Shown here piece by piece: positions 1-64,000 of a stretch of 64,000 bases of DNA. The notes below the pieces were generated by a model. It did no database searches. It saw nothing but the letters and a program-made list of their open reading frames with translations, and was not told where the DNA came from. How positions within the stretch are numbered: the first letter of the stretch is position 1; each line of letters opens with the position of its first letter. Source of the DNA: a virus; the IMG/VR virus record IMGVR_UViG_3300000115_000007, positions 3,871-67,870 of that record; one strand, given 5' to 3'. The position numbers and the translations under genes are program-made.

Positions 1-570
1 AAAGAAAATGCTTTTGCATATTTAAAAAGCTATGATCAAGTAGCTATTATCGATGCAGACATATGGATTAGGCCAGACGCCCCAAATATTTTTGAAGACT
101 TAGAGGAAGAATATGCCTTTGGCGGAGTCGTGGAAAGAACCATGCCACTTAATTCAGCTTATAAAAGTAAAATTCAAAACTATTCAAGAATGCAATACGG
201 AAATTTAAAAAGCATAAATTGGAAATGGAATGATCTAGGTGCTGAATTCTTTAATATGGGAATGATGGTAATGAATAAAAAAATTTCCAAATATTTAAGA
301 GGTGAAACACCAATTCAATTTATTCGTAGGCCAGAATTTAAACCATTTGTTGATGGCATGGGTGCATGGAAGTGGTCAACAGATCAAACGCTTTTAAATA
401 CTTGGGTAAAAGAAGAAAAAATGCCAGTTAAGAATATGAATTGGAAATGGAACGGACTATTTACAGCTAATACCAAAATTAAAGAATGCCATTTTGTGCA
501 CTTCTTCTTAAAAGACAAATTGCCTAACCGCGGTGAAAATGTAGATGAACTAAGAAAGTTAGTAGAATGA
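1..570 (+). CDS. Glycosyltransferase-like protein, 5' end outside window
   Basis: The open frame runs from base 1 without a start, so the gene begins upstream of the window. About 20 codons in, it reads VAIIDADIWIRPDAPNIF, a hydrophobic strand followed by an Asp-x-Asp pair, which is the nucleotide-sugar/metal site of GT-A fold glycosyltransferases. A GTG at 130 is internal and would remove this motif, so it is not the start. The visible C-terminal half is rich in Trp and Lys, with a conserved-looking W-STDQTLLN segment typical of GT8-like enzymes. It opens the sugar-transferase island, and its stop overlaps the next start (ATGA). The family call is good; donor and acceptor sugars are unknown. 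Confidence 0.75.
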   Translation, partial: KENAFAYLKSYDQVAIIDADIWIRPDAPNIFEDLEEEYAFGGVVERTMPLNSAYKSKIQNYSRMQYGNLKSINWKWNDLGAEFFNMGMMVMNKKISKYLRGETPIQFIRRPEFKPFVDGMGAWKWSTDQTLLNTWVKEEKMPVKNMNWKWNGLFTANTKIKECHFVHFFLKDKLPNRGENVDELRKLVE

Positions 571-1391
571 AAAATGCAATTTACCAATATTGGTTCGGAG
601 ATGAGCCTAGAGAATCGGCACTAGTTGGCCAAGCAAACATGAAAAAATATGCTAAGATGGTTGGAGCTGATTATATCTATTACAGAGATCCAGAATTTTT
701 TGGTGGACCATGTGAAAGACAAAAAATGTATTCATCTGGAAGACCTATTTATGATGATGCGTTTTTACAATACGACAAAGTTATGTACATAGATATGGAT
801 ATTTTTGCAGTAGAGAATTGTACTGAAAACATTTTTGAAGAGGATATTAAACACATTGGAATTTGTCCTGAAATTGACCAACCGAGATTAAGAGACACAT
901 CTGGTAGCAGTAATAATAGTTATATTAATAATAAAAATGATAACAAATGGGCGGATGTGGTTAAAAAGGAATACAACGTTTCAGTGAATCGTGATTCTAA
1001 AAATCGACCTCTTGTATACAACGCAGGAATGATGATATATACAAGAGAAGGTTTGATTCAAGCCCGTGAAAAATTTACTCAATTTCAAAAACATATTGAT
1101 TATATGAAGCGCGCTGGCTTTTCTGGATTTTACCTTTCTGATCAAACATATTATGGAACAATGTTACATGGTTCAGGAGTTGATTTTAAAATACTAGATA
1201 CAAAATGGAATTCTCAATTACATTGGATTCGAAATGGAAATTCAAAGTCAGTAAATGATCGCCGCAAGCCAGATACTAATTTTGTTCATGTCCAAATATC
1301 TGGAGCAGACGATTGGGGAGAAAGTGAACATTATCAAATGGTAAATTTACCCCCATCATTATGGAATATTCCAACAGAGTTTGATTTATAA
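567..1391 (+). CDS. Glycosyltransferase-like protein (GT-A, DxD)
   Basis: A 274-residue protein coupled to the upstream gene by an ATGA overlap. Residues about 70-80 read KVMYIDMDIFAVEN, the strand-then-DxD signature of GT-A transferases. A second motif, YNAGMMIYTRE, near residue 150 resembles the acceptor-side NxG segment of GT8-type enzymes. It probably transfers a sugar from a nucleotide donor in the host cytoplasm. No signal peptide or membrane segment is visible. Its acceptor (LPS, capsid protein or glycosylated DNA) cannot be told from sequence. Confidence 0.75.
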   Translation: MKNAIYQYWFGDEPRESALVGQANMKKYAKMVGADYIYYRDPEFFGGPCERQKMYSSGRPIYDDAFLQYDKVMYIDMDIFAVENCTENIFEEDIKHIGICPEIDQPRLRDTSGSSNNSYINNKNDNKWADVVKKEYNVSVNRDSKNRPLVYNAGMMIYTREGLIQAREKFTQFQKHIDYMKRAGFSGFYLSDQTYYGTMLHGSGVDFKILDTKWNSQLHWIRNGNSKSVNDRRKPDTNFVHVQISGADDWGESEHYQMVNLPPSLWNIPTEFDL

Positions 1392-1835
1392 ATGACAAAA
1401 AGAATATTATATACAGGCGGAACTTTTGATTTATTCCATTCAGGCCATGTAAATTTTTTATCACGCTGTAAATTAATTGCTGATATTGTAGTTGTGTCTT
1501 TAAATAGCGACAAGTTTATATACGATTACAAAGGATTTAAACCATTTCATTCCTTTGAAGAAAGAAAACTTATACTTAATTCGTGTATATACTGCGATAA
1601 AGTTGTTTGTAATACCGGTAATGAAGATAGCACGGAAGCTATTGAACATGTTCAACCACACATTATTGCAATTGGTACAGATTGGGCATCTAAAGATTAT
1701 TATGGACAGATGGGATTTAGTCAAGAGTGGTTAGATATTAGGGACATAGTTATGGTATACATACCTTATACAAAAGATGTTAGTTCTACTATTATTAAAC
1801 AAAAGATTGTTGATCAATCGAAAGTTAAAAAATGA
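1392..1835 (+). CDS. Cytidylyltransferase (TagD/glycerol-3-phosphate type)
   Basis: A 147-residue nucleotidyltransferase starting one base after the preceding stop. The N-terminus reads GGTFDLFHSGHVNFL, with the HxGH motif that binds CTP phosphates. The lid motif (usually ISTT-like) appears as VSSTIIKQKI near the C-terminus. Length and motif order match glycerol-3-phosphate or related CTP-dependent cytidylyltransferases, which activate small phospho-substrates as CDP derivatives. In this island it would supply an activated precursor to the neighbouring transferases. The substrate is not predictable; ethanolamine- or sugar-alcohol-phosphate are alternatives. Confidence 0.9.
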   Translation: MTKRILYTGGTFDLFHSGHVNFLSRCKLIADIVVVSLNSDKFIYDYKGFKPFHSFEERKLILNSCIYCDKVVCNTGNEDSTEAIEHVQPHIIAIGTDWASKDYYGQMGFSQEWLDIRDIVMVYIPYTKDVSSTIIKQKIVDQSKVKK

Positions 1836-2530
1836 AAATAGCAGTTTGTATAAGTGGTCAACAAAGAAAAACCACAATAGATCGATCAATTTTAGATAGT
1901 AGAATGGAAGAAGCATTTAGTAACGTAGACGCCGATTTTTACTATCACACCTGGATAGATAATGCATTATATGATTATCCTAAAATGCATAAGCAAGTAC
2001 AGCCAAAAATAGATTATCATCCAATATTAGATGTAAAGCACAAAGCTGGTGTAATACTTGAAGAAAAAAGAAAAAATAGAGATAAGGTAAATAAATTTCA
2101 ACATGCGTCTAAGCAAATTTTAGCTCACGCTTATTTATGTGACAATCTAAATCGCAAATATGATATGATAGTCAGACTAAGGTGGGACTTATATTTTTCT
2201 GAAAAATTAGATTATAAAAAATTATTGGAAAAATCTTATGAAGAAGGAGTTCATGGATATGGATATCAAGCCAGGATGGATCATAACCTTTTAAATAATC
2301 CAGTAGAATTAATAAAAACCGGGCGGCGGTCAGACGGAATGTTAACAGATAATTGTATATTTCATAAACCTGAATGGTTTGATACTTCTTATGTGTATAA
2401 ATTACATGAAGATAAAGAATTACTTCCTGCCGAATGGGGATTCTATCAAACTATGAGTGAACCATTTAATGATCATCATACTAACTTTTTAGGTGGTGTT
2501 ATAACATCTAGGAATGGTGGAGTATTTTAA
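1832..2530 (+). CDS. Uncharacterised sugar-island protein with SGQQR motif
   Basis: A 232-residue protein with an ATGA overlap to the cytidylyltransferase gene. It begins KIAVCISGQQRKT and continues with a DADFYYHTW strand; later MIVRLRWDLYFSEKLD ends a strand in an acidic residue, as in transferase active sites. I recognise the opening SGQxR plus HTW pattern only as a recurring feature of uncharacterised viral and bacterial sugar-cluster proteins. A glycosyltransferase-like fold is likely from context, but no catalytic motif is certain. Confidence 0.6.
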   Translation: MKIAVCISGQQRKTTIDRSILDSRMEEAFSNVDADFYYHTWIDNALYDYPKMHKQVQPKIDYHPILDVKHKAGVILEEKRKNRDKVNKFQHASKQILAHAYLCDNLNRKYDMIVRLRWDLYFSEKLDYKKLLEKSYEEGVHGYGYQARMDHNLLNNPVELIKTGRRSDGMLTDNCIFHKPEWFDTSYVYKLHEDKELLPAEWGFYQTMSEPFNDHHTNFLGGVITSRNGGVF

Positions 2531-3205
2531 ATGAATATTATTTTACAGCATTTTAATGGCGAACTACGCGAACTAGATAAGCTTTCTGTAGAAAATATAA
2601 AAAAATATGCAGAACGTATAAATGTAGATTATCAGCTTGTTACCGGTAAACCTTTCAGTAAAAATCTAACAAACCCATGTCAGAAAGTTCATTGCATTTC
2701 ACATGAATGGGATGACTACGATGAAGTATTAATGCTTGATCCAGATATGTTTGTGGCTAAAGATTTAACAACAAATGTGTTTGATAATTTAGGTAATGGC
2801 ACACATTATACATGGCAGATTAGATTAAAAGAGCGGCTTTGCCGAGCTCGAGTTATTAAAGAAAGCACTCCGTATTGGGCTGGTTCTTTTTATAAATTTA
2901 ATAGAGAAGAGAGAAAAAGATTAAGGGATAAAATCGGAATCTTTGATGAATGGAAAGAATTTAATCGAGCATATACATATGAAGATGAAGGCATTCTTTC
3001 AGTATTAGCAATGAGAGCTAATTTAGCTGAAAATTATATAGACGTTAAATGGAATTATGATAGCTATTTACCTGATATAGATAAAGCTAAAATGATTCAT
3101 ATACGAACAAAAAAACCTGGGCATTTAAACGGCTCATGGGATAATGGCGGTAAAGTTGATAAAATCATAAATTATAATCGATTAGTTGATACAGGAATTA
3201 TTTAA
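2531..3205 (+). CDS. Glycosyltransferase-like protein (paralogue of 5443 gene)
   Basis: A 224-residue protein starting directly after the previous stop. It opens NIILQHFNGEL and carries EVLMLDPDMFVAKDL near residue 75, a DxD motif of GT-A enzymes. The gene at 5443 opens with NIILQHFDGKL and has EVLMLDMDVIATNI at the same distance, so the two are paralogues within one island. The last base of the stop codon is the first base of the next start. Probably a sugar transferase with a different specificity from its sister. Confidence 0.75.
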   Translation: MNIILQHFNGELRELDKLSVENIKKYAERINVDYQLVTGKPFSKNLTNPCQKVHCISHEWDDYDEVLMLDPDMFVAKDLTTNVFDNLGNGTHYTWQIRLKERLCRARVIKESTPYWAGSFYKFNREERKRLRDKIGIFDEWKEFNRAYTYEDEGILSVLAMRANLAENYIDVKWNYDSYLPDIDKAKMIHIRTKKPGHLNGSWDNGGKVDKIINYNRLVDTGII

Positions 3206-4206
3206 TGAAGATTTTTATTACCGGCGTTGGTGGATTTTTAGGAAGTCATTTAGCTGATAGATTTATAAGTCTCGGTCATTCAGTTTATGGTAATGATACT
3301 TTACTTGGAGGATATTTAGATAATATAGATAAGGCAGTGACATTTTACGAAGTCGACTGCTGTGATAGATTAAAAATGTTAGAAATAACAAAAGATATGG
3401 ATATAGTGGTTCATGCTGCGGCAACTGCTCATGAAGGATTAAGTGTATTCAGCCCAGATTTTATTACTAAGAATATTTTTCAAGCAAGCGTTTCTACTAT
3501 ATCAGCTGCAGTTGAAAATAGAGTAAAGCGTTTCGTGTATTGCACATCTATGGCTAGATACGGAAATCAGCAGACGCCATTTACCGAAGATATGACTCCA
3601 AAGCCAGTAGACCCTTATGGTATTGCGAAAGTAGCCGGAGAAGAAGTTCTAAAAGTATTATCGTTAACTCATGGAATGGAATGGAATATTGCCGTACCGC
3701 ATAATATTGTAGGACCTAGGCAAAGATACGATGATCCGTTTAGAAATGTAATGAGCATTATGATTAATAGAAACCTACAAGGAAAACCTTCTATTATATA
3801 TGGTGATGGTAAACAAACAAGGTGTTTTAGCTATGTTGACGATTGCGTAAATTGCTTAGAAAAAATGGCACTTGATTCAAATATCATAAATCAAATTATT
3901 AATATTGGTCCGGACGAAGGCACAATCACTATTAAAGAGTTAGCTAGTTTAGTTGCTAATTCTACCGGCTGTAATATGCAACCCATTCATATGGACGATC
4001 GCCCGGCCGAAGTAAAACACGCTATGTGTTCAGCTGATAAAGCTAGAGATTTGCTTAACTATAGAACTACAATTGAAGTTAAAACTGCTGTAGAAAAGAC
4101 TACAGATTATATAAGAAATAGAGGTGTTAAATCTTTTGATTATAGTTTTCCGTTAGAGATTATAAATGAAAAAACGCCTAAAACATGGAAGAATAGGTTA
4201 ATTTAA
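3205..4206 (+). CDS. NAD-dependent nucleotide-sugar epimerase/dehydratase (extended SDR)
   Basis: A 333-residue extended short-chain dehydrogenase/reductase. The Rossmann NAD-binding motif GVGGFLG lies at residues 7-13. The catalytic Tyr-Lys pair is in PYGIAKVAGEE, preceded by the Ser-containing CTSMARYG segment. The later RQRYDDPFRNV and FSYVDDC segments are typical of the substrate-binding domain. Such enzymes epimerise or dehydrate UDP-, GDP- or dTDP-sugars. Together with the second SDR at 6183 it suggests that the phage remodels a nucleotide sugar before transfer. Specificity is not assignable. Confidence 0.85.
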   Translation: MKIFITGVGGFLGSHLADRFISLGHSVYGNDTLLGGYLDNIDKAVTFYEVDCCDRLKMLEITKDMDIVVHAAATAHEGLSVFSPDFITKNIFQASVSTISAAVENRVKRFVYCTSMARYGNQQTPFTEDMTPKPVDPYGIAKVAGEEVLKVLSLTHGMEWNIAVPHNIVGPRQRYDDPFRNVMSIMINRNLQGKPSIIYGDGKQTRCFSYVDDCVNCLEKMALDSNIINQIINIGPDEGTITIKELASLVANSTGCNMQPIHMDDRPAEVKHAMCSADKARDLLNYRTTIEVKTAVEKTTDYIRNRGVKSFDYSFPLEIINEKTPKTWKNRLI

Positions 4207-4207
4207 A

Positions 4208-4801
4208 ATGACAACTAGAGTTGAAATGTTAAAAGGATTCCCGCGCAAATTAAAAGTATGCGAAGCAGGTACTCGTAGATGTGTATATGCAAAATACATG
4301 ATTAGTGAGAAGTGGCTAGACCCAGATCATTTATATTTAATAGACATAAAAACAAATAGCGATGTCGAAAAATTTAATAATCAACATGAAAATGTAACTT
4401 TTTTAAAAGGAACTTTTGAAGATATGATACCAAATATTGGTAAAGTAGATATGGTATATATCGATGGAATGCATTCATATGAAGAGGTTTCTAAAGATCT
4501 AAGAGATTTTACACCGGTAGCTACTCGCTGGCTTGCTGGACACGACTGGATACCTGAAGGAACAATAATGGGTAATCTGAAATCTATAGCAGAATTTGGA
4601 GTTAGAAAAGCAGTTATGGATTGGTTAGATACAAATGATTATTATTTAACTTATGTGTCTGATGATATTTCAAATAAAGATCATGATCCAGATGCTAATT
4701 GGCCTACCCCATCAGCAAGACCTCTTTATTCTTGGGTAGTTTCAAAAACTAAAGATGATCATGATTTATTTTTAAATAATTTAGGAAAATATAATGATTA
4801 G
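4208..4801 (+). CDS. SAM-dependent methyltransferase-like protein
   Basis: A 197-residue protein. LKVCEAGTRRC resembles a SAM-binding motif I, and VDMVYIDGMHSYEEVSKDLR is the acidic strand plus His found in Methyltransf_24-type class I methyltransferases that act on sugars or small molecules in polysaccharide clusters. It follows the epimerase by one base and overlaps the following gene by eight bases. A role in O-methylating a sugar is inferred from family and context. Confidence 0.7.
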   Translation: MTTRVEMLKGFPRKLKVCEAGTRRCVYAKYMISEKWLDPDHLYLIDIKTNSDVEKFNNQHENVTFLKGTFEDMIPNIGKVDMVYIDGMHSYEEVSKDLRDFTPVATRWLAGHDWIPEGTIMGNLKSIAEFGVRKAVMDWLDTNDYYLTYVSDDISNKDHDPDANWPTPSARPLYSWVVSKTKDDHDLFLNNLGKYND

Positions 4802-5450
4802 TTTATTATGCCCAACTAGAGGACGGCCAAAATTAGCAAAGAAAATGATAGATAGCGCATTAGCTACTGCAGCAACCGACATTGAAATATTATTATATTT
4901 AAACGATAATGATCCTTGTCTCGATGAATATAGAGACACCATTGATTCAAAATATATAGAAGTGGGACAGGACAGAAGCCCAGGGTACAGTTGGAATTTG
5001 TTATCAGATAAATCAAAGCGCGATATACATTTTCTAGTAGGAGATGATTTATGGTTTATTACTAAAAATTGGGATGAAATGAGTGTAGGATATTTTGATA
5101 GAGTTCCAGATAAGTTAGCATGCATTTTTCCAAAACATGATATGTCAGAAAAAAATCCTCATTTTATGTTACATCAAAACTGGAAAAGAGTTTTAGGATA
5201 TTTTGTTCCTCATCAATTTCATCAATGGTATGTCGACACGTGGACAAGAAACCTAGCGCGAAAAGTTAACAGATATATAAGAATGGAAGACGTGCACGTA
5301 AGTGCTATTAATTCTAAGGATTTACGGGATGATACTACTAAAAGGTCTGAGAAAAGTTGGACTCGAGTAAATGACGGATATATGTGGCAAAGATCTCAGC
5401 GATGGTTGAACTATGATGCAGAATTATTAAGGCAGGTTATTAATGGATAA
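4794..5450 (+). CDS. Glycosyltransferase family 2-like protein
   Basis: A 218-residue protein. It begins ISLLCPTRGRPKLAKKMI, the classic first strand and loop of GT2 enzymes, and continues with ILLYLNDNDPCLDEY. HFLVGDDLWFITKNWD near residue 80 supplies the acidic metal-binding segment. No membrane helix is visible, so it is a soluble transferase. It overlaps both neighbours by eight bases, implying translational coupling. Confidence 0.75.
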   Translation: MISLLCPTRGRPKLAKKMIDSALATAATDIEILLYLNDNDPCLDEYRDTIDSKYIEVGQDRSPGYSWNLLSDKSKRDIHFLVGDDLWFITKNWDEMSVGYFDRVPDKLACIFPKHDMSEKNPHFMLHQNWKRVLGYFVPHQFHQWYVDTWTRNLARKVNRYIRMEDVHVSAINSKDLRDDTTKRSEKSWTRVNDGYMWQRSQRWLNYDAELLRQVING

Positions 5451-6186
5451 TATTATTCTTCAGCATTTCGATGGTAAATTACCTGATTGGGCACGTGCTG
5501 CTGAAAAAACTGTAAGTCGTTATTCATTAAAAATTAATGCTGATTATGAGTTAATTACGGGCATGCCGTGTGGAGATGAAGCTGGACCATATGCTCAAAA
5601 AATGCATATGCTAGATGAAAAATATGACGGATATGAAGAAGTTTTAATGCTCGATATGGATGTTATTGCAACTAACATTTATGCAAATGTATTTAATATT
5701 CCTCAGATTGGCGTACTACACTCAAGAGCTATGATTGATCCAAACAAAGTTAGAAATCAGTGGCATAATAATCCACTATATAAACAGAGTGAATTTTTAT
5801 TTTTTGGAAGTGTTATTAAACTTAAAAGAGAACAAAGGCAAGAATTAAGAAAATATTTAGATTGGAATTACATTATTTCATGCAAATATAATTCTAAAAT
5901 TAATTATAATAGGCCAGATTTTGATTTTTCTGACGAAATTATACTTCATTATTTATTGCACAAATCTAAAATATTAGAAGGAAAATCTTTTTATGAAGTC
6001 TGTATGCGCAGAGATGGTAAAACATTAGAAGATATCCATGTTAGAAATTATGATAGATATGATAGAAAGTTTGCTAACCAACCCGAAGATTCAGATCCGG
6101 ATGCGTCGTTAATTCATTTCTGTGGTGGAAGAAAATCTAATATATTGCCGACTATTAAAAATATATTTAAAGGTCAAATTTTATGA
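5443..6186 (+). CDS. Glycosyltransferase-like protein (paralogue of 2531 gene)
   Basis: A 247-residue GT-A-type transferase. NIILQHFDGKL at the start and EVLMLDMDVIATNI about 65 residues later match the gene at 2531, so this is a duplicated and diverged pair. YKQSEFLFFGSVIKL is the segment following the donor site. ATGA overlap couples it to the epimerase that follows. Sugar and acceptor are unknown. Confidence 0.75.
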   Translation: MDNIILQHFDGKLPDWARAAEKTVSRYSLKINADYELITGMPCGDEAGPYAQKMHMLDEKYDGYEEVLMLDMDVIATNIYANVFNIPQIGVLHSRAMIDPNKVRNQWHNNPLYKQSEFLFFGSVIKLKREQRQELRKYLDWNYIISCKYNSKINYNRPDFDFSDEIILHYLLHKSKILEGKSFYEVCMRRDGKTLEDIHVRNYDRYDRKFANQPEDSDPDASLIHFCGGRKSNILPTIKNIFKGQIL

Positions 6187-7142
6187 GCAAAATATTCATT
6201 ACGGGTATATCAGGTTTTATAGGTTATCATCTTGCAAGAAAGCTTTTTTCTCAAGGGCATCATGTATTAGGAATTGACTCATATAATTCTTATTATGATG
6301 TTGCTTTAAAAAGAGCTCGAAGCGGAAAACTTGATGAGTTAGGAATTGAAAATAGTTATGGCGATTTGACAGTATTAGCTTTTAAGTCAGATTGGTTTAA
6401 TAAATTAGAAGATGTTGATGTTGTTATACATTTAGCAGCATATGCTGGTGTTAGATACTCATTAGATCATCCAAAACTTTATATGGATAATAATATTATT
6501 GCTACTCAAAATTTAATTAGTGCCTGTGAAGAACATAAAATAAATACAGTATTTTACGCATCAACATCATGCATTATGGCTAATAATCCTTTACCATGGA
6601 ATGAAGATTATAAACTAGGTCATCAGTCAAACCCATATGCTATATCAAAAGCCGCTAACGAATCACAATTCAAATGCAGTAAGATTCCTATTAATGTTGG
6701 TTTAAGATTCTTTACTGTTTATGGACCATGGGGAAGACCTGATATGGCATTGTTTGATTTTACAAAAAACATTATTGCTGGTAATCCTATTCAATTATTT
6801 AATAATGGTGACATGGTTCGTGATTTTACATACATTGATGACATTATAAATGGTATTAATATTTTATTACAGACAGCACAAAATACTCCAGATAAATTAG
6901 AAGATATATACTGTATAGGCCGTGGTGAGAAAGTAATGTTAATGGACTTTGTAGATGAGATAGAAAAGAATTTGAGTCGAAAAGCAATACGCGAATTAGT
7001 ACCAATGCATCCTGCTGATGCACAAACCACTTGGTCAGATACTACTAAGTTACAAAAACTAGGATATCAACCTAAAGTTTCGATTGCTGAAGGTGTAGAG
7101 AAATTTGTATCTTGGTACAAAGGTTATTACAAAGTCAATTGA
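6183..7142 (+). CDS. UDP-glucuronate 4-epimerase-like SDR
   Basis: A 319-residue extended SDR. NAD motif GISGFIG at residues 8-14, the D-SYNSYYDVALKRAR segment characteristic of UDP-glucuronate/galacturonate epimerases, catalytic PYAISKAANE, and RFFTVYGPWGRPDMALF with DFTYIDDI in the substrate domain. The usual SSSVYG strand end is STSCIMA here: the Ser/Thr are kept but the Tyr-Gly is lost. It probably makes UDP-galacturonate or a related acidic sugar for the island's transferases. Confidence 0.85.
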   Translation: MSKIFITGISGFIGYHLARKLFSQGHHVLGIDSYNSYYDVALKRARSGKLDELGIENSYGDLTVLAFKSDWFNKLEDVDVVIHLAAYAGVRYSLDHPKLYMDNNIIATQNLISACEEHKINTVFYASTSCIMANNPLPWNEDYKLGHQSNPYAISKAANESQFKCSKIPINVGLRFFTVYGPWGRPDMALFDFTKNIIAGNPIQLFNNGDMVRDFTYIDDIINGINILLQTAQNTPDKLEDIYCIGRGEKVMLMDFVDEIEKNLSRKAIRELVPMHPADAQTTWSDTTKLQKLGYQPKVSIAEGVEKFVSWYKGYYKVN

Positions 7143-7219
7143 TACTATCCCCCCTGTTTAAAGAATACTCTTTATTATACCATATATAAGCAATATTGTA
7201 AACCCATAAAGGTAATTAA

Positions 7220-7918
7220 ATGAAAGCTTTTTGCATTACTGTTAAGGACAATCCAATTTCAGAAAAAGGATTTAATACATGTTGGCAAAGCTGTAGAGAT
7301 GCTAAAAACGATTTTAATGTAAAAAGATTTGACGCATCAACAGAAAGTACAGTTAAAAAAGAAATAATTGATTGGGATCTTGTATGGAATTATCCATGGG
7401 AAGGTAAAGTTAGTTGTATAGCTACTGGTCTTATTAAATCAGCATATCCAACAGCTATCAAAGAAAGAAGAATGGCCGCAGCAGTGTCACATTTTCGTCT
7501 ATGGACAGAGTGCTTTGAAAAGAAAGAACCAATTTTAGTTTTAGAGCACGACGCATTTTTTATGAAAAAGTTAGATTACCAGTATCTTTTAGATTCAAAA
7601 TATGATATAATAGGTATTAATAATCCTCTTGGTGCAACTCGCCGAGCTCAATTATTTCATGATATTATAAAAAAGAATAAGAAAGACATACAGCCAGTTC
7701 CAACTATCGACGAGTTCAATATTCCACAAGGACTGGCTGGAAACTCAGCATATATAATTAAACCATCTGGAGCTGAGAAAATGATAGAACTCGTCTTTAA
7801 ATATGGCCTTTGGCCAAATGACGCATTGATGTGTAAACAATTAGTAGATAATTTAGGCGTTAGCAAAACATTCTATACACGAGTTCAAGGGTTAATTAGT
7901 ACAACCACTCAACATTAA
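7220..7918 (+). CDS. Glycosyltransferase family 25-like protein
   Basis: A 232-residue protein. AVSHFRLWTECFEKKEPILV and the following LEHDAFF match the GT25 (LPS beta-galactosyltransferase type) pattern SHxxxW...LEDDA, with His replacing the second acidic residue. GNSAYIIKPSGAEKMIE is the downstream acceptor-domain motif. It is separated from the epimerase by 77 bases (7143-7219), an AT-rich gap in which I see no clear hairpin or promoter. The start is supported by AAAGG upstream. Confidence 0.8.
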   Translation: MKAFCITVKDNPISEKGFNTCWQSCRDAKNDFNVKRFDASTESTVKKEIIDWDLVWNYPWEGKVSCIATGLIKSAYPTAIKERRMAAAVSHFRLWTECFEKKEPILVLEHDAFFMKKLDYQYLLDSKYDIIGINNPLGATRRAQLFHDIIKKNKKDIQPVPTIDEFNIPQGLAGNSAYIIKPSGAEKMIELVFKYGLWPNDALMCKQLVDNLGVSKTFYTRVQGLISTTTQH

Positions 7919-7944
7919 TTTAAAAAAGAAAGAGAAAAAAAGAC

Positions 7945-9003
7945 ATGAAAAAACTTTTAACAATCGTAGCAGCAGCCATGCTAGCAACAAGCGCATGGGC
8001 TGGGGATAAGGTTAAAGTAGGGTTCGTATATGTCGGACCAACTGGCGATCATGGATGGACATATCGTCATGACATTGGTAGACAAGATGTACAAGATCAT
8101 TTTGGTGATCAAGTCGAAACATTTTTTGTAGAAAGTGTAAGTGAAGGACCAGATGCAGAAAGAGTAATTAATACTATGGTCCTACAAGGCGCAGACATTA
8201 TCTTTACAACTTCGTTTGGATATATGGAAGCTACACTAAAAATGGCTAATCGTTATCCACATGTAAAATTTGAGCATGCAACTGGATACAAACAATCTAA
8301 AAATATGTCAAGCTATGGATTGCGTCTATATCAAGCAAGACATGTTCAAGGCATTATTGCTGGAATGATGACTAAGACTAATAAGATTTGTTATATCGGT
8401 GCATATCCAATTCCAGAAGTAATTCGTGAAATTAACACATATTTCATGGGAGCTCGCAAAATGAATCCTGATGTTGAGATGGATATTGTTTGGGTAAATA
8501 CTTGGTATGATCCAGGTAAAGAATCAGATGCTGCTAAAGTTCTAATGGCACAAGGTTGTGATATGGTTGCACAACATACTGATTCACCAGCTCCTATGCA
8601 AGCCGCAGAGCAACAAGGTAAGTTTGGTTTTGGACAAGCATCTGACCAAATTGCGTTTGCACCTAAAGCACAATTGACTGCAACTATTGATAACTGGTCA
8701 CCTTACTATATTCGTAAGGTTCAAGCTGTTATTGATGGTACGTGGGAAAGCGAAGATTATTTTGGTCATATGAATGAAGGTGTTGTTATGATGGCACCAT
8801 TTACTAATATGCCAGATAATGTTAGAGCGATGGCTGCAGATGTTATGCAACAAATTAGCGATGGTGAGTATTTTGCATTTACTGGTCCTATTAAAGATCA
8901 AGCAGGCGAAATTCGTATTCAAGCTGGTGAAGTAGCTACTGATGCTGAACTAAATAGTATGAATTATTACGTTGAAGGAATCACTGCTCGATTCCCTGGC
9001 TAA
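7945..9003 (+). CDS. BMP-family ABC transporter substrate-binding protein (auxiliary metabolic gene)
   Basis: A 352-residue protein with a Sec signal peptide at residues 1-19 (LATSAWA just before the cut), so it is exported to the periplasm. The mature part has the basic-membrane-protein/PnrA hallmarks GFVYVGPTGDHGWTY, IIFTTSFGYM, FEHATGYK and QHTDSPAP. Proteins of this family capture nucleosides or purines for an ABC importer. No permease or ATPase gene is present, so the phage version would have to load a host transporter, as phage PstS is thought to do. Purine-rich start region AGAAAGAG. A UUCG-capped hairpin follows. Family call is strong; ligand is inferred. Confidence 0.92.
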   Translation: MKKLLTIVAAAMLATSAWAGDKVKVGFVYVGPTGDHGWTYRHDIGRQDVQDHFGDQVETFFVESVSEGPDAERVINTMVLQGADIIFTTSFGYMEATLKMANRYPHVKFEHATGYKQSKNMSSYGLRLYQARHVQGIIAGMMTKTNKICYIGAYPIPEVIREINTYFMGARKMNPDVEMDIVWVNTWYDPGKESDAAKVLMAQGCDMVAQHTDSPAPMQAAEQQGKFGFGQASDQIAFAPKAQLTATIDNWSPYYIRKVQAVIDGTWESEDYFGHMNEGVVMMAPFTNMPDNVRAMAADVMQQISDGEYFAFTGPIKDQAGEIRIQAGEVATDAELNSMNYYVEGITARFPG

Positions 9004-9012
9004 TATTATTTT

Positions 9013-9032
9013 GGGAGGCCTTCGGGTCTCCC
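9013..9032 (+). terminator. UUCG-tetraloop hairpin after the BMP gene
   Basis: GGGAGGCC-TTCG-GGTCTCCC forms an eight-pair stem (one G-U) with a UUCG tetraloop directly after the stop codon. No U tract follows, so it may act as a weak terminator or as an mRNA 3' stabiliser for the BMP transcript. Confidence 0.65.
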
Positions 9033-9050
9033 TCACTTTGGAGAAAATAT

Positions 9051-9911
9051 ATGATACCTGTAATTGATTTGAAAAATCCATATGCATTGCAACATATAGA
9101 AGATGCATATACAAGTGTAGGTTTTGCGGTATTTACAAATGCTCTTGACACAAAAGACCAAACTGATATGAATTGCTGGTTTGATGAAATGAAATCATTC
9201 TTCGAATTAGATCAAGAAATAAAGAACAAATATCCATATGAAGGCGATACTAATTTAGGATATAGTATCGTAGGAGACGAAAACGTAGATCCCACAGCTC
9301 CAAAGGATATGAAAGAAAGTTTTAATTATAATAATCAAAGAATGCCAGATCATCTCTGGCCTATTGAGTTAAATGGCTTTAAAGCAAATGCACTTCAAAG
9401 TGTGGATATTGCTGACAGGCTTACTTTGAAAATTTTATCTATGTTTGACGAAATTTTAAAATGTGGTTCTACTTTAGTTGATGCCCATATGAAGCCATTT
9501 AATACAACTAGAGTTATTCACTATCCAGCTTATACAGGAAAACTTGAAGATCGTCAAATGCGAATAGGAGAACATAGTGACTATGGAACTATTACACTAC
9601 TTTGGCAAATCAATGATGTTCCAGGATTACAAGTACAAGACCTTGAAGGCACATGGCATGCAGTACCATATGCTAATGATGGTGTTGTTGTAAATATTGG
9701 CGATCTATTACAACGATGGACTAATGATTATTTTAAAAGTACTAAACATCGTGTAGTTAATAGTCATATACATAAGACTAGATACAGTATGCCGCACTTT
9801 GTTGATCCTACTCCAGGCACTATAGTTAAGAATCTTATGGGTGGAGATGATAAGTATGAGCCTATTGAAAGTTTAGAATATTTAAAATGGAGGCTCTCAC
9901 AAAGCTATTAA
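9051..9911 (+). CDS. 2-oxoglutarate/Fe(II) oxygenase (isopenicillin-N-synthase-like)
   Basis: A 286-residue protein. The iron triad is visible: His175 and Asp177 in GEHSDYGTITLL and His233 in KHRVVN; Arg244 in RYSMPHF is the 2-oxoglutarate anchor (RxS). The N-terminal GFAVFTNAL segment and DLKNPYALQHIEDAY match the DIOX_N domain. Start follows GGAG. Such enzymes hydroxylate or oxidise small molecules. In this position it could modify a sugar precursor, but the substrate is unknown. Confidence 0.88.
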   Translation: MIPVIDLKNPYALQHIEDAYTSVGFAVFTNALDTKDQTDMNCWFDEMKSFFELDQEIKNKYPYEGDTNLGYSIVGDENVDPTAPKDMKESFNYNNQRMPDHLWPIELNGFKANALQSVDIADRLTLKILSMFDEILKCGSTLVDAHMKPFNTTRVIHYPAYTGKLEDRQMRIGEHSDYGTITLLWQINDVPGLQVQDLEGTWHAVPYANDGVVVNIGDLLQRWTNDYFKSTKHRVVNSHIHKTRYSMPHFVDPTPGTIVKNLMGGDDKYEPIESLEYLKWRLSQSY

Positions 9912-9912
9912 C

Positions 9913-10566
9913 ATGAAAACATTTTTTATTACAATTATGGATAATCCTAGATCTTTACAGGTTGCAAAACGTGGAGTAAAATCCGCTCAATATTATGGAA
10001 TTAATGACGCTACAACATGGAAGGCTAAAACTCCAGCAGATGATCCGAAATTAATTTTAGAGTATAACTTTATTGGGCAACAGTATTTTGATGAAGTATA
10101 CTCTAGAACTGATAATTGTAAAGCTGCATTTTGTTCACATCTTAGTTTATGGGAATATTGTATCCATTTAAAAGAATCTATTATTATATGCGAACATGAT
10201 GCAATATTTACTGGACAGTTACCGGCAAATCTTGAAATGAAAACTACACACTTATGTAACATTGGTCATCCATCATATGGTAAATGGGTAACTCCAGATT
10301 TCGGTATTAATAAGTTAGTGTCAAAACAATATCTGCCAGGTGCACACGCGTACGTGGTCACGCCCACGGGAGCCAAAGAATTAATTAATAGTGCTCGAGC
10401 ATTAGGCGGTCAACCTACGGATGTGTTTATTAATAATGGAAGATTTCCATGGATTCAAGAATTATATCCTTGGGTTGCTGAAGCAAAAGATAGTTTTACT
10501 ACTATTCAAAAACAACAAGGGTGTTTAGCTAAGCACGGATATGGCGAAGCATATGACATTATTTAA
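9913..10566 (+). CDS. Glycosyltransferase family 25-like protein
   Basis: A 217-residue protein beginning one base after the oxygenase stop. FCSHLSLWEYCIHLKESIII followed by CEHDAIF is the GT25 SHxxxW...DDA motif, again with His in place of one acidic residue. LPGAHAYVVTPTGAKELIN matches the later GT25 motif. It is a distant paralogue of the gene at 7220. Confidence 0.78.
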   Translation: MKTFFITIMDNPRSLQVAKRGVKSAQYYGINDATTWKAKTPADDPKLILEYNFIGQQYFDEVYSRTDNCKAAFCSHLSLWEYCIHLKESIIICEHDAIFTGQLPANLEMKTTHLCNIGHPSYGKWVTPDFGINKLVSKQYLPGAHAYVVTPTGAKELINSARALGGQPTDVFINNGRFPWIQELYPWVAEAKDSFTTIQKQQGCLAKHGYGEAYDII

Positions 10567-11224
10567 AACCGCTTTTCTTACTGGATGCGATGAAACAACT
10601 GAATGGATGCTTCCGTGGTTCCTAGAAAATTATTGTAAATATAATAATACACCTTTAATATTTGCAAACTTTGGTGTATCAAAAGACTGTTTAAAAGCTA
10701 TAAAAGACAAATCTAAATCCAACCCAATTAAACATACTATTGATATGACGAAAGTAGAAGATAAAGGATGGTTTAAAAAACCTAAGTCGATGATTGAAGC
10801 GTCAACTCTTTCTAAATATACTTGCTGGATTGATACTGATTTTGAAATACTTTCAGATATGTCAAGTGTATTTAATTATGTAGAAGAAAATAGATTATCA
10901 ATGGTAGAAGACAAACCATGGTCAAAAAGATCTGGTGAAACTTGGCATAACTCTGGCATTGTCGCTTTTAAGGATAGTCCTCAAATTTTACGAGATTGGG
11001 CTGAAAATATTACTAAAGTTAACTTAAGAGGTGATCAAGAAGTATTACACAGTATGTTGAGAATACATCCTCTACAAAGAATGATATATATCACTGACTT
11101 GCCAAATGAATATAATTGGTTAAGAGTTCAATTATTAGATGGTCAAAATAGTGTTAAGAAAAAGGCTGTTCATTGGACAGGTATTAAAGGAAAAGATCAC
11201 ATCAGGAGTTTAATGAATAAATGA
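10553..11224 (+). CDS. Glycosyltransferase-like protein (GT8-type)
   Basis: A 223-residue protein. KYTCWIDTDFEILSDM gives the DxD motif, and SGETWHNSGIVAFKDSPQIL the following acceptor segment; HWTGIKGKDH near the end is a typical GT8 C-terminal His motif. An in-frame ATG at 10541 is an alternative start. I prefer 10553 because TAFLTGCD then lies near the N-terminus, but neither has a clear ribosome-binding site. It overlaps the previous gene by 14 bases. Confidence 0.7.
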   Translation: MTLFKTAFLTGCDETTEWMLPWFLENYCKYNNTPLIFANFGVSKDCLKAIKDKSKSNPIKHTIDMTKVEDKGWFKKPKSMIEASTLSKYTCWIDTDFEILSDMSSVFNYVEENRLSMVEDKPWSKRSGETWHNSGIVAFKDSPQILRDWAENITKVNLRGDQEVLHSMLRIHPLQRMIYITDLPNEYNWLRVQLLDGQNSVKKKAVHWTGIKGKDHIRSLMNK

Positions 11225-11823
11225 CGAAGACTGCACACGTAATTGGTAATGGACCAAGCGCTGGATTCTATAAACCAGCAAAGGGTTTAAAAATATTAAA
11301 TAATCTTGCTCCCATGGCAGTTAATAACGTGTATGCTACGGTGATGGTTGATTTTAAAATGATGAAGGCTATTCATGAAGGTATTCTTACTGTTCCTGGT
11401 GATTGGGTTCTTGGAGCAAGACCACACAAATGGATGGAAATACGTAATGATTTCTATATGAAATACTCCAGGCAAATAAAAGAATTTTATATGGTTTTAC
11501 CAAAGTATGCTTCGAATTATACTGATTTTAACTGTGGACATATGGCTACACATTATACTGCTAATAAACTAAAATGTGATGAGATTCATATGTATGGATT
11601 TGATTCCATATTTAGTTTTGACATTACATCATCTTCTGATTTTTATCTTGAATCATCTAGAGACAATCTCAATACCGAAAGACTCACACGTAATTGGAGA
11701 CCTATATGGAAAGGTTTATTTAACGAATTTAAAGATACGCAATTTATTATTCATAATAGAACAACTGATACATCGTTAATTAAAATGCCTAAAAACGTTG
11801 AAGTTCGTAAAGGAGTTAAATAA
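11221..11823 (+). CDS. GNGPS-motif protein, possible sialyltransferase-like enzyme
   Basis: A 200-residue protein opening TAHVIGNGPSAGFYKP. The IGNGPS loop is shared by bacterial CST-type sialyltransferases and by the DUF115 (MptE-like) family, both nucleotide-binding. ELDEIHMYG-like text appears as CDEIHMYGFDSIF near residue 120. ATGA overlap to the previous transferase. It closes the sugar island and is followed by a good terminator. The exact family is uncertain. Confidence 0.6.
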   Translation: MTKTAHVIGNGPSAGFYKPAKGLKILNNLAPMAVNNVYATVMVDFKMMKAIHEGILTVPGDWVLGARPHKWMEIRNDFYMKYSRQIKEFYMVLPKYASNYTDFNCGHMATHYTANKLKCDEIHMYGFDSIFSFDITSSSDFYLESSRDNLNTERLTRNWRPIWKGLFNEFKDTQFIIHNRTTDTSLIKMPKNVEVRKGVK

Positions 11824-11865
11824 TTAATGTAACATTTATATCACACTTCTATTTAATACTAAATT

Positions 11866-11889
11866 AATGCGCTTCATGCGCATTTTTTT
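11866..11889 (+). terminator. Rho-independent terminator closing the sugar island
   Basis: AATGCGC-TTCAT-GCGCATT is a perfect seven-pair stem followed by a run of T. It sits 42 bases after the last sugar gene and one base before the -35 of the next promoter. Confidence 0.85.
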
Positions 11890-11890
11890 A

Positions 11891-11919
11891 TGTACATTGA
11901 TCTCCACTTGTGGTATAAA
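11891..11919 (+). promoter_or_regulatory. Early-type sigma70-like promoter
   Basis: TGTACA, 17 bases, TATAAA, with TGG just before the -10 (extended -10). First of eleven promoters with the same layout. It drives the gene at 11944, which has AAAAGGAG upstream. Confidence 0.75.
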
Positions 11920-11943
11920 GGTATCAACAAAAGGAGATATGCT

Positions 11944-12450
11944 ATGGAAAATACTTATTGGGCCAACAAAGGCAAGTATCAGACAGACTATGATCGTTTG
12001 GCTAATCTAATGCCATCTGCAGGTGAAGCTGATACTGTAGCAGGCGAAATGATCCGGAGTATTAGCCGCTTAGGTCATGAGCTGTACAACAACGGCATGG
12101 GAAATAACAGCTCAGGTGCTGTTAACTTTCTTCTTAACCATGATTGCATCGATGCTACTACTCATGGAATAATCTATCCATTTACACGTGGTCGTCTTTA
12201 TGAAGGCAATTACAATGGTGATACATTTCAAAAAGCGGTTGAAAGCGCTATTGATCAAACTCTTTTTCATATCATCAATAATCCTGGTTTGGAAACAGAA
12301 GTAAATAATTGTAGCATGTTTGATGTCGAAGAGGAAGAGCAACAATTTTGCGAAGAATGTAGAGACGAATTAGACGAGTTTGATGGTCATATGTGCAATT
12401 CTTGTGAAGACAATATGTGGTTTCCGGATGAAGAAGAGGAAGATTATTAA
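11944..12450 (+). CDS. Hypothetical early protein with C-terminal zinc-ribbon-like cysteines
   Basis: A 168-residue acidic protein. The start at 11944 is chosen because AAAAGGAG lies nine bases upstream; an in-frame ATG at 11890 falls inside the promoter. The C-terminus has FCEECRDELDEFDGHMCNSC, two CxxC pairs that look like a small zinc ribbon, followed by an EEEED tail. No family recognised. First gene of an early operon; the stop overlaps the next start. Confidence 0.75.
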   Translation: MENTYWANKGKYQTDYDRLANLMPSAGEADTVAGEMIRSISRLGHELYNNGMGNNSSGAVNFLLNHDCIDATTHGIIYPFTRGRLYEGNYNGDTFQKAVESAIDQTLFHIINNPGLETEVNNCSMFDVEEEEQQFCEECRDELDEFDGHMCNSCEDNMWFPDEEEEDY

Positions 12451-12611
12451 TGTATGAAGTTCGTTGCTATGACTGGATCGAGGGCGTTAAAACCCTCGTT
12501 GCATGGTCGTCTAATATAAATAAAACTATGGCCGTTAAATTTTGTAATGAGTATCATCGTGAAGGTCATGCTCTTATTGAAATGAAAAACTTAGAAAAGG
12601 TTAAATCATGA
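12450..12611 (+). CDS. Small hypothetical protein (53 aa)
   Basis: Starts in the TAATG overlap with the previous stop and ends in an ATGA overlap with the next gene. Begins MYEVRCYDWIEGVKTLVAW; the compact alpha/beta pattern could be a small phage DUF. Not recognised. Supported by tight coupling on both sides. Confidence 0.6.
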   Translation: MYEVRCYDWIEGVKTLVAWSSNINKTMAVKFCNEYHREGHALIEMKNLEKVKS

Positions 12612-12709
12612 AAAACTTAGATACATTTGATGTTATATTATATGGCTTCTATCTTGCAGCTGTAATGATTGCTATCGATTATTTCTTAATTCCAGGAGGA
12701 ATATATTAA
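12608..12709 (+). CDS. Small membrane protein (33 aa)
   Basis: A 33-residue protein with one hydrophobic helix (VILYGFYLAAVMIAIDYFLI). ATGA overlap upstream, TAATG overlap downstream, and its last codons double as the ribosome-binding site (AGGAGGAA) of the next gene. Probably an inner-membrane microprotein; function unknown. Confidence 0.55.
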   Translation: MKNLDTFDVILYGFYLAAVMIAIDYFLIPGGIY

Positions 12710-12960
12710 TGGAAGATTTCTTAAACTCATTTCGAGATGGAGGTCCAGTACCTACAACCGGAGCGGATGAGCTATGCGTTCATGCGCTTTTAGCTGGTTA
12801 TCATCAGCCAAAGTTTGATAAAGAAAAAATCATCGATATGTTTATCGCGGATGCATATTCTGGTCATCTTGAATGCCTTGATGAAGATGAAGTTGAACTA
12901 GCTCTTAAAATGATTAAAAACATCATTAATGATGCTAACTTAAAGGGTATAAACTTATAA
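12709..12960 (+). CDS. Hypothetical early protein (83 aa)
   Basis: An acidic helical protein (83 residues) preceded by CAGGAGGAATAT, a strong ribosome-binding site. No recognisable domain. A TATAAATA late promoter overlaps its last codons, so the early operon hands over to late transcription here. Confidence 0.7.
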   Translation: MEDFLNSFRDGGPVPTTGADELCVHALLAGYHQPKFDKEKIIDMFIADAYSGHLECLDEDEVELALKMIKNIINDANLKGINL

Positions 12961-12963
12961 ATA
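12956..12963 (+). promoter_or_regulatory. T4-type late promoter TATAAATA
   Basis: Exact TATAAATA, the -10-only late promoter of T4-like phages, 31 bases before the first tagged protein at 12994. Late transcription suits virion proteins. Confidence 0.65.
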
Positions 12964-12976
12964 GAATAAAATAATG

Positions 12977-13050
12977 ATAAAGGTAGACTTAGTATGATTA
13001 AAAGTTTTAGTAAATTTGCAGACGGTCTTGCTGTAAAAAAGGCAAAAGAA
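12977..13050 (+). repeat. Direct repeat, copy 1 (74 bp)
   Basis: Identical to 13227-13300. It contains the translation start region and the first 19 codons (MIKSFSKFADGLAVKKAKE) of the gene at 12994. Zero differences suggest a recent duplication or ongoing gene conversion. Confidence 0.9.
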
Positions 13051-13227
13051 TCAAATAATAAAAAACAGAGTCCTACTAAGTTTTTGCAACCTATTATAAA
13101 AAGATTTCCAAAGCATGCAGCTGAGTTAAAAAATCATATTAATACTCATGTTGAATTAGATGGTCCTAGTGGTTATGATCAGCTCAGAAAAGATATTCAT
13201 GCGACTTTAGATAAAATAGGAAAATAA
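12994..13227 (+). CDS. Tagged small basic protein, putative internal virion protein
   Basis: A 77-residue lysine-rich protein. The first 19 residues are identical to those of the next gene, after which the sequences are unrelated. Short N-terminal MKxF-type leaders on otherwise different proteins resemble the capsid-targeting sequences of T4 internal proteins (MKTYQEF type), which are cut off by the prohead protease. It lies behind a late promoter. Packaging and injection are inferred, not shown. Confidence 0.6.
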   Translation: MIKSFSKFADGLAVKKAKESNNKKQSPTKFLQPIIKRFPKHAAELKNHINTHVELDGPSGYDQLRKDIHATLDKIGK

Positions 13228-13300
13228 TAAAGGTAGACTTAGTATGATTAAAAGTTTTAGTAAATTTGCAGACGGTCTTGCTGTAAAAAAGGCAAAAGAA
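13227..13300 (+). repeat. Direct repeat, copy 2 (74 bp)
   Basis: Second exact copy, 250 bases downstream of the first, giving the gene at 13244 the same start region and leader peptide. Confidence 0.9.
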
Positions 13301-13510
13301 GATATGAATAAGACTCATACTGTCGAAATTGATCACGATCACAAACGTGATCCCGATGCTAAAAAGCACAACATTAGTTTAAAGCTTCACGGCAGTGGAC
13401 CCTCGCGAGGGGCTATGGCAAGCGGTAAGAAAAAGGATCTTCAAAAGTATTTAGCTATACATTATGGGGGAAGTGAACATGCAAAAGACGTTCATCCTGA
13501 AGTACATTAA
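13244..13510 (+). CDS. Tagged small protein, putative internal virion protein
   Basis: An 88-residue protein with the same 19-residue leader as the gene at 12994, then a different body rich in His, Lys and Gly (SLKLHGSGPSRGAMASGKKK). Body unrecognised. Shared leader and late-operon position argue for a common destination, most simply the prohead. Confidence 0.6.
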   Translation: MIKSFSKFADGLAVKKAKEDMNKTHTVEIDHDHKRDPDAKKHNISLKLHGSGPSRGAMASGKKKDLQKYLAIHYGGSEHAKDVHPEVH

Positions 13511-13557
13511 ACTGTTATGTCTGTAGATAAAACCCCACTAAAAACAGGAAAATAATC

Positions 13558-13674
13558 ATGGAAGAGGAAGATAAAGGCTTTTATATTGATGACGACGGCG
13601 TAGCAGTTATTCTTGAACCTATCCATTTTAAATACCCATATGGTAGAGATGACGATGACGATGAAGACATTTAA
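13558..13674 (+). CDS. Truncated module peptide (38 aa), possible gene remnant
   Basis: MEEEDKGFYIDDDGVAVILE followed by a DDDDDEDI tail. The GFYIDDDGVAVILEPI part matches, at DNA level too, residues about 14-28 of the next gene (GYYINKDGVAVILEPI), so this is a partial duplicate of that N-terminal module without the MKTF leader or an enzymatic domain. It could be a real acidic microprotein or a decaying copy; the next gene starts inside it. Confidence 0.45.
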   Translation: MEEEDKGFYIDDDGVAVILEPIHFKYPYGRDDDDDEDI

Positions 13675-14446
13675 GCAGTATTCAAAAGAAGAAGATAAAG
13701 GTTATTATATTAACAAGGATGGCGTAGCAGTCATCCTTGAGCCCATTGGTAATCACAGGTCCAGAAATAATAAAAATGTTTCAGAAGAATTTGGACCAGA
13801 AATAGATGGTAAAAGGCACAATCTTCTATTCTTTCATCATAAGTACGATAAGCATAAACATGATCAAACCGCAGATGATATCCATAACGCGCTAAAGCGT
13901 ACATCACCAAAGCTAAGTGATAAGACTATTAAAGCTATTAAAAAATATTCAAGCGGTTCTCATGAACTAAATAAAAATCTAATTGCAAAACATAGCAATA
14001 AACCATTACCTCATCCAAAAGAAGATATGAGCGTTCATAATGAGATGATGAAAGGCTATCGAAAAGCCGGCACTAATTTCGTGGCATATGCTGGAGTAAG
14101 TGATAGAGTTCATAAAAATATGAAAGCTTCTTCTGATAAATTGCATTCGTCACCTACACACGTATCGGCTTCAGTTCATGCTGAAGGAGCTAAACAATTT
14201 GCAGAATTAAAACAGAGTTCTGATAACCCTCATGATGAGTTGCATTATGCTGCTTATCATATTGATAAAGATGATGAGGTGTGTCATGTTCATCCACATA
14301 GTCCTATGTATTCTGGTGGCGCCGGTGACGAACATGAAGTTACTATTAAACCACATAGCGTATGGAAACATGTAGGAACTACAACGCATTTAAGTAATAC
14401 TGGTGGTTGGCATATAGTAGATCATTTTAAAAGGCACAAATCATGA
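13661..14446 (+). CDS. ADP-ribosyltransferase-like protein 1, tagged
   Basis: A 261-residue His-rich protein. The start at 13661 gives MKTFKQYSKEEDKGYYI, matching the next paralogue; an in-frame upstream start at 13613 lacks that fit. The C-terminal half follows the R-S-E pattern of Alt/VIP2-type mono-ADP-ribosyltransferases: AYAGVSDR at the first motif (the usual Arg is Ala), THVSASVHAEGAKQFAE for the STS strand, and DEHEVTI for the ExE catalytic motif. First of three tandem paralogues. T4 Alt is packaged in the head and modifies host RNA polymerase; the same is inferred here. Activity is doubtful because of the missing Arg. Confidence 0.6.
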   Translation: MKTFKQYSKEEDKGYYINKDGVAVILEPIGNHRSRNNKNVSEEFGPEIDGKRHNLLFFHHKYDKHKHDQTADDIHNALKRTSPKLSDKTIKAIKKYSSGSHELNKNLIAKHSNKPLPHPKEDMSVHNEMMKGYRKAGTNFVAYAGVSDRVHKNMKASSDKLHSSPTHVSASVHAEGAKQFAELKQSSDNPHDELHYAAYHIDKDDEVCHVHPHSPMYSGGAGDEHEVTIKPHSVWKHVGTTTHLSNTGGWHIVDHFKRHKS

Positions 14447-15372
14447 AGACGTTTAAACAGTATTCAAAGTATTCAAAAGAAGACGAAGGCTTTTATATTG
14501 ATGATAACGGCGTTGCTGTATTCACTGATATTTTAGGACACGGTGATAAACCTAAAAGTATCAATAAACCTAAAAAAGTTATTAAAGAAAATGCTTCTGC
14601 TGTCAAACATATAGCAAAAGAAAAAAGTTGGTTGAATTGGCGTCATGAATCTATTCATGATGGAGAAGAAGTAGATAATGATGAACATGTTGAAGAAAAG
14701 TCTCATCAATTATTGCAGCATCATCAAAAGCATCAAGAGAAAAATCCTTTAAGTGACGAACAGAAAAAATCAATTAAATCATATACCCAATTTTCAGAAA
14801 GATTTAATAAACATTTAATCGAAAAGCACACATTAAAGTCTCGCAGAAAAGTTCCAGACCACCATTGGGATGGCATGAACGGAATTCCTGATGACAAGGA
14901 AAGAGCTGCACACGATAAAATGCACAAACATTTGAGTGATGCTTATCATCCTATGGGAGGACATTTCAAACTATGGTCTGGAGTATCTTCTAGAGTTAGC
15001 AAAGCTGTAAAAAAATCAAAAGATGGTATAATTCATCCAGGTGGAGGTCACATATCTACTACGTATGATAAAGATGTTGCGCAGACCTTTGCAGCTACAA
15101 AGACTAAGAATGCTGAAGGAGTTGCACAACCATACGGTAAACATCATTACATGTGCATACATGCAAAACCGAAAGACAAAGTTCTTAGTACTGAACATAA
15201 TAGCACATGGAAAGACGAGAGAGAAGTTTTAGTTAAAGATAAATTAAAACATATCGGCACTACAAAACACTATGTTAAACATGCTTTTAAAAAAGATGAC
15301 GGCAGCTATGGTGAACATTCTACAGAACATCATGTTGATCATTTCGAAATTCATCACGACGGGAGTAAATAA
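14443..15372 (+). CDS. ADP-ribosyltransferase-like protein 2, tagged
   Basis: A 309-residue paralogue with leader MKTFKQYSKYSKEDEGFYI and module GFYIDDNGVAVFTDIL. ART-type motifs: LWSGVSSR (Arg position is Ser), GGGHISTTYDKDVAQTFA (STS-like), DEREVLVKDKLKHIG (ExE). The best match of the three to the family. ATGA overlap upstream, one-base overlap downstream. His-rich linkers. Probable target: a host protein early after injection. Confidence 0.65.
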   Translation: MKTFKQYSKYSKEDEGFYIDDNGVAVFTDILGHGDKPKSINKPKKVIKENASAVKHIAKEKSWLNWRHESIHDGEEVDNDEHVEEKSHQLLQHHQKHQEKNPLSDEQKKSIKSYTQFSERFNKHLIEKHTLKSRRKVPDHHWDGMNGIPDDKERAAHDKMHKHLSDAYHPMGGHFKLWSGVSSRVSKAVKKSKDGIIHPGGGHISTTYDKDVAQTFAATKTKNAEGVAQPYGKHHYMCIHAKPKDKVLSTEHNSTWKDEREVLVKDKLKHIGTTKHYVKHAFKKDDGSYGEHSTEHHVDHFEIHHDGSK

Positions 15373-16388
15373 TGGAAAGATTTGGATCATATATACAAGA
15401 TGAAGGCTTCTATATGAGCAATGGTGTGGTTACTCTCAGCAAAGCTATAGGTGAAAAAACTCCTAGAACAAAAAGAATTGGAAGAGGTATATTTGAAGGA
15501 TTTGATACTACTGGTTTTAAGCAAGCAAAAACAGAAAAACGGGTCGATCATCAACATCACGAGCCTCGCAATGACTTACATGATAATAAGAAAAGAACAC
15601 ATATTGATGATGTTCAAAAGAATAAGAATATCTATGGTGAAACTGGTCATGAACTCAGCACATCACATCGTGGATCTGACATAGAAGAAGTAGGTAGTTT
15701 ATCAAGTAAACTTCAGCAAAAAATGACAGCCGCACAGCACAACGCTTTTCGTCATTTTACAAATGGAAAATCTGATACGGTCGATGACGGTAAAAAATGG
15801 GCGTCTAGTCATATAGCTAAACATTTTATTTCTAATCATAAGCTTAAGGCAGATAATAAAAAGTTAGCTCCGTACCGAGCAAGTAATGTTATCGGCCAAG
15901 ATAAAAACGCTGCTGATCATCTTAAAACTGCAGCTAAACCTCTTGGCCATGAAGTGCATCTCTATTCCGGCGTTCATCCTTCATTTGTACAAGCCATTAA
16001 ACATGCAAAAAAACATACCGATGGTGTTGTTCATTCTCCAGCTCATATTTCCACTACTCATGATGTGCACACCGCAGCTGGATTTGCAATTCATTCCGGA
16101 CACCAGAAGGAGCATGTTAGACCTTTAAATAAAAATACAGATACTCAATATGTAGGTAAAACAACTAAACATATGATTCACGTTCATGCTAAAGCTAGTG
16201 ATAAAGGTATTCATATGAGTGGTGTAGAAGGTAACAAACATGCTGCTGAAGCAGAAACTGTACTTCCGCCTGCAACACAGTTAAAATATTCGCATACTAC
16301 ATATCATTATCACACAATGCCAGATCAGAATGATGACGATCACCATAGAGTCGATGTGCATCATTGTACGATCCATAAACAGGACTAA
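15372..16388 (+). CDS. ADP-ribosyltransferase-like protein 3, tagged
   Basis: A 338-residue paralogue. Leader MERFGSYIQDEGFYMSNG keeps the aromatic spacing of the other leaders. ART-type motifs: HLYSGVHPS (Arg replaced by Ser), PAHISTTHDVHTAAGFA, and AEAETVLPPATQL as the ExE motif. A long His/Lys-rich middle (about residues 50-180) separates leader and catalytic part. Ends the late operon just before a weak hairpin and an early promoter. Confidence 0.6.
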   Translation: MERFGSYIQDEGFYMSNGVVTLSKAIGEKTPRTKRIGRGIFEGFDTTGFKQAKTEKRVDHQHHEPRNDLHDNKKRTHIDDVQKNKNIYGETGHELSTSHRGSDIEEVGSLSSKLQQKMTAAQHNAFRHFTNGKSDTVDDGKKWASSHIAKHFISNHKLKADNKKLAPYRASNVIGQDKNAADHLKTAAKPLGHEVHLYSGVHPSFVQAIKHAKKHTDGVVHSPAHISTTHDVHTAAGFAIHSGHQKEHVRPLNKNTDTQYVGKTTKHMIHVHAKASDKGIHMSGVEGNKHAAEAETVLPPATQLKYSHTTYHYHTMPDQNDDDHHRVDVHHCTIHKQD

Positions 16389-16390
16389 AA

Positions 16391-16411
16391 AAATGCAGCA
16401 TAATCGCATTT
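16391..16411 (+). terminator. Weak hairpin after the tagged-protein operon
   Basis: AAATGC and GCATTT flank a nine-base loop; only a short T run follows. Could attenuate late transcription before the next early promoter. Low confidence. Confidence 0.3.
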
Positions 16412-16435
16412 AACTGTGTACATTACCTTAAAACT
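16405..16435 (+). repeat. 31-bp direct repeat containing promoter -35, copy 1
   Basis: Identical to 26710-26740. It starts at CGCATTT, covers the TGTACA -35 box and most of the spacer, and ends before the -10, so a promoter module has been duplicated 10 kb apart. Confidence 0.85.
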
Positions 16436-16445
16436 ATGTTAGTAT
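16417..16445 (+). promoter_or_regulatory. Early-type promoter
   Basis: TGTACA, 17 bases, TAGTAT, with TGT before the -10. Twenty-three bases before the AAAAGGAG-led gene at 16469. Confidence 0.75.
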
Positions 16446-16468
16446 GGTAATATCAAAAGGAGATGATG

Positions 16469-16705
16469 ATGATTAATACAAATACCCCTCAGCCAGTAAT
16501 TATGATAAAATCAGCGATTGTTGATGAGCTTCTACGCATTCATGCACAAGACGTTCAAGGTGAACAGTCTGTATCGATGGTTAAAGCTAAAATGGTTGAT
16601 CCTCGTTATGAACCACAGAATGGTACATATGAAACCGAATATAATGGTTTTGCAATTGCTCTTGGTCGACAAACTCTAATTCATACTAAAGAGGGTAATG
16701 TATAA
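16469..16705 (+). CDS. Hypothetical early protein (78 aa)
   Basis: Three consecutive ATG codons (16463, 16466, 16469) follow AAAAGGAG; the third has the best spacing. A small mixed protein with FAIALGRQTLIHT near the end. Not recognised. First gene after an early promoter; TAATG overlap to the next gene. Confidence 0.65.
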   Translation: MINTNTPQPVIMIKSAIVDELLRIHAQDVQGEQSVSMVKAKMVDPRYEPQNGTYETEYNGFAIALGRQTLIHTKEGNV

Positions 16706-16815
16706 TGGATTATCAAGTTAGTATTACACTTATTGCTTGCACAATGTCAATCTCAGCTTTTGTGATTGGCTATGTTCTTGGTATGAAACATGCATGGGCA
16801 GACTCTAAAAAATGA
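16705..16815 (+). CDS. Small membrane protein (36 aa)
   Basis: A single hydrophobic helix (ITLIACTMSISAFVIGYVLG) with a basic C-terminal tail. Coupled by overlapping stop/start on both sides. Function unknown. Confidence 0.55.
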   Translation: MDYQVSITLIACTMSISAFVIGYVLGMKHAWADSKK

Positions 16816-16934
16816 TAGAAGCTATCAGAATTTTTATTAATACCATTGCAGATGCATTTAAATGTATTGTATGGTTCTTAGCCTTTTGCGCCTTGTGCAA
16901 ATATCTTGAAATCTTTATGTATTCGGTGCCTTAA
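16812..16934 (+). CDS. Small Cys-rich membrane peptide (40 aa)
   Basis: An amphipathic start, then CIVWFLAFCALCKYLEIF, a membrane-like helix with three cysteines. ATGA overlap with the upstream gene. Unrecognised. Confidence 0.5.
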   Translation: MIEAIRIFINTIADAFKCIVWFLAFCALCKYLEIFMYSVP

Positions 16935-16935
16935 T

Positions 16936-17187
16936 ATGATTCGTAAATCAACACGAGCTTCTGAAATAGTTATTGATCTTGATGGTCCTAATGGTAACGC
17001 ATTTTATTTAATGGGTGTAGCAAAACAATACGCGCATTCAATGGGGATGAAAGCATCCCCTATTATGTCTGAAATGTGTGCAGGTACAGATTACTATAAA
17101 TTAGTAAAAGTATTTGAAAAATATTTTGGTCATTTCGTTGTTTTAGAAACTAGCAATCAAGAACTATTGGAATATATACAGGAATGA
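16936..17187 (+). CDS. Conserved phage protein with IDLDGPNGNAF motif
   Basis: An 83-residue protein; IVIDLDGPNGNAFYLMGVAK is a motif I associate with small uncharacterised proteins of T4-like phages. I start it at 16936 (MIRKST), consistent with that family, instead of the in-frame codon at 16906 inside the previous gene. Soluble alpha/beta; function unknown. ATGA overlap with the IscA-like gene. Confidence 0.75.
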   Translation: MIRKSTRASEIVIDLDGPNGNAFYLMGVAKQYAHSMGMKASPIMSEMCAGTDYYKLVKVFEKYFGHFVVLETSNQELLEYIQE

Positions 17188-17492
17188 TTGTATCACTTAC
17201 TGAAAAAGCAAAAGAATATATGATAACTCAGCTAGCGTTAGCCGATAAAAATTATGTACTTCTTGAAGTCAAGGGTGGGGGATGCAGCGGATTTAAATAC
17301 GATTGGACATATGTAGATGATGACTCAAAGGGGACAGTTATAGATAACACTTTAGTTATTGACGCTATGGCTGAAATGTTTTTATTTGGTTGTACGGTTG
17401 ACTATATAACCGAACTAGGTGGAAACTATTTAGTTGTAAAAAATCCACAGGCAACAGCTCAATGTGGATGTGGAGAAAGTTTTGCAGTATGA
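17184..17492 (+). CDS. A-type iron-sulfur carrier (IscA/ErpA/HesB family)
   Basis: A 102-residue protein of the usual family length. The three cluster-binding cysteines are present: Cys34 in GGGCSGF, and Cys94 and Cys96 in CGCGESF. Such carriers pass Fe-S clusters to apo-enzymes. In a phage it may support Fe-S enzymes during infection; the radical SAM enzyme at 60573 is one possible client in this window. Overlaps both neighbours by four bases. Confidence 0.92.
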   Translation: MIVSLTEKAKEYMITQLALADKNYVLLEVKGGGCSGFKYDWTYVDDDSKGTVIDNTLVIDAMAEMFLFGCTVDYITELGGNYLVVKNPQATAQCGCGESFAV

Positions 17493-17725
17493 TTTATGTT
17501 GCACAAATGGTATACACTGATACAGAAAATTATCATAGTATTTTAGTTGGAGCATTTAGTTCTAAAAAACTAGCTCAAGAGGCTTGCGACATTGAGTTTA
17601 TGAGAAATCCAAAATATCAGCCATGCATTCATTCTTTTGAATTAGATGCACCAGGCAGTCAACAGCAGCAAGATGCTAAATTAAGACCAGAAATGATTTT
17701 ACATACCGAACAAACTATGGTATAA
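17489..17725 (+). CDS. Hypothetical protein (78 aa)
   Basis: Starts in an ATGA overlap with the IscA-like gene (an in-frame upstream codon at 17462 is less likely). Begins MIYVAQMVYTDTENYHSILV and has a GAFSSKKLAQEAC segment, a SPOR/sub-domain-like alpha-beta pattern common in small phage proteins. Unknown function. A promoter for the tRNA lies in its last codons. Confidence 0.65.
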   Translation: MIYVAQMVYTDTENYHSILVGAFSSKKLAQEACDIEFMRNPKYQPCIHSFELDAPGSQQQQDAKLRPEMILHTEQTMV

Positions 17726-17726
17726 T
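17698..17726 (+). promoter_or_regulatory. Promoter for the tRNA-Arg / structured RNA unit
   Basis: TTTACA, 17 bases, TATAAT with TGG before the -10. The -10 ends nine bases before the first base of the tRNA, so transcription would start at or just before the mature 5' end. Confidence 0.75.
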
Positions 17727-17735
17727 ATAAGTATT

Positions 17736-17812
17736 GGTCCCTTAGCTCAGCTGGATAGAGCAAGTGCCTTCTAAGCACTAGGTCAGAGGTTCGAATCCTC
17801 TAGGGTCCGCCA
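17736..17812 (+). tRNA. tRNA-Arg (anticodon UCU)
   Basis: Complete cloverleaf with encoded CCA. Acceptor GGTCCCT/AGGGTCC (a U-U mismatch at pair 3-70), D arm GCTC/GAGC, anticodon arm AGTGC-CTTCTAA-GCACT (anticodon TCT at bases 34-36), T arm AGAGG-TTCGAAT-CCTCT, discriminator G. It reads AGA/AGG, codons used often in this AT-rich genome. Directly followed by the structured RNA at 17813. Confidence 0.93.
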
Positions 17813-17974
17813 GACACTAACTATGAACTAAAGGGGGATTAGTTAGTGAAACCCTATAGATTTTGGAGGCCCCAATCTATAGGTCGGTACATTCGCTGAT
17901 ACCGCTAAACTCAGCCGGTTGCTGCATACGTAAAATGCAGATAGAAGAGAGCGCACCTAGGAAGGCGCTCTCTT
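17813..17974 (+). ncRNA. Undescribed structured RNA with H-type pseudoknot
   Basis: No coding frame. Helices by eye: P1 CACTAACTA/TAGTTAGTG (17815-17823 with 17840-17848); P2 CCTATAGATT/AATCTATAGG (17853-17862 with 17874-17883); a pseudoknot of CGGTA/TACCG (17885-17889 with 17900-17904) interleaved with GCTGA/TCAGC (17895-17899 with 17911-17915); P4 CTGCAT/ATGCAG (17922-17927 with 17935-17940); P5 AAGAGAGCGC/GCGCTCTCTT (17945-17954 with 17965-17974). A GGGG run in the P1 loop can pair with CCCC in the P2 loop. P1, P2 and P5 loops contain GGA. Cotranscribed with tRNA-Arg and probably released by tRNA 3' processing. No known class recognised. Confidence 0.75.
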
Positions 17975-17977
17975 CGA

Positions 17978-18050
17978 TTAATAAATAATACCATAATATT
18001 ACTAATCAGCTTAAAATAGGCATTAGTAATATTATAGTATCATTTATTAA
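17978..18050. repeat. Long imperfect inverted repeat
   Basis: Arms 17978-18006 and 18022-18050 (29 bases each, two mismatches, core ATAATATTACTAAT perfect) around a 15-base spacer. Very AT-rich and non-coding. Could be a protein-binding site, a cruciform or an origin-like element; as RNA it would form a long stem after the structured RNA. Confidence 0.8.
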
Positions 18051-18068
18051 ATATAAAGGATTAACGAG

Positions 18069-18251
18069 TTGTATAAATTAATGAGAAATAATAAGATAGT
18101 TCAACAAGTTGTAATGACCGGTGAATTAGGATATATGATATATAAAACACCGGTTATAATTAATTTGACATTTGATAATAGAGACAAAGCACTTGAAGTT
18201 GCAAAAATATTAAATGCTAAAGTTGTAGAAGAATTTGTGAAAGTAGCTTAA
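18069..18251 (+). CDS. Hypothetical small protein (60 aa)
   Basis: Start is TTG at 18069, seven bases after AAAGGA; an ATG at 18081 is the alternative. Pattern is beta-rich then helix (DKALEVAKILNAK). Function unknown. TAATG overlap with the next gene. Confidence 0.6.
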   Translation: MYKLMRNNKIVQQVVMTGELGYMIYKTPVIINLTFDNRDKALEVAKILNAKVVEEFVKVA

Positions 18252-18475
18252 TGTATAACAATGAGTTTAGATTAGATTTAAATGATATAGATATTATTGA
18301 AGCCTCATTAATCTATCGACTAAAAAGATTGACGGATCGAAGAGAAAAAGTAAAGAAAAATTTAAGCATAAATCGTATAGATTGCGAAATTAATAATATA
18401 CATAATTTATTAGGCAGACTACATAATCAAAAAGAGTGGTACCGGCCAAAAAATGAGGTTTATATAAGCGGATAA
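18251..18475 (+). CDS. Hypothetical helical protein (74 aa)
   Basis: Mostly charged helix, with LIYRLKRLTDRREKVKKNL suggesting a coiled coil. Overlaps the upstream stop. Not recognised. Confidence 0.65.
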   Translation: MYNNEFRLDLNDIDIIEASLIYRLKRLTDRREKVKKNLSINRIDCEINNIHNLLGRLHNQKEWYRPKNEVYISG

Positions 18476-18490
18476 AATAAGGAGAATGTA

Positions 18491-18715
18491 ATGCTGATAT
18501 GTTTAGTAATAGCAGGATCGTTATGGATAGGTGATGAAAAAATAATGTATCCCACACAAGGTTCATTTTACTTTCATAAATTTCAAGATACTATAAAAAT
18601 ATATGGTAGTGGCGGGGATAGGCATGGAAGCTTTGTTATTCCAAAAGAATTTAAAAATGAAAATACTATAAGTGGTGTATTTCAAAAATGTTCAGAAAAA
18701 AATGATGTGAATTGA
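18491..18715 (+). CDS. Hypothetical protein (74 aa)
   Basis: Preceded by AAGGAG at good spacing. A hydrophobic start (MLICLVIAGSLWIG) could be a weak signal or a buried strand, then a beta-rich body (DTIKIYGSGGDRHGSFVIP). Function unknown. Confidence 0.65.
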   Translation: MLICLVIAGSLWIGDEKIMYPTQGSFYFHKFQDTIKIYGSGGDRHGSFVIPKEFKNENTISGVFQKCSEKNDVN

Positions 18716-18726
18716 AAGGATATGTA

Positions 18727-18981
18727 ATGGAAGTAAAAGGACCGGGTTTTTCACACCATTATGCTACTCAGCCTCTTGAGTTAATAGTAAAGACTCAAGC
18801 CGCAAAAGAACAACAAATGAATATTGTTGAAAACATTCGACGAAGAACAGAACAATCTATAAAAGCTCCGCAAAAAGCTTTAGCACAATCTTATGAAGGA
18901 CATAATGGAACTTATGGCGCAGATGGTAGAAAAACACATATTCCACAAGTTGAAGCAAAAAGGGTAGATATAAAAGCATGA
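18727..18981 (+). CDS. Hypothetical protein (84 aa)
   Basis: I start it at ATG 18727, after GAAAGGA; a TTG at 18712 is possible. A charged protein with a Gly-Tyr-Gly stretch (GHNGTYGADGRKTH). ATGA overlap downstream. Confidence 0.6.
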   Translation: MEVKGPGFSHHYATQPLELIVKTQAAKEQQMNIVENIRRRTEQSIKAPQKALAQSYEGHNGTYGADGRKTHIPQVEAKRVDIKA

Positions 18982-19313
18982 CTAAGCCAATTGGACCAAA
19001 TGATATTGTTCCACCAAAATACTATTCTGGTTGGGGACACGGTGAACATAATAAACATGAAAAAAGCTATATAGTAGATAGCTCTGATGATATGGTTGAT
19101 TATACTTTTGAAATTTCAGATGAAATGGATATATCTGGCCCATTTAAATCTGCATTTGAAGCATCAACAGAAGGAGTAATTAGGCAAGAATTTATTACGT
19201 ATAAAATGCGTGATGATGGAATAATGATAAAAGAAGTTAATGTAAGAAAATATACACTCAACGATTATATCGATTCAAAAGATGTAATTCCATTAGGGGA
19301 GATAGGTAAGTGA
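18978..19313 (+). CDS. Hypothetical acidic protein (111 aa)
   Basis: Acidic, soluble, Tyr-rich N-terminus (PPKYYSGWGHGEH). No domain recognised. Four-base overlaps on both sides place it in the operon that leads to the DHODH-like gene. Confidence 0.7.
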   Translation: MTKPIGPNDIVPPKYYSGWGHGEHNKHEKSYIVDSSDDMVDYTFEISDEMDISGPFKSAFEASTEGVIRQEFITYKMRDDGIMIKEVNVRKYTLNDYIDSKDVIPLGEIGK

Positions 19314-19510
19314 AAGAACAATTATTGCTAGCATGTCGCATGCATGCCGAAGGTGAACTAGAAAGAGCTAAAACTAATTTTATGGTTTATTTAAATAATC
19401 CTGCTGGCATTGGCGAACATAGTGATATTGTAGAGGCTATGCAAAAAGAGCTTAGTACTATGGGTCATGCAAGTGAACGTCTTGAAATGTTAAGTAAGCA
19501 TTTTGAATGA
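19310..19510 (+). CDS. Hypothetical helical protein (66 aa)
   Basis: GTG start in the GTGA overlap with the previous gene. Predicted helical throughout (ACRMHAEGELERAKTNF, SERLEMLSKHFE). ATGA overlap with the next gene. Function unknown. Confidence 0.65.
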   Translation: MKEQLLLACRMHAEGELERAKTNFMVYLNNPAGIGEHSDIVEAMQKELSTMGHASERLEMLSKHFE

Positions 19511-20196
19511 AATATTTTATCGCTGCTCCATTTGGAAATTATATAAAACTATCAAATGTGATTAGCGTAACTGGAAGTTGGACTTATCAGAATCGTCCAG
19601 GACTATTTCCTCAGATCTTAAAAACACTTCGTTATACTAAAGATGGATGGCGAAATAAAATAGGTCTGAGGAATGCTGGAATAAAAGAAGGATTAAAGAG
19701 ATCTGGTCTCAATGATGTTTTAAGTTTAGCAGCTATTGATCATTGGGACTGGATTAATCTAGATAGCATTGTTCCAAGTAATACTTCTTTAGAAATTAAT
19801 ATTAGTTGCCCTAATTTAGATAAAGATGTTGGAGCAGTTAGTTTACCAGGATTTGATTTATGGCCATCAACTAATAGAGATTGGTGTATTTGCAAAATAC
19901 CTCCTACTGCAACAGAAAGCCTTATTGATCAAATAGTTGATTCTGGCTATAGTCAAATTCATGCCAGTAATACTTTATATTCTATCCATGGAGGACAAAG
20001 TGGAAAACTATTAGTACCATACACAAATAGAATTATTGAATATATTAAAACAAAACATCCTCATGTAACAATCATCGCTGGTGGAGGTGTGACTACAAAG
20101 AAAGATGCTGAAAATTATTTTAATCGAGGTGCTAGTTATGTGAGTCTTGGATCGGTATGTTTTACACCATGGAAAATAAAAAATATTTTATCTTAG
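19507..20196 (+). CDS. Dihydroorotate-dehydrogenase-like FMN enzyme
   Basis: A 229-residue TIM-barrel type protein. LEINISCPN is the conserved substrate loop of PyrD enzymes, SNTL...GGQSGKLLVP the following FMN/substrate segment, and IIAGGGVTTKKDAENYF with GASYVSLGSVCF the phosphate-binding end. Shorter than cellular DHODH (about 300 or more residues): the N-terminal part is reduced. It would help make pyrimidines from orotate precursors during infection, or has been redirected. Family likely; activity uncertain. Confidence 0.8.
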   Translation: MKYFIAAPFGNYIKLSNVISVTGSWTYQNRPGLFPQILKTLRYTKDGWRNKIGLRNAGIKEGLKRSGLNDVLSLAAIDHWDWINLDSIVPSNTSLEINISCPNLDKDVGAVSLPGFDLWPSTNRDWCICKIPPTATESLIDQIVDSGYSQIHASNTLYSIHGGQSGKLLVPYTNRIIEYIKTKHPHVTIIAGGGVTTKKDAENYFNRGASYVSLGSVCFTPWKIKNILS

Positions 20197-20213
20197 AACT
20201 TAATGTTTTCCGA

Positions 20214-20221
20214 TATAAATA
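20214..20221 (+). promoter_or_regulatory. Late promoter TATAAATA
   Basis: Exact TATAAATA between the DHODH-like and synthetase-like genes, 38 bases before the GTG start, so the synthetase/tRNA pair can be expressed late. Confidence 0.6.
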
Positions 20222-20258
20222 ATCTCAATTGAGCATAATACAGAGAGAGGAAATACTC

Positions 20259-21083
20259 GTGACACAATTGATTGAACCAAAAAAATTTACGAAAGCTGTT
20301 GACCTTTTAAGGTCATTTTTTTTAAATAGAGGCTTTCAAGAAGTACATACCCAAAATCGTTTAAGTATTTTAGCTGCATGTGAAGATCCAGAAAATGTAG
20401 CAACATATAATTATGAAGGGCAAATATGGCCTCTTCCTCAAACTGGCCAGATGTGGTTAGAATATGAATTATTAACTCGCCCCTCTTCGAAGGGGTTTTT
20501 TTGTATCTCAACTTCGTACAGACAAGAACCAAATGCAATTCCTGGAAGACATGATACGATTTTTCCAATGTTTGAATTTGAAATGCCAGGAGACATTAAT
20601 GATCTTAAGACTATGGAATATCAGTTATGTAATCATTTAGGTTTCGATATTCCAACAGAAAAAACGTATCGTGAATGGCAGCAACATTATGGTCTAAGTG
20701 CTACAACTGAATTAGATGCTCAGCACGAGTTAGCAATGGAAGCCAGTTTTGGTAGTTCTATGATTACTGAATTTCCAGAATTTACAAGTCCATTCTGGAA
20801 TATGTCAAGAAATGAAGATGGTACAAGTAAGAAGATTGATGTTATCCTTGGCGGCATGGAAACAATTGGTAGTGCAGAACGCAGTACTGATAAAGACCAA
20901 ATGCGGGACACATTTCATACTATTTCAAATGGGGAATATGCCGGTCTTATTAACCAGTTATTTGGTAAAGATCGTGTTGAAGCTGAACTTGAAAAGTTTC
21001 TTGAATTTGATTTCTTTCCAAGAGTTGGTGGAGGAATTGGAATGACCCGCATGATTAGTGCACTCGATACTCTTAAAAAGTAA
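20259..21083 (+). CDS. Minimal class II aminoacyl-tRNA-synthetase-like enzyme (Asx type)
   Basis: A 274-residue protein from GTG 20259, which follows AGAGAGAGG; a TTG at 20229 has no such site. Class II motifs: motif 1-like FFLNRGFQEVHT (residues 20-31); QTGQMWLE (61-68) as in Asp/Asn enzymes; motif 2 SYRQEPN...GRH with FEFE (86-108), keeping Arg88 and Glu90; a GGMETIGSAERS segment; motif 3 GGGIGMTRM with Arg264 ten residues from the end. There is no N-terminal OB anticodon-binding domain, as in archaeal asparagine synthetase (AsnRS paralogue) and EpmA. Eleven bases later comes an unusual tRNA with an Asn anticodon. Substrate could be aspartate or asparagine; whether it charges RNA is unknown. 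Confidence 0.82.
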   Translation: MTQLIEPKKFTKAVDLLRSFFLNRGFQEVHTQNRLSILAACEDPENVATYNYEGQIWPLPQTGQMWLEYELLTRPSSKGFFCISTSYRQEPNAIPGRHDTIFPMFEFEMPGDINDLKTMEYQLCNHLGFDIPTEKTYREWQQHYGLSATTELDAQHELAMEASFGSSMITEFPEFTSPFWNMSRNEDGTSKKIDVILGGMETIGSAERSTDKDQMRDTFHTISNGEYAGLINQLFGKDRVEAELEKFLEFDFFPRVGGGIGMTRMISALDTLKK

Positions 21084-21094
21084 GATAAGAATAA

Positions 21095-21204
21095 TCCAAG
21101 GTGGTGGAATAGGTAGACACGCAGCACTGTTTATGCTGTGAATATATAGTCTTAGCAAAAGAATATTTATATTCGTGTAGGTTCGAATCCTGCCCTTGGA
21201 GCCA
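21095..21204 (+). tRNA. Aberrant class-II-shaped tRNA with GUU (Asn) anticodon
   Basis: A 110-base tRNA with encoded CCA. Acceptor TCCAAGG/CCTTGGA, discriminator G. The D region TGGTGGAATAGGTAGACAC is leucine-like. Anticodon arm CAGCA-CTGTTTA-TGCTG puts GTT at 21129-21131 (Asn), with U at position 37. The variable arm is 38 bases, with a GAATATA/TATATTC stem and an inner TCTT/AAGA stem. T arm GTAGG-TTCGAAT-CCTGC. U1-A72, G73 and GUU are asparagine features, while the body is Leu/class II. Follows the Asx-synthetase-like gene by 11 bases. Confidence 0.85.
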
Positions 21205-21238
21205 AATATATATAGTATATATTATAAGGAGATAGTGA

Positions 21239-21430
21239 ATGAGTAAAATTATTGAATTTCCTCAAACATCAGAATTGGATAAACAATTTATGGATATTGA
21301 AGCACAACAAAAAATTATTAGAGATCAGGCAGCTCAGATTAAAAAGCTAGAAGACGAAAAAAAAGCAAAAGCTGAACTTCGTGAAGAAGGCGGAGTCATT
21401 AAAGGTGAAGCAGTCTTTCTAAGCGAGTAA
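21239..21430 (+). CDS. Small coiled-coil protein (63 aa)
   Basis: Strong AAGGAG site. Central stretch IRDQAAQIKKLEDEKKAKAE predicts a coiled coil. No family recognised. Follows the aberrant tRNA by 34 bases. Confidence 0.7.
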   Translation: MSKIIEFPQTSELDKQFMDIEAQQKIIRDQAAQIKKLEDEKKAKAELREEGGVIKGEAVFLSE

Positions 21431-21433
21431 ACA

Positions 21434-21441
21434 TATAAATA
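21434..21441 (+). promoter_or_regulatory. Late promoter TATAAATA
   Basis: Exact TATAAATA 34 bases before the lipase start, directly after the preceding stop codon. Confidence 0.65.
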
Positions 21442-21474
21442 GTATTATCTAAAAGAATACAAGGTAATACTATT

Positions 21475-22242
21475 ATGGCACAACCAATAAATCAATTAAG
21501 TTTTAAAGCCAGAAGCCTCTTGTTTGCTCAACTATCAGCAATTGCATACTCCGATTTAAAAGAAGCTAAGGCTGCAGCGCGGAGGCTCGAATTCAGTACA
21601 GTTGAATTTTATGACGTCAATGGCGCACAGGCATACAGATTTATGAATAAGTATGATTGTATCATCGCATGTCGAGGAACACAGCCTACAGAATTTAATG
21701 ACATTAAAGCTGATTTACAATCGATTCCGGTAATGGCAGAAACTGTCTCACGAGTTCATAAAGGTTTTAAAGCCGAAGTTGATGAGCTTTGGCCAGCCAT
21801 ATGCGAAGATCTAAATAGAAAACAAAATAATAGTAAAACACTTTGGTTCTGCGGGCATTCTCTTGGTGCTGGTATGGCAACTATCATGTCGTCACGATGC
21901 TTACATAATTTATTCCTAAAAGATCCAGTTGAGCTATATACATTTGGTTCTCCTCGCGTAGGATTTAAAAAATATTGTAATTCTCTTGGTGTAATTCATC
22001 ATAGGTTTGTAAATAATAACGATGTTGTCACGCGTGTGCCCTTGGTAATGATGGGCTATAGACATCATGGAACAGAGCATTATATGAATTCTAATGGAGA
22101 ATTTGTAAATGTATCTGGTCTTAAAAGATTTTGGGATAGACTAAAAGGCATGGCTGCTGGTGTCATGAAATTAAAGATAGATAACTTTAGCGATCATAGT
22201 ATGGATTGCTATATAGAGAATATAAAAAATATGAAAGAGTAA
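21475..22242 (+). CDS. Class 3 lipase (alpha/beta hydrolase)
   Basis: A 255-residue Lipase_3 protein. Nucleophile elbow GHSLGAG with Ser129, acid Asp183 in NNNDVVTRVP, and His241 in FSDHSMDCY complete the triad; CRGTQPTEFNDIKADLQ is the family's oxyanion region and YTFGSPRVG its hallmark strand. No signal peptide. With a late promoter in front, it may attack host membrane lipids at lysis, be carried in the virion, or release fatty acids. Fold and triad are solid; role is inferred. Confidence 0.9.
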   Translation: MAQPINQLSFKARSLLFAQLSAIAYSDLKEAKAAARRLEFSTVEFYDVNGAQAYRFMNKYDCIIACRGTQPTEFNDIKADLQSIPVMAETVSRVHKGFKAEVDELWPAICEDLNRKQNNSKTLWFCGHSLGAGMATIMSSRCLHNLFLKDPVELYTFGSPRVGFKKYCNSLGVIHHRFVNNNDVVTRVPLVMMGYRHHGTEHYMNSNGEFVNVSGLKRFWDRLKGMAAGVMKLKIDNFSDHSMDCYIENIKNMKE

Positions 22243-22260
22243 GGATCCAGGAGACTACTC

Positions 22261-22338
22261 TTGGATTTTCCGGAAAATTGGTTGATTGACGATCCATGTG
22301 ACGACTGCACACATTGGATTAGTTACTTCTACAAATAA
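22261..22338 (+). CDS. Possible microprotein (25 aa) with CDDC
   Basis: TTG start seven bases after AGGAG; MDFPENWLIDDPCDDCTHWI then SYFYK. The site and the CxxC suggest a real product, but the size makes this tentative. Confidence 0.4.
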   Translation: MDFPENWLIDDPCDDCTHWISYFYK

Positions 22339-22341
22339 GTG

Positions 22342-22370
22342 TGTACTTTTTATTAAAAATATGTTAGAAT
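22342..22370 (+). promoter_or_regulatory. Early-type promoter
   Basis: TGTACT, 17 bases, TAGAAT with TGT before the -10. Precedes the exported protein at 22396. Confidence 0.7.
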
Positions 22371-22395
22371 ATAATTAAACATGATGGAGATATAC

Positions 22396-22752
22396 ATGAA
22401 AAAAATAATATTGATATGCTCAGCTCTGGCTATTCTAGCAACGTCTAGTAATGCAGCCACTCGTTTAGCGCATATAACACATGTAAGAGATAGTGGTTAT
22501 CAATGTCAAAATTCTACTAATCTTTTAAGTTCAATACTTATGGGCGCGGCTCTTGGTCATATTATTACTGGAAATGATAGAGGTGCAATTGCCGGCGCAG
22601 CTTTAGGATCAACAATGAATAACCAAAGATGCCAAAGAATTAGAACAGTGTTTTGGCAAACTGAAAGCTATGGCAGACTGTATAGAGGTCATACTTTAGT
22701 AACAGGAAACCAATATATAGGATCAACAATATATGTAGATGGGTTACCATAA
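22396..22752 (+). CDS. Exported glycine-zipper-like protein
   Basis: A 118-residue protein. Start 22396 follows ATGGAGATA; the upstream ATG at 22381 would lie inside the ribosome-binding region. Signal peptide about residues 1-20 (ICSALAILATSSNA). GAALGHIITGNDRGAIAGAA is a Gly/Ala-rich segment like the Rick_17kDa/glycine-zipper surface antigens, with two Cys. It may insert in the host envelope, for example for superinfection exclusion; this is inference. Confidence 0.7.
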   Translation: MKKIILICSALAILATSSNAATRLAHITHVRDSGYQCQNSTNLLSSILMGAALGHIITGNDRGAIAGAALGSTMNNQRCQRIRTVFWQTESYGRLYRGHTLVTGNQYIGSTIYVDGLP

Positions 22753-23027
22753 TGAGAAAAGATGATATGGATATAGAAAGAATGGCAGAGATTATAAATT
22801 ATATTAGCTGCAAATTAATGGATGAAGGTAACGAACCTGAATTGGTTGCCGGCGTATTGGCTGCTTGTTCGTTAAGTATTTATAAATCAATATTAAAAGA
22901 TGATGACTATCAAGCTATGATTGATGAAATTAGTAAAAGTCGAGATAGTGTGAATCCATTTATTCGAACTGAAAAAGCTAGTATTGAAGATATGATAATG
23001 GCTTCACAAAGCAAATATATACATTAG
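22752..23027 (+). CDS. Hypothetical acidic helical protein (91 aa)
   Basis: Overlaps the previous stop by one base. Helical, acidic, with GNEPELVAGVLAACSLSIYK centrally. Unrecognised. Confidence 0.65.
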   Translation: MRKDDMDIERMAEIINYISCKLMDEGNEPELVAGVLAACSLSIYKSILKDDDYQAMIDEISKSRDSVNPFIRTEKASIEDMIMASQSKYIH

Positions 23028-23045
23028 AGTTAAAGGAGTATAATC

Positions 23046-23201
23046 ATGGTGCAGTTAACAGACGATACAGAAGCTGAACGCTATCGTAAAATACTCTTGC
23101 AACAAGCAAATGAAATAGAAGTATTGAGAGAACAAATAAAAGAAGAAGTGAAAGAAAAGTATGGATATATAAAAAGAATTAAGGAATTAACAAATGTTTA
23201 A
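23046..23201 (+). CDS. Small coiled-coil protein (51 aa)
   Basis: Preceded by AAAGGAG. Long charged helix (ANEIEVLREQIKEEVKEKYG). Its 3' end overlaps the next gene by eight bases. Unknown function. Confidence 0.6.
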   Translation: MVQLTDDTEAERYRKILLQQANEIEVLREQIKEEVKEKYGYIKRIKELTNV

Positions 23202-23643
23202 AAAAGTATTATTAGCGAGTGCAGTATTTACTATTGTGTCATGTACGGCGAGTATATCGGTAAAAGCAGATCCAGAACTATATCTAGAACCCTCAGCGCC
23301 TAATACATTAAATGACAAAAAAGATAAAAACTATGCTGCTCCACCTACAGAACTTCCAAGAAATCCAACTACACAGGCAATGAGAATTCCGTGTGATAAT
23401 ACAGAATATGTAATCAACTTGCTAGAAGAATACGGTGAGAAAAAACTATTTGATGCAGCAGGCGTATTGTATATGATTCCTCCTGGTCGTCCTCCACAAT
23501 TTGCTCAACCATTTGCGGCTCCTGTATCTTTTTATGTAAATATGGATAATGGTAAATGGTCTATGGTTGTAAGCCAAAGTGGCTATACATGTCTTATAAC
23601 AGTAGGCACTGACTTTATTGCCGGTGGCAGAGACGGTGGGTAA
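23194..23643 (+). CDS. Putative lipoprotein / exported protein (149 aa)
   Basis: N-terminal signal MFKKVLLASAVFTIVSC with a lipobox-like IVSC, so probably a lipoprotein; the Pro-rich linker after it fits an anchored protein. Two further cysteines could form a disulfide in the periplasm. Body not recognised. Confidence 0.65.
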   Translation: MFKKVLLASAVFTIVSCTASISVKADPELYLEPSAPNTLNDKKDKNYAAPPTELPRNPTTQAMRIPCDNTEYVINLLEEYGEKKLFDAAGVLYMIPPGRPPQFAQPFAAPVSFYVNMDNGKWSMVVSQSGYTCLITVGTDFIAGGRDGG

Positions 23644-23653
23644 TGGTGTATGG

Positions 23654-23926
23654 ATGCTTTATTCGCTTTTTTTGCTTGTAGAGCCGAACGAAAAATTTAT
23701 TTTTGAAGGAACACACTATCAAAGTAAAGCTCAATGTATACAAATGACAACCCAAAATATTTTAAAATTATCTCAATCACTAGTAACAAAATTAAATAAT
23801 ACTTATGGCGAAAATACGTGGAAAGCATTGGAAATAGGATGTGTAGAAAAGGGCGGTGATCCTATGAATAGAGTTCCAATAATTAATAAAAACAAAGAGA
23901 AAAAACCAGAAGGCATAATGGTATGA
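23654..23926 (+). CDS. Hypothetical, possibly exported protein (90 aa)
   Basis: I place the start at ATG 23654, giving a hydrophobic MLYSLFLLV opening; an in-frame TTG at 23618 inside the previous gene is possible. Two Cys, Lys-rich tail. ATGA overlap downstream. Neighbouring lipoprotein suggests an envelope pair. Confidence 0.55.
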   Translation: MLYSLFLLVEPNEKFIFEGTHYQSKAQCIQMTTQNILKLSQSLVTKLNNTYGENTWKALEIGCVEKGGDPMNRVPIINKNKEKKPEGIMV

Positions 23927-24132
23927 CTGAAGAAGAAATTCAACTTGAATTAAACCGGCAAATGTCTGATTATTTTCATGAAGAAAGAATGTTAAGATTT
24001 AGACAGAATATCAAAGACGCAGCATTTAGAGCTAAGATGATGGATATGAAAGTAATGCCAGTTGAAAAACAAGAAAGCTATCATGCTTATATAGCTAGAC
24101 GTTATAAAGAAATAGAGGAACAACTTAAATGA
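23923..24132 (+). CDS. Hypothetical helical protein (69 aa)
   Basis: Charged, helical (ELNRQMSDYFHEERMLRFR). Four-base overlaps on both sides. Unknown. Confidence 0.65.
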   Translation: MTEEEIQLELNRQMSDYFHEERMLRFRQNIKDAAFRAKMMDMKVMPVEKQESYHAYIARRYKEIEEQLK

Positions 24133-24389
24133 GTGACATTTTTGATTTTGGATTTACAGCAGTTACAGAAGAAGAACTTGAAGCAGTTCAAGATGCTGTT
24201 CAATCTCAAGCAAGTATTGGAGAAAATTTAGAGGCATTACAGGAAAAAGTCGATAAGCTGTATAATTCAATGATTCCATTACTATCGAATCTAAAGAAAA
24301 ATCCACAAAAAGATTACATTCATTGGCCAAATAGACTTGAAAAAGTAGAACAATTTGAGGATCTGCTTACTAAAATCTACAAAAGTTAG
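24129..24389 (+). CDS. Conserved T4-like hypothetical protein (86 aa)
   Basis: MSDIFDFGFTAVTEEELEAV, then a coiled coil and KDYIHWPNRLEKVEQF at the end: a pattern I associate with a small conserved protein of marine T4-like phages. Function unknown. Last gene before a terminator. Confidence 0.7.
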   Translation: MSDIFDFGFTAVTEEELEAVQDAVQSQASIGENLEALQEKVDKLYNSMIPLLSNLKKNPQKDYIHWPNRLEKVEQFEDLLTKIYKS

Positions 24390-24426
24390 TGTAATATTTT
24401 TATCACACTTTTATATATTAATGATT

Positions 24427-24451
24427 AAATGTGCTTTATGCGCATTTTTTT
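24427..24451 (+). terminator. Rho-independent terminator
   Basis: AAATGTGC-TTTAT-GCGCATTT (one G-U pair) followed by a T run. Same design as 11866-11889 and again butted against an early promoter. Confidence 0.8.
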
Positions 24452-24452
24452 A

Positions 24453-24481
24453 TGTACATTACTCTAAAAACAGTGTATTCT
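24453..24481 (+). promoter_or_regulatory. Early-type promoter
   Basis: TGTACA, 17 bases, TATTCT. Overlaps the end of the terminator, so transcription is reset here. Confidence 0.7.
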
Positions 24482-24505
24482 ATACCTACAAAAGGAGAAT
24501 ACAAC

Positions 24506-24679
24506 ATGACAGAATATAGAGAAATTGCTAAGATGCTTCGCCAGATGCTCGCTAATACACAATCAGCAGAAGATGCAATTCCGGCTGGTGATATCATGGC
24601 TTTGTCAGAAGTCTTCGATAATAAGGCCGATTCTATCGAGATGGATATGATTGTAGAAATGCAAAGGGATGCAGTATGA
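24506..24679 (+). CDS. Hypothetical early protein (57 aa)
   Basis: Start after AAAGGAGAAT; an in-frame codon at 24431 lies inside the terminator and is rejected. Acidic and helical. ATGA overlap with the peptidase-like gene. Confidence 0.65.
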   Translation: MTEYREIAKMLRQMLANTQSAEDAIPAGDIMALSEVFDNKADSIEMDMIVEMQRDAV

Positions 24680-25317
24680 TTTTCTATCGCCCTCACCAAA
24701 AGTCAGTTGTAGTTGACCTTAAAGAAAAAGGTTGGCATGGCGAAACAATTATGAAGTTTCTTGATTATGTAAATAAGAAAGAAACTTTGATTGAAACTGG
24801 TCGTAAGAATGGTAAACATTCTCGGGACTCAGCTAAATCAAAAGTTTATAGCGCTGAGTTTAAGTACGAACGTACTTATGGATATGGTAAAAAGTTTAAA
24901 AATCTTGAAGAAGCTCAAAAATATTGTGACAAAATTTTAGCTTCAAAGACTTGGAAAAAAATATCAACTGCTGGTGTAAAGAATATTGCTTTGGCTGAAA
25001 TGTCTGGTAGCAGGACAATGGGCAGAGCATGGTCTCATAATATTGATCTTAATCGTAAAAGCGGTTTAAATCAATATGTTCTTCTCCATGAGATGGCACA
25101 TAGCGCAGGCAATATGCACCACGATGTACGCTTTCGTATTAATCTTCTTAAACTGGTTTCTCGTTTTATTGGCAGCGAACAAGCTGCTTATCTTAAAGCT
25201 TGCTTCAAAGAAAAGAAGTTGAAAGTTACTGAGTCATCAAATATCAAATCTCCAGAAGTCTGGAAAAAAGGATATGATCGACTCACTGCTGCTCGTAAGC
25301 TAATAGAAAGGGAATAA
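24676..25317 (+). CDS. HExxH zinc metallopeptidase-like protein (213 aa)
   Basis: Zinc motif HEMAH at His138-His142, followed by GNMHHDVRF, whose His may give the third ligand. SGSRTMGRAWSHNIDLNRKS is the strand preceding the active helix, as in minigluzincin/SprT-like phage proteins. Soluble, Lys-rich, cytoplasmic. Could process host or phage proteins early in infection; substrate unknown. Confidence 0.75.
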   Translation: MIFYRPHQKSVVVDLKEKGWHGETIMKFLDYVNKKETLIETGRKNGKHSRDSAKSKVYSAEFKYERTYGYGKKFKNLEEAQKYCDKILASKTWKKISTAGVKNIALAEMSGSRTMGRAWSHNIDLNRKSGLNQYVLLHEMAHSAGNMHHDVRFRINLLKLVSRFIGSEQAAYLKACFKEKKLKVTESSNIKSPEVWKKGYDRLTAARKLIERE

Positions 25318-25320
25318 AAA

Positions 25321-25530
25321 ATGAAAATATGTCAGCCAGCTTTAAAAGATTATCACGATTTAGAATTTATTTCTAAGCTGGTGTCAAAACGGTTGGCTGA
25401 CAACATCGATGACAAATTGATTATTGAAGAAGTAAAGAACAAAGTAGGATCAACCTACATGGAATATACGATGAAACAAATTGAGGTACAAAAATGTTCG
25501 AGCAATCAATCCTCGAAGGCATCTTCCTAG
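25321..25530 (+). CDS. Hypothetical helical protein (69 aa)
   Basis: Four bases after the peptidase-like gene. Helical, with EFISKLVSKRLADNIDDKLI. Its 3' end overlaps a membrane microprotein frame. Unknown. Confidence 0.6.
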   Translation: MKICQPALKDYHDLEFISKLVSKRLADNIDDKLIIEEVKNKVGSTYMEYTMKQIEVQKCSSNQSSKASS

Positions 25531-25559
25531 CATGTCTTCTTATAGTAATGTTAACATAG
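25494..25559 (+). CDS. Possible membrane microprotein (21 aa)
   Basis: MFEQSILEGIFLACLLIVML plus Thr, one hydrophobic helix. A weak GAGG lies nine bases upstream. Similar tiny membrane peptides recur in this operon region. Tentative. Confidence 0.4.
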   Translation: MFEQSILEGIFLACLLIVMLT

Positions 25560-25569
25560 GAGAAATATA

Positions 25570-25776
25570 ATGGCATATGATAAACGTCATGGTGGGCCAT
25601 ATGATAGAGGATCAGCAGATAGCTGGTATCGCCGTAATTCAGAGCCGCACTATTGGACTGGTGGATCTTATCAGGGTGAACATATCACTGAAAATCAAAT
25701 GACGAAAGAAGAAATAGAAGCTTATTGGGCTGGATTTGATGAAAATGAAGCTTCGGGTTGTCATAAAGAGTGGTAA
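25570..25776 (+). CDS. Conserved phage protein, HGGPYDRG type (68 aa)
   Basis: MAYDKRHGGPYDRGSADSWY at the start and AGFDENEASGCHKEW at the end are features of a small conserved protein of T4-like phages. Strong AGGAG upstream. Function unknown. Last gene before a terminator. Confidence 0.75.
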   Translation: MAYDKRHGGPYDRGSADSWYRRNSEPHYWTGGSYQGEHITENQMTKEEIEAYWAGFDENEASGCHKEW

Positions 25777-25809
25777 TAATATTGTGACAAATATGTTACA
25801 TCTATAATT

Positions 25810-25834
25810 AAATGCACCTCCGGGTGCATTTTTT
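25810..25834 (+). terminator. Rho-independent terminator
   Basis: AAATGCACC-TCCG-GGTGCATTT, nine pairs, then Ts. Overlaps the upstream edge of the next promoter. Confidence 0.85.
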
Positions 25835-25836
25835 GT

Positions 25837-25865
25837 TGTACGTTCCATTTAAAATATGGTACAAA
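25837..25865 (+). promoter_or_regulatory. Early-type promoter
   Basis: TGTACG, 17 bases, TACAAA with TGG before the -10. Confidence 0.65.
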
Positions 25866-25888
25866 GGTAGTATCAAATGGAGATAAAC

Positions 25889-26101
25889 ATGACATACACA
25901 CTTTTAAATCAAAACCAAACTTCTACAACTACTTTCAACACCATTCCTCAAATCATTTCTCATATCAAATCACTAAATCTTCCATCATCTACTCAACATC
26001 TTATTTTTCCACCTCATAATCCAACAACTTCCGTATTCTTTCTCTTAACCTTAAATCAACTTATTAAAACATTCAAAAATACCCCACACGAACTTAATTA
26101 A
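25889..26101 (+). CDS. Guanine-depleted coding sequence (70 aa)
   Basis: Start after AAATGGAG. After the start codon the sense strand has only two G in about 207 bases, while C is common. The protein consequently has no Gly, Ala, Asp, Arg, Cys or Trp and is built from Thr, Asn, Gln, Ser, Pro, Leu, Ile, Phe, His and Lys. Neighbouring genes have normal G content. It may be selected at RNA level (nuclease avoidance or an unstructured RNA). No protein family recognised. Confidence 0.6.
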   Translation: MTYTLLNQNQTSTTTFNTIPQIISHIKSLNLPSSTQHLIFPPHNPTTSVFFLLTLNQLIKTFKNTPHELN

Positions 26102-26126
26102 AAAAATTATACAACGGAGAAACTAT

Positions 26127-26318
26127 ATGAAATCTTTTACTTTTCAACCTAACCCAACCTTTCAATTTTCACTTCTTCCGATCTTTACTGAAGGATTAGG
26201 GATTGACTACACAATCAATCCCGATAAAACTGTTACTTTCTCTTCAAATGATGAGGATGCTCTTGAAGAATGCTGGGAACAACTATACGACGATCCCTTT
26301 GACCTCATGGCGGTATAA
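26127..26318 (+). CDS. Hypothetical protein (63 aa)
   Basis: Preceded by AACGGAG. The first 50 coding bases are also almost free of G, then composition returns to normal. Ends in an acidic helix (DEDALEECWEQLYDD). Unknown function. Confidence 0.65.
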   Translation: MKSFTFQPNPTFQFSLLPIFTEGLGIDYTINPDKTVTFSSNDEDALEECWEQLYDDPFDLMAV

Positions 26319-26322
26319 TAAT

Positions 26323-26718
26323 ATGATTCTTGATACAATCAATCTTCCAAAAAAGATTAAACCAGAAATGATTGACTCAATTGTTAATCATGCAAACGAG
26401 GTTCTTGATCTTTCAGATCTCGATGAGCTAGTAATTCGTTTTAAAGCACATAATGATGCTTGTGGTTACTTCGATGGATTTGATGATGACTCTACTGCTG
26501 GTATTGAAGTCAACACAAAAAATACTATCGATGAGATTGTTACTACAATATTTCATGAGCTTGTACATGTACAGCAAGTTCTTCACGGAGTCTTTGATGA
26601 CTTTGAAAAAACTTGGAATGGAGAGTCATTCGGACATCTTGATTACAATGATCGTCCGTGGGAGATAGATGCATTTAAAAAAGAAAAAGAGCTTTTTTCT
26701 TCCTGGAACCGCATTTAA
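26323..26718 (+). CDS. HExxH metallopeptidase-like protein (131 aa)
   Basis: Zinc motif HELVH at His78-His82 in TIFHELVHVQQVLHG; a later PWEIDAF supplies a Glu in gluzincin position. Start at 26323 chosen because the upstream in-frame codon (26203) lies inside the preceding gene. A second, smaller zinc-peptidase-like gene in the early region. Confidence 0.75.
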   Translation: MILDTINLPKKIKPEMIDSIVNHANEVLDLSDLDELVIRFKAHNDACGYFDGFDDDSTAGIEVNTKNTIDEIVTTIFHELVHVQQVLHGVFDDFEKTWNGESFGHLDYNDRPWEIDAFKKEKELFSSWNRI

Positions 26719-26740
26719 CTGTGTACATTACCTTAAAACT
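26710..26740 (+). repeat. 31-bp direct repeat containing promoter -35, copy 2
   Basis: Exact copy of 16405-16435; it overlaps the last codons of the peptidase-like gene. Confidence 0.85.
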
Positions 26741-26750
26741 GTGGTAGTAT
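26722..26750 (+). promoter_or_regulatory. Early-type promoter
   Basis: TGTACA, 17 bases, TAGTAT with TGG before the -10. Confidence 0.75.
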
Positions 26751-26775
26751 GATCTTAAATCAAATGGAGAGTATC

Positions 26776-27066
26776 ATGATTGCAACAAATATGGCAGACC
26801 GTCTTGCATTGATTGCAGCAATTGCTGAAAAGCAAAAAAACGAAAAGGCTCGTAAAGAGCGGTTGTCAACTATTCGCAAAAACACTGCAAAAGTTCGTAT
26901 CGTTGCTCGTAAAAAGCGTACAGCTGAAGATAAAAAGCTTTCGGATTTTACTGGCGGTCAGGAAAATATCAATCACTATACCGATGCATCTAAGTATGCT
27001 AAAACACACTATGGCGAGACACTCCACGAAACAACTCGTCATGATACAGATTGGGGAGACTACTAA
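26776..27066 (+). CDS. Basic hypothetical early protein (96 aa)
   Basis: Start after AAATGGAG. Strongly basic helical N-terminal half (IAEKQKNEKARKERLSTIRK), acidic end. Nucleic-acid binding is possible. Unrecognised. Confidence 0.65.
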   Translation: MIATNMADRLALIAAIAEKQKNEKARKERLSTIRKNTAKVRIVARKKRTAEDKKLSDFTGGQENINHYTDASKYAKTHYGETLHETTRHDTDWGDY

Positions 27067-27242
27067 TGATTAATCCATTATGGATCGCATTCACTCTATT
27101 TTTCGGTGGGCTTGGTATTTGTCTTATAATACTAGACTCGCTTTCAGGATACCTAATGTGCTTCGGTGTATTGGGTTGGTTGTTTGTAGCAAACAATACA
27201 GGTCAATTGTTTATTGAAGAAGATGATGAAGAGGATTACTAG
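27066..27242 (+). CDS. Small membrane protein (58 aa)
   Basis: Two hydrophobic helices (WIAFTLFFGGLGICLIIL and YLMCFGVLGWLFVA) and an acidic tail EEDDEEDY. TAATG overlap upstream. Holin-like shape, but without context for lysis; function unknown. Confidence 0.6.
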   Translation: MINPLWIAFTLFFGGLGICLIILDSLSGYLMCFGVLGWLFVANNTGQLFIEEDDEEDY

Positions 27243-27244
27243 TA

Positions 27245-27370
27245 ATGTATGAATTGTTAGAAAGCCTCGCTTTTGTTTTCCTTGTAAGTGTACTTATAGG
27301 AATTATGCTGATGCAAGCGGCCGCTTTAGTATGGATGTTCTGGGATATGTTTATACGTAAGGATATGTAA
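27245..27370 (+). CDS. Small membrane protein (41 aa)
   Basis: One long hydrophobic helix (LAFVFLVSVLIGIMLMQAAA) ending in a basic tail. Tightly packed between neighbours, with TAATG overlap downstream. Confidence 0.55.
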   Translation: MYELLESLAFVFLVSVLIGIMLMQAAALVWMFWDMFIRKDM

Positions 27371-27897
27371 TGGAAGATTGTAAAACATTTGCAAAAGCAT
27401 TTTCATTTGCAGAACGTGCTCACGCCAATCAAAAACGTAAGTACACCGATGAAAAATATTTTTCGCATTGTGTAGCGGTTTCTGATATGATCGAAGAGTA
27501 CTTGGATACGCACGTGGTTGATGTCTCAACCACTGTGGCTATGTCTGTGGCGATTCTTCATGATGTTGTTGAAGATACATCATTTGATCACATGGACATC
27601 AGAGAGCGGTTTTCAGACGAGATTGCAATGGGCGTATGGTTTCTAACTAACACTGAATTGTTTGTTGGTAATCGATCACTTCGAAAAGAACTTGATCGTG
27701 ATCGTTTAGCAAAAGCTCCAGGTTGGGTAAAACTAATCAAGAAGTTTGATATTGAGCACAATCGTGAAAGTATCAAAAAGCATGATCCAAAATTCTATAG
27801 AATATTCAAGCAAGAAACTGATGAATTGCTTGAAGCTATGGGTATGCACGACGACGAATACTATAATGGTCCAGCTGATATTCAGCTGGCATTTTAA
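27370..27897 (+). CDS. HD-domain protein, (p)ppGpp hydrolase-like (SpoT/MESH1 type)
   Basis: A 175-residue single-domain protein. Metal-binding pattern: His33 in FSHCVAV, His64-Asp65 and the Glu68-Asp69 pair in LHDVVEDT (the HDxxED signature of ppGpp hydrolases), with a preceding RAHANQKRKYT. Later NRSLRKELDRDRLA and IEHNRESI match the family. No synthetase or TGS domain. It could degrade the stringent alarmone so that the host keeps making nucleotides and RNA; this is inferred from the family. Confidence 0.8.
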   Translation: MEDCKTFAKAFSFAERAHANQKRKYTDEKYFSHCVAVSDMIEEYLDTHVVDVSTTVAMSVAILHDVVEDTSFDHMDIRERFSDEIAMGVWFLTNTELFVGNRSLRKELDRDRLAKAPGWVKLIKKFDIEHNRESIKKHDPKFYRIFKQETDELLEAMGMHDDEYYNGPADIQLAF

Positions 27898-27909
27898 AGG
27901 AGGACAATA

Positions 27910-28284
27910 GTGGTATCAGAAATTCAAACGCACGGTTTTGAAAAGGAGGAAAATGAACATGATGTTGTGGACAAGGTTTATTTAGATATTAATCCTCGTC
28001 CACAGCAATCTGAAGTCGTTCAATCACTTAAAAATCAAGCAGGTGAAGAATGGAAGGCCAGATGCACTGAGCATTATGCTTGGAAAGCAGCTGAATATAT
28101 TATTGAGCTTGAAAACGCTTTGGAAAAAGAAAAAGAAATACAAGATCATATGTGGAAATCTATAAGTCGTATCGAACGGCAAAGAGATGAAGCAGACAAC
28201 ACTAATAAATTCTTAAGAAAACTTATTAACAAGTATCATTTAGAAAATGATGCATTTACCGGAAAGGGTAATATCAATGACTGA
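27910..28284 (+). CDS. Hypothetical coiled-coil protein (124 aa)
   Basis: GTG start after AAAGGAGG, the strongest ribosome-binding site nearby. Helical C-terminal half (EYIIELENALEKEKEIQDHM). Unrecognised. Confidence 0.7.
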   Translation: MVSEIQTHGFEKEENEHDVVDKVYLDINPRPQQSEVVQSLKNQAGEEWKARCTEHYAWKAAEYIIELENALEKEKEIQDHMWKSISRIERQRDEADNTNKFLRKLINKYHLENDAFTGKGNIND

Positions 28285-28561
28285 AGATCGTGATAACTAT
28301 ATGAATATGCTTACATCAGGAGTATGCGAGGTAACCTTTACAAAAGTAAATGGCGATAAGCGAGTTATGACTTGCACTTTGCTAGAAGGTATGATTCCAT
28401 CGGCTGAAAAAGATGAACCTATTACTCAAAAGAAAGTTCGTGCTGTAAATCCTGAAGTCATTCCATGCTGGGATACGAACGCAGAAGGCTGGCGGTCTTT
28501 TCGTGTTGATAGCGTACAGGAATGTAAATATGTTTATCGCCCAAAAGTTTATTCTATGTAA
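28277..28561 (+). CDS. Small SH3-like phage protein (WYL_2/DUF2693 type)
   Basis: A 94-residue protein; CEVTFTKVNGDKRVMTCTLL at the start and WRSFRVDSVQECKY near the end are the two conserved blocks of a small beta-barrel family common in T4-like phages. Start at 28277, after GGAAAGGG. Molecular role unknown. Confidence 0.75.
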   Translation: MTEDRDNYMNMLTSGVCEVTFTKVNGDKRVMTCTLLEGMIPSAEKDEPITQKKVRAVNPEVIPCWDTNAEGWRSFRVDSVQECKYVYRPKVYSM

Positions 28562-28574
28562 ATCAAAATAATCA

Positions 28575-28603
28575 TTTACAATTGCTTAAAAGTGTGATAG
28601 ATT
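28575..28603 (+). promoter_or_regulatory. Early-type promoter
   Basis: TTTACA, 17 bases, TAGATT with TGA before the -10. Confidence 0.7.
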
Positions 28604-28645
28604 AATAGAGTAGGAAGAATCACTTGTCACTGAAAGGACAAAAAA

Positions 28646-28897
28646 ATGACTATATCTATATGGGGTGATGATAACATCGACGAGTGGTTGACACGAGTAG
28701 AGATAGCATTAGACGAGTGGGATCAGAGCGAAGTTTGTAAGAATTGTGATGGTTCTGGTGTTGTCGAGATTTCAAAAATAGAATGTGAATTTTGTTTTGG
28801 AACTGGTTATGAAGAAAGAGATGAAGCATCAAACGAAAAAGGAATATACAATGTCTATGCACATGATTCAAGGTGTTCAAGTACACGGAAAATCTAA
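28646..28897 (+). CDS. DnaJ-type zinc-finger protein (83 aa)
   Basis: Two CxxCxGxG-type repeats, CKNCDGSG and CEFCFGTG, make one zinc site as in DnaJ central domains. Preceded by GAAAGGAC. Small phage proteins with this finger may act as chaperone-like or RNA-binding factors; role unknown. Overlaps the next gene. Confidence 0.75.
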   Translation: MTISIWGDDNIDEWLTRVEIALDEWDQSEVCKNCDGSGVVEISKIECEFCFGTGYEERDEASNEKGIYNVYAHDSRCSSTRKI

Positions 28898-29183
28898 AAT
28901 CAAAAAGAAGCCTGGTTGGAAAGAAAGAGAAGCTGAACATCAAGCTTTTCTTGATCGTATGGGTGTGAAAGGTACTAAACAAGACTATCGTCATGAACGG
29001 CCAAAATTTAAAGTTTCAAGAGATCAATTATCAAATAGTATTGATAATGGTACACTAAAAGAAACGAATAAATATACAGGTAATGAGATTGCTGGTATTG
29101 TTGTAACACACAAAAGTAATCTTATGCCAATTCGTAAAGACAACAAACAGGCAGCAGTTGATGCAGCGAGTATGCGTAGATGA
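28851..29183 (+). CDS. Basic hypothetical protein (110 aa)
   Basis: Start 28851 follows AAAAAGGAA; an in-frame codon at 28785 is inside the finger protein. Lys/Arg-rich N-terminus (KSKIKKKPGWKEREAEHQ). Four-base overlap downstream. Unrecognised. Confidence 0.65.
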   Translation: MSMHMIQGVQVHGKSKIKKKPGWKEREAEHQAFLDRMGVKGTKQDYRHERPKFKVSRDQLSNSIDNGTLKETNKYTGNEIAGIVVTHKSNLMPIRKDNKQAAVDAASMRR

Positions 29184-29467
29184 TTTTAGATAAGCACGTT
29201 ACTAAAGTAATTAGTAATAATGTAAATATGACGGTGCCATATTATCTTATGGCATCGTATGCTTATTATGAGAAAGACGATCCAATATTATCTGATGATT
29301 TTTATGATAAATTAGCAAAAAATATTCTTAAGCAATGGGACAATATTGAACACTATCATAAACATCTACTAAGCAAGGATGTTTTAGAAGCAGGCAGTTA
29401 CATTGGAAAATATCCAACTATCATCTCAGAGGCCCTTAAGAGCTTAAGAAAGACTACTAAGAAATGA
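29180..29467 (+). CDS. Conserved T4-like protein, ligase-Ia-like motif (95 aa)
   Basis: TVPYYLMASYAYYEKDDPIL followed by SDDFYDKL recalls the NAD-dependent DNA ligase N-terminal (Ia) helix pair that binds NMN, and similar small proteins occur in T4-like phages. Function unknown. ATGA overlaps on both sides. Confidence 0.7.
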   Translation: MILDKHVTKVISNNVNMTVPYYLMASYAYYEKDDPILSDDFYDKLAKNILKQWDNIEHYHKHLLSKDVLEAGSYIGKYPTIISEALKSLRKTTKK

Positions 29468-29583
29468 ATCAGGACGATAGAGACTTTATCATTAATGCAG
29501 TGAATCGACTTCTAAAGGTCCCTTACGCAGCTCTTACTAATGCTGAAATTGTTAAATTAAAAGGTTTACTTAGAAAATTATGA
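29464..29583 (+). CDS. Small helical protein (39 aa)
   Basis: Two short helices (DFIINAVNRLLKVPYAALTN and EIVKLKGLLRKL). Overlaps both neighbours by four bases, which supports it as a real gene. Confidence 0.55.
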   Translation: MNQDDRDFIINAVNRLLKVPYAALTNAEIVKLKGLLRKL

Positions 29584-29807
29584 TTACAGTTGAACATAAA
29601 TATGATCATAGTATTATTACCATTTTAGATAATAATGGAAAAACTGACGACGTTGAAATTATTGTTGATGAAGAACTTTGCTATATTCGTCAATACACTG
29701 ATGACGATGATTTTAATATTGTGGTAATATCACCATATATGTTAAAAGAATTAGTAGCAGCATATGATATGGCTGAAGGCTCGTATGTTACTGCAGGTAA
29801 ATCATAA
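29580..29807 (+). CDS. Hypothetical acidic protein (75 aa)
   Basis: Beta-rich, acidic, ends with a helix (LKELVAAYDMAEGSY). ATGA overlap upstream. Unrecognised. Confidence 0.65.
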   Translation: MITVEHKYDHSIITILDNNGKTDDVEIIVDEELCYIRQYTDDDDFNIVVISPYMLKELVAAYDMAEGSYVTAGKS

Positions 29808-29833
29808 AAAAATAAAAAAAATGCATTTAAGGG

Positions 29834-29862
29834 TTTACAATGACTCCTATTTGTGTTAGAAT
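29834..29862 (+). promoter_or_regulatory. Early-type promoter
   Basis: TTTACA, 17 bases, TAGAAT with TGT before the -10. Leads the block that contains the gp33-like gene. Confidence 0.75.
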
Positions 29863-29885
29863 AACTATACGTTAAGGAGAAAACT

Positions 29886-30098
29886 ATGTTTATGTTCGAA
29901 TTTGGTTTACTGGTATTTGGCATTATTATTACTTCTTATGTTCTTGGTCGTAGAAGTGCAAAAGAAGAAAACGTTGAAGGTATAGTCGATATTGTAATTA
30001 CTAGACTATGTCACGAAGGCTATATTCATTATGAAGAAATGGATGATGGCGATTATGACTTGATTAAGATAAAGGACTATGATAATGGTAGCACGTAA
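29886..30098 (+). CDS. Membrane-anchored hypothetical protein (70 aa)
   Basis: AAGGAG upstream. N-terminal helix (FGLLVFGIIITSYVLG), then RRS and an acidic cytoplasmic domain. Function unknown. Confidence 0.65.
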   Translation: MFMFEFGLLVFGIIITSYVLGRRSAKEENVEGIVDIVITRLCHEGYIHYEEMDDGDYDLIKIKDYDNGST

Positions 30099-31212
30099 GA
30101 CAGCAAAAAGAGCTAAAGTTAAACCAACATTTTCTCGACGTGCAAGAACTGGTTTTGCGGCTGCGCCTCAAGATAACTTTCGTAATTTTAATGATTACGT
30201 CCGAACAGAAGTTGATAAGAAAGATGTTATAAGCAAGATTAAGTCTTATATCAGAAAAGTTGTTCCTAAAACTGATGCCAAAATAGCCATGGAAGCGCCT
30301 GAGTGGTCCTTTGCGGGTCTACCTTTATTGGCATCTACTATCGTATGGAAAGAAATGGATAAAGAATTCCCAGCATGGTGGGATGCTGATAAGGTTCTGA
30401 AAAAGCATGTAAAAGAATTACTAGCGCGCGGTAGAGCTAAACAAGCTGAAAAGGCTAATAAGCCAGAAGAAACTGGTCCAGTAAAGAAAACCATTCAAGA
30501 AATTATTCAAGAGCGTACGTCTGAATTTATCGGCGGAATTGATAATGTCGTAGATAATTGGGAAACTGCTGGCGACTATTCAGTCTATGACGAATTAAAG
30601 AAAATCGATGCTCCATATAATATGGCTAAGACTGCTTTTGCGTATTATACACCTCAGATGAATGAAATCAATGAGCTTGTCAATGATAAGCCTGAAGATC
30701 TTCTTGAGGCATATTCAAGCTGGTCAACATCACGTCGTAAAAAATATCTAAAATTTCTTACCGAACTATGTGCTGAAATCGAAAAGTATATGGCTTCGAA
30801 AAAAGCTTTGCGTGCTACTCGTAAACCCAAAGTTAAAACTGCAGACAAACAGGTTGAAAAACTTAACTATGCAAAAGAGTCGAAAGAATATAAGCTAACA
30901 TCTATTACGCCTACTTCAATTATCGGTGCAATGCGGCTTTATACTTTCAATACGAAATATAGAGAATTAACTGAATATGTGTGTCAAAAGGCAATTGGCT
31001 TTGAAGTCAAAGGTACTACTATTCTCGGATTGGATGCTGACCTATGTCGGAGCACACGTCTCCGTAAGCCTGATGAATTTATTCCAGCAATCTTGAGTAA
31101 ATCATCAACACAGATCAATAAAGAATGGTCAAAGCTTACGACTAAAACATCAAAAAATGTTAATGGTCGTATTAATAAAGATGTTATCATATTAAGAGCT
31201 TTGGCAAAGTAG
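30085..31212 (+). CDS. Conserved T4-like hypothetical protein (375 aa)
   Basis: Start 30085 (MVARKTAKR) sits nine bases after AAAGGA; ATG 30079 is too close. Basic N-terminus, then long helices with Lys/Glu. Large for this region and placed just upstream of gp33 and gp32 in the replication/transcription block. A DNA-linked role is possible from position only. Confidence 0.65.
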   Translation: MVARKTAKRAKVKPTFSRRARTGFAAAPQDNFRNFNDYVRTEVDKKDVISKIKSYIRKVVPKTDAKIAMEAPEWSFAGLPLLASTIVWKEMDKEFPAWWDADKVLKKHVKELLARGRAKQAEKANKPEETGPVKKTIQEIIQERTSEFIGGIDNVVDNWETAGDYSVYDELKKIDAPYNMAKTAFAYYTPQMNEINELVNDKPEDLLEAYSSWSTSRRKKYLKFLTELCAEIEKYMASKKALRATRKPKVKTADKQVEKLNYAKESKEYKLTSITPTSIIGAMRLYTFNTKYRELTEYVCQKAIGFEVKGTTILGLDADLCRSTRLRKPDEFIPAILSKSSTQINKEWSKLTTKTSKNVNGRINKDVIILRALAK

Positions 31213-31223
31213 AAAGGAATAAA

Positions 31224-31457
31224 ATGAGCGAAGAAATACAATTTATGAATCGTGCAAAATTTAGTAAAATTATTGAATCACAGGTAATTGATAAGAAGCT
31301 ATCGTATATGGACGCAGTAATTGAAACATGTGATATGACAAATATCGATCCACAAGATGTTAAAAAGTTTATCTCAAAAGTAATTAAAGAAAAAATCGAG
31401 GCTGAAGCGATGAGTCTTAATTTTTTACCAAAACAAAATGAATTGCTATTTGAATGA
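31224..31457 (+). CDS. 33: Late-transcription co-activator gp33-like protein
   Basis: A 77-residue protein. KLSYMDAVIETCDMTNI, KKFISKVIKEKIEAEA and NFLPKQ align in order with T4 gp33 (MSYLEAT, KFI..IIEKIQSEA, NLL). The extreme C-terminus ELLFE resembles the hydrophobic/acidic clamp-binding tail of T4 gp33, which links host RNA polymerase to the gp45 sliding clamp at TATAAATA promoters. Shorter than T4 gp33 (112 residues) because the N-terminus is reduced. Consistent with the many late promoters in the window. Confidence 0.8.
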   Translation: MSEEIQFMNRAKFSKIIESQVIDKKLSYMDAVIETCDMTNIDPQDVKKFISKVIKEKIEAEAMSLNFLPKQNELLFE

Positions 31458-31630
31458 TACGTTGGTACGATTATGTAGCAGTGGCCATCATGACAGTGTT
31501 TATATTTCCAGCTGCAATAATGATATTACCGCCAATAATTAATTTAAATGCTATTATACCTCTGTATGCTTCTTGGTATATGTGGGTAATGTACTGCGAT
31601 AAAAGACAGAGTATGGAAAATGACAGATAA
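31454..31630 (+). CDS. Small membrane protein (58 aa)
   Basis: Starts in an ATGA overlap with gp33. Two hydrophobic segments (VAVAIMTVFIFPAAIMIL and IIPLYASWYMWVMY). Function unknown. Confidence 0.6.
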   Translation: MIRWYDYVAVAIMTVFIFPAAIMILPPIINLNAIIPLYASWYMWVMYCDKRQSMENDR

Positions 31631-31745
31631 CGAAATACAAGAATTTATTAAAATGTTTAAAGGAGTACTACCAGACCCAGACAACTATCCGACAACTTTT
31701 GACTATTACTATCAACTATATAAACATATAAAACAAAGGAACTAA
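31620..31745 (+). CDS. Small soluble protein (41 aa)
   Basis: MTDNEIQEFIKMFKGVLPDP then PTTFDYYYQLYKHI. Overlaps the membrane protein gene by 11 bases. Similar short proteins precede gp32 in related phages as I recall, but this is unverified. Confidence 0.55.
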   Translation: MTDNEIQEFIKMFKGVLPDPDNYPTTFDYYYQLYKHIKQRN

Positions 31746-31746
31746 A

Positions 31747-31941
31747 ATGTTTGAACTAATTATGATCACGATGCTCTTTTTGAATGATAATGAAGAGTTT
31801 TTTAATGCCGGACCGGCAAATAAAGAAGCTGGCCGTACATGGCAATATACGGGAACTCAACCTGTTCCTGAAGGCCATGTTGCGATCCCATCAATTAATC
31901 CAGACACTGGTAAAGAAACAGTTATTTTCATCAGAAAATAA
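31747..31941 (+). CDS. Hypothetical protein (64 aa)
   Basis: Preceded by AAAGGA. Beta-rich with PEGHVAIPSINPDTGKETV. Ends just before the gp32 promoter. Unrecognised. Confidence 0.65.
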   Translation: MFELIMITMLFLNDNEEFFNAGPANKEAGRTWQYTGTQPVPEGHVAIPSINPDTGKETVIFIRK

Positions 31942-31954
31942 TGATATATAACAA

Positions 31955-31983
31955 TGTACAAAGCGTACAATATATTGTATAAT
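31955..31983 (+). promoter_or_regulatory. Early-type promoter for gp32
   Basis: TGTACA, 17 bases, perfect TATAAT. The strongest -10 of the family, fitting the high demand for gp32. The 46-base leader before the start could carry an autoregulatory site, though none is obvious. Confidence 0.8.
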
Positions 31984-32029
31984 AATTCAGTAATATAAAA
32001 CATAATTCAGCAAATATAAGGAATATAAT

Positions 32030-32929
32030 ATGTCTTTTGCAAATCTTAAACGTGACCGCGGTCAAATCAACAAACTCGTTGCAGCAGCCGAAGCTGTTGG
32101 TGGAGGGACTTCTTCAAATAAATATACAGATGATCGTATGTGGAAGCCTACTGTTGATAAACAGAATAATGGTTATGCTATTATTCGCTTTCTTCCAGCT
32201 ACTGAAGGTGCCGAACTTCCATGGGTTCGTTATTGGGATCATGGTTTTAAAGGTCCAACTGGTAAATGGTATATCGAAAAATCACTTACATCTATTGGTC
32301 AAGATGATCCAGTCGGAGAACTTAATAGTAAGCTATGGAATACCGGGCTAGAATCTGACAAAGAAACAGCACGTCGTCAAAAGCGGCGGTTGCATCACGT
32401 GTCAAATATTCTTGTGGTATCAGATCCGGGTAATCCTGCTAATGAGGGTAAAGTATTTCTTTATCAATATGGCAAGAAAATCTTTGACAAATTGATGGAT
32501 GCAATGCAACCAGAGTTTGCAGATGAAGAACCAATTAATCCATTTGATTTTTGGTCTGGTGCTAACTTCAAACTGAAAATTCGGGATGTTGAAGGCTATC
32601 GCAATTACGATAAATCAGAATTTGCTCGTCAAGAAGCATTGTCTGAGGATGATACAAAGCTTGAAGGAATTTACAATTCCATGCACGATTTAAACAAGTA
32701 TGCAGAAGAAGGATATAAATCATATGCTGAACTAAAAACTAAGCTAATGAGTGTACTAGGTGAAGCAGCTGTTGCCGGTGCGCCTACCATGGCTCAAGAC
32801 CGCAGTCTTGGTGAAGAACGTCCAGCGCCTGCTATCAAAGCAGTTCCTGAGCCGGCAATAAATGCAGTATCAAGTTCAGATGATGAAGATGATATTATGT
32901 CTCATTTTGCTAATTTAGTTAATGATTAA
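32030..32929 (+). CDS. 32: gp32 single-stranded DNA-binding protein
   Basis: A 299-residue protein with the T4 gp32 layout: basic N-terminus (ANLKRDRGQINKL) for cooperative binding, OB core (WVRYWDHGFKGPTGKWYIEK, NILVVSDPGNPANEGKVFLY, FDFWSGANFKLKI), and an acidic C-terminal tail (SSSDDEDDIMSHFANLV) for partner contacts. Unusually, there is no cysteine in the whole protein; the zinc-knuckle position reads IGQDDPVGELNSKLW, where relatives have CPVC. Coats ssDNA in replication and recombination. Confidence 0.93.
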   Translation: MSFANLKRDRGQINKLVAAAEAVGGGTSSNKYTDDRMWKPTVDKQNNGYAIIRFLPATEGAELPWVRYWDHGFKGPTGKWYIEKSLTSIGQDDPVGELNSKLWNTGLESDKETARRQKRRLHHVSNILVVSDPGNPANEGKVFLYQYGKKIFDKLMDAMQPEFADEEPINPFDFWSGANFKLKIRDVEGYRNYDKSEFARQEALSEDDTKLEGIYNSMHDLNKYAEEGYKSYAELKTKLMSVLGEAAVAGAPTMAQDRSLGEERPAPAIKAVPEPAINAVSSSDDEDDIMSHFANLVND

Positions 32930-32940
32930 ATATAACTGAG

Positions 32941-32970
32941 AAATGCCGGCTTAATGCCGGCATTTTTTTA
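32941..32970 (+). terminator. Rho-independent terminator after gp32
   Basis: AAATGCCGGC-TTAAT-GCCGGCATTT followed by Ts. Lies between convergent genes and overlaps the end of the tape-measure gene region. Confidence 0.9.
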
Positions 32971-35343
32971 TTAATATGCGTAAAGCTGTTGCCTATTTGG
33001 TGGTCCCCATCCTTCAAATCTAGGATCAAATCTTGCATGAGAAGATCCAACCGGAGGATTTGGTATAACTACTGGTGCTGATGTTGAAGTTGTGCTATTG
33101 TCAATGTTTCCAATTAATACGCCCTGCCCCTGACTTCTTGAAGCTTCTAAACTAAAATAGGCATCTTTTAATTCATCAGCAGCTCTTTGCGCAGAAGGCA
33201 TAAGTTTCTTTGTAACAGCATGACCGGTTAATGCATTAAACAATGCAACCCCAGCTCCCTCTAGAGATCGATCTTCTGCTTCGGTGCCAACAGCAGCAAC
33301 AATACCTGTCTCTACTGCCTTCGCGACAGCTTGTACAACTTCTGCTTCAAAACTTTTAACTGTTGGAAGTGTGCCAAATGCTTCTCTTTGATATTCTGCA
33401 TCCATATCGAGGAGCGCAACAGGCTTTGCTTTTAAATTTAATGTTTCTAATATTTTATTTCCCATTGGCATATTGCCAATCGTACTTATAACATTACTCT
33501 TTATGTCTGCAGCCGAAGGAATAAAGTCAAATATCATATCTATCAGCCCTTGTAATTTTTCTACAACTGATTCAACAATTCCACTCATCATTTGTTTACC
33601 TTCAGTAACAATATCAGAAATCATATTAGGAATAAAACTAGTAAATATATTTTTTATCCCAGTCCATATAGAACCATTTGGCTGTGGATCTCCTTCGGCC
33701 CCTTCTGTTTTAGCAAATAGGTTTGTAAATGATGTTACCATCGCCGTTATCTTTGCAGGAATAGCAACCGTAAATACATTTTTCAAATCATCCCAAAGAG
33801 CACCGGCTGACAGTGATATACCTTCTTTAAAATCTTTTACTATACTTTTTATTTTATTAGGAAGGGCTACTGTAAATATACTTGTAACACCACTCCAAGC
33901 TTTTTGGATCGTACTAAGTTCACCAGTTTTTCTTATAGCCATTGGATCTTTATCACCAAATCCCATCAAGCTTTTTATACCTGTTAGTACGCCACCAACA
34001 GATTCTACTATATCTTCCATCCAACTACCTTGGTATGCTTTACTCCAAGCTTCTTTAAGTGATTTACCAGAAAATATATCTTTAATGAATACTACTACAC
34101 GTTCCATGGTTCGGACTGGAGCCATTAATAAGCTTTTAAATAATTTTTCAAAGGAAAACTGTTCGGCCCAGATACCAATTTTTCCTATCATAGATCCGTC
34201 ATCCCATTTACCGTCTTCACCAACTCCCCATGGTAATAGCTTTCTAAGAATCCATAGCATTGCGTTTTTAATTAAATCAAATGGTGCTCCAACAAAATTA
34301 GATAACGCAGTAGTAAGTCCTTCAGAAAAAGACATTGCCCAGGTCTCACCTTTTCCAGACTCTTCTTGAAATTTTTGAATTCCTGCGAATGCTGACATGA
34401 GGACACCAATAGGCCATAATACTTTATTGAATATTCCTTTGAATAATTTAAAAACGGCTGATCCCTTAATAGATGATCCAACAGAACCGAGTGATGATAA
34501 CATTTTTCCAAACGCTCCGCTCATTACTTCTGTTATAGCAGACCCGGCTGCCCGTAGTGGTTGCAGTATCTTGCTTATTCCTTGAGTTACTCTATGAACT
34601 ATGGAAACTGGTTGAGCCGTAAATCTTCCACCGGGACCACGGCCTGTAACTGGTTTTCCGTCTATACCAAGACCTACCATTGAGTAATATCTAGCCTTTA
34701 ATCCGTTCATGAAGTTTGCCATTCTAGTAGATATTTGTGTAGTAAGAGGTGTTTTCAATTCACGGCTGCCAGTGTTTAACTGCCTAGGTCCTGCTCCTTT
34801 CATATCACCATCAAATCCAAACATTCTTAATGCGGACCCTCTTAACTTAGCTATTTTGTCAAAAAACCACATAGAAAAATTAGCATATGGAGCAGGAACT
34901 AATTTTCCAAGAAGTTTGTCTGCAGTTTTTAACGGTATAAGTCCTTTTAAAGTTTTTCCTATTTTTTCAGCGTTCATTATAGCTAATTTTTCCCACCCAC
35001 GAAGACCAGCAAGGGCGACACCTAATGCTGCCAATCCAGCAGTAAATGCAACTATTCCTTTAATTCCAGGAATATTTGGTAAGTTAAGTCCGGACGTAGT
35101 AGAGCCACTGGAGCTAGACGTTGGTCGGCGAGGAGCATTAGATGCTTGCTTTGCTTCTCTCTCTGCTTCTATACGTCTTCTTTCTGTCTCAGCAGCTTGG
35201 TCTTTCATAAAATCAATGAATTGTGTAAATTTAATATTTAATTCTTCAAGCGAATGACTCTGCTTCGCCTGAGATCTTATATCTTGAGCGTTATAAGCAG
35301 CCATGTGATTTGCTAGATCGTTTAAGTCTTTTATTTGGGCCAT
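32971..35343 (-). CDS. Tail tape-measure-like protein (790 aa)
   Basis: Largest minus-strand gene. Charged coiled-coil N-terminus (about 1-75), a Ser/Thr linker, hydrophobic segments (IVAFTAGLAALGVALAG; VLWPIGVLMSAFAGI), then repeated amphipathic units with W-GV/IF-VA-P-KI patterns (about 490-610). This mixture of coiled coil, membrane-active helices and repeats is typical of tape measures, and it lies directly after the gp26-like/frameshift gene, as tape measures do. Functional equivalent of T4 gp29; sequence identity to gp29 not evident to me. Confidence 0.75.
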   Translation of the reverse strand: MAQIKDLNDLANHMAAYNAQDIRSQAKQSHSLEELNIKFTQFIDFMKDQAAETERRRIEAEREAKQASNAPRRPTSSSSGSTTSGLNLPNIPGIKGIVAFTAGLAALGVALAGLRGWEKLAIMNAEKIGKTLKGLIPLKTADKLLGKLVPAPYANFSMWFFDKIAKLRGSALRMFGFDGDMKGAGPRQLNTGSRELKTPLTTQISTRMANFMNGLKARYYSMVGLGIDGKPVTGRGPGGRFTAQPVSIVHRVTQGISKILQPLRAAGSAITEVMSGAFGKMLSSLGSVGSSIKGSAVFKLFKGIFNKVLWPIGVLMSAFAGIQKFQEESGKGETWAMSFSEGLTTALSNFVGAPFDLIKNAMLWILRKLLPWGVGEDGKWDDGSMIGKIGIWAEQFSFEKLFKSLLMAPVRTMERVVVFIKDIFSGKSLKEAWSKAYQGSWMEDIVESVGGVLTGIKSLMGFGDKDPMAIRKTGELSTIQKAWSGVTSIFTVALPNKIKSIVKDFKEGISLSAGALWDDLKNVFTVAIPAKITAMVTSFTNLFAKTEGAEGDPQPNGSIWTGIKNIFTSFIPNMISDIVTEGKQMMSGIVESVVEKLQGLIDMIFDFIPSAADIKSNVISTIGNMPMGNKILETLNLKAKPVALLDMDAEYQREAFGTLPTVKSFEAEVVQAVAKAVETGIVAAVGTEAEDRSLEGAGVALFNALTGHAVTKKLMPSAQRAADELKDAYFSLEASRSQGQGVLIGNIDNSTTSTSAPVVIPNPPVGSSHARFDPRFEGWGPPNRQQLYAY

Positions 35344-35352
35344 CGTTTATTC

Positions 35353-35544
35353 CTACTGCTTTTGCTGTCGCTCTTTGTGTCTTCGCTCTTCTTCTTTCAT
35401 ATGATCAATTAACATCATTAAATATATTTCTCTCTCCCAGGGTATCATATTTTCTAGTTCAGTAAGTGCATAATTATGATCCTGCATCATCCTAAAATTA
35501 CTTTGATAGTAGTGTAGGAGATTTTCATGGGAGAGACATATTAA
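35353..35544 (-). CDS. -1 frame extension of the gp26-like gene (tail assembly chaperone type)
   Basis: Reading the -1 frame from the T8 run at the end of the gp26-like gene gives 63 open codons: LICLSHENLLHYYQSNFRMM, then QDHNYALTELENMIPWERE and a charged helical end. A stand-alone 45-residue frame would start at 35490 but has no clear ribosome-binding site. Position (between gp26-like and tape measure) and slippery run mirror the G/GT frameshift of tailed phages. An independent small gene (gp51-like) is the alternative. Confidence 0.65.
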   Translation of the reverse strand, partial: LICLSHENLLHYYQSNFRMMQDHNYALTELENMIPWEREIYLMMLIDHMKEEERRHKERQQKQ

Positions 35545-36251
35545 AAAAAATCGGCCATTCCTTCTAGTTTCTTTTTATTATGATGACCACATTCTGAGCA
35601 GTCAAACTCAACATCTTTCATAACAGTTGGCATTTTATCAGTGTAATTTTTAATCTTTTCAAATTGCTCAGTGTTTAAAGATTCAATAAAATTAGTAATC
35701 GCTTTTGAATCTTCGTCTTTAACAATAATTCTATCATCTGCTGTGTTAACATATTTAATACAATAACCTAACATACGAATTGACATATCAGAAGGTGACA
35801 TGTTAGTCATTGTTGGATCATTTAAACTATTAAAACTTGGCCATTGCATTTCTAAAGATATGTCGTCAGTTAATTCAATAATGTTACTAATTTCTGGAAG
35901 ATCTGGTTTTGTATCAATTAAATTAATAGACAATTCATTTGATGTTTCACACTCCTCACATGCCACGCCAATTTTAGCTGTTTCACCTACAGACTTAGAT
36001 CTAATAATAATAAACATATATTCAATATCAAAAACTGCTAAGTCATTCCATTTAATATCAGCTTCCGGGTCAACACACGCTTTAATTGTATCAACAATTG
36101 CTCCAAACATTTGTTGAGCATCTTGTGATTCAAGCGCTATCATTAAAACTTTTTCTTCTCTTACTAAGTACGGTCTAAATTTTATAATTTGACCGGTAGT
36201 AGGAATACTCATTTCATATTTGGGTTTATCATTTAGTACTGGTAGTGCCAT
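35541..36251 (-). CDS. 26: gp26-like baseplate protein (T4_baseplate family)
   Basis: A 236-residue protein. N-terminal TTGQIIKFRPYLVREEKVLM is the characteristic opening of the T4 gp26 family, and two CxxC pairs (GVACEECETSNEL and EFDCSECGHHNKKKL) form a zinc ribbon. Frame 0 ends GAT TTT TTT TAA, immediately at a run of eight T. GAGGTAATA ribosome-binding site. Role: baseplate hub or tail-assembly chaperone. Confidence 0.8.
   Translation of the reverse strand: MALPVLNDKPKYEMSIPTTGQIIKFRPYLVREEKVLMIALESQDAQQMFGAIVDTIKACVDPEADIKWNDLAVFDIEYMFIIIRSKSVGETAKIGVACEECETSNELSINLIDTKPDLPEISNIIELTDDISLEMQWPSFNSLNDPTMTNMSPSDMSIRMLGYCIKYVNTADDRIIVKDEDSKAITNFIESLNTEQFEKIKNYTDKMPTVMKDVEFDCSECGHHNKKKLEGMADFF
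35543..35550 (-). promoter_or_regulatory. Putative -1 ribosomal frameshift site (T8 run)
   Basis: On the minus strand the gene ends GA-TTTTTTTT-AA. Slipping back one base on T-TTT-TTT converts the stop into TTA and continues for 63 codons to a TAG at 35353. Confidence 0.6.
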
Positions 36252-36286
36252 TATATTACCTCATTGTTTAAAATTATATTATTCAT

Positions 36287-37045
36287 TTAACCTGGATCTT
36301 TCCACGGTTTCTTTTGACCATTAGTTCTACTAGTTTTTAAAGATCCTCTTAAATCTGGATTAATCCATGTGCTTTTCTTTACTGCTGCTAACATCGGATT
36401 AATGTTAACTATTTTTCTTTTGGATCTTTGGCTTACATAATTCTTTTCACTTCTCCAGTTTGTGTAAGTCATAGTAATTGTAATTTCAACAGTTCCATTA
36501 TTATCATTTGCTAAATCTATTTGAGCAAGCGCAATTGGGAAAGCATCCTCTAAAACGACGCTATATACTACATTTCCATTCGAATCTAATTGATGAATGA
36601 CTACGTCTTTTGCATAACCACCGAACCGGCCTTTTTTAAACTCTATTTCATTAGTATCTAAATCAATTTGCCTAGACATCCATACTTCAAAATAGTCTCG
36701 AATTTTATAATCATTTGTTTCATAAAATGAGAAATTGACATCTTGAACGCTATATCCGTATGAAACTTTTTCTGATTTCATTCCGATTCTTCGATCGTTG
36801 GTTAGTATGCTTCTCATTGGTAATGTACAAGATTTGCATAATAAATTGACATCGCCGGTAGGATGCATTCGAGCATGATCACCGGCTTGCTGTATCACAT
36901 CATCAGGAGGCACGTCGGCGGCAACTTGTGAAACTATTGCATTCGGGCCAAGAGCAGGTAATTCAACTGCAAACTTATTAGGTCTTGCAAGACCTTGTAC
37001 CATCATGCTTTTAAATCTTTCAACTCCTAAGTCAACTTGTTTCAT
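36287..37045 (-). CDS. Tail-tube-fold protein (gp19/gp54-like)
   Basis: A 252-residue protein. NFSFYETNDYKIRDYFEVWM and VVIHQLDSNGNVVYSVVLED followed by AFPIALAQIDL are conserved blocks of the T4 tube/tube-initiator family (gp19, gp48, gp54). A C-terminal basic extension (KKSTWINPDLRGSLKTSR) is longer than gp19 and suits the tube initiator gp54. It overlaps the next upstream gene by four bases. Which of the two roles it has is uncertain. Confidence 0.7.
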   Translation of the reverse strand: MKQVDLGVERFKSMMVQGLARPNKFAVELPALGPNAIVSQVAADVPPDDVIQQAGDHARMHPTGDVNLLCKSCTLPMRSILTNDRRIGMKSEKVSYGYSVQDVNFSFYETNDYKIRDYFEVWMSRQIDLDTNEIEFKKGRFGGYAKDVVIHQLDSNGNVVYSVVLEDAFPIALAQIDLANDNNGTVEITITMTYTNWRSEKNYVSQRSKRKIVNINPMLAAVKKSTWINPDLRGSLKTSRTNGQKKPWKDPG

Positions 37046-37623
37046 AGCATCCCTCTTGAGTTTCTATACACTTCTCTGCCAGATGCTTTATTCCAAGACG
37101 CAGTTGGAAGAAAGGTAGCTATCTCCCACTCAGGCGCGTGTACTTTTGCTAATCGACTTTTTAAATGTTTTTTAAGATAGTGTTTAATAGTAGGTTTGTA
37201 ATATTGCATATTGCTAGCCGCTTTTACAGTAGCATACGTGACATTAAAATCATCATCTGACGCTGTTGTCATTAATGCATCTAGGAATTTAGCCCTAAGA
37301 ACTGGAGGTAAGTAATGTAGATTCATCCCTAAAAAGCCTCCTTTTGCTTTACCGATAATAATAACAAGTGGAAAAGAATCATAGAATGGCAGTGTTTCTT
37401 TATGTTTAGGATCATAGAAAAACATACACATTTTACCAATATCGGTATTATTACTAAGAGTTAACTCTTCTTCTTGCATTAATGCGCCTTGATTAATTCT
37501 GCGAAATTCTTTTCCTCGCATTGTAGTTATTTTTTTACGGAACCACTCGCGCGACTCTTTGGTGCGAGGAGTGATCCCTGCACGAAAAGCTTCTAATTCT
37601 AGTTTTTTAAATATCTCTGTCAT
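37042..37623 (-). CDS. Conserved T4-like virion/assembly protein (193 aa)
   Basis: CMFFYDPKHKETLPFYDSFP and GGFLGMNLHYLPPVLRAKFL are striking blocks that I associate with a protein conserved near gp4 in T4-like phages; I cannot assign its T4 name (gp2-type DNA-end protein is one idea). Basic C-terminus. Sits between gp4 and the tube-like gene. Confidence 0.6.
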   Translation of the reverse strand: MTEIFKKLELEAFRAGITPRTKESREWFRKKITTMRGKEFRRINQGALMQEEELTLSNNTDIGKMCMFFYDPKHKETLPFYDSFPLVIIIGKAKGGFLGMNLHYLPPVLRAKFLDALMTTASDDDFNVTYATVKAASNMQYYKPTIKHYLKKHLKSRLAKVHAPEWEIATFLPTASWNKASGREVYRNSRGML

Positions 37624-37628
37624 GACTC

Positions 37629-37636
37629 TATTTATA
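37629..37636 (-). promoter_or_regulatory. Possible minus-strand late promoter
   Basis: TATTTATA on the plus strand reads TATAAATA on the minus strand. It ends only five bases before the ATG at 37623, so a transcript would be nearly leaderless; could be coincidence. Confidence 0.35.
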
Positions 37637-38126
37637 CTTTTTTCTTAGGTTTCTTCATTGTCGGCAGAGGTTTTAAACTTTTGCCCTTTGGTCGTATTCC
37701 CATTTTATCAAGAGTATTTTCAGTCCATATTTGAAATTCCCAATTGCGGTCATCTGCATAATTTTTTGCGGCTTTCCATTTATTCATATTCTTTACATAA
37801 GTCAATCCTTCGGTAATATAACGTTTTGTTTTTTTACCTGGATTTTTGGGAGGTCGCGTTTCTTTATCTGGTTTGATTTCAACTAATATAGTTTTTTTAT
37901 TCTTAAATGTAATTTTAAGATCAACAAAATATCTATGATATTTTTTATCAACTTCATACAAATATGGTACTACAACTTCTTCGCTTGACCATGATATAAC
38001 ATCACTTTGCTCATCACACCATTTAAAACAATGACGCTCCCACATTGATCTATACACTATATTGGTATAGTCTCCTTTATATTTGTTTGGATTCTTTGGT
38101 TTGTATTTACCAGAATATGTTTTCAT
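37632..38126 (-). CDS. 4: gp4 head completion protein (TnsA-like nuclease fold)
   Basis: A 164-residue protein. GKYKPKNPNKYKGDYTNIVY opens it as in T4 gp4; RSMWERHCFKWCDEQSDVI with SWSSEEVVVPY, RYFVDLKI and LVEIKPDKETRPP follow the TnsA/endonuclease-like core (Glu, Asp and ExK positions). gp4 finishes filled heads before tail joining. Very basic tail (LKPLPTMKKPKKKV). Confidence 0.88.
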   Translation of the reverse strand: MKTYSGKYKPKNPNKYKGDYTNIVYRSMWERHCFKWCDEQSDVISWSSEEVVVPYLYEVDKKYHRYFVDLKITFKNKKTILVEIKPDKETRPPKNPGKKTKRYITEGLTYVKNMNKWKAAKNYADDRNWEFQIWTENTLDKMGIRPKGKSLKPLPTMKKPKKKV

Positions 38127-38135
38127 GTTTTCCCA

Positions 38136-38143
38136 TATAAATA
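38136..38143 (+). promoter_or_regulatory. Late promoter TATAAATA (plus strand)
   Basis: Exact match followed by TAACTAACA, the same extension as at 51652. It is 38 bases before gp48. Confidence 0.7.
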
Positions 38144-38163
38144 TAACTAACAGAATTTAACTA

Positions 38164-38171
38164 TATTTATT
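38164..38171 (-). promoter_or_regulatory. Divergent late promoter, one mismatch (AATAAATA)
   Basis: On the minus strand, 37 bases before the gp4 start. With 38136 it forms a divergent late promoter pair for the two tail operons. Confidence 0.45.
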
Positions 38172-38181
38172 AGGAAAACAT

Positions 38182-39273
38182 ATGTCGTTAGATAGGGATG
38201 CCACCACCACAGCTAATTTCGCACAAGCAGCAAAACAACAGCTGCAATTTCCTAGGGAAAATGTATCTGATTTTAAAGCGTATATAAGATTTCAACCAAT
38301 TATTACTACTCCACCGGCTTTAGGTGAAAATAGTAGAATAGGAGCATTAGTGCTGCGTACCGTAGATAATGCTTTAAATGGTAATTTTGGTGCTGCAGGT
38401 CAGGACGGCGCTTTTTTAGGCGGTGCCTTTGATGCGTTTAATAACGCTAATGGAAATCATCTTGAAAGATCTAAAAGAAATCCATCTAAACAAAGATGTG
38501 TGTTATATATGCCATCTTCTTTTAATATGCAAGATGGGGTTTCTTATTCAACTCCGGCGTTAGGTATATTAGGGCAGTCAATGAAAGAAGGAATTGAAGG
38601 CGGTAGTGGCATTATAGATGGTGGTTTGTCAGCTGCTACAGATGGTTTAAAAAATCTAATTGCTGGAGTAACTGGTGGTATGGGTCAAGATGCCGCAAGA
38701 CTCGCTGCAGCTAGACTTACACAGTCATTAACTAAAAATAGTTTCGCGGACGGGGCAGTACGAAGTGCGTTAAAAACGACAGCACATCCAAATATTGCAT
38801 TATTGTTTGACAAACCAGAATTACGAACATTTAGATTTCAATTTAAAATGCAGCCGACTACTGAAGACGAAGCAATAGAAATAGAGAAGATCGTCAGATT
38901 TTTTAGAAGTGAATTATATCCTGAATCATTTGGTATATCTGGGTCGCAGGCATATTCTTCAGGTTCGGGTGCAACAGAGGAGGTCTCAGAATATGAAGTT
39001 AAAGCTGGGTATAAATTTCCAAATGAAATACAAATTTCATTGCATTATGATCTAGATAGAAATACACGATCCGACGTTTCTAATGCAGAGGCTTATTCAA
39101 AATCAAAATGGTTTAGATTTAAGCCGTGTTATTTAAGATCAGTTAATGCAACATATAACACAAGTAATACCAATAGTTTTTATAAAGGCGGTTATTTTCA
39201 AGAAACAACACTAGACTTAAGTTTCCAAGAAAATGAGTTAATGGATAAAAATGCTGTTGCGAAAGGATTCTAA
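38182..39273 (+). CDS. 48: gp48 baseplate tail-tube cap
   Basis: A 363-residue protein, close to T4 gp48 (364). RCVLYMPSSFNMQDGVSYST, HPNIALLFDKPELRTFRFQF and IVRFFRSELYPE are gp48 family blocks; the C-terminal half has the tube fold. It caps the baseplate and starts tube polymerisation. TTAGGAAAA site; one-base overlap with gp53. Confidence 0.88.
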   Translation: MSLDRDATTTANFAQAAKQQLQFPRENVSDFKAYIRFQPIITTPPALGENSRIGALVLRTVDNALNGNFGAAGQDGAFLGGAFDAFNNANGNHLERSKRNPSKQRCVLYMPSSFNMQDGVSYSTPALGILGQSMKEGIEGGSGIIDGGLSAATDGLKNLIAGVTGGMGQDAARLAAARLTQSLTKNSFADGAVRSALKTTAHPNIALLFDKPELRTFRFQFKMQPTTEDEAIEIEKIVRFFRSELYPESFGISGSQAYSSGSGATEEVSEYEVKAGYKFPNEIQISLHYDLDRNTRSDVSNAEAYSKSKWFRFKPCYLRSVNATYNTSNTNSFYKGGYFQETTLDLSFQENELMDKNAVAKGF

Positions 39274-40106
39274 TGTCATATTTCCAATCATATCCAATTG
39301 TACCATATCAATTTGGCGGAAGCGATAATGCAATCGCAGCGATTCAAAATATATCAGCATATGCTGACATAATTGATAAATTTAAAAATAGCGCTCAAAG
39401 TTATTTACTGTATGATATTATAGAAGGTGATAGGCCTGATGTTGTATCGTATAATATATACGGCAGTGATAATTACTATTGGACATTTTATTTAATGAAT
39501 GATAATTTAAGAAGGCAGGGATGGCCTTTAATTTATAGTGAAATTGTAGATCAAGCAAAAGAATCTTATCCGCATACAACTCTTGTTTTTCGCACTGATG
39601 ATAATGGTGTTGGCCATGTAGGTCATTCAGATCCAGCACAAGATCTTATTAGAATATTTAAGGTAGGTTCTAAATTAGAAGGCGCGCTTAGTGGTGCAAC
39701 CGGTACTGTTGTTCGTAAAGATTTAGATTTAGGACAAGTGATTATTAGTGGATCAACTGGTGTATGGCAAAATGGTGAAGCAGTGTATTTTAATAGAATA
39801 GTTGAAAATCCAAAAGCACTTTTGGATCCAGCTTTTGCTGCGCAATATGAAGGTATTAACATTTATGAAAATGCCAAGTTAAAAACAAGCTCATTAGAAT
39901 ACTTAAGTGCGCACCATTATGAAGATGCATCCGGAAATTGGATAGATATAAATCCTAACAACGAGGTTCAATCATCGCTTATTACTGAAAAAACTCATCT
40001 AGATTTTATTGAAGACGAAAATTCTAAATTAAAAACGATAAAAATATTAAAGCCTAGTATTGTTAGACAAGTAACTCAAACATTTTCGACTGTCATAGGC
40101 GGATAA
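39273..40106 (+). CDS. 53: gp53 baseplate wedge protein
   Basis: A 277-residue protein with the gp53 opening MSYFQSYPIVPYQFGG, the block LLYDIIEGDRPDVVSYNIYG and SDNYYWTFYLMNDNL. Longer than T4 gp53 (196); the extra C-terminal part (about 115-277) contains a GALSGATGTVVRKD beta-repeat. Clamps wedges around the hub. Confidence 0.85.
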   Translation: MSYFQSYPIVPYQFGGSDNAIAAIQNISAYADIIDKFKNSAQSYLLYDIIEGDRPDVVSYNIYGSDNYYWTFYLMNDNLRRQGWPLIYSEIVDQAKESYPHTTLVFRTDDNGVGHVGHSDPAQDLIRIFKVGSKLEGALSGATGTVVRKDLDLGQVIISGSTGVWQNGEAVYFNRIVENPKALLDPAFAAQYEGINIYENAKLKTSSLEYLSAHHYEDASGNWIDINPNNEVQSSLITEKTHLDFIEDENSKLKTIKILKPSIVRQVTQTFSTVIGG

Positions 40107-40112
40107 TAAGCT

Positions 40113-41591
40113 ATGTATGAACAGAATAAAATCATTAACCCAGTTTCATATGATATTCAATCGGTGATACTTACTGCAGATCGTTGGTCTGAATGGGATG
40201 ATGAAGCTGGTTATGATATTAGTCGTTTTGTTTCTGACATAATATTTTATGAAAATTTAAATTTACCATATTTAACTGCTGCAATGTCGTTTTTAGATAA
40301 TCAAAGCCTTTCAGATAAATTAAATTTTACTGGCACAGAACGTGTTGAAATAAAAATTATGACAGATGAAGAGCAAATTGACAAGCGGCTTTCTATTACT
40401 AAGCGGTTCATTATAACAGAAGTAATGTCATCTGAAAAAGTTGGTGACAATAATGAAATGGTGTCTTTACATATGATAGAAGAAAGGGCCTATCAATCTA
40501 AAGTGACTTCAATTAATAGATCATTTAAAAAAATTAATGCCCACAGAGGATCAGCAGATGCTTTTGCTGGAAATCCTATTGATATAATTCAATCATTGCT
40601 CAGGACTTTAGATCGATCAACTGCAAACGGTGGATATTTTTTAAATAATGAGTTAATGTATAATAACAATGATGATCAACTTCCTGTACTTGACGGTGAA
40701 CTAAATGTTGTAATTCCTAACCTTCCGGCTATTGAAGCAATTAGTTGGATTTCTAAAAGATGCGTTACACCAAGCGGCATGCCATTTTACACATTTGCAT
40801 CTATGGGTGACGATAGAATACGATTTGTTAGTTTAGAGGCTATGCTTAAAATGAGTCCCATTAACGAACCACATATGCCTTATACATATTCTTATCAGTT
40901 ATTATCTGAAGCTCAAACTGTTCCTAATGGTGTTAAATCATATATAATATCTGATTTTATGAATACTGGAAGTGATAATCAATTGATCTATACGGCTTCC
41001 GGCCTAGGGACTTCTGTACATAGTTTTATTGACACGTACTCTGGAGAAATTAGTACTGTAAACTTTGATCCTGCACGAATGTTTGATCATTTACATGATC
41101 AAAATATCTTAAAGAAAAGAGATGTACCAGTCTATGATGGAAAATTAAAATTTGGTAGTAGAAATATTGCTGAAATAAATGGAGAAACAAAAACTAGTAT
41201 ATCAACATCAAAAACATTTAGTAATACAAAAAGAGGTGTCGATGATAAAAAGAGAAGTTATAATGAAGTAGGTGATACAAATCATCACTCATTAAAAATT
41301 GAAGCTCAGGCAGCAAGAGCATTTTTAACAAAAAATGGTTTAATGATAAAAGTACCAGGTAGAAACTTTTTATCAAAAGATAATAATCTTACGATAGGTA
41401 ATAAAATTTCTGTTGAATTTAAAAAGAATATAATACAACCGACACAAAATGGCATCAATCATCAAGGTGATTTATTAGATCTTCGAAGATCAGGCGAATA
41501 TATAATTTACAGCGCTGAGCATACTTTTAGTGTAGATAATGGTTATTCAGTAGGACTAAACTTAGTAAGACTAGCTTTACAAAAAAGATAA
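40113..41591 (+). CDS. 27: gp27-like baseplate hub protein
   Basis: A 492-residue protein. EQIDKRLSITKRFIITEVMS, NEMVSLHMIEERAYQSKVTS and EAISWISKRCVTPSGMPFYT are typical of hub domains of the gp27/VgrG-N type, and the next gene encodes the matching gp5 OB domain. Bigger than T4 gp27 (391). Confidence 0.7.
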   Translation: MYEQNKIINPVSYDIQSVILTADRWSEWDDEAGYDISRFVSDIIFYENLNLPYLTAAMSFLDNQSLSDKLNFTGTERVEIKIMTDEEQIDKRLSITKRFIITEVMSSEKVGDNNEMVSLHMIEERAYQSKVTSINRSFKKINAHRGSADAFAGNPIDIIQSLLRTLDRSTANGGYFLNNELMYNNNDDQLPVLDGELNVVIPNLPAIEAISWISKRCVTPSGMPFYTFASMGDDRIRFVSLEAMLKMSPINEPHMPYTYSYQLLSEAQTVPNGVKSYIISDFMNTGSDNQLIYTASGLGTSVHSFIDTYSGEISTVNFDPARMFDHLHDQNILKKRDVPVYDGKLKFGSRNIAEINGETKTSISTSKTFSNTKRGVDDKKRSYNEVGDTNHHSLKIEAQAARAFLTKNGLMIKVPGRNFLSKDNNLTIGNKISVEFKKNIIQPTQNGINHQGDLLDLRRSGEYIIYSAEHTFSVDNGYSVGLNLVRLALQKR

Positions 41592-41601
41592 GGGTTTAAA
41601 T

Positions 41602-42726
41602 ATGGCATACTATTGGGGAGATGATCCACGATTTTTCTTAGGAAGAGTTGTCAGTAATAGTGATTTATCTCAAATGGGCAGATACCAAATTCGAATCTTT
41701 GGCATTCATGACAATGAAGTCGACATTCCTAATGAAGATTTACCTTGGGCTCAAGTGGTAATACCAACTACTGAGCAAGGTATCGGTGGAGTAGGAGCTA
41801 ATCCACAAATATCACAAAACGCAATGGTTTATGGAATGTTTTTAGATGGAAAGCTTTCTCAGATACCATTAATTATAGGAACTATTACAACTATCCAAGC
41901 GCCATCAAGTATACAAACGACAGATCCAGCTTTAACGGCAAATGGATCTGTTAATAGATACGGTGGTGTTGCAGGATCTTTTGTACGAGAATCGACTTCG
42001 ACTCAGCAAAGTGAAGCTGATTTTTTAGGACCGCAAGAAGTAATGCCAGATGGCGAGACTATTATTTCCGATGCAAAAAATATGGCTGGATCAAACACTG
42101 AAGAAAAAATATATAACGCATTATTAGAAGGCGGCTTAAGTGCATCCGCGGTATGTGGTTTAATGGGAAACTTTGCATATGAATCTGGACCTGGAGCTAG
42201 TTCAAAAACAACATGGCCGCCCAATCCAACCGGTAAAAACTTTATACGAGGCGGCCCTTGGAATTTAGCGATTAATCCATCGGATAGAGGAATGCCAGCA
42301 TTTGGTCTTGCTCAGTGGAGAAATGATAGGTGGCAATCAGAAAATCATCCTGGAAAGGGAATAGTGCCATGGGCTGAATCTAACGGATTAAGTTGGCGTG
42401 CACTATCTACTCAATGCAGATGGGTGATATATGAATTAAGTGTTGGAGAAAGTGGCGCAGGGGCTAAATTAAGAGAGGCCACAAATCCAGCTGACGCGGC
42501 GTATATTGTATGCAGATATTACGAGAGGCCACAGAACGGAAAATATAATTGGAGAGGTAAAGCACCAAGTCCTCTTATGAGATCAACAAACACTTCGTAT
42601 TGTACAGCTTTAGGTGGTACAAAGCCTTACAAAAAATCAAGAAGTTTAGAAGAAAGAATAAAAGCAGCAAATGGATATTGGAATAGATACGTTGTTGGTA
42701 CTTCATCAAGTACAGGAGCCGGATAA
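41602..42726 (+). CDS. 5: gp5-like spike base: OB domain plus tail lysozyme
   Basis: Residues 1-100 form the gp5 OB domain (FFLGRVVSNSDLSQMGRYQI, DLPWAQVVIP, GQ-like NPQISQNAMVYGMFLDG). Residues about 165-350 are a phage-tail-lysozyme domain (EEKIYNALLEGGLSASAVCG, LMGNFAYESG with likely catalytic Glu194, PAFGLAQWRNDRWQ). No beta-helix follows: that part is a separate gene at 45082. Cuts peptidoglycan during DNA entry. Confidence 0.85.
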   Translation: MAYYWGDDPRFFLGRVVSNSDLSQMGRYQIRIFGIHDNEVDIPNEDLPWAQVVIPTTEQGIGGVGANPQISQNAMVYGMFLDGKLSQIPLIIGTITTIQAPSSIQTTDPALTANGSVNRYGGVAGSFVRESTSTQQSEADFLGPQEVMPDGETIISDAKNMAGSNTEEKIYNALLEGGLSASAVCGLMGNFAYESGPGASSKTTWPPNPTGKNFIRGGPWNLAINPSDRGMPAFGLAQWRNDRWQSENHPGKGIVPWAESNGLSWRALSTQCRWVIYELSVGESGAGAKLREATNPADAAYIVCRYYERPQNGKYNWRGKAPSPLMRSTNTSYCTALGGTKPYKKSRSLEERIKAANGYWNRYVVGTSSSTGAG

Positions 42727-45081
42727 ATGAATATCACTGATTTAAATAATAAATTAAATTCTATTAATAAAGTTGTAGACTATAAAAAATTAAAAAATAC
42801 TTTAGCAGATGCTGCAGATTTATCAAAAACTTTAACATCTCATGATTTTGCTTCAATTCTTCCTGGAGCCTCTATTAACGGAATTAAGTCATTATCAGAT
42901 GCAATACCAGTCAAAGATACTATCGCAAATCTTCCATTACCACAGCTTGTTACATTAACCGCTGAGATGCCTGGACTTAGAGATAAAATGGTTAAAACAT
43001 TAACCGATGCTGAGAAAGAGATTTTAGGGCAGATGGGCGGTCCAGTTTTTATTAATCCAGTCACTGGTATAACTGTTACACCAAAAACGTTAAATGCAAC
43101 ATTAGTAAATGGAGTGAAAAAAGCGAATATATTGGCAGCAAATGCAGCGTCAATACAATCTAATATTAAAAGTATTACGGCTGAATTACCAGATTTTGAC
43201 GGCATTATGAAAGATTTAATTCCTTTGGATTTGCAAGGCATTGCAAAGGGAGCATTAGCATCAGTTGCAAATTTAGAATCAGTTGCTAAAGAACTAAATA
43301 CAGATTTAACAAAATCTGTCACATCATTAACTGATATCCCAAAGCAATTAAAAACCATAGCCAAAGGCGGTGTAGGAGGTTTAGCTAGTGTTTTTATTGC
43401 TGATGTAGATAAAGCATTAAGTACTGCATCAATTTCTCTTGGAGCCGCAATTGAAATTGATAATATAGCTAATCTAGGACTTTTGCAGGATGCTAAGTTA
43501 TCTGTTCAAAATCATTTAAAAGAAAGTGTTAACTCAGTTACTGGTAATTTATTAAATCCTTTACAAAAAGCTAGGGTTGTAAAAAATCTAAAGTTACAAA
43601 AATTTGACACCGCTATTAATGAAATACAAAAAATAGCATCTTTAAAAACAGGAATAGTAGACGCGGCTGAGGCCACGCAAAAAGCATTAGGTATAAGTCA
43701 AGATAGGCTTGAAACATTAATGCAATCACAAACATGCGATTTAGCTTCTAATATTTCTTTTGATGATGTAGCAGCTTCCGTATCTGCCGCAACGTCTTAT
43801 ATTTCAGAAATAGGTAATCATGGAGTATCGTGGAATGGTGCTAATACTACTGTATCATTAAATTATGCTATAGATGTTACTGATGGTGATTATCAGTTTG
43901 CAAGAGTTATTACCCTTGAAGAATTAGTTGCTGAATTTAATAGTGTCAAAAGAGAGATAACTGAAGTAGTCGTACATTGGACTGAGCATTTTTTAGACCA
44001 ACCGCATGCTGGTGCCAGAGAAGTTCATGAAATAGCTAAAGATATGAATTTAGACGGATGTAATTATCACTATATTATAAAAAAGAATGGTAATATAGAA
44101 AGAGGTCGTCCAGTTGAAATTCCTGGTCAGCATGCAGAAGATCACGACGATTTTACAATTGCTGTAGCGTTTATTGGTGGAATGAATTCGTATTCAACAC
44201 AAGATCCTACTACGTTTGAAACTGGCCCGGAAAGTATAACTCCAATTCAATATGAATCGTTAGATTATTTATTAAAAGCTTTTTATACAATCTGGCCAGG
44301 TGGACAAGCATTTGGACACAATGAGATTAGTCCGGAATGGGCGCACGATCCTGGATTTTCCGTTTCTGATTACGTTGAAAACAAATTTAATAAGGTTAAT
44401 ACTATAATACCATCTAATGGATCTGTTTCACCTGATGAATTGGTGACAGCAGCTCCTACAACGCAAGGTGCGAATGCATATAATGAATTTGAAGATGAAG
44501 AAGTCGCGCCACCTGCTATTCCTCCAGATACAATAGGAAAAATTCAAGAAGTGTTACCCGACCCGCCACCTCCAGTAAATGCTAATCCTAATGAGGATGC
44601 AACAATATTGCGTGGAGATCCAGCCGATGCACATACAGCTCTAAAGAACCAAGTTCAAAAAACCCTTGATATTAAAAAGCAATTGGAGATGATGGCTGGA
44701 GATTTAGAGATTGACGACGCTGTTGAACAAGTTACGGCGGGTGTTAATAATGCCATTCAAAGTAATGACGTGCTTTCATTAGCTGATGAGGCTGTGGTCG
44801 GGCCGGCTGAGAGGCTATTAGAAAAAGTTCAAATTGAAGGTAGCGATGTGTTTGGTAGGTTTTCAAGTATAAGTTCCGAACTTAATGCAAGTGCAAAGAC
44901 ATTCTATCAATCCACACAAGGTGATGTATATATTGAAGAAACAAATAAAGGCCTTTTTGAGAATCTAAAGACTCTTGAACCAGATCTTACTTCGATTGAG
45001 CGAGCATTAAAAGCAACAGAGTTACGTAAATACAGTAATTCAATTGACAGTTGGATTAAAGTAAACGCGGGGGAAAAATAG
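42727..45081 (+). CDS. Tail hub protein with N-acetylmuramoyl-L-alanine amidase domain
   Basis: A 784-residue protein. Residues 1-390 and 600-784 are helical/structural. The middle carries an Amidase_2/PGRP domain: VVVHWTEHF with His417, AREVHEIAKDMNLDGCNYHY, GHNEISPEWAHDPGF with His531 and Asp541, i.e. the complete His-His-Asp zinc set. A Pro-rich linker (PPAIPPDT, DPPPPVN) separates the C-terminal part. A second wall-cutting activity in the tail, encoded between the two halves of the spike. Confidence 0.85.
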   Translation: MNITDLNNKLNSINKVVDYKKLKNTLADAADLSKTLTSHDFASILPGASINGIKSLSDAIPVKDTIANLPLPQLVTLTAEMPGLRDKMVKTLTDAEKEILGQMGGPVFINPVTGITVTPKTLNATLVNGVKKANILAANAASIQSNIKSITAELPDFDGIMKDLIPLDLQGIAKGALASVANLESVAKELNTDLTKSVTSLTDIPKQLKTIAKGGVGGLASVFIADVDKALSTASISLGAAIEIDNIANLGLLQDAKLSVQNHLKESVNSVTGNLLNPLQKARVVKNLKLQKFDTAINEIQKIASLKTGIVDAAEATQKALGISQDRLETLMQSQTCDLASNISFDDVAASVSAATSYISEIGNHGVSWNGANTTVSLNYAIDVTDGDYQFARVITLEELVAEFNSVKREITEVVVHWTEHFLDQPHAGAREVHEIAKDMNLDGCNYHYIIKKNGNIERGRPVEIPGQHAEDHDDFTIAVAFIGGMNSYSTQDPTTFETGPESITPIQYESLDYLLKAFYTIWPGGQAFGHNEISPEWAHDPGFSVSDYVENKFNKVNTIIPSNGSVSPDELVTAAPTTQGANAYNEFEDEEVAPPAIPPDTIGKIQEVLPDPPPPVNANPNEDATILRGDPADAHTALKNQVQKTLDIKKQLEMMAGDLEIDDAVEQVTAGVNNAIQSNDVLSLADEAVVGPAERLLEKVQIEGSDVFGRFSSISSELNASAKTFYQSTQGDVYIEETNKGLFENLKTLEPDLTSIERALKATELRKYSNSIDSWIKVNAGEK

Positions 45082-48000
45082 ATGAGTGTTGTACCTGGAG
45101 AAATTCGTCAGCGATATGATCAAAACCGAGGTAATGCTGAAGCTGGTAAGGTTTCAGGTGGATTTAATTCTCCGGGAGGTGATATACCAAGGCAAGATTA
45201 TTGGTATCAACCAGGCACGAGTAAGGCTGCCCGGGGATCGGAGGAAATTAATTTAAATTATGAAGGTCTATCGTTAGATAAACAAAGTTTAGACTTAATG
45301 CATAAGACCTCTACACAATATCCTCAAGGATATGTTCGTGTAAGCGGAACTGGTGACCCTACTACTAGTCATGCCGTGGTATACGATGATACTAGAGGTG
45401 GTGAAAGAATATGTTATAGGCACTCGTCTGGGTCCGGTGTTGATATGAAACCAGACGGATCTATTGTTATTGTATCAAGAAATAATAAAGTAGATCTTAC
45501 AACCGGTAATCACCACGTAATTGTTGAGGCGAATGGCACTATGATATACCGTGGTGATGTAAACATGAAAATTGAAGGTGACTATAATCTTGAGGTTGGA
45601 GGTAATTATAATATAAAGGTAGGTGGCAACTGGAATCTAAATGTATTAGGCGCATATTCAAAAAGAGTTATAGGGGCATTTATAGAATCTATTGGTAAAG
45701 GTAAATTCGTAACAGTTCTTGGAGATCTAACACAAACATTATTAGGTAAAGTATCTGAATCAATTAAGGGAAATCATAGCTTAATTGTAAAAGGCGAAGG
45801 TGATTATAACTATGGTCAAGATGTAGTTGTAACATCTGAAGTAGAAATAAGCTTGTCTGCACCAAGCATTAATGCAGTTGCTCAAGACGTGACAGTTACT
45901 GGTAATACTGGAACTATTGGCGGTGAAAATATTGTAATGTATAACTATAATATGTACACTGGCCATTCAATAAACGCACTTGATACTGTTACTACAAAAA
46001 GTATGTATGCAACTGATACATTAGATACTCAAACCATCAATTCAACTCGAGTAAATTCAACATCTATGCATGCAACAACATTTCATGGTGATTTAACTGG
46101 AATAGCCGATCAAGCAATTGCATCAGATACAGCAGTATTTGCTTCTCGTGGAGGTGGACCGGGCGCACCAGATGGTTGGACAAATGTTAATACTACAGCA
46201 GATGCCGTAGATGCAACTGCAGCAAATACTACAAAGGGACCAAAGAAATGGCCAACTGATGCTGCAAGTGATTGGGGGCCTACTGGAAGAGATGATCAAA
46301 AGCCGGTTCCAACCGAAGTTACTACTAAACTATGGTTAGAAAATGGCGTTGCGATGATTCAGCCAGTAACAGTCGATGATGATGACGGAATTAAAAATGA
46401 TCAAAATTTAACTAACTCAACTGCCGGAGTAACAGATAGACCATTAACAGTTGATGAAGTGAGAACAAAATTAAGAGTAAAAGCCAACAGAAATAATACT
46501 GCATTTACACAGAAAATGATTGAGCAAGAGTGTCTAGATCCTTCATATACTCAGACAACTCCAGATCATGTAGGTAGAATAATAAGTGATAAGCCACAGG
46601 CTAGATTAGGTCAAACTATTATAGGTCAAAAAGATGTAGCACTTACGAATATTAGATATAAACCTGCAGATACTCGTCAGAAAACCCAAGTAAAAATAGT
46701 TCTACCTGAGAGTCAATATAATCCAAATAGTTTCTCTAAGGTTACGATGGGTACGCTCATTGGAAAAGGATGGCCAATATCTAAATTTATGGATGAAGGA
46801 CAAAATTTAAATCATTTAGATTTAGTACAACGTAAACAATTAGCAAGAAATTTAACTGCTATGGTTAAAATCTTGCAAATCGCAAAAATACCTGCATTCA
46901 TGAAAGGCTATAATACGGTTGTTAAATTCGGTGTAGCAAAAATAAATGATAACGAGCATCCTCCAGTTAATAGCTTTTCTGACTTTGCTTCTACAGGTAG
47001 AGCAATAGGTTTTGAAGTAGTCAACTCAGCAACTGGAGAAATGTCTCTAGATGCCACATATGATTTAGTATGTTACTTAAAAGATAATTGTGAATACAGA
47101 AAACTGGTATTGGCATATGATACAATGGGACCGAGTGGTAATGAAAAGGGAAAAAATGCAGCACTTCATGCTTTGATATTAGTATCAATTCCTGAAATTC
47201 CAGAAGATTTTAAAGCATCGTTTAAAATGAAAATTGCAACTTCACATAATTATGAAGTTCAATCTAATTCAGATTTTGTAGAATCACTAGAAGAGGAAGC
47301 CATTACACTACCAGGGTCTAACCCAGATGAACCAGAAATTACAGTAGAGGGTTTAGTAGACGTTAAGACTAAAAAAGGATATACAGCAAAAGTTGCACAG
47401 CCAGTATATGATAAGTTTCAGAATTTTGTTAATGATTTAGAAGCAACTGGGTATACAATTGAAAATATTAGTGGATATAGCCGAACTAAGCAATCCTATG
47501 GAAAAGATTATAAAGGTACAGATATATGGTCTGCTCAAGCTTCGGGATTAGCTATAATAATAGATCCACACAAAAATACTAGTGGAAGTGGTAAAAAACC
47601 GCCTAAAAATATTTTATCAGGCGGAGTAGCAAAAATAGCTAAAAAATATGGAATAGTTTGGGGAGGCGCCGGATCGGTTGGATTTAAAAACACCGCACAT
47701 TTTAGTGCATTGTATGCTGATGGGGGAAGTATAAAACATCCTCGATCGAATAAGGTTTACAAAACTACAGAGTCAAAACAAAAAGTTAAAGAGGCCGTTA
47801 AAAAGAAAACTTCGCCTCCAGTTTCAACTGGATATGAATTTATTTCTATGAAAGAAGACATAGAATATTTTAAAGCATATGAATACTCCCACCTTCCTGA
47901 ATGGGATTATTTAGGTGTTCTAGATCGTGTACAAAATAATCAATTTCCGGCTGGGACAGAATTCAAAGTAATAGATTTACACCAAACCCCTAATTTTAGG

Positions 48001-48144
48001 ATATATCAGGTATGGCAAGGTTTTTATAGCGGAGAAAAACAAAATATATGGGGTTTAGTAGATATAAATGATCCTGAAGATGTTAGGCGTCGTGAACAAA
48101 TGGCAAAAGACATGGCTATCGCATTCAGATGGTTAAAAAGTTGA
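45082..48144 (+). CDS. Spike beta-helix protein with degenerate M15-like domain (1020 aa)
   Basis: N-terminal third has VgrG/gp5C-type beta-helix repeats (KIEGDYNLEVGGNYNIKVGG, then NWNLNVLG). Residues about 790-880 resemble an M15 D,D/L,D-peptidase (YTIENISGYSR, SAQASGLAIIIDPHKN, WGGAGSVGF, TAHFSALY). But the usual SxHxxGxAxD site lacks its His and first Asp, so it is probably inactive or differently liganded. The C-terminal 120 residues form a separate module. Pierces or binds the host envelope. Confidence 0.75.
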   Translation: MSVVPGEIRQRYDQNRGNAEAGKVSGGFNSPGGDIPRQDYWYQPGTSKAARGSEEINLNYEGLSLDKQSLDLMHKTSTQYPQGYVRVSGTGDPTTSHAVVYDDTRGGERICYRHSSGSGVDMKPDGSIVIVSRNNKVDLTTGNHHVIVEANGTMIYRGDVNMKIEGDYNLEVGGNYNIKVGGNWNLNVLGAYSKRVIGAFIESIGKGKFVTVLGDLTQTLLGKVSESIKGNHSLIVKGEGDYNYGQDVVVTSEVEISLSAPSINAVAQDVTVTGNTGTIGGENIVMYNYNMYTGHSINALDTVTTKSMYATDTLDTQTINSTRVNSTSMHATTFHGDLTGIADQAIASDTAVFASRGGGPGAPDGWTNVNTTADAVDATAANTTKGPKKWPTDAASDWGPTGRDDQKPVPTEVTTKLWLENGVAMIQPVTVDDDDGIKNDQNLTNSTAGVTDRPLTVDEVRTKLRVKANRNNTAFTQKMIEQECLDPSYTQTTPDHVGRIISDKPQARLGQTIIGQKDVALTNIRYKPADTRQKTQVKIVLPESQYNPNSFSKVTMGTLIGKGWPISKFMDEGQNLNHLDLVQRKQLARNLTAMVKILQIAKIPAFMKGYNTVVKFGVAKINDNEHPPVNSFSDFASTGRAIGFEVVNSATGEMSLDATYDLVCYLKDNCEYRKLVLAYDTMGPSGNEKGKNAALHALILVSIPEIPEDFKASFKMKIATSHNYEVQSNSDFVESLEEEAITLPGSNPDEPEITVEGLVDVKTKKGYTAKVAQPVYDKFQNFVNDLEATGYTIENISGYSRTKQSYGKDYKGTDIWSAQASGLAIIIDPHKNTSGSGKKPPKNILSGGVAKIAKKYGIVWGGAGSVGFKNTAHFSALYADGGSIKHPRSNKVYKTTESKQKVKEAVKKKTSPPVSTGYEFISMKEDIEYFKAYEYSHLPEWDYLGVLDRVQNNQFPAGTEFKVIDLHQTPNFRIYQVWQGFYSGEKQNIWGLVDINDPEDVRRREQMAKDMAIAFRWLKS

Positions 48145-48154
48145 TAATAAAGAT

Positions 48155-48162
48155 TATAAATA
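48155..48162 (+). promoter_or_regulatory. Late promoter TATAAATA
   Basis: Exact match in the 44-base gap before gp25. Confidence 0.7.
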
Positions 48163-48188
48163 GATAAAACAATCGAGAAGATATTAAT

Positions 48189-48632
48189 ATGGTAACAAGA
48201 GCTTTTTCAGCGGAAGACGGCAATTTACAAACTCCTAGTATTATTACTTCGGGGACACGTATTAGTAAAGATATTAATCTATTGTTTACAAAGAAAACGA
48301 ACGGCGATATTTTTAAAAAAGAAGATTTGGCATCAGTTAAACAAGCAATTAAAAATTTATTACAAACCAATCATCACGAGAAACCTTTTAAACAAAACTT
48401 TGGTGCAAATTTAAGAGGTTTATTATTTGAGCTATCTGATGATTTTTTAGAATACGAAATTAATGAAGCGGTTGTCAATGCAGTAAATAATTGGGAACCT
48501 CGTGCAGTGATTTTAAATATGCAGACAAAAGTTACACCTGATAAAAATACTATATCATGTAGAATTGAATTTCAGGTAATTTCAACCGGCGCCGTAGACG
48601 TCATTGAAACATCAATAGCAAGGTTAAGATAA
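48189..48632 (+). CDS. 25: gp25 baseplate wedge protein
   Basis: A 147-residue GPW/gp25 protein: KKEDLASVKQAIKNLLQTNH, EKPFKQNFGANLRGLLFE and LEYEINEAVVNAVNNWEPRA are conserved blocks. Forms the wedge core with gp6 and gp53 and helps start the sheath. Confidence 0.92.
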   Translation: MVTRAFSAEDGNLQTPSIITSGTRISKDINLLFTKKTNGDIFKKEDLASVKQAIKNLLQTNHHEKPFKQNFGANLRGLLFELSDDFLEYEINEAVVNAVNNWEPRAVILNMQTKVTPDKNTISCRIEFQVISTGAVDVIETSIARLR

Positions 48633-50477
48633 ATGGCCACAAATATTACATCAACTCAATTAGATTTTAATGCAATTAAAACGTCATTGAAAACATATTT
48701 TAAAAGTAAATCAGAATTTACTGATTATGACTTTGAAGCATCAGGACTTAACAATATATTAGATGTGCTAGCATATAATACTCACTTTAACGGGCTAATT
48801 GCAAACTTTGCATTAAACGAATCATTTCTTGATACTGCACAATTAAGAGCTTCGGTTGTATCACATGCAGAAATGCTGGGCTTCGATATTGCGTCAAAAA
48901 CTGCTTCAAAGGTTACTTTGAAATTAAGTGTTAATTTAGCTGGAGTATCAGGTCGGCCTACAGCCATCACTATTCCTAGTGGATACACATTTACTGGTAC
49001 AATAGATGGCGCTAATTTTAGATTTCAAACTCGACAAATTTATAGTGCTGCAGACGATGGAACAGGATTATATGTTTTTACTGATGCACTTAGTCAAAGA
49101 GAAATAATAGCGTACGAAGGAACTTCTACAGATAAAACATTTTATGTTGGAGAATCATCTGATAGACAAGTATATGTAATTCCTGATTCAAATATTGACA
49201 CTAAAACTGCAATAGTAAAAGTATTTAATTCTGCTACATCTACTGATCATACTGTATATACACCTCTTAATCAAGCTGTGACAGTAAGCTCTGCATCAGA
49301 ATATTATACTATAAGAGAAACACCAAATGGATTTTATGAATTAAATTTTGGTGATGGTGTAACCTTTGGTAAAGCTCCAGATGCTGGAAATAAAATAGTA
49401 GTTAATTATTTGTCGACTTCTGGAAGTTCAGCAAATGGTGCAACTACATTTAGTGCCAATTCTGCTATAGTAGTAAATGGAGTTTCTTATTCACCTACTG
49501 TTGTTGCTCTTACAAAATCAATTAGCGGAGCAGATTTACAGTCAATAGATACTATTAAACAATTAGCTCCAGCAGCTTTTGCGACACAACAAAGATTAGT
49601 TACGGCTCTTGATTATGAATCCATGATTAAAGCCAACTTTCCAACTATTACTGCTGTCGCCGCATGGGGAAGCCAGGATAATGTTCCGGTAGATTATGGT
49701 AAAGTTTATATTAGTTTAGAATTTGCTAACACTGTAACTCCAGCAGAGCAAGTAATTATTAAGACTAATATAGAAAATACATATATCAACAATTTAAGTG
49801 TGATGGCAATAGGAACAAAATTTGTAGATCCAATTAATATTAAATTCAATATAGAAGCTGAAATTCAATGGGATCCAAATCTTACTGGATTAAAATCCGG
49901 CAATGTAGAAAATAGAATAAAAGATCTTATTCAAACACATTTTAATACTACTTTAAGAGGCTTTGGTAAAGTCTTTAGAAGATCAATTCTATTAACAGAA
50001 ATCGATGCATTTGATCCTTCAATTTTATCTTCAAAGATAAATGTAAAGCTAATTACTGATTTAATTCCAACACTTAATAAGCAAGCATCTTATAAAATAT
50101 TTTATCCGGTTGAATTAGAGTTTCCAGATGACGTGTTTTATAGCGTTGAATCAACTACATTTACTTATGGTGAATCTAATGTTGTTGCAAGAATTAGAAA
50201 TAAGTTAGGTACCTCATTGCTTCAAATCTTAGATTCAAATAATACTGTTATAGTCGACAATATTGGATCATATCAACCGAATACTGGTCTAGTTGAACTA
50301 AATGCATTCACTCCAAGAGGAATTGTGGATGGGACGACATCTATTAAATTTACTGTAACACCTAGTGATCAAAGTGTAGTAAAACCATTAAGAAATTATT
50401 TATTAAAAGTTGATACGGGCAGTCTTCAAGTTGGTGTTAAGATTGACTATCAAAATACAAATGTTGTATTAGGCTAA
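48633..50477 (+). CDS. 6: gp6 baseplate wedge protein
   Basis: A 614-residue gp6/BaseplateJ-type protein (T4 gp6 is 660). YDFEASGLNNILDVLAYNTH followed by FNGLIANFALNESF, FYELNFGDGVTFGKAPDAGN and LVTALDYESMIKANFPTITA are diagnostic. Forms the iris ring that switches the baseplate. Confidence 0.92.
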   Translation: MATNITSTQLDFNAIKTSLKTYFKSKSEFTDYDFEASGLNNILDVLAYNTHFNGLIANFALNESFLDTAQLRASVVSHAEMLGFDIASKTASKVTLKLSVNLAGVSGRPTAITIPSGYTFTGTIDGANFRFQTRQIYSAADDGTGLYVFTDALSQREIIAYEGTSTDKTFYVGESSDRQVYVIPDSNIDTKTAIVKVFNSATSTDHTVYTPLNQAVTVSSASEYYTIRETPNGFYELNFGDGVTFGKAPDAGNKIVVNYLSTSGSSANGATTFSANSAIVVNGVSYSPTVVALTKSISGADLQSIDTIKQLAPAAFATQQRLVTALDYESMIKANFPTITAVAAWGSQDNVPVDYGKVYISLEFANTVTPAEQVIIKTNIENTYINNLSVMAIGTKFVDPINIKFNIEAEIQWDPNLTGLKSGNVENRIKDLIQTHFNTTLRGFGKVFRRSILLTEIDAFDPSILSSKINVKLITDLIPTLNKQASYKIFYPVELEFPDDVFYSVESTTFTYGESNVVARIRNKLGTSLLQILDSNNTVIVDNIGSYQPNTGLVELNAFTPRGIVDGTTSIKFTVTPSDQSVVKPLRNYLLKVDTGSLQVGVKIDYQNTNVVLG

Positions 50478-50481
50478 CAAT

Positions 50482-51639
50482 ATGTCAATAAAAACCTTAA
50501 AAGATTTTAATAGACTACCAATTAATCTACATCGCTCATCTGTTAAAGAGGTGCTTCCGGAATATTTTGTGGAAGAATATCCTACACTTATATCATTTTT
50601 AGAAACTTATTATGAGAGTCTAAATAATAATGGAGAGTTTGGCGACTTAATACAAGATCTTTACACTATTCGTGATGTTGAAGATAATTCACTTGCACAA
50701 CTTGAAAAGTTACTCATTGAATTTGCGCTGGGTGTTGGCGTAAGATACTTTAATAATCCACGAGAAATAATTAGAAACTTTGCTAAATTTTACAGAGTAA
50801 AAGGTTCAAAATATTCAGCTGAAGGTTTTTTTAGATCTTTCTTTTTAACAGATGCACAAATTCATTATCCTAAAAATGATTTGTTCTTTCTCAACGACAG
50901 CGCTTCAGAAATTGGCGTTGACGGTCAAAAAGTTATGCAAGATGGTGGGTTATACCAGTTGTTATCACATCTTGTTCGGACTGATGTTGGTTTGCCTGAA
51001 TGGAGAGAGTTGTATAAAAAGTTTGTTCACCCGGCAGGATTTCATTTAGCGTGTGAAGTCGTAATTCAATCTCCGGGTAAATTGTTTGAAACACCAGCGG
51101 TTCCGGTTGCCTTTGATTTACCAGAATATATTCTACAAAGTGCTGCATCGATATCTAGTAATTTTTTATATGATTCTCTCGGCGATCGACCTGTTGCTGA
51201 TACATTACAGTTAGTAGATATTACAGCATTAAGTCCAATGAATTATAATGGAGTAAATTATAACATAAGAATGCACGTAAGACCTTTGAAAGAAGATGCT
51301 TATCTGAATCAAACCTTAGCTGTACTAAATACACAAAGGTCTAGCATATATGATTGGGCATCTCAAACGAGGCAAATTTGGGATACTACTACAGATAGTG
51401 CAACACTAATTCGCGTTGATGACGCACCTACGCATATCGGTGCAGATTCTTATGGATATTACGGAACATATCCATCATTCTATGTGGGAACTGGCGATAA
51501 TCCAGATTATTTGAAAAAACCATATCCTTCTATCATTACTACATCTCTTGCATATGCAGAACTTGGAGCAGCACACTTTGAAGCTGATTCAGATATGACG
51601 CAACTATATCCACTTTATGATTCTGACATCATAGTATAA
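50482..51639 (+). CDS. Baseplate wedge-type structural protein in gp7 position (385 aa)
   Basis: LPEYFVEEYPTLISFLETYY and FAKFYRVKGSKYSAEGFFRS are conserved in marine T4-like baseplate proteins found between gp6 and gp8. Much shorter than T4 gp7 (1032), so a reduced gp7 equivalent or an adaptor. C-terminal half diverges. Confidence 0.65.
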   Translation: MSIKTLKDFNRLPINLHRSSVKEVLPEYFVEEYPTLISFLETYYESLNNNGEFGDLIQDLYTIRDVEDNSLAQLEKLLIEFALGVGVRYFNNPREIIRNFAKFYRVKGSKYSAEGFFRSFFLTDAQIHYPKNDLFFLNDSASEIGVDGQKVMQDGGLYQLLSHLVRTDVGLPEWRELYKKFVHPAGFHLACEVVIQSPGKLFETPAVPVAFDLPEYILQSAASISSNFLYDSLGDRPVADTLQLVDITALSPMNYNGVNYNIRMHVRPLKEDAYLNQTLAVLNTQRSSIYDWASQTRQIWDTTTDSATLIRVDDAPTHIGADSYGYYGTYPSFYVGTGDNPDYLKKPYPSIITTSLAYAELGAAHFEADSDMTQLYPLYDSDIIV

Positions 51640-51651
51640 TGAAAAAAAGTA

Positions 51652-51659
51652 TATAAATA
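51652..51659 (+). promoter_or_regulatory. Late promoter TATAAATA
   Basis: Exact match, extended by TAACTAACA like 38136. In the 80-base gap before gp8. Confidence 0.75.
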
Positions 51660-51719
51660 TAACTAACACAAATTAATATTTTTAGTATTGCAATTTGAAC
51701 ATATTAAGAGGAAATAAAT

Positions 51720-53132
51720 ATGACAGCTGTCGTTACCGATAATTTAAAACATAGTATTCTAAAAACTTTACTAGCAGATTACAATAGTCCTAGTAGTGAG
51801 TTTTATATTGGTTTGTCTCGATCTGAATATTGGGATAGTAATGACGTTGCTATTAATCCAGTAAATTCAAAACATGACATTGTAGATTTTAAGTCTCGAT
51901 TGCAAGCAGTAAAACAGGTTGAAGCCGCCAGTTTTGTCGTGCCTCGACAGGACTGGACATATGGTGTAATTTATCCTCAGTGGGATGATAGAAGATCTGG
52001 AACCTTAAGTTTAAGTAGACGATACTACGTATTAACTGATAACTATGGAGTATATATTTGTTTAAGAACTGGTAAAAATAAAGCAGGTGTTACACAACCA
52101 TCTCTTGTAAAACCATCATTAGCTAATATTGATCCGTTTGAAACATCTGATGGATATGTATGGAAATTTTTATACACTGTTAGCGCATTAAAAGCTAATT
52201 ACTTTTTATCATCACAATATATGCCTGTTCATAGACAAGAAACTGCGCCAGATTCTAACTCGACCGGCATTGAAATTAAACAATGGGAAATTCAAAGTAA
52301 CGCGGTTCCAGGTAGGATTACCTCATTTGCTATGACAAACGAAGGCTCTGGTTACGGTACAGCTGGTCAATTTCCTACTATTAGTGTTGTAGGCAACGGC
52401 GCACTTCGTTTTCCAGGGGCAGGAGATTCTGCAAATTTAGTTTTAAGTTCAGTTATAGATTCAGACACTGGTAGAATTACGGCTATTAAGACAGATCCTA
52501 TCGGAACTACATTAAATTATTTAGATAGCTACACTGTAGCAACTGTAACGTTAGCCGGTGGTGGCGGTGATAGCGCGCAGGCTCGACCAATAATTGGCCC
52601 CACTCCTGGATTTGGATTTGATCCAGTAGTTGACTTAAAAGCAGATGCGTTAATGTTTAGGAGCAAAATTTTAGAAACTGATAATGATTTTATTTTATCA
52701 CAAGACTTTAGGCAAATAGGTCTTATCAAAGATCCACTGGCTGGCGATTCAACCGGGCAATATCGTGCTTTAACTGGAATTGCAACACATCATATGAAAT
52801 TATCTCAAAAAACTGTTCCATTTAGTAAAGATAAAGTTATTGAAGGAGTTAGCTCCGGAGCTAAAGGATACATTGACAATTTTGATTCAAGTATTGCCCT
52901 TGGAGCTAGAATATTTTATCACCAATCGCCCGAAACTGGATTTAGAGACTTTTTAGCAAACGAAACAATTCAGGAAATTGACGGTAATGGTGAAGGAACA
53001 ATCGGAGATTCTGCAAATGTGCCTGGCGAAGTAGATAAATTTAGTGGTGATGTGCTGTATTTAGATAATAGAACTGCTGTTCAACGCACTAGTAATCAAT
53101 CTGAAGATATTAAAGTAATAATCCAATTATAA
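51720..53132 (+). CDS. 8: gp8 baseplate wedge protein
   Basis: A 470-residue protein (T4 gp8 is 334). FYIGLSRSEYWDSNDVAINP, YYVLTDNYGVYICLRTG and DGYVWKFLYTVSALKA match gp8 blocks. An extra beta-rich insert (about 190-290) carries a GSGYGTAGQFPTISV repeat-type element. AGAGGAAAT site. Confidence 0.85.
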   Translation: MTAVVTDNLKHSILKTLLADYNSPSSEFYIGLSRSEYWDSNDVAINPVNSKHDIVDFKSRLQAVKQVEAASFVVPRQDWTYGVIYPQWDDRRSGTLSLSRRYYVLTDNYGVYICLRTGKNKAGVTQPSLVKPSLANIDPFETSDGYVWKFLYTVSALKANYFLSSQYMPVHRQETAPDSNSTGIEIKQWEIQSNAVPGRITSFAMTNEGSGYGTAGQFPTISVVGNGALRFPGAGDSANLVLSSVIDSDTGRITAIKTDPIGTTLNYLDSYTVATVTLAGGGGDSAQARPIIGPTPGFGFDPVVDLKADALMFRSKILETDNDFILSQDFRQIGLIKDPLAGDSTGQYRALTGIATHHMKLSQKTVPFSKDKVIEGVSSGAKGYIDNFDSSIALGARIFYHQSPETGFRDFLANETIQEIDGNGEGTIGDSANVPGEVDKFSGDVLYLDNRTAVQRTSNQSEDIKVIIQL

Positions 53133-53147
53133 GAGTAGAGTAATAAT

Positions 53148-56100
53148 ATGACAACAACATTCTCAGAAAACTTAATGAGTTCTACCTATAAGGATGATTT
53201 TTCCGATAGTGCGGGTTTTAAAAGAATTCTTTTTAATCCGCGACGAGCTCTGCAAGCCCGGGAATTAACTCAATCTCAAACTATTATTCAAAAAGATATC
53301 GAGCGATTTGGTAGAAATATCTTTAAAGATGGCGCTATGGTTAATCCCGGCGGAGTTACCATTAATTCTGGTATTGAATTTATTAAACTAGATCCTACAG
53401 ATAATAATACTCCAGACTCCTTCCCTAATGCTTCGGAATTAGAAGGTTTAACTTTTACCGGATCAACTTCCGGAGTAACAGCACGAATTATTCAAGTAGT
53501 AGATGGAGTAGCCGGCGATTTAACAAACAATCCGCCTACTCTTTATATAATATATACCGGATCAGGTAGTATTACTCCAACAACTAGTGCGATAAAATTT
53601 ACTCCAGGTGAAACTATCACTAGCGGTACAATATCATATGTAACTCAAACAACTAATACTACTGGTAATCCAGCTATTGGCACTGGTATCCGAGTATCTA
53701 TTGCAAGCGGTGATTATTTTACTCAAGGATTTTTCTGCAACTCAAAATCTCAATCATTAATGGTTTCAAAATACTCCAGTGACTATACCGGTGTTATTGG
53801 TTTTAAAGTTGTACAAGAAATAGTTTCTGCTAGCGATGATGATGCATTATTTGATAATCAAGGAGCGTTTCCAAATGTAGCGGCTCCAGGAGCCGATAGA
53901 TTTAGAATAACTTTATCTATTATTGATCAAGCAAATATAACTTCCCTTGATACTTTTATATTTGTAGCTAATATCGTAAAGTCTCAAATAGTTGAACAGG
54001 CTACAGGTTTTAATCAATATAATAAAATTAATGATATGGTGGCTCAAAGAACTGCTGAAGAATCCGGTGATTATTTAGTAAATCCATATTTTATGACATA
54101 CGATTCAGCTAGTTCACTTACTTTAAATGCAGTATTAAGTCCAGGAAAAGCATATGTAAATGGTCACAGAATAAATCATCCAGTACAAACTGAATTAACT
54201 GTTAATAAAGCATTAACAACGAATCTAGACGTGTTGCCGGCAGGATCGGTTTTACCTAATTCATCTATTGCGGTTGAATACGGTAGCTATGTAATAGTAT
54301 CAGCCATTGAAGGGGCTTTGCCACTGGATGGCAATGGCACAAAAACAACATATCCTTTGGTAGAAATTCATAATAACACAACACCAAGTGGTGCTGGAAC
54401 TACAATCGGAACGTGTAGAATTAGACACATAGATCAACTAGGATCAAATTATCGTCTATTTATTTTTGATGTTAACGTGACTTCATCATTTAGAAATGCT
54501 AAAACCCTAGTATTTGGCTCAGATGATACACACTTTGCAACTCTTGTATTAGAAAGTTCAGTCGCGGTTCTGAAAGAAGCAAGTGAAAACAATTTATTAT
54601 TCCCGCTTCCAGTAAATCGGCCTAAAGCTATTACGAATATGTCCTTTTCAGCCCAAAGAAAATATACTGGAACAGCTTCTGGTGCGGGTTCAATAGTCTT
54701 TACTTCTCCGGCAGCAGGTGAAACATTTTCAAACGCAAACGACTGGGTGGTAATGTCAAATGGTGTTAAACTTGCAGATTCAGCATGGGGAATATCAGCT
54801 GGTGGCGTAGCCACGCAATCGGTTACTATATCTGGATCAGGCATTAGCGCTGGTCATGCAGTTGAAGCTATTGTTTATATACAACAAAGTGCGGTTATTA
54901 GAACTAAAACTATTACACCAGTTACATCTACAATTGCAATTGATGGATCAACCTTTATTGCTCCTCTTGGCAAAAATGACATAATAGAAATGGTTACTAT
55001 TAGAGAAGGAACATCGGGCGGAGATGATGTTTCAGATCAATTTACTTTTGATAATGGTCAAAGAGATGCATTTTACGGCCAAGGGCAATTAATTAGAAAA
55101 TCTACTAGTAGTTTAACAGGTAACCTCTATGTAGAATTTACTCATTATTCACATTCATCTGGAAATTGCTTTGCTGTCAATTCATACCCCGCACCATATG
55201 GTTCTATTCCATCGCATAGACTAAGAGATGGAAGCATAATTGAATTAAGAGATGTCCTTGATTTTAGATCGGCCAAAAAAGCTGATGGAACATTTGATGA
55301 TGCAGGTGGGGCAGCTGGAGGTGTACTAAGTGAATTACCTCAAAATGATACAATCATTATAGCAAAAGTTGAACACTTTCTTCCAAGGCAAGATAGGATT
55401 GTTGTTGGAGAAGATGGTGTAATTAAAAATTTAGAAGGCGTGTCAAGTATTTTACCTAAACTTCCGTACTTACCACCAAAACATTTAGAACTATATAGAG
55501 CATCATTAAATGGTGGAACAACTTCGATAAGTGATATGACCGTCCAGTATATGGAAAATAAAGGTTATACCATGAAAGATATTGGTAAAATTGATAAGCG
55601 GGTCGATCTTCTTGAAGAAACTGTTGCACTAAGCTTGCTTGAATTAGATACTAATCAACTAGAAGTACTTGATGACAACGGTAATAATAGAACTAAATCT
55701 GGTTTCTTAGTTGATAACTTTAAAGATCAGTTTCATTCTGATACATCAAATGATGAATATAAAGCATCTATTAATCCTAAAACTATGACATTACATCCTG
55801 CATTTACTGAAGCCAATGTAGGTATGATTTATGATGATGCTGCTTCAACAAATACAGTTCTTAAAGGCGATAATGTGTATCTTGCACATACGCATTCAGC
55901 ATATATAAGTCAAAGTAAAGTATCAAGAACTGAAAATGTTAACCCATTTATGATTTCTTCATATACGGGCTCTATAACGCTTTCTCCTCAGTCAGATGAA
56001 TGGAAAGTAGATAGACAAGCCGCAGCAAAAATTATTGATGGCGGTACTAGATTAAATACTAATCAAGCACAATTGCACGATCAATCTGAATGGGGTTGGT

Positions 56101-58385
56101 TAGGAACTGATATTAATGGTCTACAAATTGGTGATCAAACCTCGGCAATTGCTGGCACACAACAAACTAGTACATCGTTTTTCTCTCAAAATACAAACGA
56201 CTGGATAACTTCTGGATTTGATAGAACAACATCAGCCATTGTAAATAGAGTCGTAGCGTCTGAAACAATAAGAACGAGCTTAGGATCTAAAATAATTGAT
56301 ATTGCTCTTATTCCCTTTATGAGAAGCCGCCGTGTTTTCTTTGAAGCTGTTGGTATAAGACCAAATGCTCAAATGTTTGCTTACTTAAATGGTAGAAAAA
56401 TTAATGACTTTGTAAGATCTGAAAACTTTTCTCGGATTAATAGCGGAAGAGTTGAGTATGAAAGTCCAAACTTATTGACAGCACATCCAGCTGGTGCAAG
56501 TTCCCTTATTTCTTCCGGGGCCGGAACCTTATCTGGGTCATTTTTTATCCCTCATAATAGTACTACTAAGTTTAGATCTGGAAATGCTGAATTTAAATTG
56601 CTTGACGTAACTGAGACCGTCGAAAACGGAGGGGTGCCAGGATCTTCTGCTGTCGCTACATATCAATCCGCCGGCCATATTCAAACATGGCAAGAAGAAA
56701 TATTATCGACTAGACACCTTACAGTTGTAGGAACCCGCGTTACCACAGGATCGAGCCGAGTAATAACTAGGAGAGAAGCGAGCGATAGCCGCGAGTCTCA
56801 AAGAAATGATCCATTAGCACAATCATTTTTTATAACTAACCCAGATGGCGTTTACACAACAAAGGTAGATCTCTTCTTTAAAACTAAAGATTCTACTTTA
56901 CCAGTATGGATTGAGTTACGGCCGTTAGTGAATGGTTATCCAGCGTCAAATACTATTGTTCCAGGCTCAAGAAAATATTTAACTCCTTCAGCTGTTAGCA
57001 TTTCAGATGATGCTAGTATACCAACAACATTTGAATTTGATGAACCAATTTTTCTAAGTGGTAATACTGAATATGCGGTTGTATGTATAACTGATAACAC
57101 TAGTTATAATTTATGGACTTCATTTATGGGTGATTTTGAATTAGGATCGACATCGGCAAGAATTACAAAACAACCTTTCCTAGGATCTTTCTTTAAATCT
57201 CAGAATGGTACAACATGGGAAGCGTCTCAAGAACAAGATATGAAATTTGTTTTGTACAGAGCAGTGTTTTCTTCGTTAACGGGTGAAGTTTATCTTAAAA
57301 ATGCAGATCTGCCTTTAGCTCATTTATCGGCTAATCCTATTGTTACAACTGCCGGATCAGCATCCGTAAGAGTTATGCATAAAAATCATAACTTATTTGT
57401 CGGTGATAAAGTTACTCTTGCTGGAGCTGGCACATCAGCAATTGGGACAATCACACAGTCGCAAATTAATACAACACATACTATTACGCATATTGATCCA
57501 ACTGGGTATAAATTTACATGTGCTGGAGTAACAGCCGGTAATGTTACTGCCGCTAAAGGCGGTGATGGAGCAATGACTGCAACTAAAAACATTCAGGGTA
57601 ATACTGTTCATCCTATTGTTCAAACATTAGCTCCTTCAAATACTTCAATAACGGCATCTGGGAAATTCTATAGCGGATATTCGTCTGTCGCACTCGAAAC
57701 TCCTTATCAAGCTCCGGTTGATCCACAAGGTAACGCATTAGGATATAGCTCAATAGCGCTTAATCAAAAGAATTTCTTTGATAATCCTATTATGGTTGCT
57801 TCAGCAACAAAAGAAGATGATACTTTAGCAAATGGTGGCTTAGCTGGTATCGATACTGCATCAATAAAAGTAGCCTATACAACTGCAAGCGATTTTGTGT
57901 CGCCTGTTATTGATTTACAAAGATGTTCTATTGTATTGACAAAAAATGAAATTGATAGACCAATTGGATCGACTACTGCTGGTTATAATGTCGTATTTGA
58001 TTATGCAGCAGAAACTACGCCGTTTAGTGGTAGTGCATTATCTAAACATATCACAAAGCCAATAACATTAGTTAATACTGCTGTTGGTTTAAAACTACTT
58101 CTTGCTGCTAATAGGCCTGCTGGTTCACTTATTGATATTTACTATAAAACCGGAACTGAAGATACTGAATTATCTTCAACAAACTGGACCTTAGCTTCAA
58201 TTGATACCCCGGTGTCTATTTCAGATAATCCATCAGTTTATAAAGAGTACAGTTATTTAATTGGTGGGGATACTGGTACTATTGAAGCATTTACTACTTT
58301 TCAAATAAAAATTGTATTTTATGCAAATAACTCTTCAAAGGTTCCAACAGTTAAAGATTTGAGAGTCATTGCATTAGGTGTATAA
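53148..58385 (+). CDS. Large baseplate/tail structural protein (1745 aa), DUF4815-like
   Basis: Opens with GFKRILFNPRRALQARELTQ and SQTIIQKDIERFGRNIFKDG, the hallmark of big DUF4815-type structural proteins of marine T4-like phages. Later parts are beta-rich fibre and carbohydrate-binding-like domains (about 1180-1300 VWIELRPLVNGYPASNTIVP; 1370-1480 Thr/Gly-rich). Replaces the gp9-gp12 periphery of T4 in function; probably links baseplate to fibres. Confidence 0.75.
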   Translation: MTTTFSENLMSSTYKDDFSDSAGFKRILFNPRRALQARELTQSQTIIQKDIERFGRNIFKDGAMVNPGGVTINSGIEFIKLDPTDNNTPDSFPNASELEGLTFTGSTSGVTARIIQVVDGVAGDLTNNPPTLYIIYTGSGSITPTTSAIKFTPGETITSGTISYVTQTTNTTGNPAIGTGIRVSIASGDYFTQGFFCNSKSQSLMVSKYSSDYTGVIGFKVVQEIVSASDDDALFDNQGAFPNVAAPGADRFRITLSIIDQANITSLDTFIFVANIVKSQIVEQATGFNQYNKINDMVAQRTAEESGDYLVNPYFMTYDSASSLTLNAVLSPGKAYVNGHRINHPVQTELTVNKALTTNLDVLPAGSVLPNSSIAVEYGSYVIVSAIEGALPLDGNGTKTTYPLVEIHNNTTPSGAGTTIGTCRIRHIDQLGSNYRLFIFDVNVTSSFRNAKTLVFGSDDTHFATLVLESSVAVLKEASENNLLFPLPVNRPKAITNMSFSAQRKYTGTASGAGSIVFTSPAAGETFSNANDWVVMSNGVKLADSAWGISAGGVATQSVTISGSGISAGHAVEAIVYIQQSAVIRTKTITPVTSTIAIDGSTFIAPLGKNDIIEMVTIREGTSGGDDVSDQFTFDNGQRDAFYGQGQLIRKSTSSLTGNLYVEFTHYSHSSGNCFAVNSYPAPYGSIPSHRLRDGSIIELRDVLDFRSAKKADGTFDDAGGAAGGVLSELPQNDTIIIAKVEHFLPRQDRIVVGEDGVIKNLEGVSSILPKLPYLPPKHLELYRASLNGGTTSISDMTVQYMENKGYTMKDIGKIDKRVDLLEETVALSLLELDTNQLEVLDDNGNNRTKSGFLVDNFKDQFHSDTSNDEYKASINPKTMTLHPAFTEANVGMIYDDAASTNTVLKGDNVYLAHTHSAYISQSKVSRTENVNPFMISSYTGSITLSPQSDEWKVDRQAAAKIIDGGTRLNTNQAQLHDQSEWGWLGTDINGLQIGDQTSAIAGTQQTSTSFFSQNTNDWITSGFDRTTSAIVNRVVASETIRTSLGSKIIDIALIPFMRSRRVFFEAVGIRPNAQMFAYLNGRKINDFVRSENFSRINSGRVEYESPNLLTAHPAGASSLISSGAGTLSGSFFIPHNSTTKFRSGNAEFKLLDVTETVENGGVPGSSAVATYQSAGHIQTWQEEILSTRHLTVVGTRVTTGSSRVITRREASDSRESQRNDPLAQSFFITNPDGVYTTKVDLFFKTKDSTLPVWIELRPLVNGYPASNTIVPGSRKYLTPSAVSISDDASIPTTFEFDEPIFLSGNTEYAVVCITDNTSYNLWTSFMGDFELGSTSARITKQPFLGSFFKSQNGTTWEASQEQDMKFVLYRAVFSSLTGEVYLKNADLPLAHLSANPIVTTAGSASVRVMHKNHNLFVGDKVTLAGAGTSAIGTITQSQINTTHTITHIDPTGYKFTCAGVTAGNVTAAKGGDGAMTATKNIQGNTVHPIVQTLAPSNTSITASGKFYSGYSSVALETPYQAPVDPQGNALGYSSIALNQKNFFDNPIMVASATKEDDTLANGGLAGIDTASIKVAYTTASDFVSPVIDLQRCSIVLTKNEIDRPIGSTTAGYNVVFDYAAETTPFSGSALSKHITKPITLVNTAVGLKLLLAANRPAGSLIDIYYKTGTEDTELSSTNWTLASIDTPVSISDNPSVYKEYSYLIGGDTGTIEAFTTFQIKIVFYANNSSKVPTVKDLRVIALGV

Positions 58386-58386
58386 C

Positions 58387-58611
58387 ATGAAAAGACAATA
58401 TATACAAATCGAAGGTCAATCGGCATTAGTAAAAGACATTAGTTCGGGGGCTATTTTAAACGTCAACAACGAGTCTATAAATAAGGCTAGAAATAGAAAA
58501 ATTAGAGAAGCTGAAAAAGAAAAAGAACTTGTTGAATTAAAAAATGACGTAAGCGAGATAAAAAAAATGTTATCAGCATTAACAAAGAAAATGGTAGATC
58601 AAAATGGCTAG
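58387..58611 (+). CDS. Small coiled-coil virion-associated protein (74 aa)
   Basis: Starts at ATG 58387 two bases after the previous stop; a GTG at 58378 is unlikely. A short beta part (QYIQIEGQSALVKDISSGAI) then a long charged coiled coil (KEKELVELKNDVSEIKKML). Overlaps the fibre gene by eight bases. Fibre-associated trimeriser or chaperone is plausible. Confidence 0.7.
   Translation: MKRQYIQIEGQSALVKDISSGAILNVNNESINKARNRKIREAEKEKELVELKNDVSEIKKMLSALTKKMVDQNG

Positions 58612-64000: not shown

Follow-up and report, generated by a model that had tools for sequence, protein, structure and literature searches.

The window, the whole stretch of 64,000 nucleotides analyzed here, comes from a virus record of 91,663 bases (IMGVR_UViG_3300000115_000007). 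Judging from its predicted proteins the phage is T4-like, an assignment that rests on the relatives of its baseplate wedge protein, the nearest of which is found in Phage C48C1 (39.9% identity), followed by the HTVC008M and Melnitz phages (33-34%), and on the presence of gp32 (Pfam PF08804). A neighboring gene codes for an Fe-S protein (PF01521). On the + strand, a tRNA-Arg gene is directly followed by a structured RNA, the parts of which are given here together with the support from the alignment A6 and the covariance model R1 described further below.

17698..17726, + strand: promoter-like site TTTACA-17-TATAAT with TG, before the tRNA (consensus scan, 11/12)
17736..17812, + strand: tRNA-Arg, anticodon UCU, CCA encoded, directly upstream of the RNA (ARAGORN; Rfam RF00005, 67 bits)
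17813..17978, + strand: whole RNA, comprising the 5' hairpin P1 and the conserved core P2-P5 (fold z-score, match to model R1, G-U strand signal)
17815-17823/17840-17848, + strand: P1, variable 5' hairpin of 9 bp; many relatives lack it or have a replacement
17853-17862/17874-17883, + strand: P2, hairpin of 10 bp; 4/6 modelled pairs changed on both sides
17868..17871, + strand: apex of P2, self-complementary, GGCC in the window; six such tetranucleotides among members
17885-17889/17900-17904, + strand: pseudoknot helix S1, CGGTA/TACCG; C-G 34 / U-A 9 at one pair
17895-17899/17911-17915, + strand: pseudoknot helix S2, GCTGA/TCAGC; double changes at A6 pairs 83-112 and 87-105
17922-17927/17935-17940, + strand: P4, hairpin CTGCAT/ATGCAG with loop ACGTAAA; 3/6 pairs double-changed, 97.3% of cells paired
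17944-17954/17965-17975, + strand: P5, 3' G+C-rich hairpin; 10/10 pairs double-changed, 99.3% of cells paired
17956..17961, + strand: P5 loop hexamer CCTAGG, self-complementary; CTGCAG or CTCGAG in relatives

The segment 17813-17975 folds at -57.3 kcal/mol, as compared to -39.1 +/- 3.6 kcal/mol for 200 dinucleotide shuffles, none of which was as good (z -5.0). A sequence-only reading of the same DNA had proposed five helices here, an H-type pseudoknot and a density of pairing far above chance; all of these helices were found in the window at the places proposed, and the fold energy bears out the excess of pairing. The start of the RNA at the base after the tRNA CCA also stands, whereas its end, previously set at 17974, has been corrected, since P5 extends to 17975 and the model match to 17978. 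The GGGG/CCCC loop contact that had been considered possible is not conserved and was rejected: it is broken in two loci with the same subtype of the RNA, L005, which has GTTTAAAC in the P1 loop though CCCC is kept in the P2 loop, and L007, which has GGGTG. The sole ORF of at least 40 aa within the RNA is a 41-aa frame starting with TTG, and the indels and pair-preserving changes among the homologs do not read like those of a coding sequence. A short + strand ORF begins at 18069, approximately 90 nt downstream of the RNA.

Other features of the window were observed in passing. An AT-rich inverted repeat with 29-nt arms that are 93% complementary is located directly 3' of the RNA (17978-18050), and AT-rich repeats of a similar kind are also located 3' of the RNA in L004 and L005. 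At 21095-21201, Rfam identifies a tRNA (46.8 bits) that was not called by ARAGORN and in which the variable region is enlarged by about 35 bases; this tRNA is also found in L005 (8068-8174) and L007 (6664-6770). Three consecutive, related-looking ORFs of 277, 309 and 338 aa at 13613-16388 resemble ADP-ribosyltransferases by eye, with no Pfam match to the middle ORF, which was the only one of the three scanned. Proteins similar to dihydroorotate dehydrogenases and to class II (D, K, N) aminoacyl-tRNA synthetases, the latter perhaps AsnA-like, are encoded at 19507-20196 and 20229-21083, respectively.

A search for the PF01521 Fe-S neighbor yielded 80 viral loci, of which 42 were scanned for tRNAs. 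A tRNA-Arg(UCU) gene on the + strand was identified in 14 of these 42 loci, and the RNA followed directly after the tRNA in all 14; in L068, where the tRNA-Arg(UCU) is on the other strand, there was no match to the RNA. The RNAs at the tRNA-Arg loci are of two subtypes, A (the window and L003-L008) and B (L009-L013 and L016-L018). Because MAFFT misaligned the pseudoknot between the subtypes, R1 was built from eight subtype B sequences only, omitting P1 and the second helix of the pseudoknot. This model recovered 7 of 7 subtype A sources with E-values from 1.1e-11 to 3.5e-13, including the window (17846-17978, E 1.1e-11), along with ten short opposite-strand matches to the near-symmetric P5. 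Additional members were obtained by pattern scans, which gave two of three new contigs (L087 and L097; L086 was false), 3 of 12, 25 of 25 (viral) and 13 of 13 new loci in further scans, and 38 of 40 loci with a pattern placed in the pseudoknot and the beginning of P4. In bacterial and archaeal genomes, one pattern scan yielded three loci; only L143 is accepted by R1, and this 3.6-kb contig of a Bacteroidetes MAG is probably phage. Among the loci listed from a gp32 search with at least 80 loci, the RNA was present in the flanks of two, L194 and L203, the latter being the same contig as L117, and a third match (E 0.49) was taken as chance; as judged from the listed loci, most gp32 neighborhoods of the nearer relatives of the window therefore lack the RNA.

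In total, the RNA was identified at 98 loci, identical copies included, and 83 rows representing 67 distinct cores were analyzed. The alignment A6 contains 44 rows (43 distinct) of the 59 members known at that stage, with 15 duplicates or truncated members left out (L003, L006, L008, L013, L097, L121, L127, L133, L134, L138, L141, L148, L149, L154 and L155). The held-out set consists of L194, found via gp32, and of 38 rows retrieved by a pattern lying outside both loops; it represents 24 distinct cores, and no row was dropped from it.

We also searched for the RNA in sequence databases. A blastn search with 17700-18100 matched 2183 records, none covering more than 80% of the query; in the 20 of these records that were listed the matches were mainly on the tRNA, and the longest overrun, in JeanPiccard, extended about 38 bases past the tRNA into a region with no R2 match. 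With subtype B as the query, blastn gave five records at E 7, and with subtype C nothing. No R2 match was obtained in C48C1, HTVC008M, Melnitz EXVC044M, S-H9-1 or phiN3, which suggests that the RNA is not universal among related phages, with the reservation that these five records may be fragments. In a cmscan of 22 sources (the window and 21 loci) against Rfam 15, only tRNA and tmRNA models reached the gathering cut-off, and in permissive scans of three members all matches apart from the tRNA were sub-threshold. The RNA is found at some 98 loci, yet stays below every Rfam cut-off in the sources scanned. A published description of it was not found in titles and abstract openings, a search that left most subscription journals and bioRxiv outside its scope. 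The family is probably marine, as inferred from the phage relatives; the habitats of the contigs are not shown.

Pair conservation was assessed in A6, where 94.6% of the 1444 pair cells are standard and 21 of the 34 pairs have changed on both sides, in both pseudoknot helices among others. The covariation score was 0.423, as compared to 0.165 +/- 0.008 for shuffled alignments (0 of 500 as high), and controls with slid partners gave at most 48.2% paired cells and scores of at most 0.117. A6 was fitted to the nested helices of the model, which favors those helices, but S2 had not been included in any model. Across the 43 distinct rows, the pair that switches in S1 is C-G in 34 and U-A in 9, while in S2 one pair is A-U in 19, U-A in 12 and G-C in 8 and another is G-C in 21, A-U in 9 and G-U in 4. 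The simplest alignment of S2 places these two varying pairs around an invariant CUG/CAG middle; an additional outer pair, also included, fails to form in 33 of the 43 rows. Both of the interleaved helices of the H-type pseudoknot proposed in the sequence-only reading thus show compensatory changes in homologs.

Eight of eight scored P1 pairs were formed in 12 of 13 tRNA-Arg members by script, and in L016 the arms pair by eye; double changes from A-U to G-C and from C-G to G-C distinguish the window from L005. Since G-U cells (60) outnumber A-C cells (11), the + strand, which is also the strand of the tRNA, is inferred to be the RNA strand. The earlier proposal of a new structured RNA with a pseudoknot after tRNA-Arg was to stand or fall with compensatory changes in homologs; many were observed, by pair counts rather than by R-scape, and with no Rfam cut-off reached, the proposal is supported. 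That the structured RNA is real, conserved and unlisted we regard as practically certain.

The main new point, which was missing from the earlier description, is that two of the loops are self-complementary. In each of the 41 distinct combinations of P2 and P5, both hairpins hold self-complementary stretches of at least four bases. The inner part of P2 contains the cores GGCC, TGCA, GTAC, TCGA, GCGC or ACGT, and P5 contains the hexamers CCTAGG, CTGCAG or CTCGAG in 36 of 44 rows and GTGCAT in the other eight, all of subtype B, where six-base self-complementarity of GUGCAU is achieved only with G-U. Mapped on a tree from which both loops were left out, the P2 core has undergone at least ten changes among its six tetranucleotides and the P5 core at least seven among three; of the 39 inner branches of this short tree, 12 have good support and 13 are open. 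L146 and L156 differ by a two-sided change from TCGA to GCGC. All 17 representative P2 loops were self-complementary as compared to 2.66 expected (0 of 200,000 draws), although these loops were chosen after inspection and some had a stem base added. Hexamer palindromes were found in only 4 of 53 like-sized hairpins elsewhere in the loci, as compared to 29 of 30 family hairpins (both strands). The loop of P4 provides a contrast, in that its sequence is unchanged where ACGT is present and lacks a palindrome in subtype B.

In the held-out set, the P5 hexamer was retained in 39 of 39 rows and the P2 palindrome in 38 of 39, the exception being L274, which is cut off before P2. No new palindrome core appeared and 22 of the 24 cores had CTGCAG in P5, so this set tests retention more than switching. 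In the minimum-energy folds, the hairpin loop encloses the entire P2 palindrome in 33 of 43 cores of A6 and in 17 of 23 from the held-out set, or in 37 of 43 and 23 of 23 if one base is allowed on either side; in six A6 cores (L016, L150, L151, L153, L118 and L137) the palindrome is outside the predicted loop. For the P5 hexamer, full enclosure in the loop is predicted in 29 of 43 cores of A6 and in 23 of 24 from the held-out set; with three bases allowed, the numbers increase to 36 of 43 and 24 of 24, and the seven that remain are all of subtype B. The hexamer is partly paired in the predicted folds of some members (e.g., L004, L126, L129).

The middle bases of a palindrome are adjacent and thus unable to pair within one molecule, yet they co-vary, which indicates pairing between two molecules. 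Kissing of P2 with P5 within one molecule was considered and rejected: within A6, the two cores are identical in the eight rows of subtype B, whereas they differ in all 36 others. An identical P2 and P5 core is also present in the held-out L287. Since the cores agree only in these cases, the most likely partner of each loop is the corresponding loop of a second copy. As far as can be told from aligned sequences, the switching of the P2 and P5 palindromes is the signature of symmetric kissing loops, although actual kissing has not been shown, and homo-oligomerization through the two loops is likely, a prediction for which there is no experiment. On paper, four-base kisses of P2 are weak, with bare-duplex energies of -2.5 kcal/mol for UGCA, -1.6 kcal/mol for GUAC and -5.9 kcal/mol for GGCC.

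The conserved unit is a core of about 130-143 nt that includes P2, the H-type pseudoknot S1/S2, P4 and the G+C-rich P5. Upstream of the core, P1 has 9 bp in subtype A and is long and branched in most of subtype B; it is replaced by another small domain in 20 of 61 distinct upstream stretches, and is absent where the core abuts tRNA-Met (L276, L281, L289) or the stop codon of gene 32 (L120, L126, L136, L139). Some cores were found beside a tRNA gene (tRNA-Arg, -Met, -Pro or -Trp), others behind a stop codon, either that of gene 32 or that of a different gene. A tRNA is located within 60 nt of 23 of the 67 distinct cores, within 500 nt of 15 more (38 in total) and farther away from one, while 28 have no tRNA within 1.5 kb of available sequence. 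These counts are lower bounds, as some contigs end earlier, L143 even within a tRNA. The placement directly after a tRNA described in the sequence-only reading thus applies to the subtype of the window, to the loci of subtype B and to some others; elsewhere, the same core is located before tRNAs and behind gene 32 or other genes. Among 38 loci that we chose for an analysis of neighbors, nine follow gene 32 (Pfam-checked in L129, by sequence likeness in the other eight), and in all nine the next long ORF is convergent and no more than 19 nt away. The downstream ORFs vary among members.

All 24 carrier records (13 + 11) contained one strong match; three of them, G001, G020 and G028, had a second, weak match (E 0.02-0.06). 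The records may be fragments, so that the single copy is a lower bound. A stretch in G020 with a weak R2 score of 14.3 bits (L264:3789-3914, - strand) looks structured, follows tRNA-Pro directly and has at its end a hairpin that, together with a U run, resembles a terminator; it is probably a different RNA.

A second small conserved domain, approximately GGCGAACGGGGAAAGCCTGGCAATNNCGCCAAACGTACCC, was observed just upstream of the core in L129 (~1862-1905), L122, L123, L145, L260, L287 and others. GGGG/ACCC becomes GAGG/ACTC in this domain, and GGC/GCC becomes GAC/GTC or AGC/GCT, so that, on the basis of these changes, it looks like a compact pseudoknot. This domain, present in 20 of the 61 distinct upstream stretches, reached no Rfam cut-off and is absent from the window at up to two mismatches.

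The dedicated promoter that had been inferred upstream of the tRNA could not be generalized to the relatives. The promoter-like site recurs, whole or in part, in L004, L005 and L007, is missing from L105 and from the subtype B loci examined, and the scan gave 6 sites as compared to 5.0 in shuffles, that is, no excess. At the other end, P5 is a strong hairpin that is followed by the tail CTTCGATT in the window and by CCCTTTTGAT in several relatives; a terminator scan gave no + strand site. We infer that P5 is probably both the transcription terminator and the 3' end of the RNA.

The explanation that we find reasonably probable is that these RNAs, encoded by phages and non-coding, constitute a new family whose members self-associate and act as free molecules in trans, although there are no expression, probing or assembly data. 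The RNA would be transcribed as the 3' portion of a tRNA precursor or an mRNA that terminates at P5, and would be freed by the 3' processing of the tRNA or by an RNase. Two copies are inferred to pair, P2 to P2 and P5 to P5; with two contacts per molecule, the assembly could close as a dimer or grow into a longer chain or ring, and the pseudoknot would be the rigid center. In the infected cell, the assembled RNA may then serve in trans as a stable scaffold or structural component, a function that is inferred only.

The most serious alternative is that the RNA is a 3'-end element in cis, in which a terminator and a pseudoknot roadblock define or protect the 3' end of the upstream transcript, and that it has no independent life. 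The position behind a tRNA or gene in most loci, the terminator-like P5, the different transcripts that carry the element, and the convergent ORF within 19 nt in all nine gene 32-linked loci are in line with this explanation, and the palindromes could have a purpose at the DNA or protein level, or pair two mRNA 3' ends. However, a general 3'-end element should recur, yet 24 of 24 carrier records have one strong copy, and termination would require no pseudoknot and no loop palindromes with coordinated changes. A single copy whose location varies speaks in favor of a trans-acting product. We favor a free trans-acting RNA and consider the cis element unlikely; a 3'-UTR element that acts in cis is not excluded. 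It is a speculative and rather doubtful idea that the RNA is a minimal self-assembling RNA that forms dimers, rings or filaments, with palindrome switching as a code for self-recognition against the RNA of a competing phage that infects the same cell.

It was also considered whether the RNA is a homolog of RNAD or RNAC (species 2 and 1) of phage T4, in the genome of which rnaD (119 nt) is located 1 nt after tRNA-Arg and is followed by rnaC (139 nt). The T4 RNAs likewise are small and of similar size and follow directly on tRNA-Arg in the genome of a T4-like phage, and their function is given as unknown in the accessible parts of the literature (PMC9697503, PMC12685909, PMC3014915). Homology is nevertheless very improbable: the predicted fold differs, R1 has no match in the T4 region (L098) at E 1, the best R2 match across the T4 genome (E 0.37) is not at rnaC or rnaD, and the 3' end of rnaC reads as T-arm-like, a feature that is lacking in the window RNA. 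The compact pseudoknot and the + strand ORF at 18069 might also point to a riboswitch or leader for the next gene, an explanation that is scarcely tenable, as the downstream ORFs vary among members and are convergent in all nine gene 32-linked loci, which leaves no gene to lead. Chance folding, or a decayed tRNA or repeat, is refuted for practical purposes by the z-score of -5.0, the cross-subtype model matches and the covariation, even though AT-rich hairpins arise easily in AT-rich DNA.

We compared the family to known RNAs that associate through loops. The packaging RNA of phage phi29 is a small phage RNA in which loops pair between copies, and our family is similar in being small and phage-encoded and, by prediction, in its loop pairing, a comparison made only through Rfam; T4-like phages are not known to use a packaging RNA. 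The dimerization initiation hairpins of retroviruses, which are part of the viral RNA genome, have a stable stem and a self-complementary hexamer in the loop; P5 is alike in its stem and loop hexamer, but the RNA and the function are unrelated.

The closest known kind is GOLLD/ROOL, with which there may be a functional likeness without membership. In the available part of a recent study (PMC12286853), GOLLD and ROOL are described as encoded by phages or prophages, often near tRNA islands, and of unknown function, with many GOLLD members longer than 800 nt. The same source describes symmetric kissing loops with covarying palindromes in OLE and GOLLD, applies the same palindrome argument as used here to OLE L9.3 and GOLLD L21a, and reports multimers by cryo-EM; it also names phi29 among the accepted RNA multimers (PMC12286853). 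Our family is likewise encoded by phages, with a tRNA often nearby (38 of 67 cores within 500 nt), and, as in GOLLD and OLE, its P2 and P5 loop palindromes change while staying self-complementary. In contrast to GOLLD, ROOL and OLE, it is much smaller and has a different fold with one central H-type pseudoknot, and unlike GOLLD and ROOL its assembly is predicted, not seen. No match to the GOLLD and ROOL models of Rfam was found in the window at the gathering cut-off, nor at E <= 10 in 17700-18080.

Natural multimers of RNA alone have rarely been observed, according to the accessible part of the same study, where the phage-borne GOLLD and ROOL with solved structures are large and of unknown function (PMC12286853). 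If the assembly is true, swapping loops in the core, at about 135 nt far below GOLLD and ROOL in size, would offer a way to test what phage RNA multimers are for. T4 also has unexplained small RNAs behind tRNA-Arg, and why T4-like phages keep such RNAs becomes testable.

Other structured RNAs are known from related phages. A tmRNA and a glutamine riboswitch are reported for Melnitz (PMC9004378), and other Rfam RNAs for the cyanophage S-CREM1 (PMC9964418), in the parts of these articles that were accessible. In our carrier contigs, ARAGORN identified tmRNA genes at L136:2174-2512, L281:6549-6943 and L283:6787-7181, the first of which also matches the permuted tmRNA model of Rfam.

Follow-up and report, generated by a model that had tools for sequence, protein, structure and literature searches.

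A two-gene cassette of marine T4-like phages, comprising a stand-alone synthetase-like enzyme and an unusual tRNA with asparagine identity, lies in the analyzed window, 64,000 nucleotides from an IMG/VR virus record of 91.7 kb with genes for T4-like baseplate proteins. Judging from gene neighborhoods and genome content, the enzyme probably bypasses CarAB, PyrB, and PyrC and supplies PyrD with its precursor. That the pair as a whole constitutes a phage version of the de novo pyrimidine front end, with the tRNA as a carrier or source of Asx, is proposed at slightly less than even confidence; if the bypass is real, the tRNA is moderately likely to be the direct partner of the enzyme, as Asx carrier or substrate. 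The greatest uncertainty in this explanation attaches to the tRNA step, because the cellular relatives of the enzyme have no special tRNA. Measured against the literature and family libraries, what is new is the combination of a synthetase core with a private non-decoding tRNA and a pyrimidine role, the last two being predicted functions. Literature searches for the pair, for alternative pyrimidine routes, and for synthetase-like dihydroorotate enzymes found no description, and Sullivan 2010 gives no more than the name “tRNA ligase” (T4-GC 194).

The enzyme gene spans positions 20259–21083 of the forward strand, with a GTG start at 20259 and a stop codon at 21081–21083. Its product is a single PF00152 domain (tRNA-synt_2, the class II D/K/N synthetase core; E 2.3e-14) that lacks the N-terminal OB-fold anticodon-binding domain, and the arginines of motifs 2 and 3 (R88 and R264) are invariant among its relatives. 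Together with an AlphaFold2 model (pLDDT 91.6, pTM 0.89) for which AsnRS and AspRS cores are the best Foldseek matches, these features bear out the initial annotation, which had described a 274-residue class II synthetase-like core with motifs 2 and 3 and no anticodon domain. Archaeal asparagine synthetase A (AS-A; 3rex) matches the model across its full length (283 columns aligned, TMt 0.67), and both have a core-only architecture of approximately 290 residues. The top PHROG is PHROG 29758, of “unknown function” (E 9.6e-135), and the enzyme scores far under the cut-off of every curated family tried, including the asnS and aspS models (approximately 20–27 bits, cut-offs 343–414) and the asparagine synthetase A models (PRK06462, NCBIfam; 16.9 bits, cut-off 389), against which its cellular relatives attain at most 24 bits.

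The pocket sequence QTGQMWLE aligns with QSSQLYLE of AsnRS and not with QSPQLYK of AspRS, and because of this match the substrate is likely Asn-like or an inverted Asp. The class II core, the motif 2 and 3 arginines, and the QxxQxxLE pocket are thus shared with AsnRS and non-discriminating AspRS (ND-AspRS). The enzyme differs from both in the missing anticodon-binding domain, in the loop after motif 1 (EDP where AspRS and AsnRS have EGA), in the residue preceding the motif 3 arginine (T, Q, or P), and in its occurrence in genomes that already hold an AsnRS. EpmA (PoxA/GenX) and similar paralogues are likewise stand-alone class II cores, with a non-translational task of the kind proposed here, but they have other specificities and lack a private tRNA, and the pyrimidine context belongs to the family of the window enzyme.

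Eleven nucleotides after the enzyme stop codon, a class II-shaped tRNA with the asparagine identity elements U1-A72, G73, and GUU occupies positions 21095–21204 of the same strand (body 21095–21201, encoded CCA 21202–21204). Rfam identifies it as a tRNA (RF00005, 46.8 bits); ARAGORN does not report one at these positions. It combines a Leu-like D arm with a 38-nt variable arm (21139–21176) that contains the paired stem GAATATA/TATATTC. The anticodon loop, CUGUUUA (21127–21133), holds GUU at 21129–21131, keeps U33, and has a U at position 37 (21132). Across 32 diverse relatives, 99% of cells are paired in the class II fold and 20 of 24 pairs show two-sided changes; the covariation score, variable arm included, is 0.715 versus 0.193 in shuffles, and none of 500 shuffles equals it. 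The odd tRNA that had been pointed out initially is confirmed in its identity elements, D arm, variable region, and distance from the enzyme, and the covariation strongly supports its fold.

U1-A72, G73, and GUU, all three also present in bacterial tRNA-Asn, are invariant in the 140 phage tRNAs scanned, while pairs 2-71 to 5-68 vary. The variable region is 13–39 nt long in the phage tRNAs and does not correspond to the short type I loop of bacterial tRNA-Asn. tRNAs with U36 normally bear t6A37, and U33 is nearly universal. At position 37, the relatives carry U (approximately 89%), A (9%), or C (2%), and C33 replaces U33 in nine loci, which departs from the U33 and purine 37 of decoding tRNAs; of the other tRNAs in the first 80 phage loci, 78 of 78 carry a purine there. 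With U prevailing at position 37 and C33 in nine loci, selection for decoding probably does not act on the phage tRNA, whose pattern of conservation suggests selection for recognition by proteins via GUU, G73, and U1-A72. G73 and the anticodon are Asn/Asp determinants, and U1-A72 is a determinant for GatCAB (PMC9976931, PMC4206432). The phage tRNA has these determinants in common with tRNA-dependent Asn synthesis by ND-AspRS and GatCAB, but it differs from that route in its class II body, long variable arm, and U37/C33, and the phage cassette has no GatCAB gene. t6A37 excludes AspRS from tRNA-Asn in yeast (PMC9976931); by analogy, its loss in the phage tRNA might favor aspartylation.

A survey of related phages, proposed initially as a check on co-conservation, found that the two genes travel together, and the initial refuting condition, a lack of co-occurrence elsewhere, does not apply. 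From at least 598 IMG/VR homologues, two sets of 80 were analyzed. Of the 158 marine-phage loci whose downstream sequence extends for 300 nt or more, 152 have the tRNA after the enzyme, nearly always 4–12 nt from the stop codon; the tRNA is present at loci L074, L130, L136, and L175. Six marine-phage loci are without it, one of them on a 72-kb contig. The remaining neighbors are variable, any one protein family within 3 kb being limited to at most 9 of 64 representatives, and because the tRNA linkage is kept while these neighbors change, the doublet is a cassette. By tblastn against annotated phages, the enzyme is found only in the Prochlorococcus phages P-SSM2, P-SSM5, and P-SSM7 (65–70% identity) and, at 44–47%, in huge phages of two kinds; plasmids have no homologue. 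The P-SSM5 and P-SSM7 records annotate a tRNA-Asn directly after the enzyme, which is labeled “tRNA ligase”. In P-SSM2, the tRNA also directly follows the enzyme (L002:4835–4920, equivalent to approximately 162083–162168 of AY939844.2); the record places a tRNA-Asn approximately 2 kb away (164094–164179, inside PSSM2_205), which looks like an annotation offset.

In a quick FastTree tree, the tRNA-linked enzymes fall, with rare exceptions, into a single phage clade in which the tRNA was lost a few times. The pairing is a property of this clade, since a linked special tRNA is missing from the homologues in cells, in huge phages, and in a small number of marine phages; the GUU tRNAs read in the two huge phages were all of the ordinary class I kind. 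The initial interpretation is supported in part. Its private pair for non-translational use is supported by the co-occurrence in marine phages, the loss of decoding features, and the retention of GUU, but the pairing is confined to one phage clade.

The pyrimidine-synthesis setting, like U37, goes beyond the initial annotation. Upstream of the pair, the window encodes a compact PyrD-like protein of the dihydroorotate dehydrogenase (DHODH) family (19507–20196, forward strand; PF01180, E 7.7e-12), which has a homologue in the Bandiella operon enzyme-pyrF-pyrE-pyrD. The late promoter that had been assigned to TATAAATA at 20214–20221 of the forward strand is not supported: the window contains 12 copies against a shuffle mean of 13.3, and because this number is at chance level the sequence provides no evidence of a late promoter. 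Beyond the window, a scan of genome contigs gave 125 relatives, many of them 50–60% identical and from several phyla; 80 were kept, and a small number of the closest probably stem from phage contigs that were binned into MAGs. A pyr gene lies within 5 kb of the enzyme at 28 of the 80 cellular loci. The orders include enzyme-pyrF-pyrE-pyrD in Bandiella and relatives, pyrEF with pyrD and the enzyme in Aureispira, enzyme-pyrEF-pyrD in a Myxococcota MAG, and enzyme-pyrF-pyrE in Pasteurella atlantica.

Phage orders comprise pyrD-enzyme-tRNA in the window, pyrD..enzyme-tRNA-pyrE (L039/L045), pyrE..enzyme (L105), enzyme..pyrE-purM (L163), and enzyme..pyrD (L175); domain evidence covers part of these, and the short PyrE of L039, which has no family match, is named from its similarity to the operon gene of L209. 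Linkage to the enzyme varies with the type of partner, from 4 of 4 for the short PyrE and 11 of 43 for the compact PyrD to only 2 of 80 (within 10 kb) for the L105-type PyrE. The enzyme is encoded on four of 20 large phage contigs that carry PyrD or PyrE, most phage records being fragments; this share and the rare linkage to the L105-type PyrE weigh against the proposed role. Among approximately 463 T4-like cyanophage records, counted by gp23, PyrE is present in exactly the six enzyme-bearing records, which represent three phages. In published surveys, pyrE figures among the cyanophage host genes and the enzyme–tRNA pair does not appear (PMC9983427). Short PyrE-like phosphoribosyltransferases of 130–159 aa (L039:4935–5327, L045:4953–5345, L207:1810–2250, and L209:6413–6892) and compact PyrD proteins of 229–254 aa are common to phages and to pyr operons of symbionts and pathogens, and they fall under curated cut-offs.

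The enzyme and PyrB almost never occur together in the genomes compared. Among 20 enzyme-bearing genomes, PyrB, PyrC, and CarB each exceed the cut-off in one, and DHODH does so in 16; each of these families was detected in 14 of 14 control genomes. Two observations run counter to the bypass: a Coatesbacteria MAG carries the enzyme alongside normal PyrB and PyrC, and four genomes, small and perhaps incomplete, are without DHODH. The order of Aureispira provides a comparison among relatives, as the enzyme occurs in 4 of its 80 genomes and PyrB in none of these four versus 71 of the 76 others, giving a Fisher value, C(9,4)/C(80,4), of approximately 8e-5 that ignores phylogeny. Apparent PyrC proteins in the Aureispira lineage look like allantoinase or dihydropyrimidinase, and apparent PyrB proteins in two genomes like ornithine carbamoyltransferase, on the basis of motifs and neighbors. 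Relative to CarAB-PyrB-PyrC, the enzyme appears to feed the same PyrD, PyrE, and PyrF, but, as their mutual exclusivity suggests, a single synthetase-like protein would stand in for three unrelated enzymes.

In the proposed mechanism, the AsnRS/AspRS-derived core would activate an Asp- or Asn-type substrate with ATP and make the PyrD precursor, either dihydroorotate or the compound one step earlier, thereby substituting for CarAB, PyrB, and PyrC. Dihydroorotate is asparagine plus one carbonyl that bridges its two nitrogens. A conceivable chemistry would convert Asx-tRNA (or Asn), bicarbonate, and ATP to dihydroorotate, with the Asx-adenylating core closing the ring with bicarbonate, comparable to the ureido ring closure of dethiobiotin synthetase; alternatively, the core would cyclize carbamoyl-aspartate. 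In marine T4-like phages, the enzyme would act with the dedicated Asn-identity tRNA. The enzyme is itself unlikely to read GUU because it has no anticodon domain, and for the same reason the invariant anticodon would need another reader, most likely host AspRS or AsnRS. U1-A72 would let host GatCAB turn Asp-tRNA into Asn-tRNA, and the altered loop (U37, C33) would exclude the tRNA from translation, leaving it as an Asx carrier or source for the enzyme. Charged by the host and perhaps amidated by GatCAB, it would bring Asx to the enzyme without competition from the ribosome. Some bacteria make Asn only on tRNA (PMC4206432), and a private tRNA would therefore be useful. The reaction, the charger of the tRNA, and the use of the charged tRNA by the enzyme are predicted parts of this scheme. 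The complete scheme, a tRNA-dependent pyrimidine biosynthesis in which a synthetase-derived enzyme turns Asx on a dedicated non-decoding tRNA into dihydroorotate and so bypasses CarAB, PyrB, and PyrC, is possible and is advanced tentatively.

If correct, the bypass would open another route to pyrimidines in several bacterial phyla and in abundant ocean viruses and would explain UMP synthesis in organisms that have pyrD, pyrE, and pyrF but not carAB, pyrB, or pyrC. A virus equipped with it would sidestep the feedback-controlled steps of its host. If the tRNA acts as the carrier, it would exemplify a natural tRNA that has left decoding but remains under a strict identity constraint and, to our knowledge, would form the first known link between a tRNA and nucleotide synthesis. 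The presence of the pair in P-SSM2 and P-SSM7 places it in cultured cyanophages.

A rather unlikely alternative retains the pyrimidine bypass for the enzyme and makes the tRNA not a substrate but a co-transcribed gene with another task, for example to supply Asn in general, to regulate, or to provide a tRNA-Asn that resists nucleases. It draws on the cellular homologues, which have the same active site and no linked special tRNA, and on the few marine phages without the tRNA. Conserved motifs are identical in enzymes with and without a linked tRNA, and the few residues that distinguish the two groups lie outside these motifs. No cellular enzyme gene has an adjacent special tRNA except in a Methylophilaceae MAG (G017). 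When a covariance model of the phage tRNA was run on the 20 cellular genomes, 30 of the many matches were read and were tRNA-Leu (UAA, CAA, UAG, or GAG anticodons, A73), with no class II Asn tRNA among them outside G017. Against mere co-transcription stand the persistence of the linkage in 152 of 158 loci while all other neighbors change and the invariance of Asn identity despite the lost decoding features.

A dedicated AsnRS:tRNA-Asn pair for translation, in which the enzyme would charge the tRNA with Asn for AAY codons and perhaps allow escape from host tRNases, is improbable. The AsnRS-like pocket and the complete Asn identity set would suit it, as would the proposal that phage tRNAs with altered anticodon loops escape tRNases (PMC10264068). 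However, the enzyme has no anticodon domain despite the invariance of GUU, U37 and C33 are unfit for decoding, and the pyrimidine context and the exclusivity with PyrB are left unexplained. AsnRS, moreover, exceeds the cut-off in 10 of the 20 enzyme-bearing cellular genomes, so the enzyme is not an AsnRS replacement.

AS-A works without tRNA, and a free asparagine synthetase of this archaeal kind, located near pyr genes because Asn is needed or because the genes belong to one nitrogen regulon, is quite improbable. Such a function would agree with the likeness of the enzyme to archaeal AS-A (PDB 3p8t, 3rex), an AsnRS/AspRS-derived core of approximately 280 residues that also lacks the anticodon domain and matches in structure over its full length, and with a weak similarity to NCBIfam asparagine synthetase A. 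Yet 17–24 bits or so against a cut-off of 389 place the family far from AS-A, as do the linkage to pyrimidine genes and, in phages, to the tRNA, and the loss of PyrB, PyrC, and CarAB with PyrD, PyrE, and PyrF retained would find no explanation. The initial annotation had offered an asparagine synthetase beside an unrelated tRNA; given the clear linkage of the tRNA, this is unlikely. That the tRNA is a decoy for nucleases or other proteins that read the anticodon, maintained with the help of the enzyme, is highly improbable: GUU is kept while the remaining loop drifts and the special tRNA hardly occurs outside phages, but an anticodon-loop decoy would not need invariant U1-A72 and G73, cellular homologues sit in pyr operons without the special tRNA, and neither decoy nor reassignment, both raised initially, gained positive support.

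Several minor observations concern the surroundings of the enzyme. In the Methylophilaceae MAG (G017, locus L229), a class II GUU tRNA lies 244 nt downstream of the enzyme, and CarB, PyrB, PyrE, and DHODH are split or contain many in-frame stops, which may reflect a degenerate pathway, recoding, or assembly errors. In the 735-kb phage LR756501 (L004:4973–6535), a RimK-like ATP-grasp protein (PF08443, E 1.7e-20) follows the enzyme, and there is no linked tRNA. In one phage group (L010, L011, and L013–L016), a gene starting with MIPVID comes after the pair; in L013 and L014, the tRNA is gone and this gene begins at the enzyme stop codon. The window also encodes an iron-sulfur cluster biosynthesis protein (17184–17492; PF01521, E 5.1e-10) near a tRNA-Arg(UCU) at 17736–17812. 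A lipase is encoded close downstream of the pair in the window (21475–22242; Lipase_3, E 1.7e-21) and also in P-SSM2 and P-SSM5, where it is annotated as “lipase”.
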